A stretch of DNA of 64,000 nt from a bacterium (GTDB taxonomy: Bacteria > UBP6 > UBA1177), in the NCBI GenBank assembly GCA_017645765.1, contig JAGCNV010000057.1:1-64000 (forward strand), written 5' to 3'. Positions 1 to 64,000 of this stretch are shown piece after piece. The notes under the pieces were generated by a model. It saw only the letters and a list, made by a program, of their open reading frames with translations, searched no databases and was not told the origin of the DNA. The translations under genes were made by a program, and so were the position numbers. Position 1 is the first letter of the stretch. The number at the start of each line of letters is the position of its first letter.

Positions 1-37
1 GGCGCTTATTCCTTTTGTAATATAACGGAGGTCAAAA

Positions 38-1231
38 ATGGATTTTTCAGTTGCAATCTATAACGGAAAAAACATTCCATACAATCTTAACGAAAAGCTG
101 CTCGGAATGACTATTCTTGAAAGACAGATCAAAATCGCAGAGATGACTCTCGGCGCGAAGGAAGTCATTGTGGTCGATGAAAACACGAACCGCGATTTTT
201 CCGGAAAATGGATATTCGTTAACGGAGCTTTTTTCATTCATCCTCTGGCTGTACAGCAGCAGTATCTTGAAAGCAATGAAGACCGCTTCGAAAAAGGCGG
301 AATGTTCGGATTCTGCGATGCAGAAAAATATAAAGACGAAATCGCGGAATTTCTGAAAAACGGCGTTTTTCCGGAGCGCATATCGACATTCACGGATCAC
401 GGATACAGAATCCTCCTTGATGCGCCGGAAAAGAGAAAAGTTCTTACGAAAGCCCTGTTTTACGCAATGAGAAAACCTGTTGACGGAATCATCGCCAGAA
501 GTCTGAACAAGGCAGTATCTTTCTTCCTGACAGAGCACTTTTTCATTCCTCTGCACTTCACCCCGAACATGGTCACCATCACTGCGATAGTCATGGGCGT
601 TCTATCCGGTTTTGTAGCTTTCGGAGGAACATACTGGCATCTTGTCATTGCAACTTTCCTCGCGCAGTTTGCTTCTATTCTTGACGGCAGCGACGGAGAG
701 ACGGCAAGACTCATGTTCAGAATGTCGAAATTCGGCAAATGGCTCGACAGCGTCGGAGATTCATTCGTAAACACTTCGCTCTCTCTCGGCCTCGGCTACG
801 GTATCGCCCGCTATTTTGCAGCAAATCCTTACCAGTCGGCGATACAACCCTATCTTGAAACCTGGCCTATCTGGATCGCATGGCTCTGCACGGCGATAAA
901 CTGGTATCACAATTTCGTAAGTTATTTCGATGTCATCGTCGTCAGAAAAACAACCGACATTTTCGCTTTTGTCTTCTGGTTTGAAAAAAAGGAAAGAGTC
1001 AGAACAGTAGACCTCTCAAAACCTGTTTACGGCAAAATCTCGTTTTTTGATTTTCTTAAATACCTTTCAAGACGCGACTGCTATCTCTTTATATATTTTA
1101 TCCTTGCTCTCATTGGTCCGATGGCTCTGCTCTTCGGATACGTCATTACGGCAGTATTTGTAATTCCGGTATTCTTCCTGACAACGATCCACATTTATTT
1201 CGGAATCATTAAAAAGATGCACAAAGCGTAA
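38..1231 (+). CDS. CDP-alcohol phosphatidyltransferase family membrane protein
   Basis: This 397-residue protein transfers a phospho-alcohol from a CDP-activated donor at the membrane, probably in phospholipid or phosphodiester-lipid synthesis. The family signature D-x2-DG-x2-AR-x8-G-x3-D-x3-D is complete at residues 216-241 (DGSDGETAR, then G and the two final Asp). Hydrophobic segments flank it and continue to the C-terminus. The first ~150 residues are soluble and not typical of simple PgsA/PssA proteins. They resemble the extended N-terminus of two-domain inositol-phosphate or sugar-type enzymes, but I see no clear nucleotidyltransferase motif. The start has a GGAGGT ribosome site 6 bases upstream. 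The accepted alcohol cannot be told from sequence. Confidence 0.88.
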   Translation: MDFSVAIYNGKNIPYNLNEKLLGMTILERQIKIAEMTLGAKEVIVVDENTNRDFSGKWIFVNGAFFIHPLAVQQQYLESNEDRFEKGGMFGFCDAEKYKDEIAEFLKNGVFPERISTFTDHGYRILLDAPEKRKVLTKALFYAMRKPVDGIIARSLNKAVSFFLTEHFFIPLHFTPNMVTITAIVMGVLSGFVAFGGTYWHLVIATFLAQFASILDGSDGETARLMFRMSKFGKWLDSVGDSFVNTSLSLGLGYGIARYFAANPYQSAIQPYLETWPIWIAWLCTAINWYHNFVSYFDVIVVRKTTDIFAFVFWFEKKERVRTVDLSKPVYGKISFFDFLKYLSRRDCYLFIYFILALIGPMALLFGYVITAVFVIPVFFLTTIHIYFGIIKKMHKA

Positions 1232-1273
1232 ACAAAACGCTTCACTAAATCGAATCAAAAAAAAAAAAAATGC

Positions 1274-1301
1274 TTGTTTTTATTGCATTTTCCATTACAA
1301 T
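1274..1301 (+). promoter_or_regulatory. Possible sigma70-type promoter for the DUF1566 lipoprotein
   Basis: TTGTTT (1274-1279) and TACAAT (1296-1301) are spaced 16 bases apart and end 35 bases before the lipoprotein start. The region just upstream is a run of A residues. It is a consensus-like match judged by eye. Confidence 0.4.
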
Positions 1302-1336
1302 AAACGAGTTTTTTGTTAATTACACCAGGAGGCAAT

Positions 1337-3526
1337 ATGAAACAAAAATTTTTATTACCGTTAGTGCTTTGCGTTACTGCTGTTTTTCTTTTTTCCTGTG
1401 GAGACAATTCTAAGAAAATGAAACCTTCTGACGATTCCGCTTCCGAAGCAGAGGCGATCGCACAAATCTGCGAAAAACATGAGGCTGAATGCGGTGAACT
1501 CACCGTAAAAATCGATGATTCCTACGATAAAATCAACTGCGGCAAATGCAAAACCGGTTTTGTCTGCGACGATGCGGCAAACAAATGCAAAAGTGAAAAC
1601 GATACTGATGAGCCGCAGGATGATTCTGATGATCCAACGGATGATACCGATGAACCTGATGATGATTCCGACAAACTGCCTGATGAAATCCCTGAATCTG
1701 AGCTGCCTAACTGCTCTTCGGCACACTCGACTCCCTGCAAAGACGTTCAAAGCGGACTCATCTGGTCTGACAAAGCTCTTTTTGTGATGAACCATGAGGA
1801 TGCGGAGGACTACTGCGAAACTCTTACTGACGGCGGATACACCGACTGGCGTCTTCCCGATATCGACGAACTCAGGACGCTCGTTATGAACTGTTCCGGC
1901 ACTATGCCGTCAGGAACATGTCCGGTCAGCGAAAGGAGCAACTGTCTTTCACAGGAATGCAATACCGAAAAATGTGTATGTAATCAGGATACAAGCGGCA
2001 AATACAGCAAATTCGGAGACACTGACCGGTTCTGGTCATCCTCATTATACAGTTCCGGAGCAGACAATTATTGGACCCTGCTCTTTATGACTGCCGGACT
2101 CCGATATGCTCCTAACAGTGAGGATTTTTCTTTCCGCTGCGTCAGAGGAGAAAACGGAACAGTTTACACAGAACCTGAAGAACCCGAACCCGATCCGTGC
2201 AACCCGAATCCGTGCAGTTCAGTATTGTATTCTACCGGAGAATGTTTTCCTGACGGTTCAACATATGTTTGTGCATGCATTGAATCGACATGGGACGGTT
2301 CTAACTGTGTGACGTTCGACCTTCCGAGATGCGCTTATCTGGATGAACCTGTTTTCCCGTGCATGAATGAGAGTTATAGCGATCTTATATGGTCTTCATG
2401 GAACGGAGAAGAAGCAACATGGCAGGAGGCTTTGCTTTACTGCAAAAATCTCGATGAAGGCAGTTTGCAAAACTGGAGACTTCCGGACATTGACGAACTG
2501 AGAACCATTTTGTTAGTCGCAGACGAATGCGTTGTCAACGGGAACTGCCTTTCTTTCAATGAATGCAGGACGGACGCTTGTCATTGCGAATGTACCGATG
2601 ATGATTTATGCTACCCCGGAAACCCGGAAAACAGCAACTACAGTCGTCTGGATCAGCGTGAAACTCTCTGGTCTTCCTCCTCGAATCTCGATGATTACAA
2701 CTATGCATGGCTTATAGATTTCATTCAGGGAGATATAAACGTAGCGCAAAAAACGGAGAAAAAGCCATTCAGATGCGTCTGGAGCAACCGCTATGTCAAC
2801 TCGTGCGAACCTAATTTTTTCTGGAACGGAACAAAATGCGTGCCGGGAAGAAAAGTCTCGAAATGTTACGGCATTCCGCAGCACGCCGAAGGAGCGGAAT
2901 ATATAATCCAGACATGGAGCGGAACAGAATGGCTTCCGTCGGTATGGGCTCACTATGGCGACGAGCCGGGAGAATGCGCTTTCAAATGCAAAGAACACTA
3001 CACCTGGAACGGTGCAAAATGTGTGGCTTACGACTTCGACTCTTTCCCTGAATGCAGCAATACATCAGCTTTTCCGTGCAAGGATTCCTCGACAAGCACT
3101 GTCTGGTCATCGATAACAGCAGGAAGAATGGAGGCTGAGGAAGCAATTTCATACTGCGAAATAATGAACGAAGGCGGCTATGAGGACTGGAAACTTCCGA
3201 ATATAGATGAATTGCGTTCACTTATTATAAACTTTCCGAATACAGAAACAGGCGGCAGTTGTTGTATAAGTGAGCTGGAAGGCGGATATCTGTCGTCAGG
3301 GGAATGCTACGAAGAAAACTACTTGGACTGCTACAATCTGATACTTTCTCCTGATGAAAATCTTGATTTCAGCAAACTGGGAGACAAAGTTACACTCTGG
3401 TCATCTTCTTACGACCGGGACAATGCAGAAACATGGTCAATATACTACTATTTCGGAGTAGAATTCGGATCCGGCTCAATAACATACATGGATGGTGCCA
3501 CAAAGTATGCCCGCTGCGTAAGGTAG
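1337..3526 (+). CDS. Cys-rich lipoprotein with three DUF1566 domains
   Basis: The likely start is the ATG at 1337, with AGGAGG at 1327-1332; an in-frame start at 1313 has no such site. The 729-residue protein opens with a lipoprotein signal (lipobox LFSC), a Cys-rich module (CEKHEAECG to CDDAANKCK) and an Asp-rich linker (repeats like DDSDDPTDDTDEP). Three DUF1566/Lcl-C-terminal-type domains follow, each with a CK(D)-W...DWRLP-IDELR core and a WSS...RCVR/RCVW end. An EGF-like Cys segment and a TW-x-G module (IIQTWSG to YTWNGAKCV) lie between them. It is probably exported to the outer membrane or surface. The next gene, 23 bases downstream, shares its N-terminal module, so the two look like one operon. 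No enzymatic motif was seen; adhesion or ligand binding is inference. Confidence 0.9.
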   Translation: MKQKFLLPLVLCVTAVFLFSCGDNSKKMKPSDDSASEAEAIAQICEKHEAECGELTVKIDDSYDKINCGKCKTGFVCDDAANKCKSENDTDEPQDDSDDPTDDTDEPDDDSDKLPDEIPESELPNCSSAHSTPCKDVQSGLIWSDKALFVMNHEDAEDYCETLTDGGYTDWRLPDIDELRTLVMNCSGTMPSGTCPVSERSNCLSQECNTEKCVCNQDTSGKYSKFGDTDRFWSSSLYSSGADNYWTLLFMTAGLRYAPNSEDFSFRCVRGENGTVYTEPEEPEPDPCNPNPCSSVLYSTGECFPDGSTYVCACIESTWDGSNCVTFDLPRCAYLDEPVFPCMNESYSDLIWSSWNGEEATWQEALLYCKNLDEGSLQNWRLPDIDELRTILLVADECVVNGNCLSFNECRTDACHCECTDDDLCYPGNPENSNYSRLDQRETLWSSSSNLDDYNYAWLIDFIQGDINVAQKTEKKPFRCVWSNRYVNSCEPNFFWNGTKCVPGRKVSKCYGIPQHAEGAEYIIQTWSGTEWLPSVWAHYGDEPGECAFKCKEHYTWNGAKCVAYDFDSFPECSNTSAFPCKDSSTSTVWSSITAGRMEAEEAISYCEIMNEGGYEDWKLPNIDELRSLIINFPNTETGGSCCISELEGGYLSSGECYEENYLDCYNLILSPDENLDFSKLGDKVTLWSSSYDRDNAETWSIYYYFGVEFGSGSITYMDGATKYARCVR

Positions 3527-3549
3527 GAATTTTTTAAGGAGGAACAAAT

Positions 3550-4833
3550 ATGAAATTCAAAGTTTTTATCATAATTGCAGTTTTTGCGGCGATACAGGTT
3601 TCCTGCGGTTCCGGTAAAACAGTGAAACCTCAGGAAACAACAGCAGACCTTGACGAAAAGACAATAAAAATAACCTGTGAAAAACATAAAGTCGAATGCG
3701 GCGATTTTATAGCGACAGTAAACGGCTCTATGAAAGCGCTTTTCTGCGGAGAATGCGAAAAAGGTTTTACCTGCGACGATGCGACAAACAAATGCAAAAA
3801 TGAATCCGATACTGACGAACCGGCAGACGATTCGGATGGACCTGCGGATGACTCGGATGATTCCGATGACGATTCTGACAACCAGCCGCAGGAAGCAGAA
3901 ACAAGAGAAACTGCCTGCACCGGACTTCCCGAAAACGCCGAGTGGAACACCGTTTCCGAAATAGTCCAGACTAAGGAAAACGGTGAATGGATCCCTTCAG
4001 AAAAGGCTGCTTTCAATGCCGAATCAAGCACAAACGCATGCCGGTTCATCTGCAAGGAAAATTATGTCTGGAATTCCGAGGAATGTGTCGCACACACTCC
4101 GAGCGGTCTGCCTAAATGCCGTGCAAATGTCACAAAACCGTGCGAGGACCCTGCAACCGGAATAATCTGGTCGGAAATTATTTTAACACAAATGGACTGG
4201 GGCAACGCGAAGGCTTACTGTGACGATTTCGATGAAGGCGGTTACACCGACTGGCGTCTTCCGAATATCGACGAAATGAGGACCGTTGTCAGAAACTGCT
4301 CGCGGATGATGACCGGCGGAGAATGCCCTGTCAGCGAATTGAACGGCGCAACAACCTTCGCAGGAAACTACGATTCCGACGAAACCCGCTTGTTTTGCAC
4401 CTGCGCCTACGACGCAGCAGACAGCATTATCGGAGACAGGAACAAAGTGCTCTGGACTTCGACCACTGTTTCAGATGTGACGATGTACGCATGGACATTG
4501 GATTCGAACTTATCGCTCTCCCCCGAAGCAAAGGAATCAAAGGCTTTCATGCACTGCATCAGATCGGATTACTTCCTGCATGACAGCCACTGTGACAAGC
4601 ACTATACATGGGACGGTTCGGAATGCACGCCCGACACCAAAACGACCGAATGCAAGGGACTTCCCGAAAACGCCGAGTGGAACGCTGTTTCCAGCATAAC
4701 CCAGACATGGGACGGAACAAATTGGGTCCCTTCGGCATGGGCAGCTTACAATAAGAACTCCAGTTCATCGGAATGCCGTTTCAAATGTTACGAAGAATTC
4801 ACATGGAACGGAAATGAATGCGTGCTGGATTAG
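3550..4833 (+). CDS. DUF1566 lipoprotein, paralogue of the preceding gene
   Basis: 427 residues, start preceded by AGGAGG. The lipobox is QVSC. The Cys-rich N-terminal module (CEKHKVECG to CDDATNKCK) closely matches the gene upstream and is followed by an Asp/Ser-rich linker. A TW-type module (LPENAEWNTVSEIVQT to YVWNSEECV), one DUF1566 domain (DWRLPNIDEMR to CIRSDY) and a second TW module (LPENAEWNAVSSITQT to FTWNGNECV) follow. The DUF1566 segment differs from its paralogues at all codon positions, unlike the pair in the 14,574 gene, so it shows no sign of retroelement diversification. Function is unknown; surface display is inferred from the signal and the linker. Confidence 0.9.
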   Translation: MKFKVFIIIAVFAAIQVSCGSGKTVKPQETTADLDEKTIKITCEKHKVECGDFIATVNGSMKALFCGECEKGFTCDDATNKCKNESDTDEPADDSDGPADDSDDSDDDSDNQPQEAETRETACTGLPENAEWNTVSEIVQTKENGEWIPSEKAAFNAESSTNACRFICKENYVWNSEECVAHTPSGLPKCRANVTKPCEDPATGIIWSEIILTQMDWGNAKAYCDDFDEGGYTDWRLPNIDEMRTVVRNCSRMMTGGECPVSELNGATTFAGNYDSDETRLFCTCAYDAADSIIGDRNKVLWTSTTVSDVTMYAWTLDSNLSLSPEAKESKAFMHCIRSDYFLHDSHCDKHYTWDGSECTPDTKTTECKGLPENAEWNAVSSITQTWDGTNWVPSAWAAYNKNSSSSECRFKCYEEFTWNGNECVLD

Positions 4834-4886
4834 GGTTTTTAGTAGGGAACTTAGGGTGTTTAGGGTGTTTAGGGACCTAGATTCCC
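4831..4886 (+). repeat. Short TTAGGG-like repeat after the lipoprotein gene
   Basis: Directly after the stop codon, units of the form TTAGGGTGT repeat, ending in a short AGATTCCC tail. A similar block in opposite orientation lies at 14,501-14,535; both contain AGTAGGGAAYTTAGGG with one difference. Function unknown. Confidence 0.5.
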
Positions 4887-4942
4887 TGCTTTGAATTCAG
4901 ATTTTGCTGAAACTGCAATGTTTTAAGAAGCAGTGATTGATT

Positions 4943-6523
4943 TTACGACTCTTCCTTTCCTCTTAAGAATCTGCCGAAAAGAATCATTCCGAGCGGAGAA
5001 ATGACTGCGACTGCACCGACCCAGATCCAGATCATGTAGTGGTGCGAGATGTCGCCGACCTGCAAGGTCTTTTCACCGGCTTCGTTGACGATTTCGGTTG
5101 CCGGCGTGTAGGCTGAAAGAAGCGCGCCCGACATCCATGCGACGAGGGGCTGCGAAATGAATTTGGGAAGAAGCGAAAGGCTGAGGTAGCTTGCTTCCTG
5201 CCCTTTCGGCGCGATTTTAGCAGTGTATTCCATAAGTCGCGGCGACCAGATAGCCTCACCTATCGTGAAAAGAACGACGAAGAAGCAGAGACCGAGACAA
5301 ATTGCTATCGTTGAAAGCGAGGAACCGTCCGGAAGAGCGAGCCATTTCTGCCAGATGAGCCTACCGAGCATCGAATCTGCGATCGGAGCGTAGAATTCAT
5401 CAGGCAAAACGACGAAAAATACCGATGCGGCCGAGATCAGAGAGCCTATCGTTATCATTTTGTATGCGCTCCACTTTCTCGTGAGCCATGCGATCGTCGG
5501 GACAAAGAAAATGACGATTACAGGGTTCAGAACACCGTAGATGTTGCCTATTTTCGCCCCTTCGCCGAGTACGCGGATCCCGTATTTCGGGAATGTGTAG
5601 TGGAAATGGTAGAAAACGTAGTTTACACCGAGAAGTATCGCCAAAAGCGCCATGAACTTCCAGAAAGCCTTCTGTTTCGCGACATTCACAAAGATTTTGC
5701 CTGCATCCGCAAACGAATTTTTTATCGAATCAAGGATCGAAACGAGCATGTTTCCTTCTTTTTTCGCCCTTTCGTTCTCGATGTGCTTTACGAGCTCGCC
5801 TTCGTCGTTGAGGTCGATGTTGTCACGGATTATCGCGACAAAGAAAAGTGTCGGGATGCTGATGAGAAACGCGACAAGAAGAATGAAGCGGTAAGTCGAA
5901 ATCTCGCCCAGAAGCGGGATAGCGATGTTTCCGTATTCGCCGTAGACTTCACGGATCCCGTCAAAAATAAGTCCGCCCATAGCAAATCCGACGTTCATCA
6001 AAGTGTAGAACATCGCGAATCCGAGAGCCGAAGTGTCAGATTTCGTGTATCTTTTGAGTGCGACCGAAATGACCGGGCTCATAAATGCTACTGAAACCGC
6101 CTGCGGAACAAAGCCGAGAAGCGTAACGACCCAGAAATTTGTTGTGAGGAAAAGGAAAAATCTCGAAAATATTGCCAGGATCGTGCCGATAAGAAGCACT
6201 TTTTTGATTCCGACCGCGTCGACAAGCGAACCTACACCGAAAATAAGGAGCGTATATGCTAAATTCCACGTTCCCATGTAGTTTCCCGCCGCGACATCAC
6301 TGAGTCCCAGATCGCTCGACAGGAACAGAGTGAGCGTCATCAGCATTACCGAATAAGCGGTGTATTCGATGATCTGCGAAATCGAGACGAACCAGATCTC
6401 ACGCGGAGAAGTCTTGAGGCCGCGCTTGTAGTTGTAGACGATGTAAATAAAGTAAACGCAAGCCGCAGCTGCAACGGAATAAAGCAGATAAGTTATCCAC
6501 TGCGGGAATTCAATATAGGACAT
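4943..6523 (-). CDS. Major facilitator superfamily transporter
   Basis: The 526-residue protein has about twelve to thirteen hydrophobic segments, with a central charged loop (residues ~245-280, KHIENERAKKEGN) separating two six-helix halves as usual for MFS carriers. A first extra helix (TYLLYSVAAAACVYFIYIVY) precedes the MFS core, which starts near residue 42 with SPREIWFVSISQ. GGAGG lies seven bases before the ATG. The motif after TM2 (GVGSLVDAVGIKKVLLIG) fits the family's G-x3-D-x2-G/R-(R/K) loop. It is followed by the GAPDH-like gene on the same strand (41-base gap), but no substrate can be assigned. Oligopeptide/POT-type and sugar carriers are both possible. Confidence 0.87.
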   Translation of the reverse strand: MSYIEFPQWITYLLYSVAAAACVYFIYIVYNYKRGLKTSPREIWFVSISQIIEYTAYSVMLMTLTLFLSSDLGLSDVAAGNYMGTWNLAYTLLIFGVGSLVDAVGIKKVLLIGTILAIFSRFFLFLTTNFWVVTLLGFVPQAVSVAFMSPVISVALKRYTKSDTSALGFAMFYTLMNVGFAMGGLIFDGIREVYGEYGNIAIPLLGEISTYRFILLVAFLISIPTLFFVAIIRDNIDLNDEGELVKHIENERAKKEGNMLVSILDSIKNSFADAGKIFVNVAKQKAFWKFMALLAILLGVNYVFYHFHYTFPKYGIRVLGEGAKIGNIYGVLNPVIVIFFVPTIAWLTRKWSAYKMITIGSLISAASVFFVVLPDEFYAPIADSMLGRLIWQKWLALPDGSSLSTIAICLGLCFFVVLFTIGEAIWSPRLMEYTAKIAPKGQEASYLSLSLLPKFISQPLVAWMSGALLSAYTPATEIVNEAGEKTLQVGDISHHYMIWIWVGAVAVISPLGMILFGRFLRGKEES

Positions 6524-6564
6524 TTTTACCTCCGGAAAAAGGAGTTAAAAAAAGAGATGTTAAA

Positions 6565-7779
6565 CTATGCAATAGCTTTTGAAATATAGACCGCAAGTTT
6601 TGTCAGGCAGTTTACATAGCTGCCGAGTTCGTTGTCATACCAGCCGAAAATCTTGGCGTGGGTGACAGGAACATTTGACAACGGCGGAATATCAACGAAA
6701 CCGGTTCTCGTGTGGGTATCGTTGCCTTCGATGACGCATGCAGCCATCTGCCCTTTGAGGTCGCTCGAAACATTCTGTCTTTCCGAAAGGTAAAGCAGAT
6801 CCTTCTGCATTCCGGCAGCAGCTTCGCGGTAAACGTTGTTTATAAATTCGCGGTTGATCTTCGGAAAACCGTCCTTGTCAAGCGGCGTGTGGAATGTGAG
6901 GTTGAGATTGATAAGAGATACCGTCTGAACCGGAACGCGAACCGAATCAGCCATGAAACCGATGTTTTTCATTACCGGAAGGATGTATTCGAGAGCCTTT
7001 GCGGCGCCTGTCGTCGAAAGGATGATGTTGTAACCTGCCGCTCTGTTTTTACGGAGATCGCTCGTTCCGCTTTTGGGAACTGCGTCAAGAACGTTCTGCG
7101 AATTGGTCATCGAGTGGATCGTCGACATGCTTGCGGTAAGAATAGCCGAAGTCTCTTCGTGATCGAGAAGTGGCTTCATCATGTGTGCAAGCGCCGTAGT
7201 CGTGCAGGATGCAGCCGAAATTATGTGGTGGTTCATCGGATCGAAATTTCTGTGGTTGACGCCATAAACCATCATAACTGCGTCTTCCGGAAGAGTTTTC
7301 GATTTTCCTTTGAGTTTGAAGGGAGCCGAAAGAATGACTTTTCTAGCGCCGCCTGCGATGTGGCCTCTGAGAGAGCCGTTCGGAGAAGATTCATCGCTCG
7401 GATCTACGAATTTTCCGGTCGTGTCGATGACGACTCTTGCCCCTTCCTGACCCCACGGGATCTTTTCCGGATTTCTTTCGCTTCTCAAAAATTTGACCTT
7501 TTTGCCGTAGAAGCTGACTTCGCCGTTTGCCTCGTCGGTTATCTCGATTTCAGGCTCTTTCGTGCTGCCGAAACCGAAAAGGAAATTGTGAAGAGTTCCG
7601 TAAGTCGAATCGTAGATCGCATAATCGACAAGATCTGTAAGCGATTTGCCGACTTCACGCCCGAGATTGATGACGATTCTGTCAAAATCATCCTTCAGAA
7701 GCATGTTCCAAAGAGTAAGTTTTCCGATTCTGCCGAATCCGTTGATACCGATTGTAGCCTTGCAGTTGATGTCAATCAT
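6565..7779 (-). CDS. Glyceraldehyde-3-phosphate dehydrogenase-like enzyme, long form
   Basis: 404 residues, longer than the usual ~335. The N-terminal NAD fold is clear (GINGFGRIGKL, residues 11-21). The catalytic Cys is C192 in SAASCTTTALAHM and the partner His is H222 in STIHSMTNSQN. The C-terminal WYDNELGSY motif is present. The active-site stretch departs from the usual SCTTNCLAP by Thr-Ala-Leu-Ala-His. Extra residues lie around 60-100 and 125-165. It may be the main glycolytic enzyme or a paralogue acting on another sugar-phosphate aldehyde. AGGAGG precedes the start. The upstream gene is divergent, separated by a 168-base promoter region. Confidence 0.9.
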   Translation of the reverse strand: MIDINCKATIGINGFGRIGKLTLWNMLLKDDFDRIVINLGREVGKSLTDLVDYAIYDSTYGTLHNFLFGFGSTKEPEIEITDEANGEVSFYGKKVKFLRSERNPEKIPWGQEGARVVIDTTGKFVDPSDESSPNGSLRGHIAGGARKVILSAPFKLKGKSKTLPEDAVMMVYGVNHRNFDPMNHHIISAASCTTTALAHMMKPLLDHEETSAILTASMSTIHSMTNSQNVLDAVPKSGTSDLRKNRAAGYNIILSTTGAAKALEYILPVMKNIGFMADSVRVPVQTVSLINLNLTFHTPLDKDGFPKINREFINNVYREAAAGMQKDLLYLSERQNVSSDLKGQMAACVIEGNDTHTRTGFVDIPPLSNVPVTHAKIFGWYDNELGSYVNCLTKLAVYISKAIA

Positions 7780-7883
7780 AACGACCTCCTAAAATGAATT
7801 GGTAAAAATCAAAAACACAATATTTTAGGAATCCTCAAACATTTTGCAAATTTAATTAAAAACCAGACAGAAATTTCCTGCGT

Positions 7884-7912
7884 TTGACAACAAAGCCTTT
7901 TTCGAGTAATAT
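7884..7912 (+). promoter_or_regulatory. Consensus sigma70 promoter
   Basis: TTGACA (7884-7889) and TAATAT (7907-7912) are separated by exactly 17 bases, ending 35 bases before the ATG of the lipoprotein gene. This is a near-perfect housekeeping promoter and implies strong constitutive expression. Confidence 0.75.
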
Positions 7913-7947
7913 TAAAAGGTTTATGGTTAGTTTTTTGGAGAAGTTCA

Positions 7948-9168
7948 ATGAAAAAGATTTTATTTGCCGCATTTATGGTTTTTGCTGCATTTTTTATCGT
8001 CTCATGCGCCGGAGAAGATGAAATAGCAAACGCTATCGGAAAATCCTGTGCTGTCGAAGGCGAGGAAATCTGCTCGGATGACAATTCACAAATTTTGATT
8101 TGCCGCGATTTTTCGTGGCAGATGAAAAAGAGCTGCAACCTCAATTTCGGTCAGTACTGCCGACAGACGGCAAGCGGTTCTTTCAGCTGCACCGACAGCG
8201 GAAACTCTACTGAACCTACCAACGAACCTACCGAAACCGAACCGACAGAGCAGGAACCGGAACCGGAAGACAATGAACCTACAGATCCGGAACCTTCCGA
8301 CAACGAACCAAACGATAATGAACCGGCTGACAATGAACCTACAGATCCGGAACCTTCCGACAACGAACCGTCCGATGATGATACGGAACCCGCAAATGAT
8401 AACGACACCGAACCTGTTGTTAAAGATCTGGAAACATGCACAGATATAGCCAAATGCCGGAAAGACTGCGATACAAGCAGCTGCAGAACCGAATGCTACA
8501 ACAGAGGAACAGACGAAGCGCAGAATGATTATGACGAAGCCACCCAGAAATGTATGACTTATACGGAACTCGATGATTTGAAAAAATGCCTTGAACTTCG
8601 TTTGAAATGCGGCACACCCGGTGACGAAAGTTACGCCTTACCTTACGGACACGCTGTTATAAACGGTTCGTTCTCATACATTAACGATCCGGCAACGACT
8701 TCTTTTTCACAAGGCACTTTCATTGGTACTTTCGTAAACGGCATTTTCGGTTCGAACGGAAACATTCCCGACGCAACTTCAAATGCTACGTTTTCGTATG
8801 CTGAAGTGAGTACAAACGGCAAATATCTTGTGCTGAATCAGGGATATGATTCCAGTGAAGAAAACAAGACACCTTATGTCGGACTTATTATCGAAGCCAC
8901 AGCCCCCGGAACTTATCTGGTAGGGGTCGATTCTAAAAGCAAGATAGAAATGGATGTTTACGAACCTGTCTCAAGCACATCAATCTGCTATCATGCTTTC
9001 GGTTACGGTTATCTCGAACTTGACGGAACAGCACTTACAGACACCTATTCAATCGGAGCCGGAACAATAACAGTAAAAGGCGAAGTTGACCTTTACAGCT
9101 ACAAAAACGCACCGATGTACAACGGAGACATAACAAACACCGACGTCGTAGCCTGCCAGCCTAAATAA
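7948..9168 (+). CDS. Lipoprotein with acidic Pro-rich repeat linker
   Basis: 406 residues. Signal peptide with lipobox IVSC, then a Cys-rich segment (CAVEGEEICSDDNS to YCRQ), a long Glu/Pro/Asp linker built from NEPTDPEPSD-type repeats (about residues 88-155), a Cys cluster (CTDIAKCRKDCDTSSCRTEC) and a C-terminal ~190-residue domain rich in Gly/Ser/Thr and beta-type sequence. The C-terminal domain is not recognised. The ribosome site is TTGGAG. The linker likely lifts the C-terminal domain off the outer membrane, which is inference by analogy with the other acidic-linker lipoproteins here. Confidence 0.88.
   Translation: MKKILFAAFMVFAAFFIVSCAGEDEIANAIGKSCAVEGEEICSDDNSQILICRDFSWQMKKSCNLNFGQYCRQTASGSFSCTDSGNSTEPTNEPTETEPTEQEPEPEDNEPTDPEPSDNEPNDNEPADNEPTDPEPSDNEPSDDDTEPANDNDTEPVVKDLETCTDIAKCRKDCDTSSCRTECYNRGTDEAQNDYDEATQKCMTYTELDDLKKCLELRLKCGTPGDESYALPYGHAVINGSFSYINDPATTSFSQGTFIGTFVNGIFGSNGNIPDATSNATFSYAEVSTNGKYLVLNQGYDSSEENKTPYVGLIIEATAPGTYLVGVDSKSKIEMDVYEPVSSTSICYHAFGYGYLELDGTALTDTYSIGAGTITVKGEVDLYSYKNAPMYNGDITNTDVVACQPK
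8269..8369 (+). repeat. Two 41-bp direct repeats inside the acidic linker
   Basis: The stretch at 8269-8309 recurs identically at 8329-8369, a 60-base period encoding DNEPTDPEPSDNEP. Perfect identity suggests recent slippage or recombination and likely length variation among strains. Confidence 0.8.
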
Positions 9169-9207
9169 CCAATATTAACAATAACTTACATTAAAATGGA
9201 GAACAAA

Positions 9208-10308
9208 TTGTCAGACAACAATTCAGGATCAACCTCAAGGCTTTTGCAGCTTTGCTTCTGCTATTTCTTTTTCTACATCATAACTGGTGTCGGAGTTAAA
9301 TTCTTCCTCAAAACAGGCGATGGTTTTCCAGGACTTCCCGGTATGGAATACCTTTTCTACAGCACTCTTGCTTCGACTGTTCTCGTCACGGCGATCGTCC
9401 TCATCCTGCGCTGGTACCGCCTTGATTCTGTAAGAAAAATCACGGTCTGCGGCATAACGATGCCAAGCGAACTGCCATACATCGTTTTTTCGGGAATCTG
9501 CACGGCTGTCGTAGTTCCGACAACCACACTGCTTTACACTTTTGACCACATTTCGGTCATGGTCGCAATGATCATCATGCGCGGTTCGGTCATCATCATC
9601 GGCAGGATCGTAGACGCGATCCAGATCAAACAGGGAATTTTAAAGAAAAAAGTCTTCATGGAAGAAAATATCGCGATGTGCATAGCCCTTTTCGCAGTTC
9701 TCATCAAGGCTTTCACCGGCGGCAGCGACGGCAAAGAGAGCCCGTTCTCGTCGATTCCGTTCATGGTCATTTTCTTAAGCTACATTCTGGCCTACATGTT
9801 CAGAATCTACATAATGAACTACTACAAAAACACCCGTCCGGCAGAAGAAAAAGCAGCAAAGAAAGACAACAACAAGGCGTTCTTCGCAATCGAGCAGATC
9901 GCATCCTTCACCACGATGCTGCTTGTTACGATCTGCGTTCTCATCGCGGCAGGAAAATTCGGCGTAACAGGCCCGAGGATCGATCCGTTCTCAAAAGCGT
10001 TCTTCAACACCAACTGGGACTGGGCAATCTGGGCAGGACTTGTTGGAACGGCTTACGGAATCAATGCTTTCTTCTCGGTTTTCATCTTCATGTTCAAAGG
10101 AAGAACAGCGACTTTCGCAAACCTTGCGAACCGTCTGACTTCGCTCATTGCGGGAACTCTTTCGACAGTTATCTTCGCAGCTGTTTTCGGCGGAAAATAT
10201 CCTGCTCTCATCGACTGGGTATCGCTCGGATTCATCTTCCTCGCGATCTGGTTCATGGCTAAAGCTGAAAAGAAAAGAAAAGCCGAAATGACAGCTTCAG
10301 CCAAATAA
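9208..10308 (+). CDS. Multi-spanning membrane protein, transporter-like
   Basis: About 366 residues with roughly ten hydrophobic segments, similar in layout to the drug/metabolite or nucleotide-sugar transporter superfamily, although no diagnostic motif was found. I prefer the TTG at 9208 because GGAG lies six bases before it. The in-frame ATG at 9196 has no ribosome site and overlaps that GGAG. A conserved-looking stretch MIIMRGSVIIIGRIVDAIQ (about residue 130) fits the fourth helix of such carriers. A Lys-rich tail ends the protein. It is 39 bases downstream of the lipoprotein gene and may be cotranscribed. Substrate unknown. Confidence 0.82.
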   Translation: MSDNNSGSTSRLLQLCFCYFFFYIITGVGVKFFLKTGDGFPGLPGMEYLFYSTLASTVLVTAIVLILRWYRLDSVRKITVCGITMPSELPYIVFSGICTAVVVPTTTLLYTFDHISVMVAMIIMRGSVIIIGRIVDAIQIKQGILKKKVFMEENIAMCIALFAVLIKAFTGGSDGKESPFSSIPFMVIFLSYILAYMFRIYIMNYYKNTRPAEEKAAKKDNNKAFFAIEQIASFTTMLLVTICVLIAAGKFGVTGPRIDPFSKAFFNTNWDWAIWAGLVGTAYGINAFFSVFIFMFKGRTATFANLANRLTSLIAGTLSTVIFAAVFGGKYPALIDWVSLGFIFLAIWFMAKAEKKRKAEMTASAK

Positions 10309-10318
10309 TTTTTAAGAT

Positions 10319-11281
10319 TTATTTATCTGATTTTTCTGAATTTTCCTTTTCTACGGCAGACTCTTTTTCACCTGATTCTTCAGCTTTTTTCTCAGCTTCC
10401 TCAGCTTTCTTTTTGGCTTCTTCCTCTTTCTTTTTGCCGTACTGTCGGTCTCCCTGGGAAGTTGTTTTTACGATACGATCTTCTTCATCGTAATAGTATT
10501 CCCCGCCGTAAACATCTTCAGGGATCTTGTCTATCAGCTTTGACTTAACAAGCTCTTTCAGTTCTTTATCGGGAGACACCTTATATCTTTTGTAGTATTC
10601 TTCGGCAGCTTCGCTCAAAACCAGCAGGTTTGCAAAATGCTGAAGTTCTTTCTCAAACTGGTCGTGCATATATTTATCCTTTGCCGTTGCAAGTCTTGAT
10701 TTCGTATATTCATAACCAAGTCTGTAACCGCCGCCCATAGTTGCAATGTGGTTTACGAGCCAAATTATCCTCTGTGGTGCACTTTTCATACTTACTGCTT
10801 CATACATCAAAGGATAAGCTCTCGCCATATCGCCAAGGTAAATATAATAATTGTAACCTTGATTGAACACATAATAGTAATCGTCGGGATAAAGTTCATG
10901 TCCGAGCCGGAGCAACGAATTCGCCGATTCGATCGCACTTTCAGTCCGCATCGAAGAAATTGCCGCTTCGCCGAAAGGAATCGCATATTCAAGGCTGGGA
11001 TTGAGTGCCAGGATAACGCGGATCATCTGTTCCAGAAGAAGGTAAGTTCCGTCGGTAACATAGTGACTTCCGTAATAATATTGGGATCTTGCAAAAAGAA
11101 GATCTGCTGCAAAAGCATTCATACCCATAAACATGATTTTGGCAAAATCAGGCTCGGGATAAGCCGCGATCGTCTCGACTTTCGGTCTTTCGTTTTCAAT
11201 CAGGTGCTTTCTGACGAAATAAAAAGGAAGAAGAGTGACAAGGATAAGAATGACAGCTACAAGTGTCGATATTTTCTTCAT
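10319..11281 (-). CDS. Membrane-anchored TPR-like protein of unknown function
   Basis: I place the start at 11,281 because this ATG overlaps the stop codon of the upstream glycosyltransferase gene in an ATGA junction; an alternative start at 11,293 is less likely. The 320-residue protein has one N-terminal hydrophobic anchor (LVAVILILVTLLPFYFV), then helical repeats with TPR-like spacing (LLLEQMIRVILALNPSLEYA; LLRLGHELYPDDYYYVFNQGYNYYI). It ends in a highly charged Lys/Glu/Ala coiled tail. Translational coupling with the glycosyltransferase suggests a joint role in envelope polysaccharide or lipid-sugar assembly. No catalytic motif was seen. Confidence 0.85.
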   Translation of the reverse strand: MKKISTLVAVILILVTLLPFYFVRKHLIENERPKVETIAAYPEPDFAKIMFMGMNAFAADLLFARSQYYYGSHYVTDGTYLLLEQMIRVILALNPSLEYAIPFGEAAISSMRTESAIESANSLLRLGHELYPDDYYYVFNQGYNYYIYLGDMARAYPLMYEAVSMKSAPQRIIWLVNHIATMGGGYRLGYEYTKSRLATAKDKYMHDQFEKELQHFANLLVLSEAAEEYYKRYKVSPDKELKELVKSKLIDKIPEDVYGGEYYYDEEDRIVKTTSQGDRQYGKKKEEEAKKKAEEAEKKAEESGEKESAVEKENSEKSDK

Positions 11282-12201
11282 TTTTTCCCCCAATCATCTT
11301 TCATTTTTCTGATGTCGTCACGAATACTTACGATAAGTTCCGCCAAAAATCCCATAAAAATAAAAATTAGTCCCGAAAGAAAGAGACCAAGACTGAAATA
11401 AAGGAGCGGACGCATTCTGAAAACCGGATTACCGAGAACGAACTGGTCGTACAGCAGCCATGCAACAATAAGAAGCGAAACGAACATCTGTATAAATCCC
11501 ATCGAACCGAAGATACGCATCGGGGCTTTCGTGAAAGTGAGTATAAATTTGACCGCCATTGAATCAAAGAACGATATCGGGATCCTTTTCAGTCCGAAAT
11601 GGCTGTGACCGCTTTTACGTCTGTGCCACATAACCGGCACTTCGACTGCGTTATAGCCTTTTGCGTGAAGGATCTGAACAATGAAACGGTGCCAGTCGCT
11701 ACGCAGTTCCAGATCTTCGAGACACTCGCGTCTGAAAGCCTTTATCCAGTTCATGTCGCCGAGCTTTATTCCGAAAAGGAACATACTGATTTCATTATAG
11801 ATTCTAGACAGAAAAACTTTAAATTCGCGTCTTTTTTCCCTTTTGCCGCATACAATATCGACTCCAGGCTCGAAAGCTTTGAGAAGTGCCGGAATATCTT
11901 CATCAGGATAGGATTCCAAATCTGCCGGAAGAAAAACTATTATTTCGCCGTGACATTCTTTGAAACCGGTATTCATCGCTTCGGTAAGCCCTTTGTTTTT
12001 GCGGTGTCTGAAAAGATGGACCCATGGCCTGGTTTCAGCCGCTTTTTCGACAACTGCCGCGCCGTCATCGGTCGAACCGTCATCAACCATAACCAGTTCG
12101 ACATCAACAGCAGCCGCCTTTGCACCTTTTTCTGTTCTGTCGATTATCTCTGAAAGATTTTTTTCCTCGTTGCAGAAAGGAATGAAAACCGAAACAAGCA
12201 T
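11278..12201 (-). CDS. Family 2 glycosyltransferase, polyprenyl-phosphate type
   Basis: The start is set at 12,201, where GAGGAG lies eight bases upstream; an in-frame ATG at 12,243 has no such site. The 307-residue protein begins directly with the GT2 fold (LVSVFIPFCNEEKNL), followed by the nucleotide-binding VDDGSTDDG and an acidic LPADLESYPDED motif in place of the usual DADLQ. Two C-terminal hydrophobic segments follow (about residues 235-285). This layout is that of dolichyl/undecaprenyl-phosphate hexose synthases, which charge a lipid carrier with a sugar from a nucleotide donor. The gene is coupled to the downstream TPR-like gene and is divergent from uvrC. Confidence 0.9.
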   Translation of the reverse strand: MLVSVFIPFCNEEKNLSEIIDRTEKGAKAAAVDVELVMVDDGSTDDGAAVVEKAAETRPWVHLFRHRKNKGLTEAMNTGFKECHGEIIVFLPADLESYPDEDIPALLKAFEPGVDIVCGKREKRREFKVFLSRIYNEISMFLFGIKLGDMNWIKAFRRECLEDLELRSDWHRFIVQILHAKGYNAVEVPVMWHRRKSGHSHFGLKRIPISFFDSMAVKFILTFTKAPMRIFGSMGFIQMFVSLLIVAWLLYDQFVLGNPVFRMRPLLYFSLGLFLSGLIFIFMGFLAELIVSIRDDIRKMKDDWGKK

Positions 12202-12287
12202 TAAAAACTCCTCAAAAACAATAAACCCGCCGATTTTATTCACGTTCGCCGCTGCTTCAAGTTTTTTCTATGTGATCCTGATCCAAG

Positions 12288-12316
12288 TTGTCAAATCTCC
12301 ACTTTTCTGCTATAAA
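12288..12316 (+). promoter_or_regulatory. sigma70-type promoter of uvrC
   Basis: TTGTCA (12,288-12,293), a 17-base spacer, then TATAAA (12,311-12,316), ending 24 bases before the uvrC TTG start. Confidence 0.65.
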
Positions 12317-12340
12317 ATTCGGACGTTTTTGGAGGAAACT

Positions 12341-14107
12341 TTGTCTGAAACTATCGGAAATTCCTACATCATTGATGAAACGCTGCTGAAAAAACTGCCC
12401 GAAACACCGGGAGTCTATCAGTTCAAGAACAAGCTCGGAAAAGTAATTTACATCGGCAAGGCTAAGAACCTGAGAGCGCGTGTTTCGCAGTATATTTCTG
12501 GAACCGACAGCAGACCTATGGTCGAAACGCTCGTGAAAAAGGCGGGAAGCGTCGAGATCATCCTCACGAATTCGGAAACCGAGGCGCTCGTTCTCGAAAA
12601 CTTGCTCATAAAAAACAGGCAGCCCCTTTTCAACATCGACCTCAAGGACGACAAAACCTACCCTTATCTGGCTGTTACCGACGAAGAGTGGCCGCGCCTC
12701 ATCTCTACAAGACGCCTAAGCAAAAAACTCAAATATTTCAGAGGCCCTTTCACGCAGATAAACCTCATGAACTCGCTGAAATCGCTGATCCAGGCGCTTT
12801 ATCCGCTCAAATACTGCTCGAACAAACGTCCGAAAGGGTGCATAAACTTCGAGCTCGGCCTCTGCCCTGCTCCGTGCAGAAAAGATGCCGACCGTGAAAA
12901 GTATCTTGAAAACGTGAAAAACACTATCGAGATTCTGCAAGGGAAAAAGTGGAACGAAATTTCAAGGATAATTCAGGAAAAAATCGCTTCGAACGCTGAA
13001 GCCTTGAATTTTGAAAAAGCAGCCAAGTTACGGGATCTAATGACGCTTCTTCCTGACATCAAAAGAAAATATTCAGTTGAGTTTTCGGGAAACGGCGCCG
13101 AGGATTTCTTCTGCTTCAAGCGTCTCGGAGACCTTCTTTTCGCGGCGGCGGCAAGATACAGCGAAGGAAAAATGCTTTCCCTCAAATCCTTCTCGGCATC
13201 AGGAATCTTCGATGACATGAAAAGCTGGGTTTCGACCTTTCTCACCTCGTTCTATTCAGGGCGCGACATGCCCGACAAAATCTTTCTTTTCCCCGAAACG
13301 CTTTCAAAAGAGGAACTATCGGCAATATTGCAGCGGAACATCAGAAAAACAGGGTCTTTCGGCGGCGAAATCCTGAAAATGCTGCAAACCAACATCGAGC
13401 AGAACATCCGCGTTTTCCTGAACGACACCGAAAAGACGAACAAATCGCTTTCAGTCATCTCGAAATTCCTGAAAACAAAGGTCTCATCAATACTCTGCCT
13501 CGACATTTCTACACTTTACGGCGAATACAACGTCGCAGGAGCAGTCTGGTGGGAAAACGGCAGATTCGACAAAAAGAAATACCGCAGATACAAAATCAAA
13601 ACCGTCAAAGGTGTAGATGATTTCGGAAGTCTGCGCGAAGTCGCGGCGCGTCTTCTCAAACGCTGGGAGGAAAACTCGCTCGAAAAACCGTCGTTACTTC
13701 TCATCGACGGCGGCGAAGGGCAGGTCTCATCTGTAAATTCGGTCATCAACGGCGCGGTGAAAGTCGCAGGGATCATCAAAGACAGGCACAATGTCAAAGG
13801 AATGGAACTGCTGATCGACGGGAAAGGAAACGAACTCGTGCTTCAGGACACAGTTTTCGCAATGACTTTAAAAGCGATACGTGACGAAACACACCGTTTT
13901 TCGATCACTTTCAACCGCGAACTGCGCAAAGGAAGGCTCGATTTCCCGCTTGCGAAAGTCAAAGGGATCGGCAAAGCGAGAGAAAACGCACTGCTTGACA
14001 AGTTCCGCACCATTTCGGCGATAAAAGAGGCCACTCCCGAAGAACTCATGCAAGTCAAGGGAATCACTAAAGAAATAGCCGAAGAAATACTAAGAGCGCT
14101 CAAATAA
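12341..14107 (+). CDS. uvrC: Excinuclease ABC subunit C
   Basis: UvrC makes both incisions in nucleotide excision repair. The frame is open far upstream, but the family N-terminus begins at the TTG at 12,341, with GGAGG at 12,331-12,335. That gives 588 residues, close to the usual ~600. Visible parts in order: GIY-YIG nuclease (TPGVYQFKNKLGKVIYIGKA), a Cys-rich cluster (C-S-N-K-R...GLCPAPC), a UVR UvrB-binding helix pair (ALNFEKAAKLRDLM), the C-terminal RNase H-like nuclease (LLLIDGGEGQ), and a helix-hairpin-helix pair (GIGKARENALL; VKGITKEIAEEIL). With mfd in the same window it completes part of the repair set. Confidence 0.96.
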   Translation: MSETIGNSYIIDETLLKKLPETPGVYQFKNKLGKVIYIGKAKNLRARVSQYISGTDSRPMVETLVKKAGSVEIILTNSETEALVLENLLIKNRQPLFNIDLKDDKTYPYLAVTDEEWPRLISTRRLSKKLKYFRGPFTQINLMNSLKSLIQALYPLKYCSNKRPKGCINFELGLCPAPCRKDADREKYLENVKNTIEILQGKKWNEISRIIQEKIASNAEALNFEKAAKLRDLMTLLPDIKRKYSVEFSGNGAEDFFCFKRLGDLLFAAAARYSEGKMLSLKSFSASGIFDDMKSWVSTFLTSFYSGRDMPDKIFLFPETLSKEELSAILQRNIRKTGSFGGEILKMLQTNIEQNIRVFLNDTEKTNKSLSVISKFLKTKVSSILCLDISTLYGEYNVAGAVWWENGRFDKKKYRRYKIKTVKGVDDFGSLREVAARLLKRWEENSLEKPSLLLIDGGEGQVSSVNSVINGAVKVAGIIKDRHNVKGMELLIDGKGNELVLQDTVFAMTLKAIRDETHRFSITFNRELRKGRLDFPLAKVKGIGKARENALLDKFRTISAIKEATPEELMQVKGITKEIAEEILRALK

Positions 14108-14414
14108 AAAGATTTTTCCCGTCATGTCGAGCAGCGCGAAACATCTCGGGCCTCACCCTTTTTATTCCACTCTCCAGTATGGCTATGGGAAAATCGTTTA
14201 ACTCAGAATGACGGTTGCCAAGCGGTCTTTGGTTGCGAAAATGAACGGATAACTGCTAATCCTTGGCTCCCACTTTGGGGGTCAGAACACTGCGACTGAG
14301 AGGGCTTCGGGTGCTGAGCAGTCGAAGCAAAAACTTGCCTTTCCGTTTCAATTCAATAATATAGCGCGCGTTCGATTTTTAATGAGATCTGTTTTGTTAA
14401 TAGTGAATAAATTT

Positions 14415-14439
14415 ATCAAGAATCAAGAATCAAGAATCA
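14415..14439 (+). repeat. Tandem 7-mer ATCAAGA, 3.5 copies
   Basis: The unit ATCAAGA repeats three full times plus four bases, 135 bases ahead of the large lipoprotein gene. Perfect tandem 7-mers are prone to slippage and could modulate expression length-dependently; no direct evidence. Confidence 0.75.
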
Positions 14440-14500
14440 CATTTCAATTATATTTGATTTAGAAATAAAATCAAGTTTTTTTAATAATTTTCCGCGCCGC

Positions 14501-14535
14501 TCCCTAAGCTCCTTAGATTCCCTAAATTCCCTACT
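14501..14535 (-). repeat. TTAGGG-like repeat block, inverted relative to 4,831-4,886
   Basis: Read on the minus strand it contains AGTAGGGAATTTAGGG, matching the block after the 3,550-4,833 gene with one difference. Both copies sit beside DUF1566 lipoprotein genes. Confidence 0.5.
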
Positions 14536-14573
14536 CTTCACGGTGGCACGCACCACAAAACCGGAGGTTTAGC

Positions 14574-16994
14574 ATGAAAAAATTCTGTTCCGTTTTCGCA
14601 CTTTTCTGCCTACTGTTTTTCGCAGTTTCCTGCGATTCAGGAATCAAATTTGAGAACCCGAATGACATAAACTCTGATGCCTACAATCCTGAAAGCAGCG
14701 AAAATGAAACCAATGATGAAGACACCGACCAAACCGACACAGAACAAGAAAACGAAAACAGTGACACCGAGCCTGACAACAGCGATTCCGAGCCGGAAGA
14801 CACAGACACGGATGATCCTGAGGACGATACCGATTCAGGTGATACCGCTGATGAAGACTACACCGAAGATATCACCGATACAGGCACGGAAACCGGTGAA
14901 ACGCGAGTTCAGGACTGCTCCGAGCTGCCCGAAAATGCACAGTGGAACACTGTTTCGGCGATAGTCCAGAGCTGGGACGGTGAAAAGTGGGTCCCGTCGT
15001 CAAAAACATCATTCAATCTGGAAGGAAGCGAGGACGAATGCCGCTTTAAATGCAGCACAAACTACGGCTGGGACGGCTCAAAATGCGATGCCGATACAAG
15101 AAATGTCTACTGCGATAACCTGCCGGAACACGCTCAATGGAATGACGGCGGCAGAAACGGCACTTTTGCCCAGACCTGGAACGGCGAAGTGTGGGTCCCG
15201 ACTTCCCACGACGCGGTTTACAGCAAAACTCCTGCTGAATGCGGATTTATCTGCGTTACTGGTTATGTCTGGGACGGCTCACAGTGCGACACCGCACCTA
15301 CTCAGAGCGCAAACTGCACGGGGCTTCCTTCTGGAGCTGAGTGGAACACGGCTTCAAGCATAACCCAGACCTGGGACGGTGAAAAATGGGTTCCCGAATC
15401 AACTGCCGGTGTTTACAACACGACAGCCAGCACAACGGAATGCCGCTTTAAATGCAAAACCAATTACACATGGAGCGGTTCATCCTGCGTTGCGAACACA
15501 AAAGTTTCTCCCTGCATGAACCTGCCCGAAAACGCGCAGTGGAATACAGTAAACAGCATCACGCAGACTTGGAGCGGAGAAGAGTGGCAGCCTTCAACAA
15601 CCGGAACTTACAACACGACATCTTCGACAACTCAGTGCAGGTTCAAATGCAACACGAACTACACTTGGAACGGTTCAATCTGCGCGGCAGACACAAAAGT
15701 CGGCAAATGCCCTTCAAAACCGGCAAATACAGTCTGGAACGACGGCGGAGCAAACGGCACATTCACCCAGACTTGGAACGGAGAAGACTGGATCCCTGCA
15801 AGCTATGACTCGGAATACAGCCTGACAGCAGGCATCTGCCGCTATAAATGCGATACCGGCTACGCATGGAATAACGGCGTATGCGAAACAGCTTCGACAA
15901 GAACCGCCGCTTGCCAGTCAAAGCCTGCGAACACTGAATGGAACACGGTTTCAGAAATCACGCAGACATACACCGGTTCAGGCTGGCAGCCTTCAACCAC
16001 ACCAGTTTACAACGAAACTCCGAGCGAAAGCGAATGCAGATACAAATGCGCATCGGGATACAACTGGAACGGAAATTCCTGCACAAATCAATCGCCTTCA
16101 GGCACGCTCACTCTCGGCAACATCTGCACAGGGCAGACATCGTGCTACAACGCATCATCCTCAATGACCTGCCCGACCTCGTCGAGTGCCGATTTCTTCG
16201 GGCAGGATGCACAGTATGCAGCTCAGGGAATATGCACACCACAGAGTTTCACAGTTCAGACGATTTCATCACAAAAAGTCGTCCTTGACAACAATACTGG
16301 TTTGATGTGGCAGCAGACGATCGCGCCTTCGACTTACATTTGGGACAAAGCCGTTTTATACTGCAACAATCTGCCTTACGCAAGTTACACAGACTGGAGA
16401 GTGCCGACACCGAACGAACTTCTGACTATCGTTGAGAACAGCAAGTATGATCAGGCAATCGACACGACCTATTTTCCTAACACCCCGGGCAGCTATTTTT
16501 GGTCTTCCTCTACCTACGCCTCCAATACTAGCTACGCGTGGGGCGTGCTCTTCGGCTACGGCTATGTGTACGGCAGCTATAAGACAGGCGACAGCTATGT
16601 GCGTTGTGTGAGAGGGGCAGCCTTGCCGACAGGATCTTTTACATCCACGACAGTTCAAGGTAATGTCATTGTGACAGACACAGAAACCGGACTCATCTGG
16701 CAGAAAACTTATGTGTCGGGCAAAACCTGGCAACAGGCTCTTTCCTACTGCGAAAGTCTGACTTATGCAGGATATTCCGACTGGCGGCTTCCAGACAAAA
16801 ACGAACTCGCTTCGCTTATAAATTATGAAAAATATAACCCTGCATCAGATTTTCCTGATATGCCTTCACAATATTTTTGGTCTTCCTCTACCTACGCCGG
16901 CTATACTTACTACGCGTGGTACGTGAACTTCAACGACGGGAATGTGGACAGCAGCAATAAGACAGACAGCCGCTATGTGCGTTGTGTGAGGTAA
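14574..16994 (+). CDS. Large modular lipoprotein with two DUF1566 domains and DGR-like variable ends
   Basis: 806 residues, GGAGG before the ATG. Lipobox AVSC with Cys20. An acidic Asp/Glu/Thr linker covers residues 40-110. Six tandem ~65-residue Cys-rich modules follow (residues 115-~500), each with a C-x2-LP/KP-x-W-N start, a QTW-x-G centre and a Y-x-W-x-G-x2-C end. A Cys/Ser-rich bridge leads to two DUF1566 domains (cores DWRVPTPNELL and DWRLPDKNELA) that end in YFWSSSTYA...YVRCVR. The last ~40 residues of each domain (641-680 and 767-806) are encoded by 119-bp segments that differ almost only at first and second bases of NNC/NNT codons, as in DGR variable repeats. I infer a diversified surface ligand-binding lipoprotein. 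It shares its first 20 mature residues (CDSGIKFxNPNDINSDAYNP) with the 19,154 gene. Confidence 0.93.
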   Translation: MKKFCSVFALFCLLFFAVSCDSGIKFENPNDINSDAYNPESSENETNDEDTDQTDTEQENENSDTEPDNSDSEPEDTDTDDPEDDTDSGDTADEDYTEDITDTGTETGETRVQDCSELPENAQWNTVSAIVQSWDGEKWVPSSKTSFNLEGSEDECRFKCSTNYGWDGSKCDADTRNVYCDNLPEHAQWNDGGRNGTFAQTWNGEVWVPTSHDAVYSKTPAECGFICVTGYVWDGSQCDTAPTQSANCTGLPSGAEWNTASSITQTWDGEKWVPESTAGVYNTTASTTECRFKCKTNYTWSGSSCVANTKVSPCMNLPENAQWNTVNSITQTWSGEEWQPSTTGTYNTTSSTTQCRFKCNTNYTWNGSICAADTKVGKCPSKPANTVWNDGGANGTFTQTWNGEDWIPASYDSEYSLTAGICRYKCDTGYAWNNGVCETASTRTAACQSKPANTEWNTVSEITQTYTGSGWQPSTTPVYNETPSESECRYKCASGYNWNGNSCTNQSPSGTLTLGNICTGQTSCYNASSSMTCPTSSSADFFGQDAQYAAQGICTPQSFTVQTISSQKVVLDNNTGLMWQQTIAPSTYIWDKAVLYCNNLPYASYTDWRVPTPNELLTIVENSKYDQAIDTTYFPNTPGSYFWSSSTYASNTSYAWGVLFGYGYVYGSYKTGDSYVRCVRGAALPTGSFTSTTVQGNVIVTDTETGLIWQKTYVSGKTWQQALSYCESLTYAGYSDWRLPDKNELASLINYEKYNPASDFPDMPSQYFWSSSTYAGYTYYAWYVNFNDGNVDSSNKTDSRYVRCVR
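14916..16086 (+). repeat. Six tandem ~195-bp modules (QTW-x-G repeats)
   Basis: The modules encode successive Cys-rich units of about 65 residues. The same unit occurs singly in the lipoproteins starting at 1,337, 3,550 and 19,154. Four to six Cys and invariant Trp residues per unit suggest small disulfide-bonded domains acting as a stalk. Confidence 0.8.
16494..16612 (+). repeat. Candidate DGR variable repeat A
   Basis: 119 bp starting TATTTTTGG and ending GTGCGTTGTGTGAG. It aligns without gaps to 16,872-16,990: 98 of 119 bases are identical. Of 21 differences, 20 lie at codon positions 1 or 2 of codons ending in C or T (for example TCC/GGC, AGC/TAC, CTC/AAC), as expected from mutated AAC/AAT template codons. 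Only one difference is at a third position. Confidence 0.75.
16872..16990 (+). repeat. Candidate DGR variable repeat B, at the gene's 3' end
   Basis: 119 bp ending two codons from the stop. It shares the invariant 5' block (TGGTCTTCCTCTACCTACGC) and 3' block (TATGTGCGTTGTGTGAG) with copy A, while the sequence outside the block is clearly diverged. The position at the C-terminus, with hairpins starting 40 bases after the stop, is typical for DGR targets. Confidence 0.75.
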
Positions 16995-17034
16995 GTATCC
17001 GTGACCGCATTTTACGAGCGCAGCGAGTTATTTT

Positions 17035-17124
17035 CGCCCGCCCTTTTGAAGGGGGCGGGCGCTTGGCTCCCACTTCGGGGGAGCTGCCGCAAAGCGGCTG
17101 AGAGGGCATCCCGCCGCAGGCGGG
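17035..17124 (+). repeat. Composite palindromic element: four consecutive hairpins
   Basis: Perfect stems follow one another: CGCCCGCCC/GGGCGGGCG (17,035-17,061), GCTCCC/GGGAGC (17,066-17,084), GCCGC/GCGGC (17,086-17,098) and CCCGCC/GGCGGG (17,110-17,124), followed by AAAATTTTTAATTTTTT. Parts recur at 14,262-14,340, 20,362-20,460 and 21,664-21,730. It could end transcription of the lipoprotein gene, but the family distribution points to a REP/MITE-type repeat. Confidence 0.7.
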
Positions 17125-17156
17125 TCGAAAATTTTTAATTTTTTAGGAGATACAAA

Positions 17157-19112
17157 ATGAAAAAACTTTTTCTCGTTTTCACTTTGATTTTCAGCGTTAT
17201 GTCGCTTTACGGCGCACCGAGACCTATTCAGCCTGTTCAGGCTCAACCAACGCAGAACCAGCAACCGGCGGCTCAGCAGCAAGCGGCACAGCCTAAAACC
17301 GTTGTCGCGAAATCATACAGTTTCGCAGAAGAGCTCATCGAGATTCCTCTCAAGCCTTTTGAAGCGCAGAAAATCGCCGATTCGGACCTGATGAACATGA
17401 ATCCGCAGCTACTTAAACTTTACGAAAACGCCGTGAATGCGGAAAAACAGGCGAACGCTTTCAGCAATCCGGCTTCTGTAATCAAAGCATGGACGGAAGT
17501 CAGCAAAATCACGCAGCAGAATCCGTTTCTTTACCTCGCTACGGCAAGGCTTAACGAATGGAAAACAGTTGTTGACCTTTTCAACAAGCATCAGGCAAGT
17601 TTGGACAAGATAAAAATGCTCCTTTCAAGCACCCTTCTCTCCGACGAGCAGAAAACAAACCTCATCATGCAGCATCTTGAGGAATTCGGCCTCAGTTTCG
17701 GAACGCAGGAGACCCTGAATCTTGTCGAAAAGACGGCAATCCCGCAGAACGCGAACTTTCAGGCAAAAATAAAGGAGACAAAGCAGAAACGCTGCGAGAA
17801 AAATTCGGGCAAAGACTGCTTCGACTGCGGTGTCTCCGCTCAGGCTGAAAAAGAAAGATTCGAGCTTTTTGAAAAAGCATGCGGACTCAGATTCCAGCCG
17901 GGATGCGAGGAAGTCAACAAAATCAAAGCCGCGCAGGATGCTGAAAAAGCAAGGCTTGCGGCCGAAGAAAAACGCAAGGCAGACGAGTTTGCAAAACGCA
18001 CTTTTGTTTTTCAGGATGAGCCGGTCAACGTGATAAAGCCTTTTGTTTTAGGCACAGTGAGCGAGCAGGACATACTGAATGCTGACCCGAAAGTGCTGAA
18101 AATGTTTGAAGATATGGTGAACAAAGAAAAACAGCCCGAAAACGTGAAAACACCCGGTGCAATGATCGTTGCATGGGAAGAAATAACAAAAATCACCGAG
18201 AAAAACCCCTTCCTGCAGGCTGCAACGCAGAGACTTGCCGAATGGAGGGCGTGCCTCGAAAAACTTGAGAAATACGAAGCTAAATCGGCTGAAATGAAAA
18301 AAGTAGAAGCAGATCAGTCGCTTGCCGTAAACTACAGGACCGCTTTCGCAGTGAATTATCTTAACGAATTCGGCATTTCGTTCGGAACAACCGAAGTCGT
18401 AAAAGCGACAGTCTACAACAACGAAATAACATACAGCGAAGCACTCACCACAAAAATCAAGGAAATAAGAAAGCAAAGATGTGACCTCAATGCCGCACTC
18501 GACTGCCAGACTTACGGTCTTAAACACGCAGCAAACGATGCTGAAAAAGCAGCATACCTCAAAAAAGCGTGCGACCTTGGCCGCAAAGCGGCATGTTCAG
18601 GCGAACAGGCGGCCGCAGCGGAAGCAGCTCCCGTTGCAAACACACAGCCGCAAGTCGCGGAACAGCCCAAAGAACCCGAAAAACCGAAAGAACTTACCGA
18701 AGAAGAAAAATACAAAAAAGAACTCAATGATGCAGGGCGCAGAACAAGACTGATTGCCGGATCAACCACACTCGTTGCCGGAGTAGTCATCGGTGCACTC
18801 GGCGGAGTCTCACTCTACGGCATGAGCAAAGCTAAAAAAGACCGCGACGGATATCTCGACTCATATAACCACAGCGAAACTCAGGAAGAGATGGATCATT
18901 TCCGCAAAAAAACGAATGATGCCGACAGCAAACGGAAAACATACATGATTTTAGGCGGAGTCGGAATCGGTGTCGGAGTCGCCTTAATTGCAACCGGAAT
19001 CACATTCTACAGCATCGAATTCAAAGACGAAAAAGAAGTTAAGAAAAAATACAACGTCTCCTTCGGCGCAAGCCCGATGGACGGAACTCTTCAATTTGCA
19101 ATTAACTGGTAG
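17157..19112 (+). CDS. Exported two-repeat protein with C-terminal membrane segments
   Basis: 651 residues, AGGAG before the start. A signal peptide (FLVFTLIFSVMSLYGA) is followed by a Gln/Pro/Ala-rich stretch. Two homologous ~200-residue halves come next: the first has LLKLYENAVNAEKQ...AWTEVSKITQQNPFL, the second VLKMFEDMVNKEKQ...AWEEITKITEKNPFL, each ending in a KQRC or KQKRC Cys pair unit. A Pro/Glu linker leads to two Gly-rich hydrophobic segments (about 545-562 and 594-614) and a short C-terminal tail. I do not recognise the family. It sits between two DUF1566 lipoproteins and may belong to the same envelope assembly. Confidence 0.88.
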   Translation: MKKLFLVFTLIFSVMSLYGAPRPIQPVQAQPTQNQQPAAQQQAAQPKTVVAKSYSFAEELIEIPLKPFEAQKIADSDLMNMNPQLLKLYENAVNAEKQANAFSNPASVIKAWTEVSKITQQNPFLYLATARLNEWKTVVDLFNKHQASLDKIKMLLSSTLLSDEQKTNLIMQHLEEFGLSFGTQETLNLVEKTAIPQNANFQAKIKETKQKRCEKNSGKDCFDCGVSAQAEKERFELFEKACGLRFQPGCEEVNKIKAAQDAEKARLAAEEKRKADEFAKRTFVFQDEPVNVIKPFVLGTVSEQDILNADPKVLKMFEDMVNKEKQPENVKTPGAMIVAWEEITKITEKNPFLQAATQRLAEWRACLEKLEKYEAKSAEMKKVEADQSLAVNYRTAFAVNYLNEFGISFGTTEVVKATVYNNEITYSEALTTKIKEIRKQRCDLNAALDCQTYGLKHAANDAEKAAYLKKACDLGRKAACSGEQAAAAEAAPVANTQPQVAEQPKEPEKPKELTEEEKYKKELNDAGRRTRLIAGSTTLVAGVVIGALGGVSLYGMSKAKKDRDGYLDSYNHSETQEEMDHFRKKTNDADSKRKTYMILGGVGIGVGVALIATGITFYSIEFKDEKEVKKKYNVSFGASPMDGTLQFAINW

Positions 19113-19153
19113 ACGTGACCTGACACGTCCAAACGTATTTTGTGGAGGCAAAA

Positions 19154-20239
19154 ATGAAATTCAACTCTTTGATTTTATTGCTCGTTTCGTTGTTCGTTCT
19201 GTTTTCCTGCGATTCCGGGATCAAATTCAACAATCCGAACGACATAAATTCAGACGCATACAATCCAAGCGACACAGAAGCAGACACCGACGATGACAGC
19301 GACAAAACTGACACGATATCAGAATACGACGAAGATAAAACTGACACGGTGTCAGGAAATGATGAAGAAGAAACCGACACTTCCGTGCCAGACGATGACA
19401 CCGATACAACTCCGGCTGATCCCTGTGATCCAAATCCGTGCAACAGTATCGAAAATTCGACTGGCGACTGCACTGTCAACGGCACAGGCTATATCTGCGG
19501 CTGCAATACGCACTACACATGGGTAGACTCACTCTGTAAGGCGGAAGAGCGGGCTAAACCATGCACCGGAAAACCGGAGAACGCAAGCTGGAATACAGCT
19601 TCACAGATAAAACAAACATGGAACGGTGAAGACTGGTATCCATCTACTGCAGGTGTTTACAACACAAATGCAAGTACAACGGAATGCAGGTTCAAATGCG
19701 ATACAGGCTACAACTGGAATGGCTCAGCCTGCGTTTCAGGCGGCTCGTCACTTCCTGAATGCAGCGCGTCGTCAGGCACACCGTGCAAGGATTCGTCAAG
19801 CGGCCTCATCTGGTCGGCAAAGGCATCAAGCAGGATGACTTGGAGCAACGCAGTTTCGTATTGTGACAATCTGACAGAAGGCGGCTATTCAGACTGGCAT
19901 TTACCGAATATTGACGAGCTCAAAACGCTTTTGATAGCAAACAGAGTAACAAGCAACTGTGCAGTAAGCGAAGCAAACAACTGCTTGTCTTACAGCAGCT
20001 GCTGGAGCTGCTCGACCTGCACGCAGACAGGCACTCAGTCATCAAGCGGAACAAGGTGTTCTGATTGGGGAACTTCATACAGCGACGGCAGATACAGCAA
20101 ATTCGGAGAAACCGGCGGATTCTGGTCTTCCTCTACTCAATCAGATAATACAGGTTACGCATGGCGCGTGGATTTCGGCTACGGAAGCGTGTACAGCCTC
20201 GATAAGACTGACAGCCGCGATGTCCGTTGTGTGAGGTAG
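19154..20239 (+). CDS. DUF1566 lipoprotein with EGF-like segment and variable-repeat-like C-terminus
   Basis: The start is the ATG at 19,154 with GGAGG just upstream; a GTG 12 bases earlier overlaps that site and is unlikely. The 361-residue protein has lipobox LFSC and the same mature N-terminus as the 14,574 gene. Then come an Asp/Thr-rich linker with two near-identical KTDTxSxxD units, an EGF-like segment (DPCDPNPCNS to CGCNTHYTW), one QTWNG module and one DUF1566 domain (DWHLPNIDELK). The final 116 bp aligns codon for codon, without gaps, to the candidate DGR repeats A and B. Probably surface exposed; ligand unknown. Confidence 0.92.
   Translation: MKFNSLILLLVSLFVLFSCDSGIKFNNPNDINSDAYNPSDTEADTDDDSDKTDTISEYDEDKTDTVSGNDEEETDTSVPDDDTDTTPADPCDPNPCNSIENSTGDCTVNGTGYICGCNTHYTWVDSLCKAEERAKPCTGKPENASWNTASQIKQTWNGEDWYPSTAGVYNTNASTTECRFKCDTGYNWNGSACVSGGSSLPECSASSGTPCKDSSSGLIWSAKASSRMTWSNAVSYCDNLTEGGYSDWHLPNIDELKTLLIANRVTSNCAVSEANNCLSYSSCWSCSTCTQTGTQSSSGTRCSDWGTSYSDGRYSKFGETGGFWSSSTQSDNTGYAWRVDFGYGSVYSLDKTDSRDVRCVR
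20120..20235 (+). repeat. Candidate variable repeat C, diverged relative of A and B
   Basis: It starts TTCTGGTCTTCCTCTACT and ends GTCCGTTGTGTGAG, the same length as the corresponding part of A/B and again ending at the stop codon. Variable codons are mostly NNC/NNT, but unlike A versus B there are also third-base differences, so it would need a different template or an older origin. Confidence 0.5.
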
Positions 20240-20528
20240 CCCGTTACGCAAAACAAAATCCCCTCAATCTCTCTGCGGGTTCGCAAACCGGATCCGCGGA
20301 GGAATTTTGTCCGTTGTGTAAGGAATTAGGAATAATAAAATTTTCAATAATTTCTCCCCCCCATTTCCGTTTTGAGATGGCGAAACGGCAATGCACTTCT
20401 CCTGTCGCCGCTTCGACAAGCTCAGCGACCGCCAGCTTCCCCAAAATGGGAACCAAGAATTGCAGGCGAGCCGCCCGCACTCCGACAAGTTCACAAATTC
20501 CTCAGAATTTTTCAATCAAAGATTTGTT
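20240..20528. other. Intergenic region with tail duplication and palindromic repeat
   Basis: No gene was recognised. At 20,309-20,323 the tail of repeat C recurs (GTCCGTTGTGTAAGG, one mismatch, 87 bases downstream and in the same frame). An imperfect stem joins ACAAAATCCCCTC (from 20,250) with GAGGAATTTTGT. The repeat at 20,362-20,460 follows. Confidence 0.55.
20362..20425 (+). repeat. Direct repeat, left of the Bro-N gene
   Basis: From CATTTCCGTTTTGAGATGGC to CTTCGACAAGCTCAG. A similar copy in the same orientation lies at 21,664-21,728; the ends match closely and the middle differs. The adjoining bases to 20,460, read on the minus strand, resemble the palindromic element at 17,062-17,107. 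Confidence 0.7.
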
Positions 20529-21407
20529 TTAAGAATCTTTTTCTTTCACTTCCGAACAGACGTTTTTATCCGCGATTTCTTTCGCATTTTTACTGCTGAT
20601 TGTCTTTGCACCTCGTTTTTCCAGAGATTTTCTCGCATCCAAAGCGACTTCTGCACCAGAAACGGCAACCTGTGCACTTTGTTCAAGATTTTCCGGATTT
20701 TCGTTTTTAGAAATTTCAGTCGCAGAAACTTCTGCGAGCATGTTCAGAATCAGTTCGACATTTGTCATGTTGTCTCGCAGATTTTCTTTTTTCAAACCTT
20801 TGAAATCCTTGTATTCTTTCGCGCTCATTCCAGCCCATGTGCGGTACATTAGATCGGTCAGCATTGCATATTCCCGTCCTGCCTTCACTCCGGATCTGTC
20901 CCATTCATCAGTCAGAGCTTTCCGAACTTCGATTGATTTCAGCCTTTGATTGATCCAGCTTTCACTATAACCAAGATTACGGTAAAACCTGATTGCCCGA
21001 TCTATCGCAAGTTCAGGATCAGAGGCTTCATCAATAATCTCACTCCCAACTTTTGAAAGCCATACTTTGAAAGGCTCTGCTTTTTTGCTCGGAATTGACT
21101 GAATCAGCCTTAAAATCTGCTCTACATCACCGACATCGGTCAAGCGCATTTTGCCGTCTGCTGCAGGAAATTTCAACTGGTGACAATTTGTCACCGTTTC
21201 ATTTCCTTCTTCTTTTAAACGCTGTTTCAGTTTGTTCCAATACTTGCGGACACGCAGAAAATCATCGCTTTCCGTCAGCACGGCAATCACATCCACGATA
21301 GAAAAATACCACTTTTCATTCTCGGAATCCCATGCTGCTCTAACTTGGCTGTCGCCGAAGAACTGTGTTTTACTCTGCAAAGCATGATTCGTGTTGATTT
21401 CTTCCAT
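20529..21407 (-). CDS. Bro-N/antirepressor-family protein (DinD-like)
   Basis: 292 residues. The N-terminal region has the Bro-N pattern: QVRAAWDSENEKWYFSIVDVIAVLTESDD, then YWNKLKQRLKEEG and LTDVGDVEQILRLIQSIPS, with the following SKKAEPFKVWLSKVG typical of phage antirepressors and DinD-like proteins. The C-terminal half (about 130-292) contains a helical region and a charged tail. Such proteins are usually phage-derived DNA-binding regulators; here no other phage gene is adjacent. AAGAGG precedes the start and a consensus promoter lies upstream. The gene is bracketed by direct repeats, suggesting an acquired cassette. Confidence 0.85.
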   Translation of the reverse strand: MEEINTNHALQSKTQFFGDSQVRAAWDSENEKWYFSIVDVIAVLTESDDFLRVRKYWNKLKQRLKEEGNETVTNCHQLKFPAADGKMRLTDVGDVEQILRLIQSIPSKKAEPFKVWLSKVGSEIIDEASDPELAIDRAIRFYRNLGYSESWINQRLKSIEVRKALTDEWDRSGVKAGREYAMLTDLMYRTWAGMSAKEYKDFKGLKKENLRDNMTNVELILNMLAEVSATEISKNENPENLEQSAQVAVSGAEVALDARKSLEKRGAKTISSKNAKEIADKNVCSEVKEKDS

Positions 21408-21451
21408 TTTTGCCTCTTCTTTAACAATAAAATAAACTAAAACACAAAAAT

Positions 21452-21480
21452 ATGATAGAAAAATTTGTTTTTAATGTCAA
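21452..21480 (-). promoter_or_regulatory. sigma70 promoter of the Bro-N gene
   Basis: On the minus strand TTGACA (21,480-21,475), a 17-base spacer and TATCAT (21,457-21,452), about 45 bases before the start codon. Confidence 0.7.
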
Positions 21481-21584
21481 AATATTTTTAATGATAAATT
21501 TATATTGTGCAAAAAGCTAACACAAACAATAGTTACAACTGAGTGTAATGATAAAATCCAGAAGTTCTGCAGGACTATTCTACA

Positions 21585-21609
21585 ATTGTGCAACTTGGAA
21601 TTGCACAAT
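21585..21609. repeat. Perfect 9-bp inverted repeat ATTGTGCAA/TTGCACAAT
   Basis: The arms are separated by 7 bases in AT-rich non-coding DNA. A further ATTGTGCAA-like half-site lies near 21,505. It may be an operator for the neighbouring regulator or a hairpin end of an element. Confidence 0.6.
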
Positions 21610-21663
21610 TTCAGTTGAAAGAACTCGGCGAAAGAACCAAAAAATAATCCTTAATTTTCCTCA

Positions 21664-21728
21664 CATTTCCGTTTTGAGACGGCGAAATGGCAACACTGCC
21701 CTCTCAGTCGCCGCTTCGACAAGCTCAG
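21664..21728 (+). repeat. Direct repeat, right of the Bro-N gene
   Basis: Same-orientation partner of 20,362-20,425: CATTTCCGTTTTGAGACGGC to TCGCCGCTTCGACAAGCTCAG. It lies just before the 3' end of mfd. Confidence 0.7.
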
Positions 21729-21773
21729 GAACCTCAAAAAATAAGAATCAGCAATTTGACGCTTTTACCGGCA

Positions 21774-24700
21774 TCACTGGCAAAGGCCGCTGATTTTACT
21801 AATTATTTCTTCGATTTTCTGAATGTTTTCAGCTTTGAATTTTATCGTGCTTTCCCCTTGGAAAGAACCTTCGTATTTGTCGAGAAATTCAAAAAGAGCA
21901 TCCATACTTTTCGGAATGAACGAGGCTCCCAGAGTTATCGTAAAATCGTGTCTGCCTACTGAAATAGCGGCTGCTCCGCACTTGATAGCCAGAATTTTTA
22001 TGTAAGTCAGATTGATAAGATTTTCAGTCTCTTCGGGGATTTTTCCGAACATTTCAAGAAGAGTATCTTTCACCCAGTTGAGTTCGTCAGCCGAGCGCAA
22101 GTCTGCTATTTTCCTGTAAAATCCCATTCTGACTTCTGTATCTGCAATGTAGCTTTCAGGGATATTCGCGTTCAGATCGGTCGAAATTTCAAACTCGTTT
22201 TCGATATGCGGAGTTCCGTTTTTAAGTTCGTCGATACGGTCTTTCAGCATCTCGAGATACATGTCGTAACCCACACCCTTGAGTTTTCCGGACTGGCTTA
22301 TGCCCAAAATGTTGCCGCCGCCGCGAATATTGAGGTCTTCCATCGCGACATCGTAGCCGTGACCAAGTTTATCGAAGCGCTTGATCGTCGAAAGCCGGGC
22401 ATAGGATTCCTGCGTAAGATTGTTGAGATTGGGAACAAAAAGATAAGCCTTGGCTTCTCTGTTCCAGCGTCCTACCCTACCGCGGAGCTGGTAAAGCTGC
22501 GCCATTCCGAACATATCGGCGCGGTTGATGATTATTGTGTTGACAAGCGGAATGTCGATTCCCGATTCAATGAGCGAAGTTGCGAGAAGAAGATCATAAT
22601 CGCGGTTTACAAATGAAACCATCACTTTTTCAAGCTGCTCAGGCTCCATCTGGCCGTGTGCGACCGCGATTCTGAGGTTCGGAATAAGCTGCTGCAACCT
22701 CAGTTTTATGTCATTAAGTCCTGCGACGCGGTTGTGGACGAAGTAAACCTGGCCGTCACGCGCAAGTTCGGCAAGGATCGCGTCCTTGATGATCTCCTCG
22801 CTGTATTCAAGCACGAAAGTCTGGATATTTTTCCTGTCGCTCGGCGCGGTTTTGATGAAAGAGGACTTTCTTATGCCGAGAAGCGACATCTGAAGCGTTC
22901 TCGGAATCGGTGTCGCAGTCATCGAAAGGGTCGCGACATCGCGCTTCATCTCCTTGATCTGCTCTTTGTGGGTGACTCCGAAACGGTGCTCCTCGTCGAT
23001 AACAAGAAAGCCTAAATCGCGGAATTTCACATCCTTTCCGAGAAGTCTGTGAGTGCCGACAAGAATATCTATTTTGCCGTTTTCCAAATCGTTAAGTATT
23101 TGTTTTTGTTTGGATTTATCGTAAAGACGGGAAAGCATTTCAATTCGGACGGGAAGTTTCGCGAAACGCTCCTGAAAAGTACGCAGATGCTGGAAAGCAA
23201 GAACTGTCGTGGGAGCAAGGACCGCCGCCTGTTTCCCGTTTGCCACAGCTATCATGCAGCCGCGCATCGCGACTTCTGTCTTACCGAAACCGACATCGCC
23301 GCAAAGAAGCCTGTCGGTGATCTCGTGCCCTGCAAGATCGGCCTCAAGTTCATGGATAGAACGCGCCTGGTCTGGAGTCTCGCGGAAAGGAAAATCCCTC
23401 AAAAACTCGTAGTAAAGCGGCGTATCGACCTTCATCGACTCGGCTCTTTCGACACTTCGCTGCGCGTAAAGCTCCAGAATCGCAGCCGCGACTTTCTCGA
23501 TTTCGCGCTGAACTCTGTTCATCGTCTGCTGCCAGAGCGCCGTTCTGATGGAGCTTATTTTCGGAAAAACACCCTCTTCCCAGCGGTAGCGGTAGACGTA
23601 GTGCATGTTGTAAACCGGAATGTAGATCTTATCCTCGTTCTCGTAGCGGAGCTGAAGGCAGTCGGTTCCCTTCATGCTGACGGTTCCTTCGTAAACACCG
23701 ACTCCGAACTTGTAATGAACGACGAATTCGCCCGGTTTTAGCGAATTGAGTTCAAATATTCTGTTTTCAAAATATTCTTCATGTTTGATTTCTTTCTTTT
23801 TATTTTTTGAAACAGATAATTTGAATATTTCAGACGAAAGGAATGCTGTTCCAAAATCCGGGACAGAGATGATTTCATCAGGAGCGAACCATTCCTTTTT
23901 GTCGACAAGAAAGACATTGTCGTAGTCGAGTTTCAGCGGAAGCGAGTCGATTTCAACTATCGGGATATCATTTTTTTCGCCGATCTCCTTTAGGACATCT
24001 ATTTCATTCGGCTTGACAAAAACGACCAAACCGCAGTTTTCCTTAAACAATTTATTGATGACAAAAGCGGGATCGTTCTGAAGTTTCTGAGGAACCGCCT
24101 TATGTGTTACAGGAAACTTGTCTATTGTTTCGGCTGAAGAAAAGAACGAGCTTACTTCGATATCGAACTCTCTTTTTTCATCTAAAAAGCAGCTTTTTAT
24201 TTCAAACGGAATGAAATGTCCTTCTTCAATTCTTTTTTTTCTTTCCGTATCAATTTTCTTAAAATCATCCTCGACATAAGTCTCGGCTTTCAATTTTTCG
24301 AAGCGGACAGTTTTCGCCTTGAAGCGCGAATAAATTGTTCCGTCTCCGGCGATGAGCGGAAAGATGTCCCACTTCGGCAGAGTTCCTGACGAAACAAGCT
24401 CTTCGGTTTCAAGAAGCTGCTGAGTCGAAAGGTTTTCCGACTTTTCCTCAAGCACTTTCTGCCAGTCTTTGCGGAGAATTTCGGGAAACATAAGCTGCGG
24501 AACGGTGATTTCGTCGAGAGGTTTTCCGTTTCTCTGGTTCGAAAACCAGAAAAGCGAGATGTTTTCAAGTTCCTCGTCGAAAAATTCAAGGCGGACACCC
24601 TTCCCCGGAATGAAAACGCCGATATCGATAATGTCGCCTCTAACCGCGAATTCGCCTGCGTCGCGGACGATCTGGACCTTCCTGTATCCGAGTCCGGCAA

Positions 24701-25052
24701 GCGATCTGGCGACATCCGAGATCCTGTAGTAAGAGTTCTTTTTGAAGTTGAGTTCTGCCGAACTGTCGGGGAGAAAAAGCCTTCCGCCGAGCGGTGTCGT
24801 AACAATGACATCGGGATTCGAGCCTATTTCGGCATACGCTTTCTGGGCATCGCCCTCTTCGCCGCTCCTTTCAAGCAGGAGAAACTGCGGTGCAAAAAGG
24901 AGAGTTTTGAGCCGGAACGCAGACAAAGCCGAAAAAAGAGCAGAAGCATCCCTGAAATTCGGCATTTCAACGATCAACTTTCCGTATTTATTGAACAAAT
25001 CGACTGTAACCACCGGAAAAGCATCCGGCGAAGTCTCGATAAACTGAGTCAT
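21774..25052 (-). CDS. mfd: Transcription-repair coupling factor
   Basis: Mfd removes RNA polymerase stalled at DNA lesions and recruits UvrA. The 1092-residue length is near the usual 1,100-1,150. Visible in order: the UvrB-like N-terminal module (LLLERSGEEG; DVIVTTPLGGRL), the RNA-polymerase-interacting CarD-like domain (LKPGEFVVHYKFGVGVYEGT), the helicase Walker A GDVGFGKTEVAMR, the DEEH box (VIDEEHRFGVTHKEQ), motif III (LSMTATPIPRTLQ), the second RecA domain (LIESGIDIP; QLRGRVGR) and the C-terminal TRCF domain. The N-terminus may be slightly short, since family members often start some tens of residues earlier. Confidence 0.96.
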   Translation of the reverse strand: MTQFIETSPDAFPVVTVDLFNKYGKLIVEMPNFRDASALFSALSAFRLKTLLFAPQFLLLERSGEEGDAQKAYAEIGSNPDVIVTTPLGGRLFLPDSSAELNFKKNSYYRISDVARSLAGLGYRKVQIVRDAGEFAVRGDIIDIGVFIPGKGVRLEFFDEELENISLFWFSNQRNGKPLDEITVPQLMFPEILRKDWQKVLEEKSENLSTQQLLETEELVSSGTLPKWDIFPLIAGDGTIYSRFKAKTVRFEKLKAETYVEDDFKKIDTERKKRIEEGHFIPFEIKSCFLDEKREFDIEVSSFFSSAETIDKFPVTHKAVPQKLQNDPAFVINKLFKENCGLVVFVKPNEIDVLKEIGEKNDIPIVEIDSLPLKLDYDNVFLVDKKEWFAPDEIISVPDFGTAFLSSEIFKLSVSKNKKKEIKHEEYFENRIFELNSLKPGEFVVHYKFGVGVYEGTVSMKGTDCLQLRYENEDKIYIPVYNMHYVYRYRWEEGVFPKISSIRTALWQQTMNRVQREIEKVAAAILELYAQRSVERAESMKVDTPLYYEFLRDFPFRETPDQARSIHELEADLAGHEITDRLLCGDVGFGKTEVAMRGCMIAVANGKQAAVLAPTTVLAFQHLRTFQERFAKLPVRIEMLSRLYDKSKQKQILNDLENGKIDILVGTHRLLGKDVKFRDLGFLVIDEEHRFGVTHKEQIKEMKRDVATLSMTATPIPRTLQMSLLGIRKSSFIKTAPSDRKNIQTFVLEYSEEIIKDAILAELARDGQVYFVHNRVAGLNDIKLRLQQLIPNLRIAVAHGQMEPEQLEKVMVSFVNRDYDLLLATSLIESGIDIPLVNTIIINRADMFGMAQLYQLRGRVGRWNREAKAYLFVPNLNNLTQESYARLSTIKRFDKLGHGYDVAMEDLNIRGGGNILGISQSGKLKGVGYDMYLEMLKDRIDELKNGTPHIENEFEISTDLNANIPESYIADTEVRMGFYRKIADLRSADELNWVKDTLLEMFGKIPEETENLINLTYIKILAIKCGAAAISVGRHDFTITLGASFIPKSMDALFEFLDKYEGSFQGESTIKFKAENIQKIEEIISKISGLCQ

Positions 25053-25128
25053 TCCGCGCCCTCAAAACAACTTGGCGCGCGATTTTAAGGAAAAGCTAAT
25101 GAAAAACAAGATTTCGTTCTTGTCGATT

Positions 25129-25187
25129 CGCCGCCTCTCGATATTTCGACAAAAAATTGGCGGCGTCGAGAAAAACGAGAGGCGGCG
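25129..25187. repeat. Palindromic element with 12-bp arms between mfd and the RluD-type gene
   Basis: CGCCGCCTCTCG (25,129-25,140) pairs with CGAGAGGCGGCG (25,176-25,187); the loop contains TCGATATTTCGACAAAA and an inner TTGGCGGCG. A related element in the opposite orientation is at 56,989-57,060. It lies in the divergent 5' region of two genes. Confidence 0.75.
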
Positions 25188-25229
25188 TCGACAAAATTAT
25201 TGCTTTTCTTCGCGCAGGAACCATAATTT

Positions 25230-26225
25230 ATGGCCATTTTTGATGCGGGGATTGTTTTGAGTATCTGCGGCTGCGGCGTAACTTTTTCACTTTTGAGCGA
25301 TGAAAACACGAGAGTTGATGCTCTTGTGTCCTCTATTCTCGGCCTTTCAAGAACGCAGGTGCAGAAAAATATCAAGAATGAAAACCTCACGCTGAACGGA
25401 AAAATTCTCACAAAAAGCAGTTTTTCCAAATTCTCTAGAGGTGATGTTTTCGAATTCGAGGCAGATGCACCCGAGCAGCTTTCAGCCGAACCCGAAGATA
25501 TTCCGCTAGACATAGTTTTCGAGAACGATGATTTTCTAATAGTCAACAAACCGGCGGGACTTCTGGTACACCCAGGAAACGGTCATCCGAAAGGCACTTT
25601 GCTCAACGGTTTGGTTAACCACTTGAATTTACGTGACAAATCAAAAGACAACCCAAATTTCCGTGCGGGGCTTGTCCACAGGATAGACAAAGACACTTCC
25701 GGGCTTCTCGTAGTTGCGAAAAACGAAAAAACTCTGACGGAGCTTCAGGAAAAATTCTCGCGTCACGACATTGTCCGCGAATATACCTGCATCGTCTGGG
25801 GAAAGCTGAAAGATACGAACGGAACTGTCGAAACCTTTCACGGCAGAGACCCGAAAAACCGTCTCAGATTTTCTCCGAATGTTACAAACGGCAGAAAAGC
25901 GGTAACTCACTACGAGGTCGTAACGGAATTCAAATACGCTTCATTGCTCAAAATCACGCTCGAAACAGGCCGTACCCACCAGATCAGAATGCACATGAAC
26001 TATCTCGGACACCCGATTCTGAATGATGAACTTTACGGCGGTTTGCGCAAGTCTCCCGATCCGGTGCTCAACAAACTTCTTGCAGCTTCAGGAAGACAGC
26101 TCCTGCACGCCGGAACCCTGGGATTTACTCTTTCAGGCAAAGATTTCATTTTCAAAACGCCGCTTCCGGAAGATATGAAAACGATAAAAAATTATCTCGA
26201 AAATATTTCATTTACACAAGTTTAG
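25230..26225 (+). CDS. RluD/RluA-family 23S rRNA pseudouridine synthase
   Basis: The 331-residue protein contains an S4 RNA-binding domain (RVDALVSSILGLSRTQVQKN, about 29-90) and the RluA catalytic core with GLVHRIDKDTSGLLVVAKN, where D153 is the catalytic Asp. The end motif GRTHQIRMHM is also present. It isomerises uridines in the large ribosomal RNA; which sites cannot be told. The start is uncertain. The ATG at 25,230 lacks a good ribosome site, and a TTG at 25,257 with a GGGG upstream would remove nine residues and still keep the whole S4 domain. Confidence 0.93.
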   Translation: MAIFDAGIVLSICGCGVTFSLLSDENTRVDALVSSILGLSRTQVQKNIKNENLTLNGKILTKSSFSKFSRGDVFEFEADAPEQLSAEPEDIPLDIVFENDDFLIVNKPAGLLVHPGNGHPKGTLLNGLVNHLNLRDKSKDNPNFRAGLVHRIDKDTSGLLVVAKNEKTLTELQEKFSRHDIVREYTCIVWGKLKDTNGTVETFHGRDPKNRLRFSPNVTNGRKAVTHYEVVTEFKYASLLKITLETGRTHQIRMHMNYLGHPILNDELYGGLRKSPDPVLNKLLAASGRQLLHAGTLGFTLSGKDFIFKTPLPEDMKTIKNYLENISFTQV

Positions 26226-26234
26226 GAGGATCGC

Positions 26235-27278
26235 ATGGCAAGAACAGCTCTTGTTTTAGAAACTAACCCCGTCATCACGGAAAGGTATCTCGACTACACT
26301 CACGATTCAGACTGGCGCATAATGCTGAAAGACACTCTGAATGATTTCCTTGAAAAACTCCAGCATGAAAAATTCAATCTCATCGTGGCGGAAGAATCGC
26401 TTCTGCCGCAGGGAATAATACAAATGATGAAGTCGACAGGAATTCCGTTTCTTCTTGCCACGAACAATAAGAATCCGGAAATCCCGACTTTGCCGAGGAA
26501 CTTCAACCGAACGGAATTGCTTACGGTTTTCGGCAGATTAGTACCTGAGACCCAGGCTGATCCGGAAATCGAAGATTTTGAAAAGGAAGATACCACAATA
26601 AACGATCTTCTTTCCGGTCTTGAAGACGAAGAAGAAACTTTCGAACTTTCTTCCGATGCTGTAGTCACCGAACCGGAAAAACCGCTTGAAGAAGAAAAAA
26701 AGAACGAACCGGAAGATTCTGTCTCGGATTTCTTCGGAGACGGCGAACTTTTCAGCGACGAAGACAAAACTCCTGAAACACCTAACGAAGAAAAGAACTT
26801 ATTCAATACTATCAAACCTGCAACAGAGGTTTCGGAAAACAAAAAGAGCAAAACTTTCAATTCGCCTTCATTCAACAACAGAGATATAGACAGTTTTATC
26901 AATTCTCTGTCTCTCGACAAAGAAGATGGAAAAACCGCCTTTGAAAAAATTATGGAGGAAGAACCAACTCTTGAACAAAAAGTTGAAACACATACAAACG
27001 ACAAGGGGTCCGATTTACTTTTCGGGAATCAGGATGACAATGAATCCCCAACTGACAGCGCCGACAAATACCAGCCGGAAACAACTAACGTGACCGCAAA
27101 TCCGCTTCAAAACGAAGTCGAACTGGAAGATAACGCTGAAAAAAGTACCAAAACCGGGCTTTCCGACGATGCGATAAAGGCTGAAGTGTCGGCATGGCTT
27201 GAAAAAAATGCTCGGAGCATAATCAAGGAAATCGTAATGGAGCAGCTCGCCTCGCTTTCAGGGAAAAATAATGATTAA
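26235..27278 (+). CDS. Pseudo-receiver protein with acidic linker and PopZ-like C-terminus
   Basis: 347 residues, AGGAGG before the ATG. Residues 1-~108 have the length and alternating pattern of a response-regulator receiver (TALVLETNPVITERYL...KFNLIVAEESLLP). The phospho-acceptor Asp is replaced within IVAEE, so it is probably not phosphorylated. A ~200-residue acidic, low-complexity linker follows. The last ~30 residues (IKAEVSAWLEKNARSIIKEI) resemble the C-terminal oligomerisation helices of PopZ/DUF2497 proteins. I infer a scaffold or polar-organising role. It is in a tight run with ruvX, yhbY and bamA; its end overlaps ruvX by 8 bases. Confidence 0.8.
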   Translation: MARTALVLETNPVITERYLDYTHDSDWRIMLKDTLNDFLEKLQHEKFNLIVAEESLLPQGIIQMMKSTGIPFLLATNNKNPEIPTLPRNFNRTELLTVFGRLVPETQADPEIEDFEKEDTTINDLLSGLEDEEETFELSSDAVVTEPEKPLEEEKKNEPEDSVSDFFGDGELFSDEDKTPETPNEEKNLFNTIKPATEVSENKKSKTFNSPSFNNRDIDSFINSLSLDKEDGKTAFEKIMEEEPTLEQKVETHTNDKGSDLLFGNQDDNESPTDSADKYQPETTNVTANPLQNEVELEDNAEKSTKTGLSDDAIKAEVSAWLEKNARSIIKEIVMEQLASLSGKNND

Positions 27279-27729
27279 ACGGGTAGTCTCCCTCGACATA
27301 GGAATGAAGTTCATCGGAGTCGCCGCGACAGATCCGACATGGAATTTCCCTGTAATAATCGGCACTTTGAAGCGAAAAGACTCGATAAAGGACGATTTGA
27401 AAAGACTTGGTGAAATGCTTGATTTCGATATCGCAGCCTTTGCCATCGGTTATCCGATGCAGAGCAACGGCGAGGAAGGTTCGTTCATGCCTGTTGTAAA
27501 AGGATTCGAGCGAAGACTAAAGGAAATTTACGCAAATATCCCTTTTTTCGGAGTAGACGAATATTTCTCTTCGAAAGAAGCGGTCGAAATAAAAAATGTT
27601 AAATCTAAAAACTACCGCGAAAAAAAGCGCTCAGGCGTGATAGATTCGACGGCGGCGGCCGTTATCCTCGAAAGATTCATGGATTCGGCCGATTTCAAAA
27701 AACTGAAGGAAAGTTTTATGGAGAATTGA
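27271..27729 (+). CDS. ruvX: Holliday junction resolvase-like protein YqgF/RuvX
   Basis: 152 residues, RNase H-fold family with the first catalytic Asp in VVSLDIGMKFIG (D9), the GYPMQSNGEEG loop, VDEYFSSKEA and the last Asp in DSTAAAVILERF. Family members process the 5' end of pre-16S rRNA and were first described as putative Holliday junction resolvases. The ATG lies inside the end of the PopZ-like gene, suggesting coupled translation. The usual VDER motif is VDEY here. Confidence 0.88.
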   Translation: MIKRVVSLDIGMKFIGVAATDPTWNFPVIIGTLKRKDSIKDDLKRLGEMLDFDIAAFAIGYPMQSNGEEGSFMPVVKGFERRLKEIYANIPFFGVDEYFSSKEAVEIKNVKSKNYREKKRSGVIDSTAAAVILERFMDSADFKKLKESFMEN

Positions 27730-27730
27730 A

Positions 27731-28027
27731 ATGGAAAAACTCAGCGGAAAAGAAAAAAAGTATCTGCGCGGTCTTGCCCATGCGTTGAATCCGGTCGTTC
27801 TCATCGGAAGAAACGGCTACACGGAACAGGTCGCTTCTCAGATCGACGAGGCTCTGACAGCTCACGAGCTGATAAAAATCAAATTCATCGATTACATTGA
27901 CGAAAAAAAAGAGATCGCAGCAGAAATCACCGAAAAGCTGAAATGCGAATGCTGCGGCTCGATCGGGCACACGTTCATTTTCTTCAGGCAGAATAAAGAA
28001 CCTGAGAAGAGAAAAATAGAGTTTTAA
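27731..28027 (+). CDS. yhbY: YhbY-type CRM-domain RNA-binding protein
   Basis: 98 residues forming a single CRM domain: LSGKEKKYLRGLAHALNPVV, then IGRNGYTEQV and ELIKIKFID. Family members bind ribosomal precursors and aid 50S assembly. A short charged tail (RQNKEPEKRKIEF) follows. It starts one base after the ruvX stop. Confidence 0.92.
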   Translation: MEKLSGKEKKYLRGLAHALNPVVLIGRNGYTEQVASQIDEALTAHELIKIKFIDYIDEKKEIAAEITEKLKCECCGSIGHTFIFFRQNKEPEKRKIEF

Positions 28028-28049
28028 TTTCTTTTTTGCCGGTAGCCGT

Positions 28050-30980
28050 TTGAGTAAGTTTCGTTTTCTCATATTTGTTTTTTTGATCTTCATGACTTCG
28101 GTGCTTTTCGGCGCGGATATAGTCGAAGAAGTCGTCTGGGAAAGTCCCCTTAACTATTCCGACTTCGCCAGACTTGTAAAAATCAAGGAAAACGAACCTC
28201 TTTCAATCAAAAAAATCAGGCGGACGGTGAAACTGCTCTACGCTTCAAAAAAGTTCGAAAAAATTGATGTCTTCTCAGAAAAAACAGGAAACGGCAAAGT
28301 TAGAATCAAGATTAAGGCAAAACCTCAGCTCATCATCAAAAAAATAAAAATCAAAGGAAACTACCATCTGACCGACAGGGAACTGAAACTTGCTTCCGGC
28401 ATCGGGCTCAATTCGCTTTATTTTGAAGCCAATACCGAGAAAATCAAAGAAGAAATCGTCTACTATTACCGTGAAAACGGCTATTTTTCAGTTGTGGTCA
28501 ACCTTTCGACTGAAAAAATATCACCGACAGCTGTCAAAATGATGATAGAGGTGAACGAAGGACCGCAGGAAAAAATAAAAAAATTCGTTCTCAACGGGAA
28601 ATTCAACAAAACCGAGTTCAAAAAGCTGAAATTCGACCTTGAAGCCGCTTTCAAAGGACGTCCCTACACAGACAAAAACATTACCGAAATCGAATATTTC
28701 GTGACTGACCGTTACAAAGAACAGGGTTATCTCAACATTTCTGTTTCATCAGACAAGCGCAAAAACGGAACAGTCGCGCTGAAAGTCAACAAAGGAAGCC
28801 ATTTCTCGATAAATGTCGAAGGAGCCTACTGGTTCTCGCCTGACACCGTTACAAAAGTTATCAAAGATGTTCCGAACTACCATTTTGACACAGTCGGAAT
28901 CCAGAAAAAGCTCGAGATACTTTATCAGGCCTACGGTTTCCATGATGCCGAAATAAAAGCCGAAATCCTTGAAAAGACCATTTCCGGCGAGGCTTTCAGC
29001 ACAATCAACATCAAGATCAAAGAAAACGAGCGGCGCTTCATCAACGAGATAGTCATCAACGGTGCCGGAAACGAAAAGAACAGAAAAATCGTCACGAAAA
29101 GGCTTAGCGACTTTATCGGCGACAGGATCGACGAAGAGAATTTTCCGCTGATTATGATAAACAGGACAACTACCGGCGGCGGATATATCGATTCTGACGG
29201 AAAAAGGGAACAGACTCTCAAAGACAGCAGGAAAGACAAGATCGTACGCCCCGATTCACCTCACGCAATACCAAAGGCATATTTGGAAGAAATACGTGAA
29301 ATTACTGAAAAAATCTATCAAAATGACGGCTATGCGGATGTCGAGGTAGGAAACGCGCAGATTATAGACAAAGACGGCAGACTCTCGCTGAATATCGATG
29401 TTTCCGAGAACACGCAGTACTTCCTTTCGGGGGTTGAGGCCTACTCAGGTGACGAGAAACTCGACAAAGATATGAAAAAGAAGATAAAACTGCCGAAACC
29501 GGTACCGTTCAACGAGAGGATTGTCCAGGCTTATCAGAAAAGGATAACTGATTTTCTCACCGACGAAGGATATATTTTCCAGCTTGTGACACACGAAGAA
29601 AGAACCGAAGGAGACAAAGTTTTCCTTTCGTTCCATGTTGAATATCTCTTCAAAGTCAAAATCACCGAAGTCGTCATCGCGGGGAACTACCTGACTACGA
29701 CATGGGTCGTGCGCCATATCCTCCGCATCGATCCAGGCGATGTTCTTGACGGAGATTCCTTCCAGTACAGCCGCAGGAATATGCTTCAGACCGGTATTTT
29801 CCAATCAGTCGACATTGATTTCATCGACCCCGAATTTCCGAACGAAGAGAAAGATCTTGTCGTCACAGTAAGCGAATCGGAGCGTTTCAGAGTTTCGCCT
29901 GGTGTCGGAATAAGCACGGACGAAGGTATCAGGGCTATCGGCACATTCGAGTGGAAAAACATGGCGAAATCGGGCGTTTCGTCGAAAATCAGTCTCAAAG
30001 TTTCAAGAAAAATCGAATTTTTTATGAATGACCGCTTCAGAAAATACTACTCCGAGGACTTCACGGACTGGCAGCGGACCGAAAGGAAAGTCAATCTGAC
30101 GTTCCTTTTCCAGGACACCTACATTCCGAAAGTTCCGCTTTCTGCGCAGATTGACGCGTTCCACGTCCACGACATAAGAAGCAACGGCGGACTTCCATAC
30201 ATGATCGATAAAAACGGTCTTTACTTTAGTATCTTCCGGCGTTTCAGCAACCGTTACTTCATTTCTACAGGTGTTGAGGTCGCATACCGGTACGAGAAGG
30301 ACTATGAGGTCGATGAAGGCGGCGACGTCAGCTACGAAATTCTGCAGAGACTTGTCATTTCACCCGAAATCAGAGGCTATATTGACTTCCGGGATTCTCT
30401 TTTCTTCCCGACAAAAGGGTGGAAACTTTCCCTCAGATACCAGAACACCTCATCTGTAGCCGGTGACACAAATCAGTATTCGCTCTTCGAAGGCAGTCTT
30501 GCGATATATATTCCGCTCCATTACAGAACCAATTTCGCAGGCGATATCATATCGACAGACAGACTGATTTACCACGCTTTCCTTTCTTCTGCGTTCCTTC
30601 TTCCGCACTCCGGTGAACTCTCGTCAGACGATGTCCTGAAACTTGGCGGCAACACAACAATGCGAGGATTTTACACGAACGAGCTGCTTCCGATAGACAT
30701 GAAAGGAGAAATGGCAGAAGGCAAATTCTACATGTATTTGCGTAACGAACTCAGGGTAAAAATAGTAACTGACCTCTATTTCATAGGGTTCTGCGACATC
30801 GGAAACCTCTGGGAGGAAGTAAGTCATGTCGGTGAAGGCGAACTTTTCCGCTATGCTTCCGGCGGCGGGCTGCTCTACGCTTCGCCTATCGGCTCGATAA
30901 CAGCTCAGGCCGGATTCAATCTGAAACCACATGAAGGAGAAAACACATGGACGATTCATGTATTCCTTTCAACGCTGTAA
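28050..30980 (+). CDS. bamA: Outer membrane assembly factor BamA (Omp85), seven POTRA domains
   Basis: 976 residues with a TTG start followed by a signal peptide (FRFLIFVFLIFMTSVLFGA). I count seven POTRA-type repeats in residues ~25-605, each with an IKIKGN/VVIAGN-like strand and a VNEGP/VTVSES-like end, against five in Escherichia coli. The fifth carries an insertion (about 355-405). The Omp85 barrel follows, with the loop-6 motif LGGNTTMRGF. It inserts beta-barrel proteins into the outer membrane. A TamA-like role cannot be excluded. It is preceded by yhbY by 22 bases and overlaps the GH13 lipoprotein gene by 34 bases. Confidence 0.92.
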   Translation: MSKFRFLIFVFLIFMTSVLFGADIVEEVVWESPLNYSDFARLVKIKENEPLSIKKIRRTVKLLYASKKFEKIDVFSEKTGNGKVRIKIKAKPQLIIKKIKIKGNYHLTDRELKLASGIGLNSLYFEANTEKIKEEIVYYYRENGYFSVVVNLSTEKISPTAVKMMIEVNEGPQEKIKKFVLNGKFNKTEFKKLKFDLEAAFKGRPYTDKNITEIEYFVTDRYKEQGYLNISVSSDKRKNGTVALKVNKGSHFSINVEGAYWFSPDTVTKVIKDVPNYHFDTVGIQKKLEILYQAYGFHDAEIKAEILEKTISGEAFSTINIKIKENERRFINEIVINGAGNEKNRKIVTKRLSDFIGDRIDEENFPLIMINRTTTGGGYIDSDGKREQTLKDSRKDKIVRPDSPHAIPKAYLEEIREITEKIYQNDGYADVEVGNAQIIDKDGRLSLNIDVSENTQYFLSGVEAYSGDEKLDKDMKKKIKLPKPVPFNERIVQAYQKRITDFLTDEGYIFQLVTHEERTEGDKVFLSFHVEYLFKVKITEVVIAGNYLTTTWVVRHILRIDPGDVLDGDSFQYSRRNMLQTGIFQSVDIDFIDPEFPNEEKDLVVTVSESERFRVSPGVGISTDEGIRAIGTFEWKNMAKSGVSSKISLKVSRKIEFFMNDRFRKYYSEDFTDWQRTERKVNLTFLFQDTYIPKVPLSAQIDAFHVHDIRSNGGLPYMIDKNGLYFSIFRRFSNRYFISTGVEVAYRYEKDYEVDEGGDVSYEILQRLVISPEIRGYIDFRDSLFFPTKGWKLSLRYQNTSSVAGDTNQYSLFEGSLAIYIPLHYRTNFAGDIISTDRLIYHAFLSSAFLLPHSGELSSDDVLKLGGNTTMRGFYTNELLPIDMKGEMAEGKFYMYLRNELRVKIVTDLYFIGFCDIGNLWEEVSHVGEGELFRYASGGGLLYASPIGSITAQAGFNLKPHEGENTWTIHVFLSTL

Positions 30981-33196
30981 AAGCGGCTGTCATATTTATT
31001 TTACTTGCATTTTCTTTAATAATCATATCGTGCGGGAATGAATCGCAGATTAATTTCTGCAACGGAGTTATCATCTCTGTCGCAGGAAGAGCCGAAGACG
31101 ATTTATACATCAAAAGCTCTTTCAACAACTGGTCTTTTTCGACTCCGATGACCTACAAAGACGGAATATGGAGCGTTGAACTATTTCTCGCTCCCGGCAG
31201 CTATCCCTACGAGTTTTTCTCGGCAAAAACATCCAAACGTTTTTTAGATAATGCCAATCCTCTCACGATGTTCGACAAAGACATCCGTTACAGCAAGCTC
31301 GTTGTAAAAGACTGCCGCTACCCGACAGTTGAACTTGCCGGACGCCCTGAAATAAACGGGAAAAACATAAAGTTCCAGATAAAATTCACCCCTGGAATAT
31401 CAGGTAAAAACCCTGATTTCAACAAATCCGAAATATTGCTCGGAAGAGAAACGGCCGACTATTCTTTTGACAAAAAAACAGGAATAATCTCAATAGATTA
31501 CGAAGCAAAAGATTTTGACAAATTCACTTGGTTCTTCAGAATTTTCGACAGTGACGGTTTTGCGGCGGAAGTTCTCACCGTACCGGTCTGGATCGAAAAA
31601 AAAGAGTTTGACTGGACAGAAAACGCATTCATTTATCAGCTTATGACAGACCGTTTCAGCAACGGCGACAAAAGCAACGATGACCCGCTTCCGGCCATTG
31701 ATGAAAAGGCAAACTGGCAGGGGGGCGATTTTCAGGGAATCATTGACAAAATCGACGACAACTACTTCACAGACATGGGTGTTAACGTCCTCTGGATAAG
31801 CTCTCCCGTTGCAAATACCGAAAATCCAGGCAAAGGAATGGGAGGCGACACCAGATACTACGCTCCTTACCACTCATACTGGCCTGTTGCGACCGGCTGG
31901 ACGAACGAACTGCATCTTCCAGGACTTGATTCGCCGATCGAAAAGCACTTCGGAAGCGAGGAAAAACTCCACGAGCTCATTCAGAAAGCCCACAAAAAAG
32001 GGATCAGGATCATGTTCGACTTCGTGCCGAACCACGTTCACACCGACTCATACCTCTGGAAGACATACAAAAACCGCGGATGGTTCAACATGGCGGAAAA
32101 AGGATTTCCAAAAAATTCAAACGGCGGCTACACATGCGGCTGGGAAAAACCTGTTGAATGCTGGTTCACAGACTATTTAGCCGACATAAACTACGAGAAC
32201 AACGATGCTACCGAAGCAGTGATAAACCACCTGATCTGGATGATTCAGGAGTTTGACATTGACGGACTGCGCCTTGACGCGATAAGACTCATGAAGATCG
32301 ATTTCACCTCCTCTCTTAAAACGGCGATCCAGCGCAAAGTCACGACGACCGGCATTCTTTTCTACATGATCGGCGAAACTTTTACAGGGGATATGGGTTG
32401 GAAAGAAATCGGCGACTACCTTGGAGAGAGCAAGCTCGACGGGCAGTTCGATTTCCCTCTTTACCATCACATCGTGCGGACTTTTCTGCTTCAGAGCGAA
32501 ACAATAGAAACTTTTGCGGAGTTTCTCAAAACCAACGATTACCGCTACCAGAACGATTTTTACAAAGGCTCGATTATGGGCAATTTCATCGGAAATCACG
32601 ATGTGGCAAGGGCTTTGAGCCTTGCGAACAAGGATTTTGACGGTGTTTCGTCGCAGGGAGGAGCTGAAGCCGACCAGAAGGTTTGGGAAAACTCTCCTGA
32701 GCTACCTGAAGAGGAGCTTCCGTTCAAGAAAATGCGCAACGCTTTGACGTTCATGTTCACCCATCCCGGAATCCCGATAATCTATCAGGGTGACGAATTC
32801 GGAATGCCGGGCGCGAACGACCCTGACAACAGAAGAATGGCTCTTTTCGGCGACGATTTGAGTGAAAACCAGAAGAAAAACCTTGAACACACGCAAATTC
32901 TAGGCAAATTCCGTAAAGGCCATCCCGCTCTTGCAAAAGGAATAAGAAAAAACCTCATAGTAAAAGAAAACATCTACGCCTTTGCGATGAAGCATGAAAA
33001 AGAGACAGTCATAGCCGTTTTCAATAACGGGGAAGAAAGCGAAAAAGTGACGATAGACCTTGATGAAGCCGGCTTTAAAGGCGAAGCTGCAACTCTTTTT
33101 TCAGAAGAAAAAACCGAAACGAAAAAAAATAAAATCACGTTCGAACTCGAACCTTTCAGTTCGGAATTGATTTACGGGAGAAACGACACTATATAA
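30947..33196 (+). CDS. GH13 alpha-amylase-family lipoprotein
   Basis: 749 residues. AAGGAG precedes the ATG, which lies inside the end of bamA. Lipobox IISC. An N-terminal glycogen-binding-like (CBM48/E-set) segment (SFNNWSFSTPMTYKDGIWSVEL) is followed by a second beta domain and the GH13 barrel. Conserved regions are seen: DFVPNHVH, GLRLDAIRL with the nucleophile Asp, IGETF with the acid/base Glu, and GNHDVAR. A C-terminal beta domain ends it. It should hydrolyse or transglycosylate alpha-1,4-glucans at the periplasmic or outer face. Cyclomaltodextrinase/neopullulanase-type activity is possible from the layout. Confidence 0.93.
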   Translation: MDDSCIPFNAVKAAVIFILLAFSLIIISCGNESQINFCNGVIISVAGRAEDDLYIKSSFNNWSFSTPMTYKDGIWSVELFLAPGSYPYEFFSAKTSKRFLDNANPLTMFDKDIRYSKLVVKDCRYPTVELAGRPEINGKNIKFQIKFTPGISGKNPDFNKSEILLGRETADYSFDKKTGIISIDYEAKDFDKFTWFFRIFDSDGFAAEVLTVPVWIEKKEFDWTENAFIYQLMTDRFSNGDKSNDDPLPAIDEKANWQGGDFQGIIDKIDDNYFTDMGVNVLWISSPVANTENPGKGMGGDTRYYAPYHSYWPVATGWTNELHLPGLDSPIEKHFGSEEKLHELIQKAHKKGIRIMFDFVPNHVHTDSYLWKTYKNRGWFNMAEKGFPKNSNGGYTCGWEKPVECWFTDYLADINYENNDATEAVINHLIWMIQEFDIDGLRLDAIRLMKIDFTSSLKTAIQRKVTTTGILFYMIGETFTGDMGWKEIGDYLGESKLDGQFDFPLYHHIVRTFLLQSETIETFAEFLKTNDYRYQNDFYKGSIMGNFIGNHDVARALSLANKDFDGVSSQGGAEADQKVWENSPELPEEELPFKKMRNALTFMFTHPGIPIIYQGDEFGMPGANDPDNRRMALFGDDLSENQKKNLEHTQILGKFRKGHPALAKGIRKNLIVKENIYAFAMKHEKETVIAVFNNGEESEKVTIDLDEAGFKGEAATLFSEEKTETKKNKITFELEPFSSELIYGRNDTI
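33167..33195 (+). promoter_or_regulatory. Possible promoter at the end of the GH13 gene
   Basis: TTGATT (33,167-33,172), 17 bases, then TATATA (33,190-33,195), with an overlapping TATAAT at 33,192. It would serve the Sua5-like gene starting at 33,227. Confidence 0.4.
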
Positions 33197-33226
33197 TCAG
33201 CTGTTTTTGATTTTTCAGAGGTAAAA

Positions 33227-33835
33227 ATGGAAAGGATTTCAGTCCATCTCAACAATCCGGAACGCAGGGCGATAGACAAGACTGCAGCAGTACTCGAAAA
33301 CGGAGAAGTCGTGCTTCTTCCCGGTGACACCTCCTATCTTCTGGCGGTGAAAATCGGCAAAAAAGGGGCGTTGGAAAAACTCAACCGCATAAAACAGAGC
33401 AAAAAAAGGAAGTTCTACTCCCTGATTTTCAAGGATTTGAGCGACATTTCGCGCTACGCCGACATCGACAACCGCCATTTCAGCCTGCTGAAACGCTGCC
33501 TTCCCGGAGCTTACACATTCATTCTTACAGCGAGCCGCGAAATCCCCAAAATCATGCTCGAAAACCGTAAAGAGATCGGAATAAGGATCCCCGAGAGCCG
33601 CTTTCTGAACGATCTTGTCGATGCTTTGGGCGAACCTATAGTCGTTTCGACCGCATCGAATGAGGACGGCGAGGAGTTCTGCGATCCTGATGAAGACGCT
33701 CCCGACTGGCTCGGTTTCGTCGATCTGCTGGTAAACGGCGGCTATATCGCAATGGATCAGACAACTATCGTCCAGCTTTCGGGCGACGAATACGAAATCG
33801 TCCGCGAAGGAAAAGGCGATACCGATATTTTTTAA
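33227..33835 (+). CDS. Sua5/YciO/YrdC-family protein
   Basis: 202 residues with the YrdC fold: VVLLPGDTSYLLAVKI, LNRIKQSKKRKFYSLIF, LPGAYTFILTAS, IGIRIPES and VVSTASN. The family makes threonylcarbamoyl-adenylate for tRNA t6A; the single-domain YciO branch is less well defined. The sequence KRKFYSLIFKDLS is closer to YciO than to TsaC by eye. GAGG precedes the start. The nitroreductase gene follows 10 bases later. Confidence 0.88.
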   Translation: MERISVHLNNPERRAIDKTAAVLENGEVVLLPGDTSYLLAVKIGKKGALEKLNRIKQSKKRKFYSLIFKDLSDISRYADIDNRHFSLLKRCLPGAYTFILTASREIPKIMLENRKEIGIRIPESRFLNDLVDALGEPIVVSTASNEDGEEFCDPDEDAPDWLGFVDLLVNGGYIAMDQTTIVQLSGDEYEIVREGKGDTDIF

Positions 33836-33845
33836 GGAGGCAACA

Positions 33846-34364
33846 ATGGATTTCATCGAACTCGCGAAAAAACGTTACTCTGTCAGGAGTTATTCGGACA
33901 AAAAAGTGGAAAAGGAGATCCTCGACAAAATTCTCGAAGCTGGAAACATCGCTCCGACCGCGAAAAACCAGCAGCCGCAGAGAATCTACGTCATTGAGGA
34001 CGCAGCCCTGCTCGCAAAACTCGACACTCTGACTCCGTGCCGCTACAACGCGCCGACAGTTCTCATTTTCACCTACAATACCGACGAGGACTGGAAAAAC
34101 CCGAATGAAGAAGGGATCCACGCCGGGATCGAGGATGTCAGCATCGTAGCGACCCACATCATGCTTCAGGCGGCTGAACTCGGACTCGGCACGACCTGGT
34201 GCAACATGTTCGGAAACACCGCGCTCGAAAAGGCGTTCGACCTCCCGGCAAACGAAAGATCGGTCCTCTTCATGGATCTCGGCTATCCGGCTGAAGACGC
34301 TGAACCTTCGCCCAGACACACCGAAAAGAAACCGCTGGAAGCAACAGTAAAATATTTGAAATAG
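33846..34364 (+). CDS. Nitroreductase-family FMN protein
   Basis: 172 residues, AAGGAGG before the ATG. The N-terminal KKRYSVRSYSDKKV gives the phosphate-binding Arg/Ser cluster of FMN-dependent nitroreductases. IAPTAKNQQPQRIYVI, AAELGLGTTWCNMFG and DLGYPAEDAEPSPRHTEKKP are the other family motifs. It reduces nitro compounds, quinones or related substrates with NAD(P)H; the physiological substrate is unknown. Confidence 0.93.
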   Translation: MDFIELAKKRYSVRSYSDKKVEKEILDKILEAGNIAPTAKNQQPQRIYVIEDAALLAKLDTLTPCRYNAPTVLIFTYNTDEDWKNPNEEGIHAGIEDVSIVATHIMLQAAELGLGTTWCNMFGNTALEKAFDLPANERSVLFMDLGYPAEDAEPSPRHTEKKPLEATVKYLK

Positions 34365-34373
34365 GAGACCGGA

Positions 34374-34568
34374 ATGAAAAGATCATCACTTGCCGCGGTT
34401 TTCGCTCTTTTGTTCCCGCTTCTTCTCTCCTCATGCGGAAAACAGCCGCCCACCCCCGCAACTGAAGCGCAGAAAATGATCGAAATGAAGCAGGAAGCGG
34501 AAAAGAAACTCAACGACTCAATCAAAACGATCGAAGAAAAGGAAAAGAAAGCCCTGGAAGATCTGTAA
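34374..34568 (+). CDS. Small lipoprotein with coiled-coil tail
   Basis: 64 residues, AGGAG before the ATG. A lipobox LLSSC is followed by a short Pro-rich stretch and a charged helix (ATEAQKMIEMKQEAEKKLND). It is probably anchored to the outer membrane as a short helical lipoprotein, as with Lpp-like proteins, though no family was identified. It is cotranscribed with the nitroreductase gene (9-base gap). Confidence 0.8.
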   Translation: MKRSSLAAVFALLFPLLLSSCGKQPPTPATEAQKMIEMKQEAEKKLNDSIKTIEEKEKKALEDL

Positions 34569-34595
34569 CTCCGCGTCAGCATACCTTTTCCGTTT

Positions 34596-34901
34596 TCACA
34601 AAAGTCTTTTCTCGTCACGACCGGAATAAAGAATTCTTCGAATTTCCATGACATCGTCAACAACGACATACCACACGGTATAATTTTTTACATTGATTCT
34701 TCGGTATGGATGCTTTCGTTCTTTTGATGACGGCCAAACTGCGAAAGATTCAGGGTTTTCCAAACGTTTAAGGATCGCTTTTTCAATTCTTGAAACGGTA
34801 TTTTCTGCGGCGATCGGGCTTAAAAGGGTATTTTGAATATAATCAACTATATTGATCAGATCTTCTTTTGCCAACGGAAGATAGCGTAACTTGTAGCTCA
34901 T
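34596..34901 (-). CDS. RelE/ParE-family toxin
   Basis: 101 residues: YLPLAKEDLINIVDYI at the start, RLENPESFAVWPSS in the middle and the C-terminal YRRINVKNYTVWYVV...IRRILYSGRD typical of RelE/ParE toxins. It should cleave mRNA on the ribosome or, if ParE-like, inhibit gyrase. Its ATG overlaps the stop of the antitoxin gene in a TAATG junction. Confidence 0.9.
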   Translation of the reverse strand: MSYKLRYLPLAKEDLINIVDYIQNTLLSPIAAENTVSRIEKAILKRLENPESFAVWPSSKERKHPYRRINVKNYTVWYVVVDDVMEIRRILYSGRDEKRLL

Positions 34902-35161
34902 TATTTTGCCCTGATACGTGCTCGGACAGCACTAAAAACTTCATCGTGGGAGAGGCGTTCTGGAGTCTCTTCTGCCTGAATATCCGCAGCATCAAGTTTT
35001 GCCTCGATATTTTCGGTAAGGCTTTCGTACATGTCGAGACTCATCACCACCATAGAACCGTAACCGTTTTTTGTCAGAAAAACCGGCTCTTTCCTTGAAA
35101 AAACCAAACTCTCTATGTCAGAGAATTTGTTGCGAAGATCTGAAACTGGGCGAATTTGCAT
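34901..35161 (-). CDS. Phd/YefM-family antitoxin
   Basis: 86 residues. MQIRPVSDLRNKFSDIESLV and PVFLTKNGYGSMVVMSLDMYESL are the Phd/YefM N-terminal DNA-binding fold, followed by an acidic toxin-binding tail. AGGAGG lies before the start. It neutralises the downstream toxin and probably represses the pair's promoter in the AT-rich region upstream. Confidence 0.92.
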   Translation of the reverse strand: MQIRPVSDLRNKFSDIESLVFSRKEPVFLTKNGYGSMVVMSLDMYESLTENIEAKLDAADIQAEETPERLSHDEVFSAVRARIRAK

Positions 35162-35412
35162 AATTTCCTCCTAAAAAAACAGAAAAATTATCAGTATTCT
35201 ATCAAAATTTTATCAAAATTCAAGCTTTCGGTATATTGTCAGTGCAAAGTTTGCGCTTTCAAGCGCATAGTTTGAAGTGAGCTTATTTAAAAGCCGCCAC
35301 GCAGCGCACCTTCCCTCCCCGCCGTCTGAGACAATAACAGCCGGGGAATTTTGATACTTATAGTCTGGGCATTGAAGTATTGTTAAAAAAAACACTTTAT
35401 TACCAAATGATG
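35162..35412. other. Gap between the antitoxin gene and the island promoter
   Basis: AT-rich at first, with a duplicated TATCAAAATT, then a GC-rich block (35,290-35,345) encoding nothing convincing. A short minus-strand frame here was rejected as a gene. Confidence 0.5.
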
Positions 35413-35441
35413 TTGACTTAACCCGTTTCAAATTCTACAAT
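35413..35441 (+). promoter_or_regulatory. sigma70-type promoter at the island's left side
   Basis: TTGACT (35,413-35,418), 17-base spacer, TACAAT (35,436-35,441), 83 bases before the first start codon of the broken gene. Confidence 0.6.
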
Positions 35442-35524
35442 AATTATTAGTCATATTCAATGCTTGCTGAATTGCTATTGAATACAAGAAAGGCTTAGTT
35501 AGATGCTTACGAGGAAAGATGGTC

Positions 35525-37106
35525 ATGGAGAACAGATCTGATATTTATTATCAAATTGCCAATAGAAAGTTTATCGAAAATGAATATGGTAAATCACTAT
35601 GGGTACAAATTAGCGGACATAAGGAATTAAACGGGGCTGATGCACTTTTTGGTCTGTTTTGATCAAAAAAAATAAAGTAAAGATGGTTTTTAAAAATTCT
35701 GATTGGGATGTACATATAGAAGATGGAGGACCAGGTTTTAATGGAAATACGTATTGTAGCAATTTGTTAAGAGATGGATTTGAGTCATTACTATATTACA
35801 GGGAATTTGATGATATACACAAGCCGTTTGTTGAACTTTCCCAAGAGTTTATTCTGCTTAATAATCTCTATTTTGATGAACAGAAAAAAACATATTGCGC
35901 AATACTTAAAGATGGTACTGCAGAGGAAGTGGTGCGCGTAAGTGGAGACGATACCTTTATTATAAAACTACCATATTTAACACGATATGCGGCTGCAAAA
36001 CAGATGGCTGTTGTTTTATTTTATGATATCGAAATGAAATTTGATGTTGCTACAACAGAACTAGGGGTAAAAGAGTTTTCAGATAAACACAAAAACGAGA
36101 ATGTGTTTTACCAAATATGGGGTAGCGATTTAATCATGCCCCAAAATGCGTATAGTGTTTTAAGAGGGAAAAAGATTATTTATCCAAGACCTGTTGAAAC
36201 CTGTGGCTATTGGCCATTTGAAAAGGAAGAAGAGTTTGTGGATTTTGTAATCGGGCTTGATGAAAATTGCAATGAAAAATCATTCACATGTAATCCAGAT
36301 AAATTGGCAGATTATTTCGGGAATAATCCTGACGCACCGCTTTATCTAACTCCGGTGTTCTTTAAAAGAGAAGTGCTTCAAAAGTATATTTTACAACCGA
36401 ATTTGTATAATATTCGTGACGGGTATTTGGAATGTAAGGGGTTATGGGGAATTGAAATAGATAATCATCATAAAGATGTCATTTCAGTATATTTGGGTGA
36501 TTTGGGACAGCATTTGTCAGACTATATTGGAAAAGCTTCAATATTGTTTCAGATGAAGGTATAAGTGCCACATCACTTAAAAGAGACTTTCTATGCATCC
36601 CAGCTGATTCAGATATGATCGATCATAAGTTTAATGAACATTATGTTCAGACCAATGAGGCATGGAACAGACATTTTGGTTGGCCTTTATTCTTGCCTTT
36701 GACCAAAGATGATCAATATAATTTTGAAACACTAAGGATTCCGTTAGCAGAAGAGAGTCAATATGAGTTTGATGGATTAGTATTATCCCTTGTGAAGGTA
36801 CTTATTGATTCTTTGAATGAGAAAAAATTTCAAGAGAATATTGAAAGCAAAAAAGATCTTAAGGGGATAGGCAAATTAGAGAAATGGTTAAAAAGTTCAG
36901 GACATATTGATTTTGAAGTACACATAAAATTTCTTCGAAATTTACAAGAGTTGAGATCAAAAGGAACAGGTCACAGGAAAGGAAGTGGCTATGATAAAAT
37001 AGCATCTTATTTTGGTGTAGGTGACAAAAAATTAAAAGATGTATTTGAAGACATCCTTGAAAAAGCAGATGCTTTTTTAATGTATATGAATGAAATAGCC
37101 AAGTGA
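35525..37106 (+). pseudogene. Gene broken by two frameshifts, unknown family
   Basis: Three consecutive frames join into one protein of about 525 residues. Frame one (35,525-35,662) encodes MENRSDIYYQIANRKFIENE to ALFGLF and stops. Frame two (35,659-36,564) gives NSDWDVHIEDGGPGF to VYLGDLGQH. Frame three, open from about 36,510 upstream of its first ATG at 36,615, gives LYWKSFNIVSDEGISATSLK to MYMNEIAK at 37,106. Each step is consistent with loss of one base, near 35,640-35,660 and 36,505-36,525. The frame-three codons upstream of its first ATG read as good protein, which supports breakage rather than separate genes. Function unknown. Sequencing error or programmed frameshifting are alternatives. 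Confidence 0.65.
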
Positions 37107-37180
37107 TTGAATTTTGGAAATTTCTCTCTCCATAAATACTTGACCATTATATGCGTGAGAGTTTTGTGAAAAAAGAACAC

Positions 37181-37280
37181 GAAATTCTTTCAGGAGAAAT
37201 TTCCGCGAATGAAATTTCAGAATTTCCGGCGTGCAGGAATTCCTGTAGGAACAAGAATTTCCGAATCTCTGAAATTCTGG
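37181..37280. repeat. Cluster of GAAATTTC-like palindromic motifs
   Basis: About seven variants of GAAATTTC, GAATTTCC and GGAATTCC occur in 100 bases ahead of the GHKL gene. They may be operator sites or a decayed repeat. Confidence 0.45.
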
Positions 37281-37378
37281 AAAAAATCTGCTGTTTTCCA
37301 TGTTGATTTTTAACCAAAAATAAATAACATTTTGCGTTTTTACGGTTTGACCGAAGACTCTTTCGAAAGGTAGGAATC

Positions 37379-39295
37379 ATGGAAATTGGAATCACCGAAG
37401 CAATTCAACATTTTTTTTCATCACCCGCATTCAATTTAATTTATTCTGAAGCTTTAGCTAACGCATTGGATGCTGGCGCAACAAATATCTTAATCAATAT
37501 CAATATTGAATCATTTAGGAATGTAGAATCTCTTGAAATTGTTATTAAAGATGACGGGGAAGGGTTTACAGAAAAAAATTTTTCCAAGTTTTCTAAATTA
37601 TTGGCAAAAGATGACAAATCCCACAAAGGATTAGGGCGTCTGGTTTATTTAAAATACTTTAAAACTGTAGAAGTCGAGAGTGTTTTTGAAGAAACAAACA
37701 AACGGTCTTTTGTTTTTGACAACAATTTCAGAGGTGAATCTCAAAAAGAAAGTTTGGATGCTGGAGCAGAATCCTACACTAAACTAACTTTCAAAAATTT
37801 TGCAAACAAACAACTTAACACATACGAAAATATTAAAGCATCAAGCATAAAGGACTACCTAACAGCACAATTTCTTCCACGTTTGTTTTCATTCAAGCAA
37901 CAAAATAAAAATTTTCACATACAAATCTCAACTAATGTATCTGAAGAAAACACTGAAATGGAACTTTATTCCGAGACCCAATCCATTCAGAATTGTGATT
38001 TACCAGAATTAGAAGAAAAAGAAATTACAGATACTGGGCTGGACATATTCAACGAATCATTCAAGATTTTATACAATATCACCGAAAAATTTTCAGGGAA
38101 ACTTTCAACCGCAATTTGCGTTGACGGAAGAGCCATAGAAATTCCACTACTAAAAACAGAAAAGTTACCACCTAAAATAGGTGGAGTTTTCTTGTTAACC
38201 TCAAAGTTTTTAGATGAAAAAACCAATAATGACAGGCAAGAATTGATGTTGGAACCGTCAGACCGAAGAAAAATCGAGCAATTATTTGCTGAAAACATAT
38301 CAGAAATATTGAATAATAAATTCCCAGAAATAGCCGAACGCAACAAAGAAGTTTCTCAAAAACTCTCATCCCGTTATCCGCATTTGGAAGGATATTTCTC
38401 AAAAAAAGCAATATGCCTGTTGGATGAAAACAAAACATTGGATGATGCTCAAAGTAAATTCTTTAAAGAACAAAAAGAAATTTTAGGAGCATCTGAACTC
38501 AATGATGATTTATACAAAAAATCATTTCAACTTGCAACGCGTACCCTCGCTGAATATATTCTTTATCGCAATATTATTATAGAAAAAATCAAAAATACAG
38601 GTAAAGACAAAGAAGACAAAGAAGCTAAAATTCATAACATTATAACTCCAATGCAGACAACTCTTAATGCAAGAACTTTTATAAATGACATTTATATCAA
38701 CAATGCTTGGATCTTAGATGACAAATATATGGCTTATCAATCAATTCAGAGTGATAAAAACATTAAAGAACTTATTTCCAGCATTTCAGAAAAAGAGGAA
38801 TTGCAATCTGACGATTTGCGACCAGATTTAGCATTGGTTTTTTCAGATAATATTGAAAAAACACAGCATCCTGTCGATGTTGTTATAGTTGAACTCAAAA
38901 AGAAAGGCTTAGGATATTTAGACAACACAAGAGTGGTAGAGCAATTAAAACAAAGAGCAAGACGGTTATTGGGATTATATCCTGATAAAATTCAAAGGAT
39001 GTGGTTCTTTGGGATTGTTGAATTTGATAAAGAATTGAAAATCGAAATGAATGAAGAGTGGACTCCAATTTATTCTGAAGGAGAGTCTTATTACAGGTCA
39101 TTTTCTCTCCAAGCCATTGATAAAGATCTGAATCAAATTGGAGACAAAAAATATCCTGTATCTTTGACACTTTTATCTTTTGATGCTCTGTGGAAAGATG
39201 CAAAAACAAGAAATGACACATTTTTAACGATACTGAGAGAAAGTATTAAAAAATATACAAGCGATGGACAACAAAACCATGATCTTTCAAAATAA
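37379..39295 (+). CDS. GHKL (Hsp90/MutL-type) ATPase fused to a PD-(D/E)xK-like nuclease
   Basis: 638 residues. The N-terminal ATPase has the N box SEALANALDAGA (E24, N28), the G1 box DDGEG (58-62) and the G2 box HKGLGRL (82-88). A transducer-like middle follows. The C-terminal part has RPDLALVF (D483) and VVIVELKKKG (E505, K507), then VVEQLKQRARR with Q522, a PD-(D/E)xK-type active site. GHKL-nuclease fusions are frequent in bacterial defence loci, and I infer nucleotide-gated cleavage of invading DNA. The ribosome site is weak (AAGGTAGG). Cotranscription with the next gene is likely (50-base gap). Confidence 0.85.
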   Translation: MEIGITEAIQHFFSSPAFNLIYSEALANALDAGATNILININIESFRNVESLEIVIKDDGEGFTEKNFSKFSKLLAKDDKSHKGLGRLVYLKYFKTVEVESVFEETNKRSFVFDNNFRGESQKESLDAGAESYTKLTFKNFANKQLNTYENIKASSIKDYLTAQFLPRLFSFKQQNKNFHIQISTNVSEENTEMELYSETQSIQNCDLPELEEKEITDTGLDIFNESFKILYNITEKFSGKLSTAICVDGRAIEIPLLKTEKLPPKIGGVFLLTSKFLDEKTNNDRQELMLEPSDRRKIEQLFAENISEILNNKFPEIAERNKEVSQKLSSRYPHLEGYFSKKAICLLDENKTLDDAQSKFFKEQKEILGASELNDDLYKKSFQLATRTLAEYILYRNIIIEKIKNTGKDKEDKEAKIHNIITPMQTTLNARTFINDIYINNAWILDDKYMAYQSIQSDKNIKELISSISEKEELQSDDLRPDLALVFSDNIEKTQHPVDVVIVELKKKGLGYLDNTRVVEQLKQRARRLLGLYPDKIQRMWFFGIVEFDKELKIEMNEEWTPIYSEGESYYRSFSLQAIDKDLNQIGDKKYPVSLTLLSFDALWKDAKTRNDTFLTILRESIKKYTSDGQQNHDLSK

Positions 39296-39345
39296 ACTTT
39301 TGGGGGATTGGAACATATTCCTTGTTTTTAACATTGGGTACTAAA

Positions 39346-40257
39346 ATGATTGAAATTTTGCAAAACGACAATGTGATAGATAATATGCAAATTATTAACG
39401 AAATTGATTCTGTCAGACACCTTGTAGATGTTTCAAATAGTACTGTTGCCAACGGACTAAGTACCATAAATACTATACTTGTTGCAGCCACAATAGTTAT
39501 AGGCATTGTTGGTGTTGTAGGAATTTTACTTGGCATATATGTATCACATAAAACGACAAAAGTCTCTGATATGTTGGCTAAAATAAAAGAAAAAGAGAAT
39601 GATATCGCTGCTTTAAAAAACAAAATAGAAGAGAAAGAAACAAAAGTTATTTCATTAGCAAAAAAAATTGAAGACATCAATGACAAAATTCAAAGTGATA
39701 TAAGTGGGTTATATCAAAAATTGCGTAAAGAAGAAACTCGGACATTATTACAACGTTTGGAAGAAGAACCTTTCGATATAAATAACCTTTTTTATTCACT
39801 TGCGACACGCCAACTAGATGAGGAATTTTTCCCAATTTTAAAGAAAGCTTTTATAAAATTTTGGACCTCGAATGACAATGAAATAAAATCAAAATCGATC
39901 GGGAACTACATAAATGTTTTGTTTCAGGAGTATTTGTATAAGACTGTATTAGACAATGAAATACGACCTAACATCGTAAACTATCAATTTTTTAAAATGT
40001 TCATGAAATGTGCTTTCTCAAGAGATATGATAAAATCCACCAATGATTTTTGCTCAGCTTTGTCGCACCCCAATACTTCTTTTGATAAAGTCACATTATT
40101 GGCTGACTACTTAAAAGCTTTAAACGAATCCAAATATAAATATTCGCCTGACTTAAAAAAGATTTTTCAAGAAAATGTGGATAGCTCTATTTTGTTTGAT
40201 GCTATAAAAAAATGTGAGGCAGATGAAATCAATTTGGCGATGTTTAAAGAGGTTTAA
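39346..40257 (+). CDS. Single-pass membrane protein with coiled coil
   Basis: 303 residues from the ATG at 39,346; an in-frame TTG at 39,322 is possible. One transmembrane segment (TILVAATIVIGIVGVVGILLGIY in two halves, about residues 45-67) is followed by a long Lys/Glu coiled coil (AKIKEKENDIAALKNKIEEK) and a ~170-residue helical C-terminal domain. No family was recognised. It is embedded between the GHKL-nuclease and the DUF2075 gene, so it may be the membrane sensor or effector of the same module. Confidence 0.8.
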   Translation: MIEILQNDNVIDNMQIINEIDSVRHLVDVSNSTVANGLSTINTILVAATIVIGIVGVVGILLGIYVSHKTTKVSDMLAKIKEKENDIAALKNKIEEKETKVISLAKKIEDINDKIQSDISGLYQKLRKEETRTLLQRLEEEPFDINNLFYSLATRQLDEEFFPILKKAFIKFWTSNDNEIKSKSIGNYINVLFQEYLYKTVLDNEIRPNIVNYQFFKMFMKCAFSRDMIKSTNDFCSALSHPNTSFDKVTLLADYLKALNESKYKYSPDLKKIFQENVDSSILFDAIKKCEADEINLAMFKEV

Positions 40258-40258
40258 A

Positions 40259-40366
40259 ATGATAAAAGCAGTTCAGCAAATTGCCGATGCGCTGGGAATC
40301 GACTCGTATAAGTTGCTAGTAAATAACGAAGCAAGCGAAACAAAAACAAAAAAGCAAAATAAATAA
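40259..40366 (+). CDS. 35-residue micro-protein between two island genes
   Basis: The ATG lies one base after the stop of the membrane gene with AGAGG upstream, and its stop overlaps the next start as TAATG. The sequence begins MIKAVQQIADALGIDSYKLL and ends Lys-rich. The tight junctions on both sides suggest translational coupling. Its G/C-richer first half differs from the island genes, so a remnant is also possible. Confidence 0.5.
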   Translation: MIKAVQQIADALGIDSYKLLVNNEASETKTKKQNK

Positions 40367-42417
40367 TGCCAAACAGATGTTTATATATATCCGCTTTTAA
40401 AGAATTTTTGGATGCAGATCCTTTATCAATTCTTGGAACAATCAACAGCAATTATCATGGAGAGACATTAACAACTACCATTGAAGCATGGGCGTCAGAA
40501 ATTGATTTGTTGCAAAACATTCTAACACCATGGAAATATGAGAATGCACAGATTGTGTTTGAATACGAAATTCCAAGACTTGGCAAACGAATAGATGTAA
40601 TTCTTTTGCTTCGAGGCATAATATTTTGTCTTGAATTTAAAATAGGCCAAAAAACTGCATTACAAGCAGATTTAGAACAGGTTATGGATTATGCTCTTGA
40701 CTTAAAAAATTTTCACAAATTTAGCCATGATAAAGTCATTGTACCAATATTAATTCCAACGCAGCACAATAAAACGACAGAATCCTTTCAACCATCTGTA
40801 TATAATGACAAAATTTATAACACTTTAATATCTGGATCAACTGAATTACAATCGCTAATAAATAATGTTCTTTCGCATGAAAGAGCTTTTAATTCATCAA
40901 TTACAATTGAGAATTGGATAATTAGTCCTTACGCTCCGACACCAACCATTATTGAGGCGGCAAAAGCTCTCTATGAAAATCATTCAGTGGAAGATATTAC
41001 AAGACATGAAGCAGATAAAGTATCTACAGATAGAACTATTAATTATATTTTGAATGTTATTCAGGAGAGCAAAGAGGAACAAAAGAAATCCATTTGCTTC
41101 GTCACAGGCGTTCCTGGCGCCGGCAAAACATTGGTTGGACTTAATGTCGCTGTTCAACAAGAATCCAATGAAGATTTAGCAGTTTATTTATCAGGAAATG
41201 GTCCATTAGTTGCAGTTCTTACCGAAGCTCTGACACGCGATAAACAAGCTCAAGAAAAAGCACGAGGAATAAAAATAACTAAGAAAACTGCCGAAAGTGA
41301 AGTTAAGCGTTTTATCCAAATCATCCATCGTTACCGCGATAATATGCTTAACAAAGTTAAACTGGTGGATGGCGAACTGAAAATAGATCCGACAAAAGAA
41401 TTGAAAGACAAATTCGCTGGTTATGGTGAAGTAGAAAACATTGCCATATTCGACGAAGCCCAGCGTTCGTGGGACAAAGAACATATCGCTTCTTGGCTTA
41501 AACGGAAGAAGGGTTTTGCTGATTTTCCGATGTCGGAAGGCGAATTTCTCATTTGGTCACTTGATCAACGCAAAGATTGGGCCGTAATAGTTTGCCTTGT
41601 AGGTGGTGGTCAGGAAATAAATACCGGAGAAGCCGGTATTGGCGAATGGATTCGTGCTCTAAATGAGACATTTCCAGATTGGCAGGTTTATATTTCCAGT
41701 CAATTAACAGCCAAAGAATACGCAGAAGGAAAAGTTGAAGAGTTATTGCAAAATAATCCTCATGTTATTTATTCTGATGACTTACATCTTGCTGTATCTA
41801 TGCGGAGTTTCCGAGCAGAAAGTTTATCAAATTTAGTCCATAATTTGTTAGATGGAAATATTAGTAAGGCTCGTGAAATATACAATTCTATTGCAGACCG
41901 ATATCCTATTGTCCTGACGAGAGATCTTAAAAAAGCAAAGGATTGGCTAAAACAAAAAGCGAGAGGCCATGAAAGATATGGAATGGTCGTTTCTTCAAAG
42001 GCTTATCGTTTAAAACCACTTGCTATCGATGTGCGTTGCAAACCTGACACTGTCCACTGGTTTTTGGATGATATCAATGATGTTCGTTCGTCTTTATTTC
42101 TGGAAGATGCCGCAAGCGAATTCGATATTCAAGGCCTTGAATTAGATTGGACTTGCCTTGTCTGGGATGGTGATTTGCGCCGAAACAAAAATTCATGGGA
42201 ATATTATGAGTTCAATGGCGGCTGCAAATGGAACCGCATAAACAAAGAAGAACGCAAATCTTATCAACTTAACGCATATCGCGTCTTGTTGACCCGCGCA
42301 AGACAAGGAATGATCATTTGTGTGCCTGAAGGAAATCCTGAAGATTCAACAAGACTTCCCGAATTTTACGATGGCATTTACGATTACCTGAAATCCCTTG
42401 GAATAAAAGAAATTTAA
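40366..42417 (+). CDS. PD-(D/E)xK-like nuclease fused to a DUF2075 P-loop NTPase
   Basis: 683 residues. The N-terminal ~200 residues contain RIDVILL (D77) and FCLEFKIG (E90, K92), a nuclease-like core. The DUF2075 domain has Walker A TGVPGAGKT (247-255), Walker B IFDEAQ (D363, E364) and a helicase-like C-terminus ending in AYRVLLTRARQGMIICVPEG. DUF2075 proteins are superfamily-1-like helicases often found in defence regions. It starts within the stop of the 35-residue ORF. I infer DNA processing in the same system as the GHKL-nuclease. Confidence 0.9.
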   Translation: MPNRCLYISAFKEFLDADPLSILGTINSNYHGETLTTTIEAWASEIDLLQNILTPWKYENAQIVFEYEIPRLGKRIDVILLLRGIIFCLEFKIGQKTALQADLEQVMDYALDLKNFHKFSHDKVIVPILIPTQHNKTTESFQPSVYNDKIYNTLISGSTELQSLINNVLSHERAFNSSITIENWIISPYAPTPTIIEAAKALYENHSVEDITRHEADKVSTDRTINYILNVIQESKEEQKKSICFVTGVPGAGKTLVGLNVAVQQESNEDLAVYLSGNGPLVAVLTEALTRDKQAQEKARGIKITKKTAESEVKRFIQIIHRYRDNMLNKVKLVDGELKIDPTKELKDKFAGYGEVENIAIFDEAQRSWDKEHIASWLKRKKGFADFPMSEGEFLIWSLDQRKDWAVIVCLVGGGQEINTGEAGIGEWIRALNETFPDWQVYISSQLTAKEYAEGKVEELLQNNPHVIYSDDLHLAVSMRSFRAESLSNLVHNLLDGNISKAREIYNSIADRYPIVLTRDLKKAKDWLKQKARGHERYGMVVSSKAYRLKPLAIDVRCKPDTVHWFLDDINDVRSSLFLEDAASEFDIQGLELDWTCLVWDGDLRRNKNSWEYYEFNGGCKWNRINKEERKSYQLNAYRVLLTRARQGMIICVPEGNPEDSTRLPEFYDGIYDYLKSLGIKEI

Positions 42418-42420
42418 CTA

Positions 42421-42678
42421 TTCTGGCGGTCCAAAATCTCCCGCAACCGAGAACGCGACCTCAAAAACTACAAAACCTTGCAGGAAGCCGGCTGGAATGT
42501 GATCGTTGTCTGGGAATGCGGGCTGAAATCATCCTCTTTCGAAGAGACGATGGCGAAAGTCATCTCCAAAATCGGCAAAGACCCGCAAAAACCTTTTGAA
42601 TACCCCGCCCCCGACAGCGGTTTCGCCGTCGCCGCGGAACCGGAAGCGGAATACAAGGCAAAACCAAAAGAAAATTGA
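42421..42678 (+). pseudogene. vsr: Truncated very-short-patch repair endonuclease (C-terminal half)
   Basis: The frame open from 42,421 reads FWRSKISRNRERDLKNYKTL and then EAGWNVIVVWECGLK, the conserved C-terminal half of Vsr, which nicks T:G mismatches left at 5-methylcytosine sites. The N-terminal half, with the catalytic Asp and zinc-binding residues, is absent; immediately upstream is the DUF2075 stop codon. The remnant has host-like composition, so the island probably replaced the 5' end of a vsr gene. No matching N-terminal half was seen at the left edge. Confidence 0.8.
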
Positions 42679-42717
42679 TAATTATCTCATAGCCTTCCTT
42701 TAATTTTCAGATATTTC

Positions 42718-42726
42718 TGCTATAAT
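42718..42726 (+). promoter_or_regulatory. Extended -10 promoter element
   Basis: TGCTATAAT at 42,718-42,726, 33 bases before the AlbA_2 start; no good -35 was seen. Confidence 0.5.
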
Positions 42727-42758
42727 TGCAGGCTTTTGATTTTTTTTCAGAGGTAAAA

Positions 42759-43532
42759 ATGGCTATTCCGATAAACATAAAAGATTTGCTGAACAAGCAG
42801 AAAATCGAATCGAACAGGATCGAATTTAAGAAAGGTTGGAATCCTACGAGCATATACCATTCGATATGCGCTTTTGCCAATGATTTCGAAGATCTTGGAG
42901 GCGGATATATTCTTGTCGGAGTAAGTGCCAAAGAAAATAGCGGCTTGGCTATACGCCCGATCGAAGGTCTACTGCTTGAAGAAATAGACAAAATCCTTAA
43001 AGAAATGGTTGGCTACAACAACAAAATTTCGCCGTATTATATGCCGAGAACCAGCGTGGAAGAAGTTGACGGGAAACATCTTCTTGTCATCTGGTGCCCG
43101 GCCGGAATCAACAGACCTTATTCAGCTCCTGAAAACGTAATGTCGAAGACATCCAAAGAACATTTTTACATAAGAAGCGGAACAAGCAGCATTGTTGCTA
43201 AAGGCGAACTTCAGAAAAACGGTTCGTCTCGTGCTGTCATCGAAACAAATGAAGAACGCTCATTCATCAATATCTTTATCCCGATACATGAAGGTTGCGG
43301 TGACACCGTAATATTAAATGTCCCTCAAGATGTCCCTCAAGATGTCCCTCAGGACGAAGATCTCGACAGATGGATAGAAGAACAGATCTTAAAAGATCCT
43401 AATATTACAACACAAAAATTAGCAGAACTTTGTAATAGAAGTTCAAAAACCATCAAACGCCACATTTTAAAACTTCCGCATATCAAGTACATCGGTAGCG
43501 GGCAAAACGGTCATTGGGAGATCAAAAAGTAA
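42759..43532 (+). CDS. AlbA_2/Schlafen-domain protein with winged-helix end
   Basis: 257 residues from the ATG at 42,759 with AGAGG upstream. The N-terminus is the AlbA_2 fold (IESNRIEFKKGWNPTSIYHS to GGGYILVGV). A linker contains three VPQD units, and the C-terminus has a helix-turn-helix (TTQKLAELCNRSSKTIKRHI). Such proteins are usually longer, with an ATPase-like middle; here that part is mostly absent. It may act as a regulator or nuclease. Composition is host-like, so it is not clearly part of the AT-rich island. Confidence 0.87.
   Translation: MAIPINIKDLLNKQKIESNRIEFKKGWNPTSIYHSICAFANDFEDLGGGYILVGVSAKENSGLAIRPIEGLLLEEIDKILKEMVGYNNKISPYYMPRTSVEEVDGKHLLVIWCPAGINRPYSAPENVMSKTSKEHFYIRSGTSSIVAKGELQKNGSSRAVIETNEERSFINIFIPIHEGCGDTVILNVPQDVPQDVPQDEDLDRWIEEQILKDPNITTQKLAELCNRSSKTIKRHILKLPHIKYIGSGQNGHWEIKK
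43320..43355 (+). repeat. Three 12-bp tandem repeats encoding VPQD
   Basis: GTCCCTCAAGAT occurs three times (the last copy with two changes), in the linker before the helix-turn-helix. Such VPQD runs are common linkers in AlbA_2 proteins. Confidence 0.8.
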
Positions 43533-43559
43533 TTTAATTAACAATTTCAGGTGCTTATA

Positions 43560-44960
43560 ATGAGAAAACTCAATTTTTCGGTTCACTTTTTTCTTTATTC
43601 GCTTCTTGCTTATATTTTTTATATAATCTATTTCGTGCTCATCAAAAAAGTCGATTACTTCTTCGGGCTCTACTACTTCACTCCGGCTTATATATTTGTT
43701 TTCATTAAACTTTTTTCGACAGGGATCAAAAAGCTGCCTTGGGTCGCCCTTTTCGCGCTCATTCCTTTCGCCCTTTCAGTTTTCCTAACTTTTGCCGATC
43801 ATCCTTTCCAGGGTTGGGAAGTTTCCGGCTTTATCCCGGTAGTGATCCTGACATCGTATCTTTTCAAAAGCTCCAAAGGCTCGCCTACCCCGCTTGAAAT
43901 CAGGGTCATGCCCAAAATCATAAAGTGCTTTTTAGCGATAGTTCTTTTTTTCGGGATCATCCATTTTTTCAAGACGAAATCGCTTTATGACGCTCTTCTT
44001 CTCGTTGTAACGCTTTACTCCCCCGCTCCGATCGCCGCAGCGACCGCCCTTTTCATCAATTTCATCGTTACGACGACCGCGGCTTCGGTCCTTCTCAACA
44101 ACATGAAATTCTTCAACAACGAAGCTAAGATCTCGCGCCTCGTATTCGATACAGACAAGTATCTCAACATCCCTCACCTCAACCTTTCAGGGATCGAGAC
44201 AGTTGAAAGTGTCAAAAAAGAGGATTTCATGCAGATGATCGCCAGACTCAATCAGGCTGCCGAAAACGATCCTGAACAGACGAAAGATATCGGCAAAAAC
44301 AAATGTTTCTCGCATACTTTCGAAGACGGAAAAACACTCACGATGGCGCCGCTCCACGTTCTGATCTCGGAAAAGCACTGCTCGGCTGAAGGACTTTCGA
44401 TCCCCAAAAAAGACGCCGACAGCGAACACATCGCCCTCGCGGAAGGCAGTAAAGTCATCGGCTACTACACGATCGACAAGGTAAAACCGGCCGAAAACGC
44501 CGCCTTTCTCGAACTTTTCGACAAAAAATTCGGCATAAAAACAATCATCGCGAATCCTGTGAAGCCGCAGCTCTGGCAGAATATCGAAACAAAAACTTCG
44601 CTTGACGAGATCGAACTAAATCGCGACGATATCCTGATCTCAGGAGAAGAACACGAAAACACTGCTGCGATCCAGGCGCTCTGGGGCGGAACCGACACCG
44701 CGAAAGGGGATGTCTTCATCACCAAACCTTTCATGAAGACACTCCTCAACTTCATCATCGTTTCGAGGAACATTCCTGAAAAAATCGTGAAAGGGGCGGT
44801 TTTCTGCTCGCTCCCGTTCCTCTTCCAGCTTTTTGCGGTATCGTTCGGTGTCATCACGCCGCAACTCTCGTCAGTCATAGTTCTGACATCGTTTTTCATA
44901 ACGATCGTCTATATTTTCTACATCAGACCGGTTTCAAAGAACACGCTGACGGATAAGTAA
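43560..44960 (+). CDS. Multi-pass membrane protein of unknown function
   Basis: 466 residues, taking the ATG at 43,560 with AGGTG upstream. The N-terminal ~170 residues hold about six hydrophobic segments, then a ~200-residue soluble region (LVFDTDKYLNIPHLNLSGIE to SGEEHENTAAIQALWGGTD) and two C-terminal hydrophobic segments. The soluble part includes a KVIGYYTIDKVKP stretch reminiscent of P-type ATPase or haloacid-dehalogenase-like modules, but no DKTGT motif is present. The next gene starts directly at its stop codon, so the two are coupled. Confidence 0.82.
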   Translation: MRKLNFSVHFFLYSLLAYIFYIIYFVLIKKVDYFFGLYYFTPAYIFVFIKLFSTGIKKLPWVALFALIPFALSVFLTFADHPFQGWEVSGFIPVVILTSYLFKSSKGSPTPLEIRVMPKIIKCFLAIVLFFGIIHFFKTKSLYDALLLVVTLYSPAPIAAATALFINFIVTTTAASVLLNNMKFFNNEAKISRLVFDTDKYLNIPHLNLSGIETVESVKKEDFMQMIARLNQAAENDPEQTKDIGKNKCFSHTFEDGKTLTMAPLHVLISEKHCSAEGLSIPKKDADSEHIALAEGSKVIGYYTIDKVKPAENAAFLELFDKKFGIKTIIANPVKPQLWQNIETKTSLDEIELNRDDILISGEEHENTAAIQALWGGTDTAKGDVFITKPFMKTLLNFIIVSRNIPEKIVKGAVFCSLPFLFQLFAVSFGVITPQLSSVIVLTSFFITIVYIFYIRPVSKNTLTDK

Positions 44961-45602
44961 ATGGCTGAAAAAAAGTTCTCGAAAATCATCACTCCAATAC
45001 TGCTTCTCGCCGCGATCTCGGTTTTGTCGTTTTTCATGAACAAATACCGCTTCGGCGCAAGGCACTTCATATTTCCGGCGGCGCTTTTCATCCTCCCCCT
45101 CCTTTTCGACAGAACTTTCAGGCCGAAAAAGCTCTTTATACCGTCGAAAGAAGGCTTGAAACTGTTTTTGTGGGTCACTGCGGCGACTTTGGTCTTCTAT
45201 CCGCCGCTATTTTTCGCATACAACATCACCTTTCTGCACCGTACACTCGCATCTCCTACGACTCAGGAACTTATGCGGGCTGTGACAAAAGGACTTATCG
45301 CTATTGCAGTCGCAGCGATCCCCGAAGAATTCTTTTTCCGCGGATATATTCAGGAGCATGTTTTTGCCGGTTTCGACAAAAAGATCCTGAAAATAATCTC
45401 ACTCAAAAACCTCTTCACATCGCTTCTTTTCGGGCTTGTCCACGCACTGGCATTTCTCGACATAACGCGGGCGGCGACCTTTTTTCCGTCGCTTCTCTTC
45501 GGGCTTTTCACCGAAAAAAGCAGAGGAAGGATCTTTTACAGCATCTCTTACCACGTCGTTTCGAACATATTAGCTTTCATTCTTTGGACATTTATAAAAT
45601 AA
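44961..45602 (+). CDS. CPBP-family intramembrane protease
   Basis: 213 residues with about six hydrophobic segments. The conserved PEEFFFRGYIQ (EExxxR), FGLVHALAF and SYHVVSNILAF motifs of the CPBP/CAAX-protease family are all present. It would cleave membrane or lipid-linked substrates. It abuts the upstream membrane-protein gene, suggesting a functional pair in which that protein could be substrate or partner. Confidence 0.88.
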   Translation: MAEKKFSKIITPILLLAAISVLSFFMNKYRFGARHFIFPAALFILPLLFDRTFRPKKLFIPSKEGLKLFLWVTAATLVFYPPLFFAYNITFLHRTLASPTTQELMRAVTKGLIAIAVAAIPEEFFFRGYIQEHVFAGFDKKILKIISLKNLFTSLLFGLVHALAFLDITRAATFFPSLLFGLFTEKSRGRIFYSISYHVVSNILAFILWTFIK

Positions 45603-45613
45603 TGGAGGGAATC

Positions 45614-46453
45614 ATGGAAAAACTGAAAAACGCGGCTTCATACATCGCCGGGAAAGTCAAAGAGAAAAATCTCGAAATGCCTGAACTGCTCATAACTTTG
45701 GGGAGCGGACTCGGCGCTTTTGCAGAAAATGCGGAACAGAAACTCGTCATTCCTTACAGTGAGATCCCTGATTTTCCGTCATCGACCGTAGCCGGTCACA
45801 AAGGAAGACTGATCCTTGCTTCCGACAAAGATTCCGGCAGAAATTTCTGGATAATGCAGGGCAGGATCCACTACTACGAGGGTTATTCGATGGAAGCTGT
45901 CGTTTTTCCGCTGCGCACCCTGATCCTTCTCGGGATCAAAAAATTCGTCGTCACGAACGCTGCCGGAGGCATAAACAGGAACTTTGATGCAGGCGATTTC
46001 ATGATAATCCGCGACCACATAAACCTGATGGGGACGAATCCTCTCATCGGCAGAAACAAAGACGATTTCGGTCCGCGTTTTCCCGATATGACGAGCGCAT
46101 ACAGCCGCAAAATGGCGATACTCATGCAAAAAGCGGCGATGGAACACGGGATCTCGCTCAAAGAAGGTGTTTACATCGCTTTGACGGGGCCGACCTACGA
46201 AACACCGGCTGAGGTAAGGATGCTCGCAACACTTGGCGCGGATGCAGTCGGAATGTCGACTGTTCCTGAAGTCATCGCGGCAAAACACGCGGGGATCGAA
46301 GTTTCAGGGATAAGCTTCATCTCGAACAAAGCAGCTGGACTCTCGGCGACACCGCTTTCACACGAGGAAGTGAGTGAAAACGCGGCAAAAGCAGAAAAGC
46401 AATTCTCAGCCTTCATGAAACGTTTTATCTCTTTGGTTTTAGAGGACAAATGA
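45614..46453 (+). CDS. punA: Purine nucleoside phosphorylase
   Basis: 279 residues from the ATG at 45,614, with GGAGG just upstream. The frame is open far upstream over the CPBP gene, but that part is a shadow. Motifs: LGSGLGAF, TVAGHKGRL, MQGRIHYYEGY, VTNAAGGIN, LTGPTYETPAEVRM and AVGMSTVPEV, all of the trimeric PNP family. It splits purine nucleosides to base and ribose-1-phosphate. It overlaps the cytidine deaminase gene by four bases (ATGA), forming a nucleoside salvage pair. Confidence 0.95.
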   Translation: MEKLKNAASYIAGKVKEKNLEMPELLITLGSGLGAFAENAEQKLVIPYSEIPDFPSSTVAGHKGRLILASDKDSGRNFWIMQGRIHYYEGYSMEAVVFPLRTLILLGIKKFVVTNAAGGINRNFDAGDFMIIRDHINLMGTNPLIGRNKDDFGPRFPDMTSAYSRKMAILMQKAAMEHGISLKEGVYIALTGPTYETPAEVRMLATLGADAVGMSTVPEVIAAKHAGIEVSGISFISNKAAGLSATPLSHEEVSENAAKAEKQFSAFMKRFISLVLEDK

Positions 46454-46854
46454 AGAAAGAAATATTTGAAAAAGCACTTTCCTCCGCGCTCGAAGTGAGA
46501 AAAAACGCCTACGCGCCTTATTCCAATTTCGCAGTCGGAGCGGCGATCGTAGCAACAGACGGAACGATCTTTACCGGAGTCAACGTCGAAAACTCCTCTT
46601 TCGGAGCGACCAACTGCGCAGAAAGAACCGCTCTTTTCTCGGCAGTTACGGCAGGATACCGCGATTTCGAGGCGATTTTCATTGCGTCGAACTTAAACGG
46701 CAAAGCAGTTTTCCCCTGCGGGATCTGCCGCCAGGTTTTGGCCGATTTCAACCCGAAAATGCGCGTAATTTTAATCAACAGCGAAACCAAAAAAATCGAG
46801 CAGGATCTTCTTCTATCCGATATTTTCCCCGGCGTTTTTGAATTCGGGAAATAG
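46450..46854 (+). CDS. cdd: Cytidine deaminase
   Basis: 134 residues, the short tetrameric type. YAPYSNFAVGAA, then NVENSSFGATNCAERTALFS with the zinc Cys and catalytic Glu, and PCGICRQVLADF with the other two zinc Cys residues. It converts cytidine and deoxycytidine to the uridine forms. Translationally coupled to the phosphorylase gene. Confidence 0.96.
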   Translation: MKKEIFEKALSSALEVRKNAYAPYSNFAVGAAIVATDGTIFTGVNVENSSFGATNCAERTALFSAVTAGYRDFEAIFIASNLNGKAVFPCGICRQVLADFNPKMRVILINSETKKIEQDLLLSDIFPGVFEFGK

Positions 46855-46956
46855 TCCACAAGTGCTGGAAAATCAGTAGAGACAAGTGAGATGACGACAA
46901 TTCTCAACAATTTCAGATGTGTTTTTGACTAACTATAAAAAAAATCAAATTTAAAG

Positions 46957-46984
46957 TTGACTTTTTAAAATAAATGACTAATAT
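46957..46984 (+). promoter_or_regulatory. Strong promoter of the ToxIN-type RNA antitoxin
   Basis: TTGACT (46,957-46,962), 16-base spacer, TAATAT (46,979-46,984). It lies 125 bases ahead of the toxin start, directly before the structured non-coding stretch. Confidence 0.7.
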
Positions 46985-46990
46985 TCCTGC

Positions 46991-47097
46991 TCAGTGGTAA
47001 CGCTCTACCCTGAAGAGTATTTATACGTGACTACTCTTGGTCTTGATCAAGAATGTAAACGTGGAAAGCGGCTCAAGAAATTGGGTCGCTTTTTTTT
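46991..47097 (+). ncRNA. Candidate type III RNA antitoxin
   Basis: The stretch between the promoter and a terminator ahead of ToxN is where type III systems encode their antitoxin RNA. It has two degenerate ~34-base units (each running from CTCT to AYACGTG), and a perfect 7-bp stem AAGAGTA/TACTCTT (47,013-47,038). The two-repeat design would resemble the shorter type III antitoxins. The repeats are weak, so the exact unit is uncertain. Confidence 0.6.
47065..47097 (+). terminator. Hairpin terminator between antitoxin RNA and toxin
   Basis: AAAGCGGC (47,065-47,072) pairs with GTCGCTTT (47,085-47,092), one G-U pair, followed by a T run. In ToxIN systems such a leaky terminator sets the RNA-to-toxin ratio. 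Confidence 0.7.
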
Positions 47098-47108
47098 ATG
47101 AAGTTGTT

Positions 47109-47612
47109 ATGGGAAAGTTGAGAATATACGAAATCAATCCAGATTACATCGACTATCTCGCTTCTTTCATTCCGCATTTGTTCCACAACAAAAAGTCTGA
47201 TCAGCAAAATGAACGCAAATATATAGGAATAGTTCTTGAAGTACATAATCAAAAATATTTTGCGCCGCTTTCCTCATTCAAAACAAAGCACAAACTTATG
47301 AAGGAAGACTTGGATTTAATAAAAATAAAGCATCTGGCGGTTATCAATCTGAATAACATGTTCCCCGTTCCGCCTTTGCAGATAGTGAATTTTGACATCA
47401 AAACAGTCAAAGATCAAAAATACAAAGCCCTTTTGCAGCGGGAACACCGTGTAATCACCTCGTTGGAACAAAAAATCTGTGAAAACGCGGAAAAACTTTA
47501 CCAATATAAGGTAAACAACGGTAATTCCACACCGCTTGCCAAACGTTGTAACGATTTTCTGCTTTTGGAACAAAAAGCTGCTGAATATACCGCTAAAATG
47601 GAAAAATCTTGA
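47109..47612 (+). CDS. ToxN/AbiQ-family endoribonuclease toxin
   Basis: 167 residues from the ATG at 47,109 (ToxN is about 170). The family pattern is clear: KLRIYEINPDYIDYLASF, RKYIGIVLEVHNQKYFAPLS with K near TKHKLM, AVINLNNMFPVPP, YKALLQREHRVI and FLLLEQKAAEY. These toxins cut RNA and are held inactive by a repeat RNA, giving phage resistance by abortive infection. No Shine-Dalgarno site is obvious, consistent with low read-through expression. Confidence 0.85.
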   Translation: MGKLRIYEINPDYIDYLASFIPHLFHNKKSDQQNERKYIGIVLEVHNQKYFAPLSSFKTKHKLMKEDLDLIKIKHLAVINLNNMFPVPPLQIVNFDIKTVKDQKYKALLQREHRVITSLEQKICENAEKLYQYKVNNGNSTPLAKRCNDFLLLEQKAAEYTAKMEKS

Positions 47613-47668
47613 ACCTCAAATGAGTTCCGGATTTTGTGTAAATTGACGGCTGCACAATCGCTCAAAAA

Positions 47669-47696
47669 TTGACAGAAAATCACCGCTAAATATGAT
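47669..47696 (+). promoter_or_regulatory. sigma70 promoter of the oxidative-stress operon
   Basis: TTGACA (47,669-47,674), 16-base spacer, TATGAT (47,691-47,696), 54 bases before the rubrerythrin start. Confidence 0.65.
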
Positions 47697-47697
47697 T

Positions 47698-47715
47698 AAC
47701 AGTTTTTAAACCGTT
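47698..47715. promoter_or_regulatory. Near-palindromic possible operator
   Basis: AACAGTTTTTAAACCGTT, 18 bases directly after the -10 element, is almost its own reverse complement. It is placed where a repressor would block initiation; the regulator is unknown. Confidence 0.35.
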
Positions 47716-47750
47716 TATGGTTGGTTTATTCAATTTTAATGGAGGAAATC

Positions 47751-48323
47751 ATGTCACTTAAAGGAACAAGAACCGAAAAAAATCTTCTTACTTCTTTCGC
47801 AGGCGAATCTCAGGCAAGAATGCGCTACAACTACTTCGCAAGCAAGGCTAAAAAGGACGGATTCGAGAAAATAGCTGTTATTTTTGAAGAAACTGCAAAT
47901 CAGGAAAAGGAACACGCAAAAAGAATGTTCAAATTCCTTGAAGGCGGCGATGCTGAAATCACCGCAACTTACCCGGCTGGAATGATTTCCGACACACTCG
48001 CAAACCTCAAGGCGGCGGCTGCAGGCGAGCATGAAGAGTGGACCGAAGCTTATCCCGAATTCGCCCGCATCGCTGACGAAGAAGGTTTCCACGACATCGC
48101 AGAAATGTACAGAAAGATCGCTGTTGCAGAAAAGCACCACGAAGAAAGATACAACGCTTTCATCAAAGACCTTGAAGCAAGCGGAATGTTCGCGAAAGAC
48201 CGCGAAGTTACGTGGCGCTGCCTCAACTGCGGATACATCCACGTCGGCAAAGAAGCTCCGGAAAAATGCCCGGCATGCGAGCACCCGCAGGCTTACTTCG
48301 AAGTTCTCAACACTAACTGGTAA
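47751..48323 (+). CDS. rbr: Rubrerythrin
   Basis: 190 residues from the ATG at 47,751 with GGAGG. The diiron ferritin-like domain carries the E-x2-H helices (ETANQEKEHAKRM; AVAEKHHEERY), followed by a C-terminal rubredoxin-like domain (RCLNCGYIHVG...CPACEHP). It reduces hydrogen peroxide with electrons from rubredoxin and is a hallmark of anaerobes. First gene of the run rbr-desulfoferrodoxin-flavodiiron-rubredoxin-truB. Confidence 0.96.
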   Translation: MSLKGTRTEKNLLTSFAGESQARMRYNYFASKAKKDGFEKIAVIFEETANQEKEHAKRMFKFLEGGDAEITATYPAGMISDTLANLKAAAAGEHEEWTEAYPEFARIADEEGFHDIAEMYRKIAVAEKHHEERYNAFIKDLEASGMFAKDREVTWRCLNCGYIHVGKEAPEKCPACEHPQAYFEVLNTNW

Positions 48324-48338
48324 TTCCGGGGAACCGAT

Positions 48339-48722
48339 ATGACAAAAAGGAACGAAGTCTACAAATGCTCACTCTGCGGCAACATCGTAACGGTTTCACA
48401 CGAAGCGGGCGGAACACTTGTCTGCTGCGGAAAGGAAATGGAACTTATGCCCATAAAAACAGCCGATCAGACCATTGAAAAGCATGTCCCTGTCATCGAA
48501 AAAACAGCAGGCGGAATCAAAGTCACGGTCGGCTCGTCGCTTCATCCGATGATGGACAACCACTACATCGAGTGGATCGAAGTAATAAACGGCGATCTTG
48601 TCATGAGAAAGTACCTCAAACCGGGAGAAGCACCGAGCGCGGAATTTCCGATGGAATTTTCCGACGAAATCATTGCGCGTGAATACTGCAACATCCACGG
48701 ACTGTGGGCAAACAGAAAGTAG
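48339..48722 (+). CDS. dfx: Desulfoferrodoxin (superoxide reductase)
   Basis: 127 residues. The N-terminal desulforedoxin site has YKCSLCGN and LVCCGKEM. The superoxide-reducing iron site has EKHVPVIE, SSLHPMMDNHYIEWIE and the final YCNIHGLW giving Cys and His ligands. It reduces superoxide to peroxide, which rubrerythrin then removes. It follows rbr by 15 bases. Confidence 0.96.
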   Translation: MTKRNEVYKCSLCGNIVTVSHEAGGTLVCCGKEMELMPIKTADQTIEKHVPVIEKTAGGIKVTVGSSLHPMMDNHYIEWIEVINGDLVMRKYLKPGEAPSAEFPMEFSDEIIAREYCNIHGLWANRK

Positions 48723-48730
48723 GAGAAAAA

Positions 48731-49930
48731 ATGCCGAACCTCAACGCAATAAAAATCAGCGATTCAGTCTACTGGGTAGGCGCGATCGACTGGAACATCC
48801 GCTACTTTCACGGATATTCGACTCTGAAGGGAACGACCTACAACGCATTCCTCGTCATGGCGGACAAGATCACCCTCATCGACGGCGTGAAAAAGGGGTT
48901 TGAAGACGAACTTCTTGAAAGAGTCGCTTCGGTCGTTGACCCGAAGAAAATCGAATACATCGTTTCCAACCACGCGGAACCAGATCACAGCGGCGGAATA
49001 CCGAAAATCGCTGAAATCGTAAAACCTGAGAAGATCTTTGCGTCAAAAGGCGGAGTCCGTGCTCTCGCGGCTTACTATCCCGAACTTCCGGTCGAAGCAG
49101 TTGCGGACGGCAGCGAACTCAGCCTCGGCAACAAAACGCTGAAATTCATGGAAACGAAAATGCTCCACTGGCCCGACAGCATGTTCTCGTATCTTGCCGA
49201 AGAGGAAGTTCTTTTCAGCCAGGACGCTTTCGGAATGCATCTTGCCACAAGCGAGCGTTTTGACGACGAACTTCCGTGGTCGCTTCTTGTTGATATGTCG
49301 ACAGGCTACTATGCGAATATCATTACGCTTTACAGTCCGTTCGTTCAGAATCTGCTGAAGAAAGTGGCTGCAAGCGGCCTTACTTTCAAAGTTGTCGCAC
49401 CGGACCACGGCCCGGTTTGGAGAAATATGGATAACTTCGCGGAAATGCTGAAGTATTACGACAAATGGTCTGCGAGAAAAACCGACAAAAAAGCGGTCAT
49501 CGTCTATGATTCGATGTGGCACTCGACAGAAAAAATGGCGCGCTGCATCGAAGACGGCCTTGTATCTCAGGGAATCAAGGTGAAATCGCTGTTTTTGCAG
49601 TCATGCGACAGAAGCGAAGTTGCTACCGAAATGCTTGACGCATCGGCAGTGATCGCGGGCGCTCCAACGATCAACAACGAGATCTTCCCGTCGATGGCGG
49701 ATGTTATGTGCTATCTCAAAGGGCTCAAGTTCAAAACGCCTTTTGGTGCGGCATTCGGCTCTTACGGCTGGAGCGGCGAAAGCGTGAAATACCTTTCCCA
49801 AATGCTGGCTGACATGGGCTGCGAAGTTATAGGAAGCGTAAAATCGCTTTATGTTCCAAGTGAAGAAGTAAAAAAACAGTGCTTCGAACTCGGTAAAGAG
49901 ATCGGAGAAAAGATCAACAATAAAAACTAG
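48731..49930 (+). CDS. FprA-type flavodiiron protein
   Basis: 399 residues from the ATG at 48,731 with AGGAG. The metallo-beta-lactamase domain has the diiron motif NHAEPDHSGG and further ligands in SQDAFGMH and VAPDHGPVW. The C-terminal flavodoxin domain starts at KKAVIVYDSMWHSTEKMA. It reduces oxygen to water or nitric oxide to nitrous oxide, taking electrons from the rubredoxin encoded next. Confidence 0.95.
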   Translation: MPNLNAIKISDSVYWVGAIDWNIRYFHGYSTLKGTTYNAFLVMADKITLIDGVKKGFEDELLERVASVVDPKKIEYIVSNHAEPDHSGGIPKIAEIVKPEKIFASKGGVRALAAYYPELPVEAVADGSELSLGNKTLKFMETKMLHWPDSMFSYLAEEEVLFSQDAFGMHLATSERFDDELPWSLLVDMSTGYYANIITLYSPFVQNLLKKVAASGLTFKVVAPDHGPVWRNMDNFAEMLKYYDKWSARKTDKKAVIVYDSMWHSTEKMARCIEDGLVSQGIKVKSLFLQSCDRSEVATEMLDASAVIAGAPTINNEIFPSMADVMCYLKGLKFKTPFGAAFGSYGWSGESVKYLSQMLADMGCEVIGSVKSLYVPSEEVKKQCFELGKEIGEKINNKN

Positions 49931-49939
49931 GAGGAAACT

Positions 49940-50098
49940 ATGGACAAGTATGTATGCGGAATCTGCGGTTATGTTTACGACCCCGAAAAAGGCGATCCAG
50001 ACGGCGGAATCGCTCCCGGAACCCCTTTTGAAGCTATTTCTGAAGACTGGGTATGCCCGGTTTGCGGAGTAAGCAAGGACAATTTCTCGAAAGCATAG
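49940..50098 (+). CDS. rub: Rubredoxin
   Basis: 52 residues, the standard rubredoxin length, AGGAGG before the ATG. Two iron-binding Cys pairs: [11 protein letters not shown] and [11 protein letters not shown]. The [11 protein letters not shown] loop is typical. It donates electrons to the flavodiiron protein and rubrerythrin encoded upstream. Confidence 0.97.
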
Positions 50099-50107
50099 TC
50101 TTTAAAA

Positions 50108-50983
50108 ATGCCTTTCAATCCCGAAGATTCTTTTTTTATTATCCTCAACAAACAAAAAGGCTTTTCTTCTAACGGCGAGCTTAACTTCCTGAAAAGACTG
50201 CTGAAAATCAAAAAAGCAGGTTTCTGCGGGACACTCGACCCATTGGCTAGCGGAGTTCTTGTAGTCGCGGTCAACAAAGCGACGAAACTCATTTCTTTAG
50301 CAACTGATTTTGACAAAGTTTATTCAGGAAAGATAAAGCTCGGTTTCACCAGCGACAGCCTTGATCTGGGAACGGAACTTACCAAATCCGGCACCGTTCC
50401 GCAAAATATCGACTGCGCCGGGATCGAGAAAAAATTCCAAGGAGTCATCTCTCAGATCCCGCCGGTCTACAGCGCGCTGAAAATCGACGGTGAAAGGGCC
50501 TACAGACTTGCCCGTAACGGCAAAACTCCCGAAATGAAGGCGAGAAATGTCGAAATAAAGTCGCTTGAGATAAGACGAACCGCTTCAGATGAGCTTTCGT
50601 TTTTTGTAAGATGCTCGAAAGGAACATACATCCGCACGCTTGCAGGTGACATCGGAGAATTTTTAGGCTGCGGAGCAGTTTTAACGGAACTAATCCGGCG
50701 CGAAGTCGGTCCGTTTAAACTTGAAAACGCCGTTTCGATGGAGGAGCTCAAGAAAGATCCCGAAAATGTCTGCAAAGCAATCCTTTCAGTCCCCGAATTT
50801 CTGTCAGGCAAAAACACCTGCGCAGTTAATGAAGAAGGATTCAACTATCTCAAAAATGGCAACGAAATCAGCAAGTTGGATCTTGATTTGGAAGAAGGGC
50901 TTAACCTTCTTAAATTCAACGGAAAAGTTTTTCTCATAGTTGAAAAAACAGGGGAAAAAGTCTCTTATTTCGCGTTTGTGTGA
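50108..50983 (+). CDS. truB: tRNA pseudouridine-55 synthase
   Basis: 291 residues. The catalytic motif GFCGTLDPLASGVLVV has the active Asp; QIPPVYSALKIDGERAYRLAR and SKGTYIRTLAGDIGEFLG are family motifs. It makes pseudouridine 55 in the T-loop of tRNA. It lies 9 bases after rubredoxin, at the end of the stress operon, an unexpected neighbour probably sharing its transcript. Confidence 0.95.
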   Translation: MPFNPEDSFFIILNKQKGFSSNGELNFLKRLLKIKKAGFCGTLDPLASGVLVVAVNKATKLISLATDFDKVYSGKIKLGFTSDSLDLGTELTKSGTVPQNIDCAGIEKKFQGVISQIPPVYSALKIDGERAYRLARNGKTPEMKARNVEIKSLEIRRTASDELSFFVRCSKGTYIRTLAGDIGEFLGCGAVLTELIRREVGPFKLENAVSMEELKKDPENVCKAILSVPEFLSGKNTCAVNEEGFNYLKNGNEISKLDLDLEEGLNLLKFNGKVFLIVEKTGEKVSYFAFV

Positions 50984-50992
50984 GTTTTTATT

Positions 50993-51778
50993 TTAAGCAA
51001 GAGTTTTATAGATTTCCACGAACTTGTCGCTTCTTTTGATGACTGAAATTTTGTCGAGCGAGCATGAAACAAGTCCTTCAAGACCGCATCCGCCATCTTT
51101 TGTCTGAATCTGGTCAAGGTATTCTTCGCTTGAAACCGTGACAGCGTCACTGTAGACGATCCCACCTTTGAGAAAGTTGATGTCACCGTAAAATTCGAGT
51201 TTTTCGGGAACGAAAACTTCGCGTCCGAGGTTCAGAAGTCCGAAATCATAAGACCAGAATTTGCCTTGGAAACGGATGTCGTGAAGCGAAAAAACGGTTT
51301 TTACATTTCTTAAATTATCGTCTTGTCCGTAGATTTCACGAAGATAAACCGGAACAAGCGCCGTGTGCCAGTCGTTGCAGTGGATAACGTCCGGACGGAA
51401 GATTTTAGCGTATTCGAGAACCGCTCTCGAAAAGAATATGAAACGCTCCGAATTGTCTGGATAGTCGCCGGTTTCGTTACCGTACAAGCCGTCTCTTTCA
51501 AAGTAGGGATTCGATACAAAAACGACTTTTGCGCCGCTTTCTTCGTGAAATGCCTCGAAAATTTCGGCTTTTTCGTATTTTTCGCCGACCTTGACATCGA
51601 ATGAAACACCGGTCGGAGTTATATCGAATTTTTTCCTGTTGATCGCACTGAAAAACGGAACTATGCACTCCGTCTCGCACTTTTTAGAAACCGATTTCAA
51701 CATTTTAAGAACGGCCGCAGCCATATTTCCGGTGGAAACAAAAGGCTTCAGTTCCGATGCAGCAAACAAAATTTTCAT
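50993..51778 (-). CDS. Glycogen/starch synthase N-terminal-domain protein (GT5 half)
   Basis: 261 residues that match only the N-terminal Rossmann domain of GlgA: ILFAASELKPFVSTGN, DNSERFIFFSRAVLEY, DVIHCNDWHTALVPVYLR, TVFSLHDIRFQG and AVTVSSEEYLDQI. The KTGGLGDV-type ADP-glucose-binding motif is replaced by STGNMAAAV, and the C-terminal GT1 half is missing (GlgA is ~480 residues). It may be a degenerate or regulatory relative. The frame ends cleanly; convergent truB leaves no room for the missing half. Confidence 0.85.
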   Translation of the reverse strand: MKILFAASELKPFVSTGNMAAAVLKMLKSVSKKCETECIVPFFSAINRKKFDITPTGVSFDVKVGEKYEKAEIFEAFHEESGAKVVFVSNPYFERDGLYGNETGDYPDNSERFIFFSRAVLEYAKIFRPDVIHCNDWHTALVPVYLREIYGQDDNLRNVKTVFSLHDIRFQGKFWSYDFGLLNLGREVFVPEKLEFYGDINFLKGGIVYSDAVTVSSEEYLDQIQTKDGGCGLEGLVSCSLDKISVIKRSDKFVEIYKTLA

Positions 51779-51785
51779 AATTTAC

Positions 51786-53060
51786 CTACAGTCTTATAAA
51801 ATCTTCGTTGTTCATGTATTTTTTGAGAACTTCCGGCACTTTGACCGTTCCGTCAGCCTGCTGGTAATTTTCGATTATAGCGACAAGCGTTCTGTCGATA
51901 GCAAGCCCCGAACCGTTGAGAAGATGAACGAGTTCCGGTTTCGACGAAGCATCTCTTCTGAACTTGATGTTCGCCCTTCTCGCCTGGAAATCGCCGGTGC
52001 TCGAGCAGCTTGAAATCTCGCGGTAAGTCCCCTGTCCCGGCAGCCATACTTCGATGTCGAAAGTTTTGACTGCGTTGAAACCCAAGTCTCCGCTGCAGAG
52101 GCAGACGACGCGGTAGTGGATTCCGAGACCGCGGAGGATCTCTTCTGCGTTGAAAAGAAGCTGGTCAAGTTCTTTAAGCGACTCTTCGGGACGGCAGAAT
52201 TTGACAAGTTCGACCTTGTTGAACTGGTGAAGACGGATAATTCCCTTCATGTCTTTGCCGTAACTTCCCGCTTCGCGCCTGAAACACGGAGTGTATGCCG
52301 CATATTTGAGCGGAAGAAGAGCATCGTCCAGAATCTCGTCGCGGTGCATGTTGACGAGGCTGACTTCAGCCGTCGGGATCATGAACATGTCGTCAGTCGT
52401 CTTGTAGGCATCATCTTCGAATTTCGGAAGCTGACCTGATCCGGTCATCGTCTCGCGGCTGACCATAACCGGCGGAACGATCTCGGTGTAGCCGTTTTTC
52501 GCAGCGTTTTCAAGCATATAGTTCATAACGGCTCTTTCAAGGCGTGCCATTTCCTTCTTGTAGATTATGAAGCGCGAACCGCTGAGTTTTACGCCGCGCT
52601 CGAAGTCGATCGTGTTCGTTGCGATGTCGAAATGTTCTTTCGGCTGGAAATCGAAAACAGGCTTTTCGCCCCACATCGAAACGACCGGATTTGCGCTGTC
52701 GTCCTTGCCGAGCGGCGTGTCGTCAGCCATCATGTTGGGAATCGAAAGAAGAATGGAGTCGATCTTATCCTCGACTTCCTTAACCAGCGGACCGAAAGCT
52801 TTGACTTTGTCGCTGAGCTCCTTAAGCTCGTCCTTGATTGCCGCTTTCTCCTCAGGAGTGCCGTTTTTCATCACGAGCGGCATCTCTTTCGAACGGGTCA
52901 TCTGTTTCGCGCGGGTCTGCTCCGATTCGGTGATAAGAGCTTTTCTCTTCTCGCTGAGTTCGATAACCTGGTCAACGACCGTGAGATCCTTGAAATTACG
53001 GTTTTGAAGATTGAATTTAACCTTTTCAGGGTCTTTAAGTATCAGTTTGATGTCAAACAT
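51786..53060 (-). CDS. serS: Seryl-tRNA synthetase
   Basis: 424 residues, normal length. An N-terminal helical arm (LSEKRKALITESEQTRAKQM) precedes the class II core with GSRFIIYKKEMARLERAVMNY, TAEVSLVNMHRDEIL, CFRREAGSYGKDMKGIIRLHQF and the last motif GSGLAIDRTLVAIIENYQ. It charges tRNA-Ser. AGAGGTG precedes the ATG. The GT5-half gene follows 7 bases after its stop. Confidence 0.97.
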   Translation of the reverse strand: MFDIKLILKDPEKVKFNLQNRNFKDLTVVDQVIELSEKRKALITESEQTRAKQMTRSKEMPLVMKNGTPEEKAAIKDELKELSDKVKAFGPLVKEVEDKIDSILLSIPNMMADDTPLGKDDSANPVVSMWGEKPVFDFQPKEHFDIATNTIDFERGVKLSGSRFIIYKKEMARLERAVMNYMLENAAKNGYTEIVPPVMVSRETMTGSGQLPKFEDDAYKTTDDMFMIPTAEVSLVNMHRDEILDDALLPLKYAAYTPCFRREAGSYGKDMKGIIRLHQFNKVELVKFCRPEESLKELDQLLFNAEEILRGLGIHYRVVCLCSGDLGFNAVKTFDIEVWLPGQGTYREISSCSSTGDFQARRANIKFRRDASSKPELVHLLNGSGLAIDRTLVAIIENYQQADGTVKVPEVLKKYMNNEDFIRL

Positions 53061-53149
53061 TTTTCACCTCTTATTATAAAAAAACCGCGTCATAATAGGC
53101 ATAAAGGGTTCGTTTGCAAGTTTTTTGCACCTTGCGGACTTTCCATTGT

Positions 53150-54466
53150 TCACCTTATAATATCTGCAATAAAATCAGTACCTTCCCTTGAAGTTATCCT
53201 GCATTTAAGGATGCTTCCCTCTTTTTCGCCTTCAAGGTTCGTAATTATCGTGATTCCGTCAATTTCAGGCGCCTGGTTCCAGCATCTGCCGACCGGAACT
53301 TTGAGTTCGGGGTCAATCCCTTCGTAAAGCACTTCGCACTCTTTGCCGACGAACCTTTCGAGGCGTTTTTCCATGCACTCGTGAGTCGCTTTTTCGATTT
53401 CGGCAAACCTTGCATCGGCCGTTTTTGAAGCGACAGCGCGCATTTTGAACGATGCCGAAGACTCCTCTTTCGAATATTTGAATGCGCCGATATAGTCGAA
53501 AAACCCTTTTTCGATGAAGGCTTTCAGCAGTTCGTGATCCTCTTTTTTCTCTGCCGGGAAAGATGAAATCACGGTCGTTCTGAGAAGATAATTTTCGCCG
53601 AAAACATCTTTTATCATATCAATCAGGCTGTAAATATCCTGCTCGCCGTAGCGCCTGTTCATCGCCTTTAAAACTGTACTTGAAATATGCTGGATAGGCA
53701 CTTCGAGATAGTTGTGCATTTTTTCGGAATCCCTGATAGCTTCAAGCAGTTCTCTGTCAATTCCGGACGGATAGAGATACATCACGCGGAATCTGAAACC
53801 GCCTTTCAGAGCGTTGAGCGCGCGTATAAGTTTTTTAAGCGACGAATTGGTTTTCGAGCCGTACTGCGTCGTGTCCTGTGCAATTACAACGATCTCTTTA
53901 ACACCGGTCTTTATCAGGTTTTCGGCTTCGGCGACGATGTCTTTCAGCGGACGTTCGCGGTATCTTCCGCGGATATGCGGGATCGAGCAGTAAGCACAGA
54001 AGTTGTCGCACCCGTCGGCGATTTTGAGATAAGCCGTCCAGGGAGAATAAGTAAGGACACGTCCCATCGCGGAGGAATAAAGGAATTCTGACTTTCCGCC
54101 TTTTCCTCTGTAGCCTTCGTTCCAGTGCGCAGATACGATTTTTTCTATATTCGGAATGTCGTTCACGCTGAAAATGAAATCGGCTTCCGGAAGCATCTCT
54201 CCCAGATTCGGATAAAGCTGCGGCAGACAGCCCATGACAGCGATTTTAGCCCCTTTTTTGAGACCGCCGTGAAGTTCGAAAAAAGAGTTGACCGACTCTT
54301 CGCGGGCGTCGTTTATAAAACTGCATGTGTTGAGAATCACCAGGTCGGCCTTGCCCGAATTTTCGGCAATCCCCCATCCTTTATCGAGAAACTGAGCTAT
54401 AACGACTTCGGAATCGACCCTGTTTTTCGGGCATCCTAGCGAGCAGCAGAACAACATTTTTTTCAT
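53150..54466 (-). CDS. rimO: Ribosomal protein S12 methylthiotransferase
   Basis: 438 residues from the ATG at 54,466 with GGAGA six bases upstream; an earlier in-frame ATG at 54,478 is less well placed. The N-terminal iron-sulfur Cys residues lie in CCSLGCPKNRVDSE, NTCSFINDA and GCLPQLYP. The radical-SAM CxxxCxxC is CDNFCAYC, and a TRAM domain ends the protein (GKECEVLYEGIDPE). It adds a methylthio group to an Asp of protein S12; SLGCPKNRVD separates it from MiaB. Confidence 0.95.
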   Translation of the reverse strand: MKKMLFCCSLGCPKNRVDSEVVIAQFLDKGWGIAENSGKADLVILNTCSFINDAREESVNSFFELHGGLKKGAKIAVMGCLPQLYPNLGEMLPEADFIFSVNDIPNIEKIVSAHWNEGYRGKGGKSEFLYSSAMGRVLTYSPWTAYLKIADGCDNFCAYCSIPHIRGRYRERPLKDIVAEAENLIKTGVKEIVVIAQDTTQYGSKTNSSLKKLIRALNALKGGFRFRVMYLYPSGIDRELLEAIRDSEKMHNYLEVPIQHISSTVLKAMNRRYGEQDIYSLIDMIKDVFGENYLLRTTVISSFPAEKKEDHELLKAFIEKGFFDYIGAFKYSKEESSASFKMRAVASKTADARFAEIEKATHECMEKRLERFVGKECEVLYEGIDPELKVPVGRCWNQAPEIDGITIITNLEGEKEGSILKCRITSREGTDFIADIIR

Positions 54467-54493
54467 AAATCTCTCCAATGAAAAAACAAGGCT

Positions 54494-55252
54494 TTATAAC
54501 ACGCCGGTGTGTTTGAGAAGTTTATAAGTATTGAGAATAACTACGAGGACTCCGACCATTCCAAGCATGAGCTTGACCGGGATCTTTTTGCAGAGATATG
54601 CGCCGAGAGGTGCCGCGATCATTCCGCCGATGATAAGGCCGACAATGATCTCGGTGTAGTTTTTGAAGTCTCCTATCATCGCGACGAAGGTTGTCGTTTC
54701 GGCAATCGTTACGAAAAACTCAGCCGTGTTGACTGTGCCGATCGTTCTCGGAACATCGTGGCCAGAGGCTAAAAGCGTGCTTGTTACGACAGGGCCCCAG
54801 CCGCCGCCGCCCATAGCATCCGTGAAACCGCCGACGAAACCGAGCGGGATAGTGTAGTTGCCGTATTCACGCGGTTTGCCGAGCTTCCTGAATATTTTTG
54901 AAAAAATAAATACGCCCATAACGAGAAGATAGATGTCGATAACGATATCAAGTTCGCGGCTTTCAAAGTTGACAAGGAGATACGCGCCGACAACTCCGCC
55001 TAAAATTCCGGTGAAAAGAAGGCGGAAAAAAAGCCCTTTGTGGACGTTTTTCATTTTAAGGTGAGAAAGTCCCGAAACGAGAGTGGTGAAAATCTCCGAA
55101 ACGTGGACACATGCGCTTGAGATCGCGCTCGGAACACCCGCAGTCCTCAAAAAAGTGTTAGAACTTACGCCGTAACCCATACCGAGCGAACCGTCGATCA
55201 TTTCCGCGGCAAAACCAAGAAGAATGTATATTACAATTTGAGCAGAGAACAT
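54494..55252 (-). CDS. TauE/SafE-family anion exporter
   Basis: 252 residues with about eight hydrophobic segments. The N-terminal EMIDGSLGMGYGVSSNTFL and the internal FVGGFTDAMGGGGWGPVVTS are the repeated Gly-rich motifs of the TauE/SafE sulfite-exporter family. It may carry sulfite or sulfoacetate-type organosulfur anions; substrate unassigned. cstA lies upstream on the same strand, 15 bases away. Confidence 0.9.
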   Translation of the reverse strand: MFSAQIVIYILLGFAAEMIDGSLGMGYGVSSNTFLRTAGVPSAISSACVHVSEIFTTLVSGLSHLKMKNVHKGLFFRLLFTGILGGVVGAYLLVNFESRELDIVIDIYLLVMGVFIFSKIFRKLGKPREYGNYTIPLGFVGGFTDAMGGGGWGPVVTSTLLASGHDVPRTIGTVNTAEFFVTIAETTTFVAMIGDFKNYTEIIVGLIIGGMIAAPLGAYLCKKIPVKLMLGMVGVLVVILNTYKLLKHTGVL

Positions 55253-55267
55253 TTAAACTCCTAAAAA

Positions 55268-56911
55268 CTATGCTTTTTTAGCTGAACCGATCTTTTTGCA
55301 GCCTTCTATGATCATAAGAACTGCAAGAACGACAAGGACAACAGCAACCGAACCGAGGAAATAGTTCGGAGCAGCTACAAAATATTTCCAGATCATCCAG
55401 CAGAGTGCGAAAATCGTCATGGCAAGCATGAAAACCGTCGCCCAGAGCGTATATCTGATAGGTTTGTTCTTCGAATAAAGGTAAGCGGTGAGTATTATGA
55501 AAACAAGTGCCGCAACAAGCTGGTTTGCCGCGCCGAAAAGAGGCCATACGCTTGCCCACGAATCGGTAATGCCGAGCAGGAATGCCGGAATTATCGCGAC
55601 TACCGTGTAGAAATACTTGTTCTGAAGTTTTGCGGGAAGTTTGTCGCCTACCATTTCGTTCGTGAGGAATCTCGCAAGTCTGACGCTTGTGTCGAGAGTC
55701 GTCATGATGAAGACGTTGACGATCGAGACACCGATGACAGGACCGACTTCACTGTTGAAAATAAAGGATGTAAGTCTGCCGAAACCTTTTCCGTAAACAG
55801 TGAGCGGACCGCCTGATTTAAAAATATTCTGAAGCTGGCCGTCTCCGGTTCCCCATGTCAGAGCAGCGCCTGCGATGATGACGCAGACTATGCCGATGAT
55901 AGTTTCCATGAGCATTCCGCCGAAGCCTACGAACATTGCGTCTTTCTCTTTGTCAAGCTGTTTGGAAGTCGTTCCCGAAGCGATGATGCTGTGGAAACCG
56001 GAAACAGCGCCGCATGCAATGATTATGAAAAGGAATGGAACGAGCGGTCCCTGAGCTGAATCTTTGAAAGTTTCTTCAATAATAAAAGGAGCGTTCATGT
56101 CGGGATGAACTACAATAATCCCGATAAACGCCAGTGTTATGCCGATGATGAGGACCCAGCTTGAAATGTAGTCGCGCGGCTGGAGAAGGATCCAGACCGG
56201 TGTTACCGAAGCAACGACTCCGTAGATCATGAGAAGCGTGAACCAGATCTGATAAGCGGTCTTTTCCGTGCCGACCGTAATCGGGAACTTGAAGCCGAGC
56301 CAGATAAGGAAAATCAGTCCGGCGATCGCGATTATCGTGTTTGCCCAGAGAGGCAGCCATCTGTTTTTACTGATGACACCGAAAAGCATTGCAAGAGGAA
56401 TGAGCGCGAAAGTCGGGATCACAAGTTCAGCTTTTTTGATAAGCGCTACTGTCGCCATATTGGCGAAGACCGAGATTACAAGGATGATCGTGAGCCAGAC
56501 AAAAACCAGAAAGAGGAATTTTGCCCGCTTTGAAACATATTTTTCCGCATTATCGGGAATGCTGACTCCCTGATGGCGTACTGAGATCATAAGAGAAAGA
56601 TAGTCGTGGACCGCGCCGATGAAAACACCTGCGACAAGCAGCCATATCGCGGCAGGACCCCATCCGAAGAATACTACAGCCGTGATCGGGCCTACGATCG
56701 GACCTGCGCCTGCGATCGACGAGAAGTGATGTCCGAAAAGGACTATCGAAGGAGCGGGATAGAAATCGACGTTATCCTTCAGAGCGTGCGAAGGAGTCGG
56801 ATTTTCGTCGACCGGGTCGATAAGTTTCTTTTTAATTACGTTGTTGCCGTACCAGAAGTAGGCGACGATGACCCACAAAAGCGAAAAAACAAGAATGTAG
56901 ATACTGTTCAT
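55268..56911 (-). CDS. cstA: CstA carbon-starvation permease
   Basis: 547 residues, many hydrophobic segments, shorter than the ~700 of Escherichia coli CstA. Motifs: FGHHFSSIAGAGPIVGPITAV near the start (residues ~53-75), GAVHDYLSLMISVRHQG, and CGAVSGFHSIIASGTTSKQL. Family members carry peptides or pyruvate and act in carbon-starved cells. It is read towards the TauE-type gene; the repeat at 56,989-57,060 lies upstream. Confidence 0.94.
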   Translation of the reverse strand: MNSIYILVFSLLWVIVAYFWYGNNVIKKKLIDPVDENPTPSHALKDNVDFYPAPSIVLFGHHFSSIAGAGPIVGPITAVVFFGWGPAAIWLLVAGVFIGAVHDYLSLMISVRHQGVSIPDNAEKYVSKRAKFLFLVFVWLTIILVISVFANMATVALIKKAELVIPTFALIPLAMLFGVISKNRWLPLWANTIIAIAGLIFLIWLGFKFPITVGTEKTAYQIWFTLLMIYGVVASVTPVWILLQPRDYISSWVLIIGITLAFIGIIVVHPDMNAPFIIEETFKDSAQGPLVPFLFIIIACGAVSGFHSIIASGTTSKQLDKEKDAMFVGFGGMLMETIIGIVCVIIAGAALTWGTGDGQLQNIFKSGGPLTVYGKGFGRLTSFIFNSEVGPVIGVSIVNVFIMTTLDTSVRLARFLTNEMVGDKLPAKLQNKYFYTVVAIIPAFLLGITDSWASVWPLFGAANQLVAALVFIILTAYLYSKNKPIRYTLWATVFMLAMTIFALCWMIWKYFVAAPNYFLGSVAVVLVVLAVLMIIEGCKKIGSAKKA

Positions 56912-56988
56912 TTTTCACCTCGAAAAATAAAAAAACCGGAGAATTTTAATGAGAAGCCGAAAAAAAACAAGGTCTTGTCGTGACGTTC

Positions 56989-57060
56989 TTGTCAACGCCG
57001 CCAAACTTTTGTCGATACTTCGATATTTCGGCATTTCGATATTTCGAAAGGCGGCGAATC
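56989..57060. repeat. Palindromic element related to 25,129-25,187
   Basis: Arms CGCCGCC (56,996-57,002) and GGCGGCG (57,050-57,056) enclose TCGATACTTCGATATTTCGG-type repeats. Its reverse complement matches the mfd-side element (CGATTCGCCGCCTTTCGA and TCGACAAAAGTTTGGCGGCG), with a longer loop. Confidence 0.65.
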
Positions 57061-57064
57061 GTTA

Positions 57065-58717
57065 TTATCGATCAGAACCGTTATTTCGATTTGCCTTTTT
57101 TCCCGTCTTTTTCTCTGTTCTCCCCAGCCTGTCGAGCAGAAAAAGCCCGAAAGTGATGTAAACGAGCCAGATGAACCAGTTCCCGAATTTCTGGTAGACA
57201 GTATCGATTTTGTAAACCGGAACATTGCGGTTGATCGTGGTTCTTTCGAGGAATCTCGTTGCATTTTCGATCGTTCCGTCGGGAAGAAGAATTTCGCTGA
57301 TCCCGACATTCGCGCTGCGGACGATCGTTCTGCCGGTTTCGACCGCACGGAAAGGATAAAACATGCCGTGCTGGAATGTTTCACTCGAATCGCCGAACCA
57401 TGCATCGTTGCTGATGTTGACTAAGATTTCAGCTCCGTTGTCGACAAAACCGGCGACGTTTTCGCTGAAAGTTCCGTCGTAGCAGATAAGGATCGATGCC
57501 TTAAAATCGCCGTAATCGTAGACCGTGTGTTCTGTTCCGCGGACGAAATCGCCCGAAAATTCTGGAACGAGTATCGAAAGTCCGAGCGATCGAAGAACAT
57601 TGCTGTAAGGAAGATATTCACCGAACGGAGCAAGTTTGATTTTTTTATAAATTTCGCGGATTCTGCCGTCCTGAACAAACCCTGCCGCATTGTAGTAACT
57701 CATATCAGTCTTGTCTACCATATCCAAACCGACGATCTGCTTCGGAAAGTTGTATGCCCGCGTAAAATAGCGCTCCATTACATAGTCGAAATTGTCGAAA
57801 CCTATCGGGATTCTGAGGGGCATCGCCGCTTCATACCAGACAACAAGGTCGGTGTCGCGGTCAAAACTGTTGAGCTGGTCTATAAAAACGCTGAGCATTT
57901 CAAACACAGTTTCTTCTTTCGCGTTGATGTCATACTGATTTATCGCAGGCTGCATCAGCGCGACTTTTATCTCTTTTTCTGGAAGAGTTGACTTGAAGGA
58001 AATCAGTTTGTAAGCCGAATATGAAAAAAGAAGCGTCAGCACAACCGCAAGAACAATCCCCTCTTTTTTATTCTGTTTTCTGAAAATCACAGTGTAGGCG
58101 TAAAGCGAGATCCATGCGATCATGAACGAAATTATGTAGACGGAACCAAGCGAAGCCCACTGAAGAATGACTTTGTTCAAATACTGCGAGTGTCCGAGCG
58201 CCGCCCAGAAGAAATCAACCGGAAAAAAGGTGCGCAGAAATTCGACCGCAGTCCATAAAACCGCAATGAACCACGGCTTGAGAGGAAGCGGAGAACCGTC
58301 TTCTGCTGTTATTGCAGCACCGAAAGTGCCGGAATTTGCCGGTTTTTTGGCGAAAAAGCGGCAGAGAACAAAAAATAAAAGCCAGTAAGTGCCGAGGATC
58401 ATGAACATTAAAATCAGAGCAAGAATGCCTTCGACCACACCAAGACCACCGTAAATATGAAGGGAATAGAATATCCAGTAAAAAACGAAGGCATTCGCAG
58501 GCATCGTAATCAGATATATCGCGAGCACCTTCTTTTTGAATGTCGGACAGCTGTTCAAAACATGGAAAAACAGCGGCATAACAGGAAAAATCAGAACCCA
58601 GCCCATCAGCTGATGCAGAAAAACCGGTTCACTGCTGCCTGGAATAACGAACGGAAAACTGAGTGCAAAACAGAAAATGAAGAAAAAAGCTGCGGCAAAA
58701 ATCTTTATTTTAGGCAT
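57065..58717 (-). CDS. lnt: Apolipoprotein N-acyltransferase
   Basis: 550 residues. The N-terminal ~220 residues hold about six membrane segments, followed by a nitrilase-type domain with the catalytic triad Glu (LVVWYEAAMPL), Lys (KIKLAPFGEYLPY) and Cys (LICYDGTF). A last membrane segment precedes the basic tail. It adds the third acyl chain to lipoproteins, in keeping with the many lipoproteins encoded here. ybeY and the PgpH-like gene are directly upstream and probably cotranscribed. Confidence 0.93.
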   Translation of the reverse strand: MPKIKIFAAAFFFIFCFALSFPFVIPGSSEPVFLHQLMGWVLIFPVMPLFFHVLNSCPTFKKKVLAIYLITMPANAFVFYWIFYSLHIYGGLGVVEGILALILMFMILGTYWLLFFVLCRFFAKKPANSGTFGAAITAEDGSPLPLKPWFIAVLWTAVEFLRTFFPVDFFWAALGHSQYLNKVILQWASLGSVYIISFMIAWISLYAYTVIFRKQNKKEGIVLAVVLTLLFSYSAYKLISFKSTLPEKEIKVALMQPAINQYDINAKEETVFEMLSVFIDQLNSFDRDTDLVVWYEAAMPLRIPIGFDNFDYVMERYFTRAYNFPKQIVGLDMVDKTDMSYYNAAGFVQDGRIREIYKKIKLAPFGEYLPYSNVLRSLGLSILVPEFSGDFVRGTEHTVYDYGDFKASILICYDGTFSENVAGFVDNGAEILVNISNDAWFGDSSETFQHGMFYPFRAVETGRTIVRSANVGISEILLPDGTIENATRFLERTTINRNVPVYKIDTVYQKFGNWFIWLVYITFGLFLLDRLGRTEKKTGKKANRNNGSDR

Positions 58718-59188
58718 TTACTCTTCGCCGCGCCCTTTCCACTGAGGAAAAATCTGCTTCATAACCACGATCTCGGCTTCACGCATCTTTGCGCGCTCGG
58801 CTGCTTTGTGATGATCAAAACCCAAAAGGTGAAGAATGCCGTGAACGACCATGAAAATCATTTCTTCTTCAAAAGTCGTTCCGTATTTTTCGGCATGATT
58901 TGCGACAACATCGGTGCAAATGAAGATATCACCGAGAAGATAAGGGGCGTATTCGGCACCCTCGCCTTCCGCAAAAGCGAAGGAAATAACGTCTGTAGTC
59001 CGGTCTATATGCCTGTAATTGTTATTTATGTCCCTTATACCGGCTTCATCTGTAAAAATCACCGAAACTTCATAAGGATCAGTCGTTTTCAGATTTTTAT
59101 ATTTCAGCGCCGCACGTACCGCCTTGCGCATACCGGCTTTCAAACCGCCCGGCGCATAGTCGCATTCCGAAAAAAACGCTATTTTCAT
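58718..59188 (-). CDS. ybeY: Endoribonuclease YbeY
   Basis: 156 residues. The zinc motif HGILHLLGFDH is complete, and VISFAFAEGEG and YLLGDIFIC fit the family. It acts in 16S rRNA maturation and ribosome quality control. Its start overlaps the stop of the PgpH-like gene (ATGA), and lnt starts right after its stop. Confidence 0.95.
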   Translation of the reverse strand: MKIAFFSECDYAPGGLKAGMRKAVRAALKYKNLKTTDPYEVSVIFTDEAGIRDINNNYRHIDRTTDVISFAFAEGEGAEYAPYLLGDIFICTDVVANHAEKYGTTFEEEMIFMVVHGILHLLGFDHHKAAERAKMREAEIVVMKQIFPQWKGRGEE

Positions 59189-61815
59189 TTGGTCTCCTGC
59201 TCTTTCTGATCAGTTTCCTTAGCCTTGTCCTGCGGATACTTGACTCTGCCGTGATATATTCCGGAAAATGTATTGACAAGAGAATCTTCTATTATCTGAA
59301 GGTCTTTCGTCGTAATATTACAGTGTACGAACTGATTCTCTCTGATTTTACCTGCCATGATCTCCTGAACTCTTGTTTTAATACCGTTTTCAGTCTTTTT
59401 ATCCATCGAACGGATCGCAGCTTCGCAGCTGTCGGCAATCATCAGAAGTGCTGTCTCTTTCGAACGAGGCGAAGGTCCTGCATACTTGAATTCAGCTTCA
59501 GAAACATTCGGATCAAGTTCTTTCGCTTTTTTGTAGAAATATCCGACGAGCGTCGTGCCGTGATGCTCGACTATCGCCGATTCAATTTCTTCTCCGAGAT
59601 GATATTTTTTGGCAAGTTCAAGACCGTATTTCACATGGTTCGTTATGATTCTCGCAGACATTGTCGGTCGGTAGTTGTCGTGCGCATTCTTCCTGTCGCG
59701 CTGGTTTTCAGTGAAATATTCAGGTCTTTCAAGCTTCCCGATGTCGTGGAAATAAGCCATGACCTTGCATTTAAGCGGGTTAAGCCCAAGTTCGCGCGCC
59801 GCGACTTCGACAAGCGATGCGACCGTAAGCGAATGCTGGTAGGTTCCGTTCGCATATACTGACATCTGCTTGATAAGTTCGTTGCTCATTGTCGAATAGC
59901 CGACATATTTGATGTTCGTTACGTAATCCAAAGTCGATTCGAAAAGAGGTATCATTATCGTCAGCAGACCGCCGGAAAGCAATGCCGAAACAAATGCACA
60001 TACTATAGCGGCGAAAATATGTATGCCGCTGTGATTTAAAGAAAAGTCAAGCATACCTACAACAAGAGCCAGCCCCATCGAAAAAATCGAAAATTTGAAG
60101 CTCTGCCACATGATCTGACCTGAAGATTCGACGTGGAAAATGATATACATGAAAATCAGAGAACCGAAGATATAAAAAACAGGAATAAAGTAGTTTTCAG
60201 GAAAGAGCATCGTAAGCGCCGCAGAGAGAACAAAAAGGAAAAAACAGGCCGTTTCGGTATTGACCAGAACTCTTACTGCTGCAACGAAAAACGGCAGCGG
60301 AAAGAAGAAGTATATAGCTTTGTTGTCGAGAGTAACCTCCTGAATCCACGGCATCGCATAACGCAGAAGAAAAAACGCCATAAACATCAGCAAAGTCATA
60401 AGCAGAAGGTCTTTGTTGCGGTATCTGAATTTGCCTATCGAGCGGATAAAAACAAGAAAAACTATAGAAACAAATGCTGCAATATAGAAAAAATTACCGA
60501 AAAAGAAATGCTCTCCCGAAATGTTGTCGGACTGTTCCTGCATTACTTTGAAAACTTCGATATCATCTTTTGTGATCACCGCTTTGGACGAAATGACACG
60601 CTCACCTCTCGAGATTTTCCGTTCAGATCTGGGAGCGTTGTTTTTCGCCTCGATTTTGTTAAATTCGGTAATTTCAGCATTGTAGAATATCGAATCCTTC
60701 ATGGTCCATGTACCGACTTCAGCGACTGTTTCAAATCCGTGCTCAGTGAAATCGGACATATTAAGCTTATCCTTCATGTGAAGGATCTCGGCTTTGAGAG
60801 CCTGAGAATTTATTATTTTGCCTGTCTGAATGAAAAACGAGTTGATTTTTATCGCATCAGGCGAGACTTCCTGAGAATATGAATCCTTTTTTCTGACGAC
60901 GATATGCTTCGGAACATAGTCGGCAGGAATACCTTCGCGCAGAATGTAGTAGTCGTTCTGATTGAAGTAGTCTGAAATCTCGGCGATAGCGTCAGGAATA
61001 CGGGCAGGAAAAATATTGTCGGCAAGTTCACGGAAAACATAATTTGAAAGAGGTGTACCGATTATACGCTCGAAATCGTTCCGTTTTTTAAGAAAAAGAG
61101 CCGGCAGACCAGTTTTAAATTCCCGCAGTTCGCTGTTTTTACCGGAATTTATCACATAATCGGTCAGAATATCGTGAAATTCCGGCGGAAAAGGAAGATT
61201 TTTCGCTGCAATAGTCTCTTTTATATTCTCCCTCGCCGCATCACGCATCATTTTAAACGCTTCACTGAGAGCTTCTAAATTCCTCCTCTGATCAACAAAA
61301 TCGTAAGTATTCGGAACATCCTTCTGCGCCCTTTCCTGATTTTTAGATGTCTCTTCCTCGTTTATTATCGTGTAGTCCTTGTCAGCAATTATCGAATGGT
61401 CGATCGTATGACCGATATTTCTCTCATCCACAGGATAGTTTTCTTTTCCGGAATCGGGGATCAGAATCCACGAAAGAAACAGCGTAAAAACGAAAAATAT
61501 TATAAAACGCGACCTTGTATCATTCTTGCGCAGCCAGCCGACATATTTTTCAGAAAAATCATCAAATTTTTCAAGCAGCGTTACATAGTAAAATATCGCC
61601 GAAAAAACGAACCAAACCATAATTTGCGGTGAAGTTTCACGTTTTTTCTGCCATAAGTCATAGATTTTATAAGGCTTTTCAAACTTGCCGAAACGCCAGC
61701 GGAAAATATCTTCGTCTTCGTTATCGAATGATTTTTCTATAATAAATTTCAGCTTTTTAAACTCTTTTACAAGCCTGACATTCAGTTTGTCGTTTGTCTC
61801 TCTTAAACTTTCCAT
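59185..61815 (-). CDS. PgpH-like 7TM-HD cyclic-di-AMP phosphodiesterase
   Basis: 876 residues. An N-terminal membrane helix (about 107-123, RFIIFFVFTLFLSW) leads to a large extracytoplasmic domain, then seven clustered membrane helices (about 435-630) and a cytoplasmic HD domain with SLTVASLVEVAARELG, the HD pair AYFHDIGKLERPEYF and VEHHGTTLVGYFY. This is the 7TMR-HDED layout of PgpH, which hydrolyses cyclic di-AMP. Its usual neighbour ybeY is coupled to it. The cyclic-di-AMP cyclase is not in the window. Confidence 0.92.
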   Translation of the reverse strand: MESLRETNDKLNVRLVKEFKKLKFIIEKSFDNEDEDIFRWRFGKFEKPYKIYDLWQKKRETSPQIMVWFVFSAIFYYVTLLEKFDDFSEKYVGWLRKNDTRSRFIIFFVFTLFLSWILIPDSGKENYPVDERNIGHTIDHSIIADKDYTIINEEETSKNQERAQKDVPNTYDFVDQRRNLEALSEAFKMMRDAARENIKETIAAKNLPFPPEFHDILTDYVINSGKNSELREFKTGLPALFLKKRNDFERIIGTPLSNYVFRELADNIFPARIPDAIAEISDYFNQNDYYILREGIPADYVPKHIVVRKKDSYSQEVSPDAIKINSFFIQTGKIINSQALKAEILHMKDKLNMSDFTEHGFETVAEVGTWTMKDSIFYNAEITEFNKIEAKNNAPRSERKISRGERVISSKAVITKDDIEVFKVMQEQSDNISGEHFFFGNFFYIAAFVSIVFLVFIRSIGKFRYRNKDLLLMTLLMFMAFFLLRYAMPWIQEVTLDNKAIYFFFPLPFFVAAVRVLVNTETACFFLFVLSAALTMLFPENYFIPVFYIFGSLIFMYIIFHVESSGQIMWQSFKFSIFSMGLALVVGMLDFSLNHSGIHIFAAIVCAFVSALLSGGLLTIMIPLFESTLDYVTNIKYVGYSTMSNELIKQMSVYANGTYQHSLTVASLVEVAARELGLNPLKCKVMAYFHDIGKLERPEYFTENQRDRKNAHDNYRPTMSARIITNHVKYGLELAKKYHLGEEIESAIVEHHGTTLVGYFYKKAKELDPNVSEAEFKYAGPSPRSKETALLMIADSCEAAIRSMDKKTENGIKTRVQEIMAGKIRENQFVHCNITTKDLQIIEDSLVNTFSGIYHGRVKYPQDKAKETDQKEQETK

Positions 61816-61922
61816 TTTTCTCCGCAGACAAAAAACGGGGCATTATGAACCAAAAGGCCTTTCAAGTCAAAATTGTCGGGAAGAATGTTACAACGTGACG
61901 ACGTAAAGCCGTTACGACAATA

Positions 61923-64000
61923 TTACCGATTTTTTTCTTCTCCGGTTTCAAGCAGCTGACCTTGGAATATTCCAGAATTTTTGATGAAAAATACCGCCTT
62001 GAGAGGTTCTGCAAAAATTTCGAGTTTTTTCGCATAATCCTCTTCCTCACCTTTTTCAGGCGTATTCAGACCTAGAAAAACAACATCGGCAACGCCGCTG
62101 ACACGGCTTAAGACATGTTCAAAAAGTTCATCTTTTTCCTTAATGATTATCATTGGTTCAGCACTTATTCTCGAATCTGCCGAAAGTTTTCTGAGTTCCG
62201 CTTCGGCGCCCTCTTCAGCTGATTCATCCGGAATCATTCTGAGAAGTTTGATGACCGCGTTATCCCACGCCGGAGACTTGGTGAGAAGATAAGCTAAAAG
62301 CAGCATCAGATCGCCGTTCCTCTGCAAACCGCCCCACCAGACATGAATCGTTTTCTGCGAGTTCTTGATATTGAAATCGGGCGAAACCTTGCCTATTACC
62401 GTCGATTTTTTAAGGGTAGCCACACGGCGCATGACAGAAAGATAACGCGGCAGGTACTTTTCCACATCGTCGGGCCAGCACATCATTATCGTGTTAGAGC
62501 GCAGCCCAGCAATTCCGTTTGACTGGACCGCAGCAAGGATTCCCTCTTCGAAATTTTCCATGACAGTCAATTCAGGAAAAACCGAAAGAGAGTGCTTTTT
62601 GTAAAAATTCTCCATAAAATCGACTTCTTTCTCGATTTTAAGGTTATCTTCGCCGAGTCTGCCGAATATGACTTTCGTGACAGTGACTATTCCGCTGCTG
62701 AGACCAAAATCTGAAGCAAATCCGACAAGTTTTATCTGTTTTTCGTTGTCGTTTATGAAAACCTGAATGTAGGGACGCCAGTTTCTCGGAGTCATTTTGA
62801 GGTCTTTCAGCTGAACCAGCGAATTTTTGATGAGATTTTCGTAAACACCGCGCCTTGCGTCACCGACTGCAGAATTTTGCGCCGCGACACGTCTCAGAAT
62901 GAAGTAAAGTATAACTTCGATGATTATAGCGACTACGCTGAGCATAGGATCAATGAGGAACATTACGATTATGCAGGCGATGCCGCCGACAAGACTGATG
63001 ATTGCCGGAATTTTGAACTGCGGCCGCCACGAAGGCTCGTTGCTGATCGTTTCAAGCGCCGCCGTTATATTGACAATACCGTAAACCGTAAGGAAAAATA
63101 TGGTAAGAATCGAAGCGACCGTGTTGAGATCTCCGAGAAAAACCGCTCCGCAGGCGATTAGCAGCGAAAGTGCGAACGAAGCATACTCCCCTTTTTTCGA
63201 CTTCAGAAAACCGAGAGCCTTTTTGTTTCCGACCTGATCGCACGCCATCGCGATAAAAGTCCGCGGCGCACCGAGCATCGATCCCACAGCACTTGAAAAA
63301 ATCGCGCCGAAAAGTCCGGGGAGAATAACTATATTTCCATTTACCGGCGAAATTCTCGACCAGATCATCGGATCTTTAAGCATTTCCGGATCAGAAGTCG
63401 AACCCATCGAAAGGAAAAGCGGAAGAGTGATATAAAACGCAAAACCGGTGAGAGTCGCAGCAATAGCACCAATCGGAATCGATTTTTGCGGATTTTCCAG
63501 ATCTCCCGACAGTCCCAAGCCCGCCATAATTCCGCTTACGGCAGGGAAAAATATCGCCATAGCCGTAAAAAACGAAAGATCTCCGTGTCTTTGAAAAATT
63601 TCTCCGACACTTGTCGGGAAAGTCGAAAAACAACCGGTAAAACTTCCTTTCATAAACGCGCCGATTATCAGGAAAAGTATTGAAACTGCTACGAAAATCA
63701 TAACCGGGATCTGAGTTTTCATCGCAAAACCGGCTCCGATGAAAGAAACTGCCGCAACAACCGCGATTATTCCGAAAGTAACCGCATAAAGCGAAAAGGA
63801 AGTCTCGAAAAGCATCTTTATGACTTCGGCGAGACCGAACGAATAGAGCGTTATCGAAAGCGCTTGAGAAAGAAAAAGAGGAAGTCCGACAGCTCCGCCT
63901 ATTTCAAAGCCCAAACTTCTCGAAACAATGTAGTAAGCTCCCCCTACACCCACTTTTTTGTTGGTCGCAATAGATGAAAACGAGAGGGTTGTTATTAAAG
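61923..64000 (-). CDS. SLC12-type cation-chloride/amino-acid transporter, 5' end outside the window
   Basis: The frame stays open to the right edge: upstream of the GTG at 63,953 it reads TLSFSSIATNKKVGVGGAYY, the third-helix motif of the cation-chloride cotransporter (SLC12) branch, so the true start lies beyond 64,000. At least 692 residues are present. Membrane segments occupy the first ~370 residues (ISRSLGFEIGGAVGLPLF-like, SGIMAGLGLSGDLENPQKSI, SSAVGSMLGAPRTFIAMA). A ~300-residue cytoplasmic C-terminal domain with universal-stress-like folds follows. Chloride-coupled potassium/sodium transport is the family's known role, but amino acid transport is possible. Confidence 0.88.
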   Translation of the reverse strand, partial: LITTLSFSSIATNKKVGVGGAYYIVSRSLGFEIGGAVGLPLFLSQALSITLYSFGLAEVIKMLFETSFSLYAVTFGIIAVVAAVSFIGAGFAMKTQIPVMIFVAVSILFLIIGAFMKGSFTGCFSTFPTSVGEIFQRHGDLSFFTAMAIFFPAVSGIMAGLGLSGDLENPQKSIPIGAIAATLTGFAFYITLPLFLSMGSTSDPEMLKDPMIWSRISPVNGNIVILPGLFGAIFSSAVGSMLGAPRTFIAMACDQVGNKKALGFLKSKKGEYASFALSLLIACGAVFLGDLNTVASILTIFFLTVYGIVNITAALETISNEPSWRPQFKIPAIISLVGGIACIIVMFLIDPMLSVVAIIIEVILYFILRRVAAQNSAVGDARRGVYENLIKNSLVQLKDLKMTPRNWRPYIQVFINDNEKQIKLVGFASDFGLSSGIVTVTKVIFGRLGEDNLKIEKEVDFMENFYKKHSLSVFPELTVMENFEEGILAAVQSNGIAGLRSNTIMMCWPDDVEKYLPRYLSVMRRVATLKKSTVIGKVSPDFNIKNSQKTIHVWWGGLQRNGDLMLLLAYLLTKSPAWDNAVIKLLRMIPDESAEEGAEAELRKLSADSRISAEPMIIIKEKDELFEHVLSRVSGVADVVFLGLNTPEKGEEEDYAKKLEIFAEPLKAVFFIKNSGIFQGQLLETGEEKNR

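Follow-up and report, generated by a model that had tools for sequence, protein, structure and literature searches.

In Treponema denticola, one study (PMC4891356) describes diversity-generating retroelements (DGRs) whose lipoprotein targets are remote, target genes in strains that have neither the reverse transcriptase (RT) nor the template repeat (TR), and a leftover variable repeat (VR), SP32, that fits the template of another strain. In Thiohalocapsa PB-PSB1, target genes with several VRs diversify unequally (PMC10907252). One study names DUF1566 as the most common target domain (PMC6642488). For the DGR of Bordetella phage BPP-1, the stem-loop behind the VR is important, yet not strictly required (PMC12875486). 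The literature already contains remote targets, several VRs per open reading frame (ORF) and leftover VRs. A large metagenome survey states that remote targets are undetectable by it (PMC8144416); at the locus described here, two VR copies were enough to recognise DGR targets, without a nearby RT.

The window, i.e., the whole stretch of 64,000 nucleotides that was analysed, is contig C67 of a 2.65-Mb genome (109 contigs, 99% complete) from an uncultured ruminant-gut bacterium. The RT search turned up uncultured bacterial relatives from goat, yak and reindeer samples and from other metagenomes, and a DGR RT sequence is present in 11 of the 19 family genomes, in some of them as fragments only. 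Tandem Lcl_C (DUF1566) domains are common in the genome, which has 141 Lcl_C matches. A ruminant-gut lineage with very numerous Lcl_C domains is added to the picture of DGRs. The sole match of an Rfam scan was a tRNA in L034.

On the forward strand, an ORF at 14574..16994 encodes an 806-aa predicted lipoprotein with a lipobox-like AVSC, read from the sequence, at its N-terminus and two Lcl_C domains (Pfam PF07603, E = 2e-67, two stretches). The first domain (16278..16613) has the internal variable repeat VRa (16494..16612) at its end, and the second domain (16668..16991) has the C-terminal variable repeat VRb (16872..16990) at its end, all on the forward strand. The model of the VRb domain has a pLDDT of 96.6; its best PDB match is 8q4e, the C-terminal domain of Legionella Lcl, and the matches after it are mostly C-type lectins. 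In this model the VR forms the terminal part of a C-type-lectin fold, the kind of target that the earlier note had proposed. Orthologs of the 806-aa lipoprotein (L213, L214, and L215) are found in G016 (89% at the DNA level) and in G009 and G017 (70%). All three ortholog alignments end at window position 16072, and the C-terminal target module differs beyond it, as if the target modules had been swapped at a fixed point.

The earlier note had aligned VRa and VRb as two 119-bp segments without gaps, counted 21 differences, nearly all at first or second codon bases, and read them as the mark of a DGR. The same alignment and the same 21 differences were obtained here, and they fall at codon positions one, two and three in a ratio of 13/7/1. 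Fifteen codons differ in total, 14 of which change the amino acid; one copy retains A at 15 of the 21 sites, and the end blocks of both segments are identical. It is also evident that the DNA outside diverges, since the 216 bp upstream, which make up the remainder of the first Lcl_C domain, share only 58% identity with their counterpart in the second domain, and the downstream sequence diverges too. The window contains neither an RT nor a remnant of one as far as the search showed, in agreement with the note, and its only TR-like stretches are three VRs.

The chance test used templates that had played no part in the original observation. All 21 differences between VRa and VRb are located at A sites of the TR of G017 (45 A in 114; P = 9e-11), a real template repeat beside a DGR RT in another genome of the genus. 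For TR1 and TR2, the two templates of the same genome described below, 19 of the 21 differences (P = 2e-7) and 18 of the 21 (P = 3e-7) are at A sites, respectively. The lone third-base change (GGC/GGG) coincides with an A in three of the four templates that were compared, and in a 113-bp core VRa and VRb show zero non-A differences. Similarly, VRb and a VR of G016 differ at 27 sites, all of which are on A of the G017 TR.

Two RTs were found in the genome, on contigs C34 and C35, each within a full cassette of the order VR-avd-TR-RT. The C35 cassette comprises a target VR from 3992, an avd-like gene (4273-4659), TR1 (4828-4944) and the RT (4948-6336); the C34 cassette, in L033 coordinates, comprises a VR at 4169, avd (4492-4878), TR2 at 5049 and the RT (5169-6497). 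The best PDB relative of the RT is 8ub7, the BPP-1 DGR RT (E = 2e-43), and the comparison with PHROG gives a reverse transcriptase (E = 2e-101). An SQ motif marks DGR RTs, and GLPIGNLTSQ and RYVDD are invariant across nine RTs. The avd-like product matches the PHROG family “Avd protein of DGR” (E = 2.7e-12), and its four-helix model matches 4dwl and the Avd of 8ub7 (TM about 0.75/0.85). Its NCBIfam Avd match is below the family cut-off, and the Avd profile found no meaningful match among PDB sequences; the fold search did match. TR1 differs from the C35 cis VR by 20 A-site changes and one other, and TR2 differs from the C34 cis VR by 15 A-site changes and one other. Both cassettes therefore have what defines a DGR in the RT, the Avd and the A-rich TR with an A-restricted VR, and, as judged by sequence resemblance only, in IMH/IMH* with a hairpin. 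A close viral origin of the RT was rejected, as the relatives in IMG/VR are only about 32-39% identical. According to the earlier note, a genome with no A-rich template and no DGR-type RT would have spoken against its reading; the cassettes on C34 and C35 provide both, but the template for the VRa/VRb block itself was not found in this assembly or in the 18 family genomes.

In G009 (L217:1320-1745), a second target comes after the RT and encodes a secreted Lcl_C protein of 141 aa whose end is a VR, and on C35 (L034:6346-6502) the same post-RT gene is truncated, the remnant being 95% identical to window 16638-16725. A short intergenic repeat of the window (17062-17108, 20404-20450, and 21699-21733) is also found in frame inside the C35 RT gene (L034:5970-6100), where RT1 and RT2 differ in length. 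Pieces of the RT C-terminus (about residues 390-462) persist as short ORFs in several genomes (L213, L214, L223, L224, and L225), some of them directly behind VR genes, which suggests that they derive from decayed cassettes.

A further VR in the window, VRc (20123..20236, forward strand), had been missed in the earlier note. It is held by a 365-aa predicted lipoprotein with one Lcl_C domain (19142..20239, forward strand; ORF and Pfam). Between VRc and TR1, 21 of 47 A sites and 1 of 70 other sites differ (P = 3e-9), and VRc is a predicted remote DGR target that is explained by TR1. Because VRc fits the template allele of G009 with zero non-A mismatches, it may record an older TR1 allele. A hairpin is present behind VRc, while the ACCGCATTTT element is absent. 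About 70-80 bp behind VRc (window ~20305-20325) and directly after the C34 RT (L033:6498-6519), there are isolated short copies of the VR 3′ end (CCGTTGTGTAAGG / CCGTTGTGTGAGG), which are possibly scars of former VRs.

With DGR cassettes in the same genome and all 21 VRa/VRb differences on the A sites of an independent TR, the interpretation of the earlier note is supported, and VRa, VRb and VRc are almost certainly variable repeats of DGRs acting on remote targets. A comparison of related genomes, which the note had proposed for VRa and VRb, revealed the same restriction to A sites in the cis VRs instead. TR1 is identical in G013 (114/114), and the cis VRs of this pair differ at 27 sites, 26 of which are template A, with the RT genes of the same pair differing at 51 of 350 third codon positions. 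A template can thus stay identical in two species while the VRs differ, and this difference under an identical TR indicates only that the cassettes have been active since the split of the two species. Nearly identical VRs, perfect at the non-A sites of a known TR, were also noticed in two species (at L165 in G008:C1 and at L166 in G010:C1); the RT search gave no match in G008.

Which template wrote VRa and VRb was then considered. TR1 and TR2 were both rejected for having too many non-A mismatches, as VRa and VRb show 11 and 9 of them to TR1, respectively, and 16-18 to TR2. VRa and VRb therefore need a third template (TR3), either unassembled or lost. One template, with the sequence WSSSTNANNTNNAWNVNFNNGNVNNNNKTNNNYVRCVR, accounts for all of VRa, VRb and the G016 VR with zero non-A mismatches, a fit that is partly circular because A was placed wherever these three VRs disagree. 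TR3 was not found in the genome itself, in the 18 family genomes or in viral contigs by a DNA search, a degenerate pattern and the predicted 3′ end GTGAGGTAAGTATCCGTGAACGCA, although its absence from an assembly of 109 contigs is not final.

Within the DGR interpretation, VRa and VRb could be relics that are no longer rewritten, the TR3-bearing DGR having been lost from the lineage. The lack of TR3 in this genome and its 18 family genomes is in line with such a loss, as are the C-terminal RT remnants that G016 and G009 have downstream of their orthologous gene, and T. denticola SP32 offers a published precedent (PMC4891356). On the other hand, a core with zero non-A differences between flanks of 58% identity means that the rewriting is recent relative to the split of the two domains, and repeated DGR cassettes assemble poorly, so that the missing TR3 carries little weight. 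We regard the loss of the TR3-bearing DGR as a serious possibility that falls somewhat short of an even chance.

The two VRs of the 806-aa lipoprotein differ in their target-site anatomy. VRb runs into an IMH-like tail (GAGGTAAGTATCCGTGACCGCATTTT, 16988..17013, forward strand), in which VRs have ACCGCA where TRs have AACGCA, and is followed by a GC-rich inverted repeat (17035..17061, forward strand) with a 9-bp stem and a 9-nt loop, a candidate target-site hairpin by DNA folding; both the tail and the hairpin are absent behind the internal VRa. A GC-rich inverted repeat of the VRb type is also found behind the C35 cis VR and behind VRs of related genomes. After the stop codon, the VRs have a spacer that leads to ACCGCATTTT or GCCGCATTTT, which is usually followed by a GC-rich inverted repeat. 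The TRs have the spacer in common with their cognate VRs, in a pair-specific manner, but carry the AACGCA form. Among the examined Lcl_C loci of the genome, the motif of the VRs stands behind four of them, namely VRb, the two cis VRs and a VR on C49; its two remaining occurrences are at unrelated places. This contrast between the tails of VRs and TRs looks like that of IMH versus IMH* with a hairpin, as defined for BPP-1 (PMC3240598).

It is also conceivable that only VRb is rewritten by a DGR and that gene conversion from one tandem domain to the other carries VRb sequence into VRa, which would again be a special case of DGR action. VRa has neither an IMH-like tail nor a hairpin of its own, and in a G014 ORF with an internal and a terminal VR, the two VRs share 11 mutated states versus 4.0 expected (P = 0.00025), which suggests exchange between them. 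VRa and VRb themselves, however, share 6 mutated states versus 4.0 expected (P = 0.17), showing no excess over chance; moreover, the limits of the identical tract coincide with the ends of TR-VR homology, and in BPP-1 the stem-loop is no strict requirement (PMC12875486). Gene conversion is thus a tentative explanation that is probably not the correct one, despite the exchange suggested in G014. A broader version, in which the internal VR of tandem two-VR proteins, having no IMH tail or hairpin, is diversified by the inward passage of either DGR cDNA or newly rewritten terminal VR sequence, appears unlikely at present; if it were true, a single target site would keep two binding domains diverse. 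VRa provides a natural case for testing how a VR that is internal and has no recognition elements can be reached.

Ordinary tandem domain duplication with diversifying selection and no retroelement has virtually no chance of being correct: tandem Lcl_C domains are indeed common among the 141 matches, and the ends of the segment code for the conserved motifs WSSS and VRCVR, yet the differences within the segment are confined to template A sites next to upstream domain DNA of 58% identity, the third-position share of differences averages 41% over all equal-length Lcl_C end pairs of the genome (a set that includes TR-VR pairs) versus 2/22 here, and closely related TRs are present in the DGR cassettes of the genome.

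Rewriting by DGRs from remote cassettes thus remains the preferred explanation. The cassettes, and the A-restricted differences both between TRs and VRs and among VRs, are direct observations, and established DGR biology supplies the steps that would connect them. The complex of Avd and RT would copy an A-rich template RNA by reverse transcription, making errors opposite adenines, and the resulting cDNA would replace the homologous end of a lipoprotein gene. TR3, in an unassembled cassette or since lost, would write both VRa and VRb. VRb would be the efficient target owing to its IMH-like tail and hairpin, and VRa might be reached via homing of low efficiency or via exchange with VRb. The outcome would be surface-exposed C-type-lectin-fold domains in which each VR has many diversified residues.

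Among the known systems, the DGRs of T. denticola resemble those described here in their remote lipoprotein targets. They belong to a different lineage, two VRs in one protein are not described in the available part of that study, and the accessory gene there, compared with HRDC proteins, is located between TR and RT, whereas an Avd-type gene precedes the TR here (PMC4891356). Thiohalocapsa PB-PSB1 likewise has several cassettes per genome, trans targets, degenerate loci and multi-VR target genes. Its targets are conflict-system proteins, many of them cytoplasmic, whereas those in the present genome are predicted lipoproteins, and its DGR activity was shown with metagenomes (PMC10907252). Tandem VR-bearing domains in one reading frame are also known from the multi-VR ORFs of Marichromatium (PMC3521204) and of a further study (PMC6642488); those ORFs lie within DGR loci, whereas the two-VR gene of the window has no nearby RT and its template is missing. 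Unlike the DGR of Bordetella phage BPP-1, the present system is chromosomal and has remote targets; its hairpin follows the VR core at a greater distance (about 44 bp) and has a loop of 9 nt instead of a GRNA tetraloop. It nevertheless resembles the BPP-1 DGR in the order avd-TR-RT, the A-restricted changes, the contrast of IMH versus IMH*, the hairpin behind the VR, and the related RT and Avd (PMC3240598, PMC12875486).
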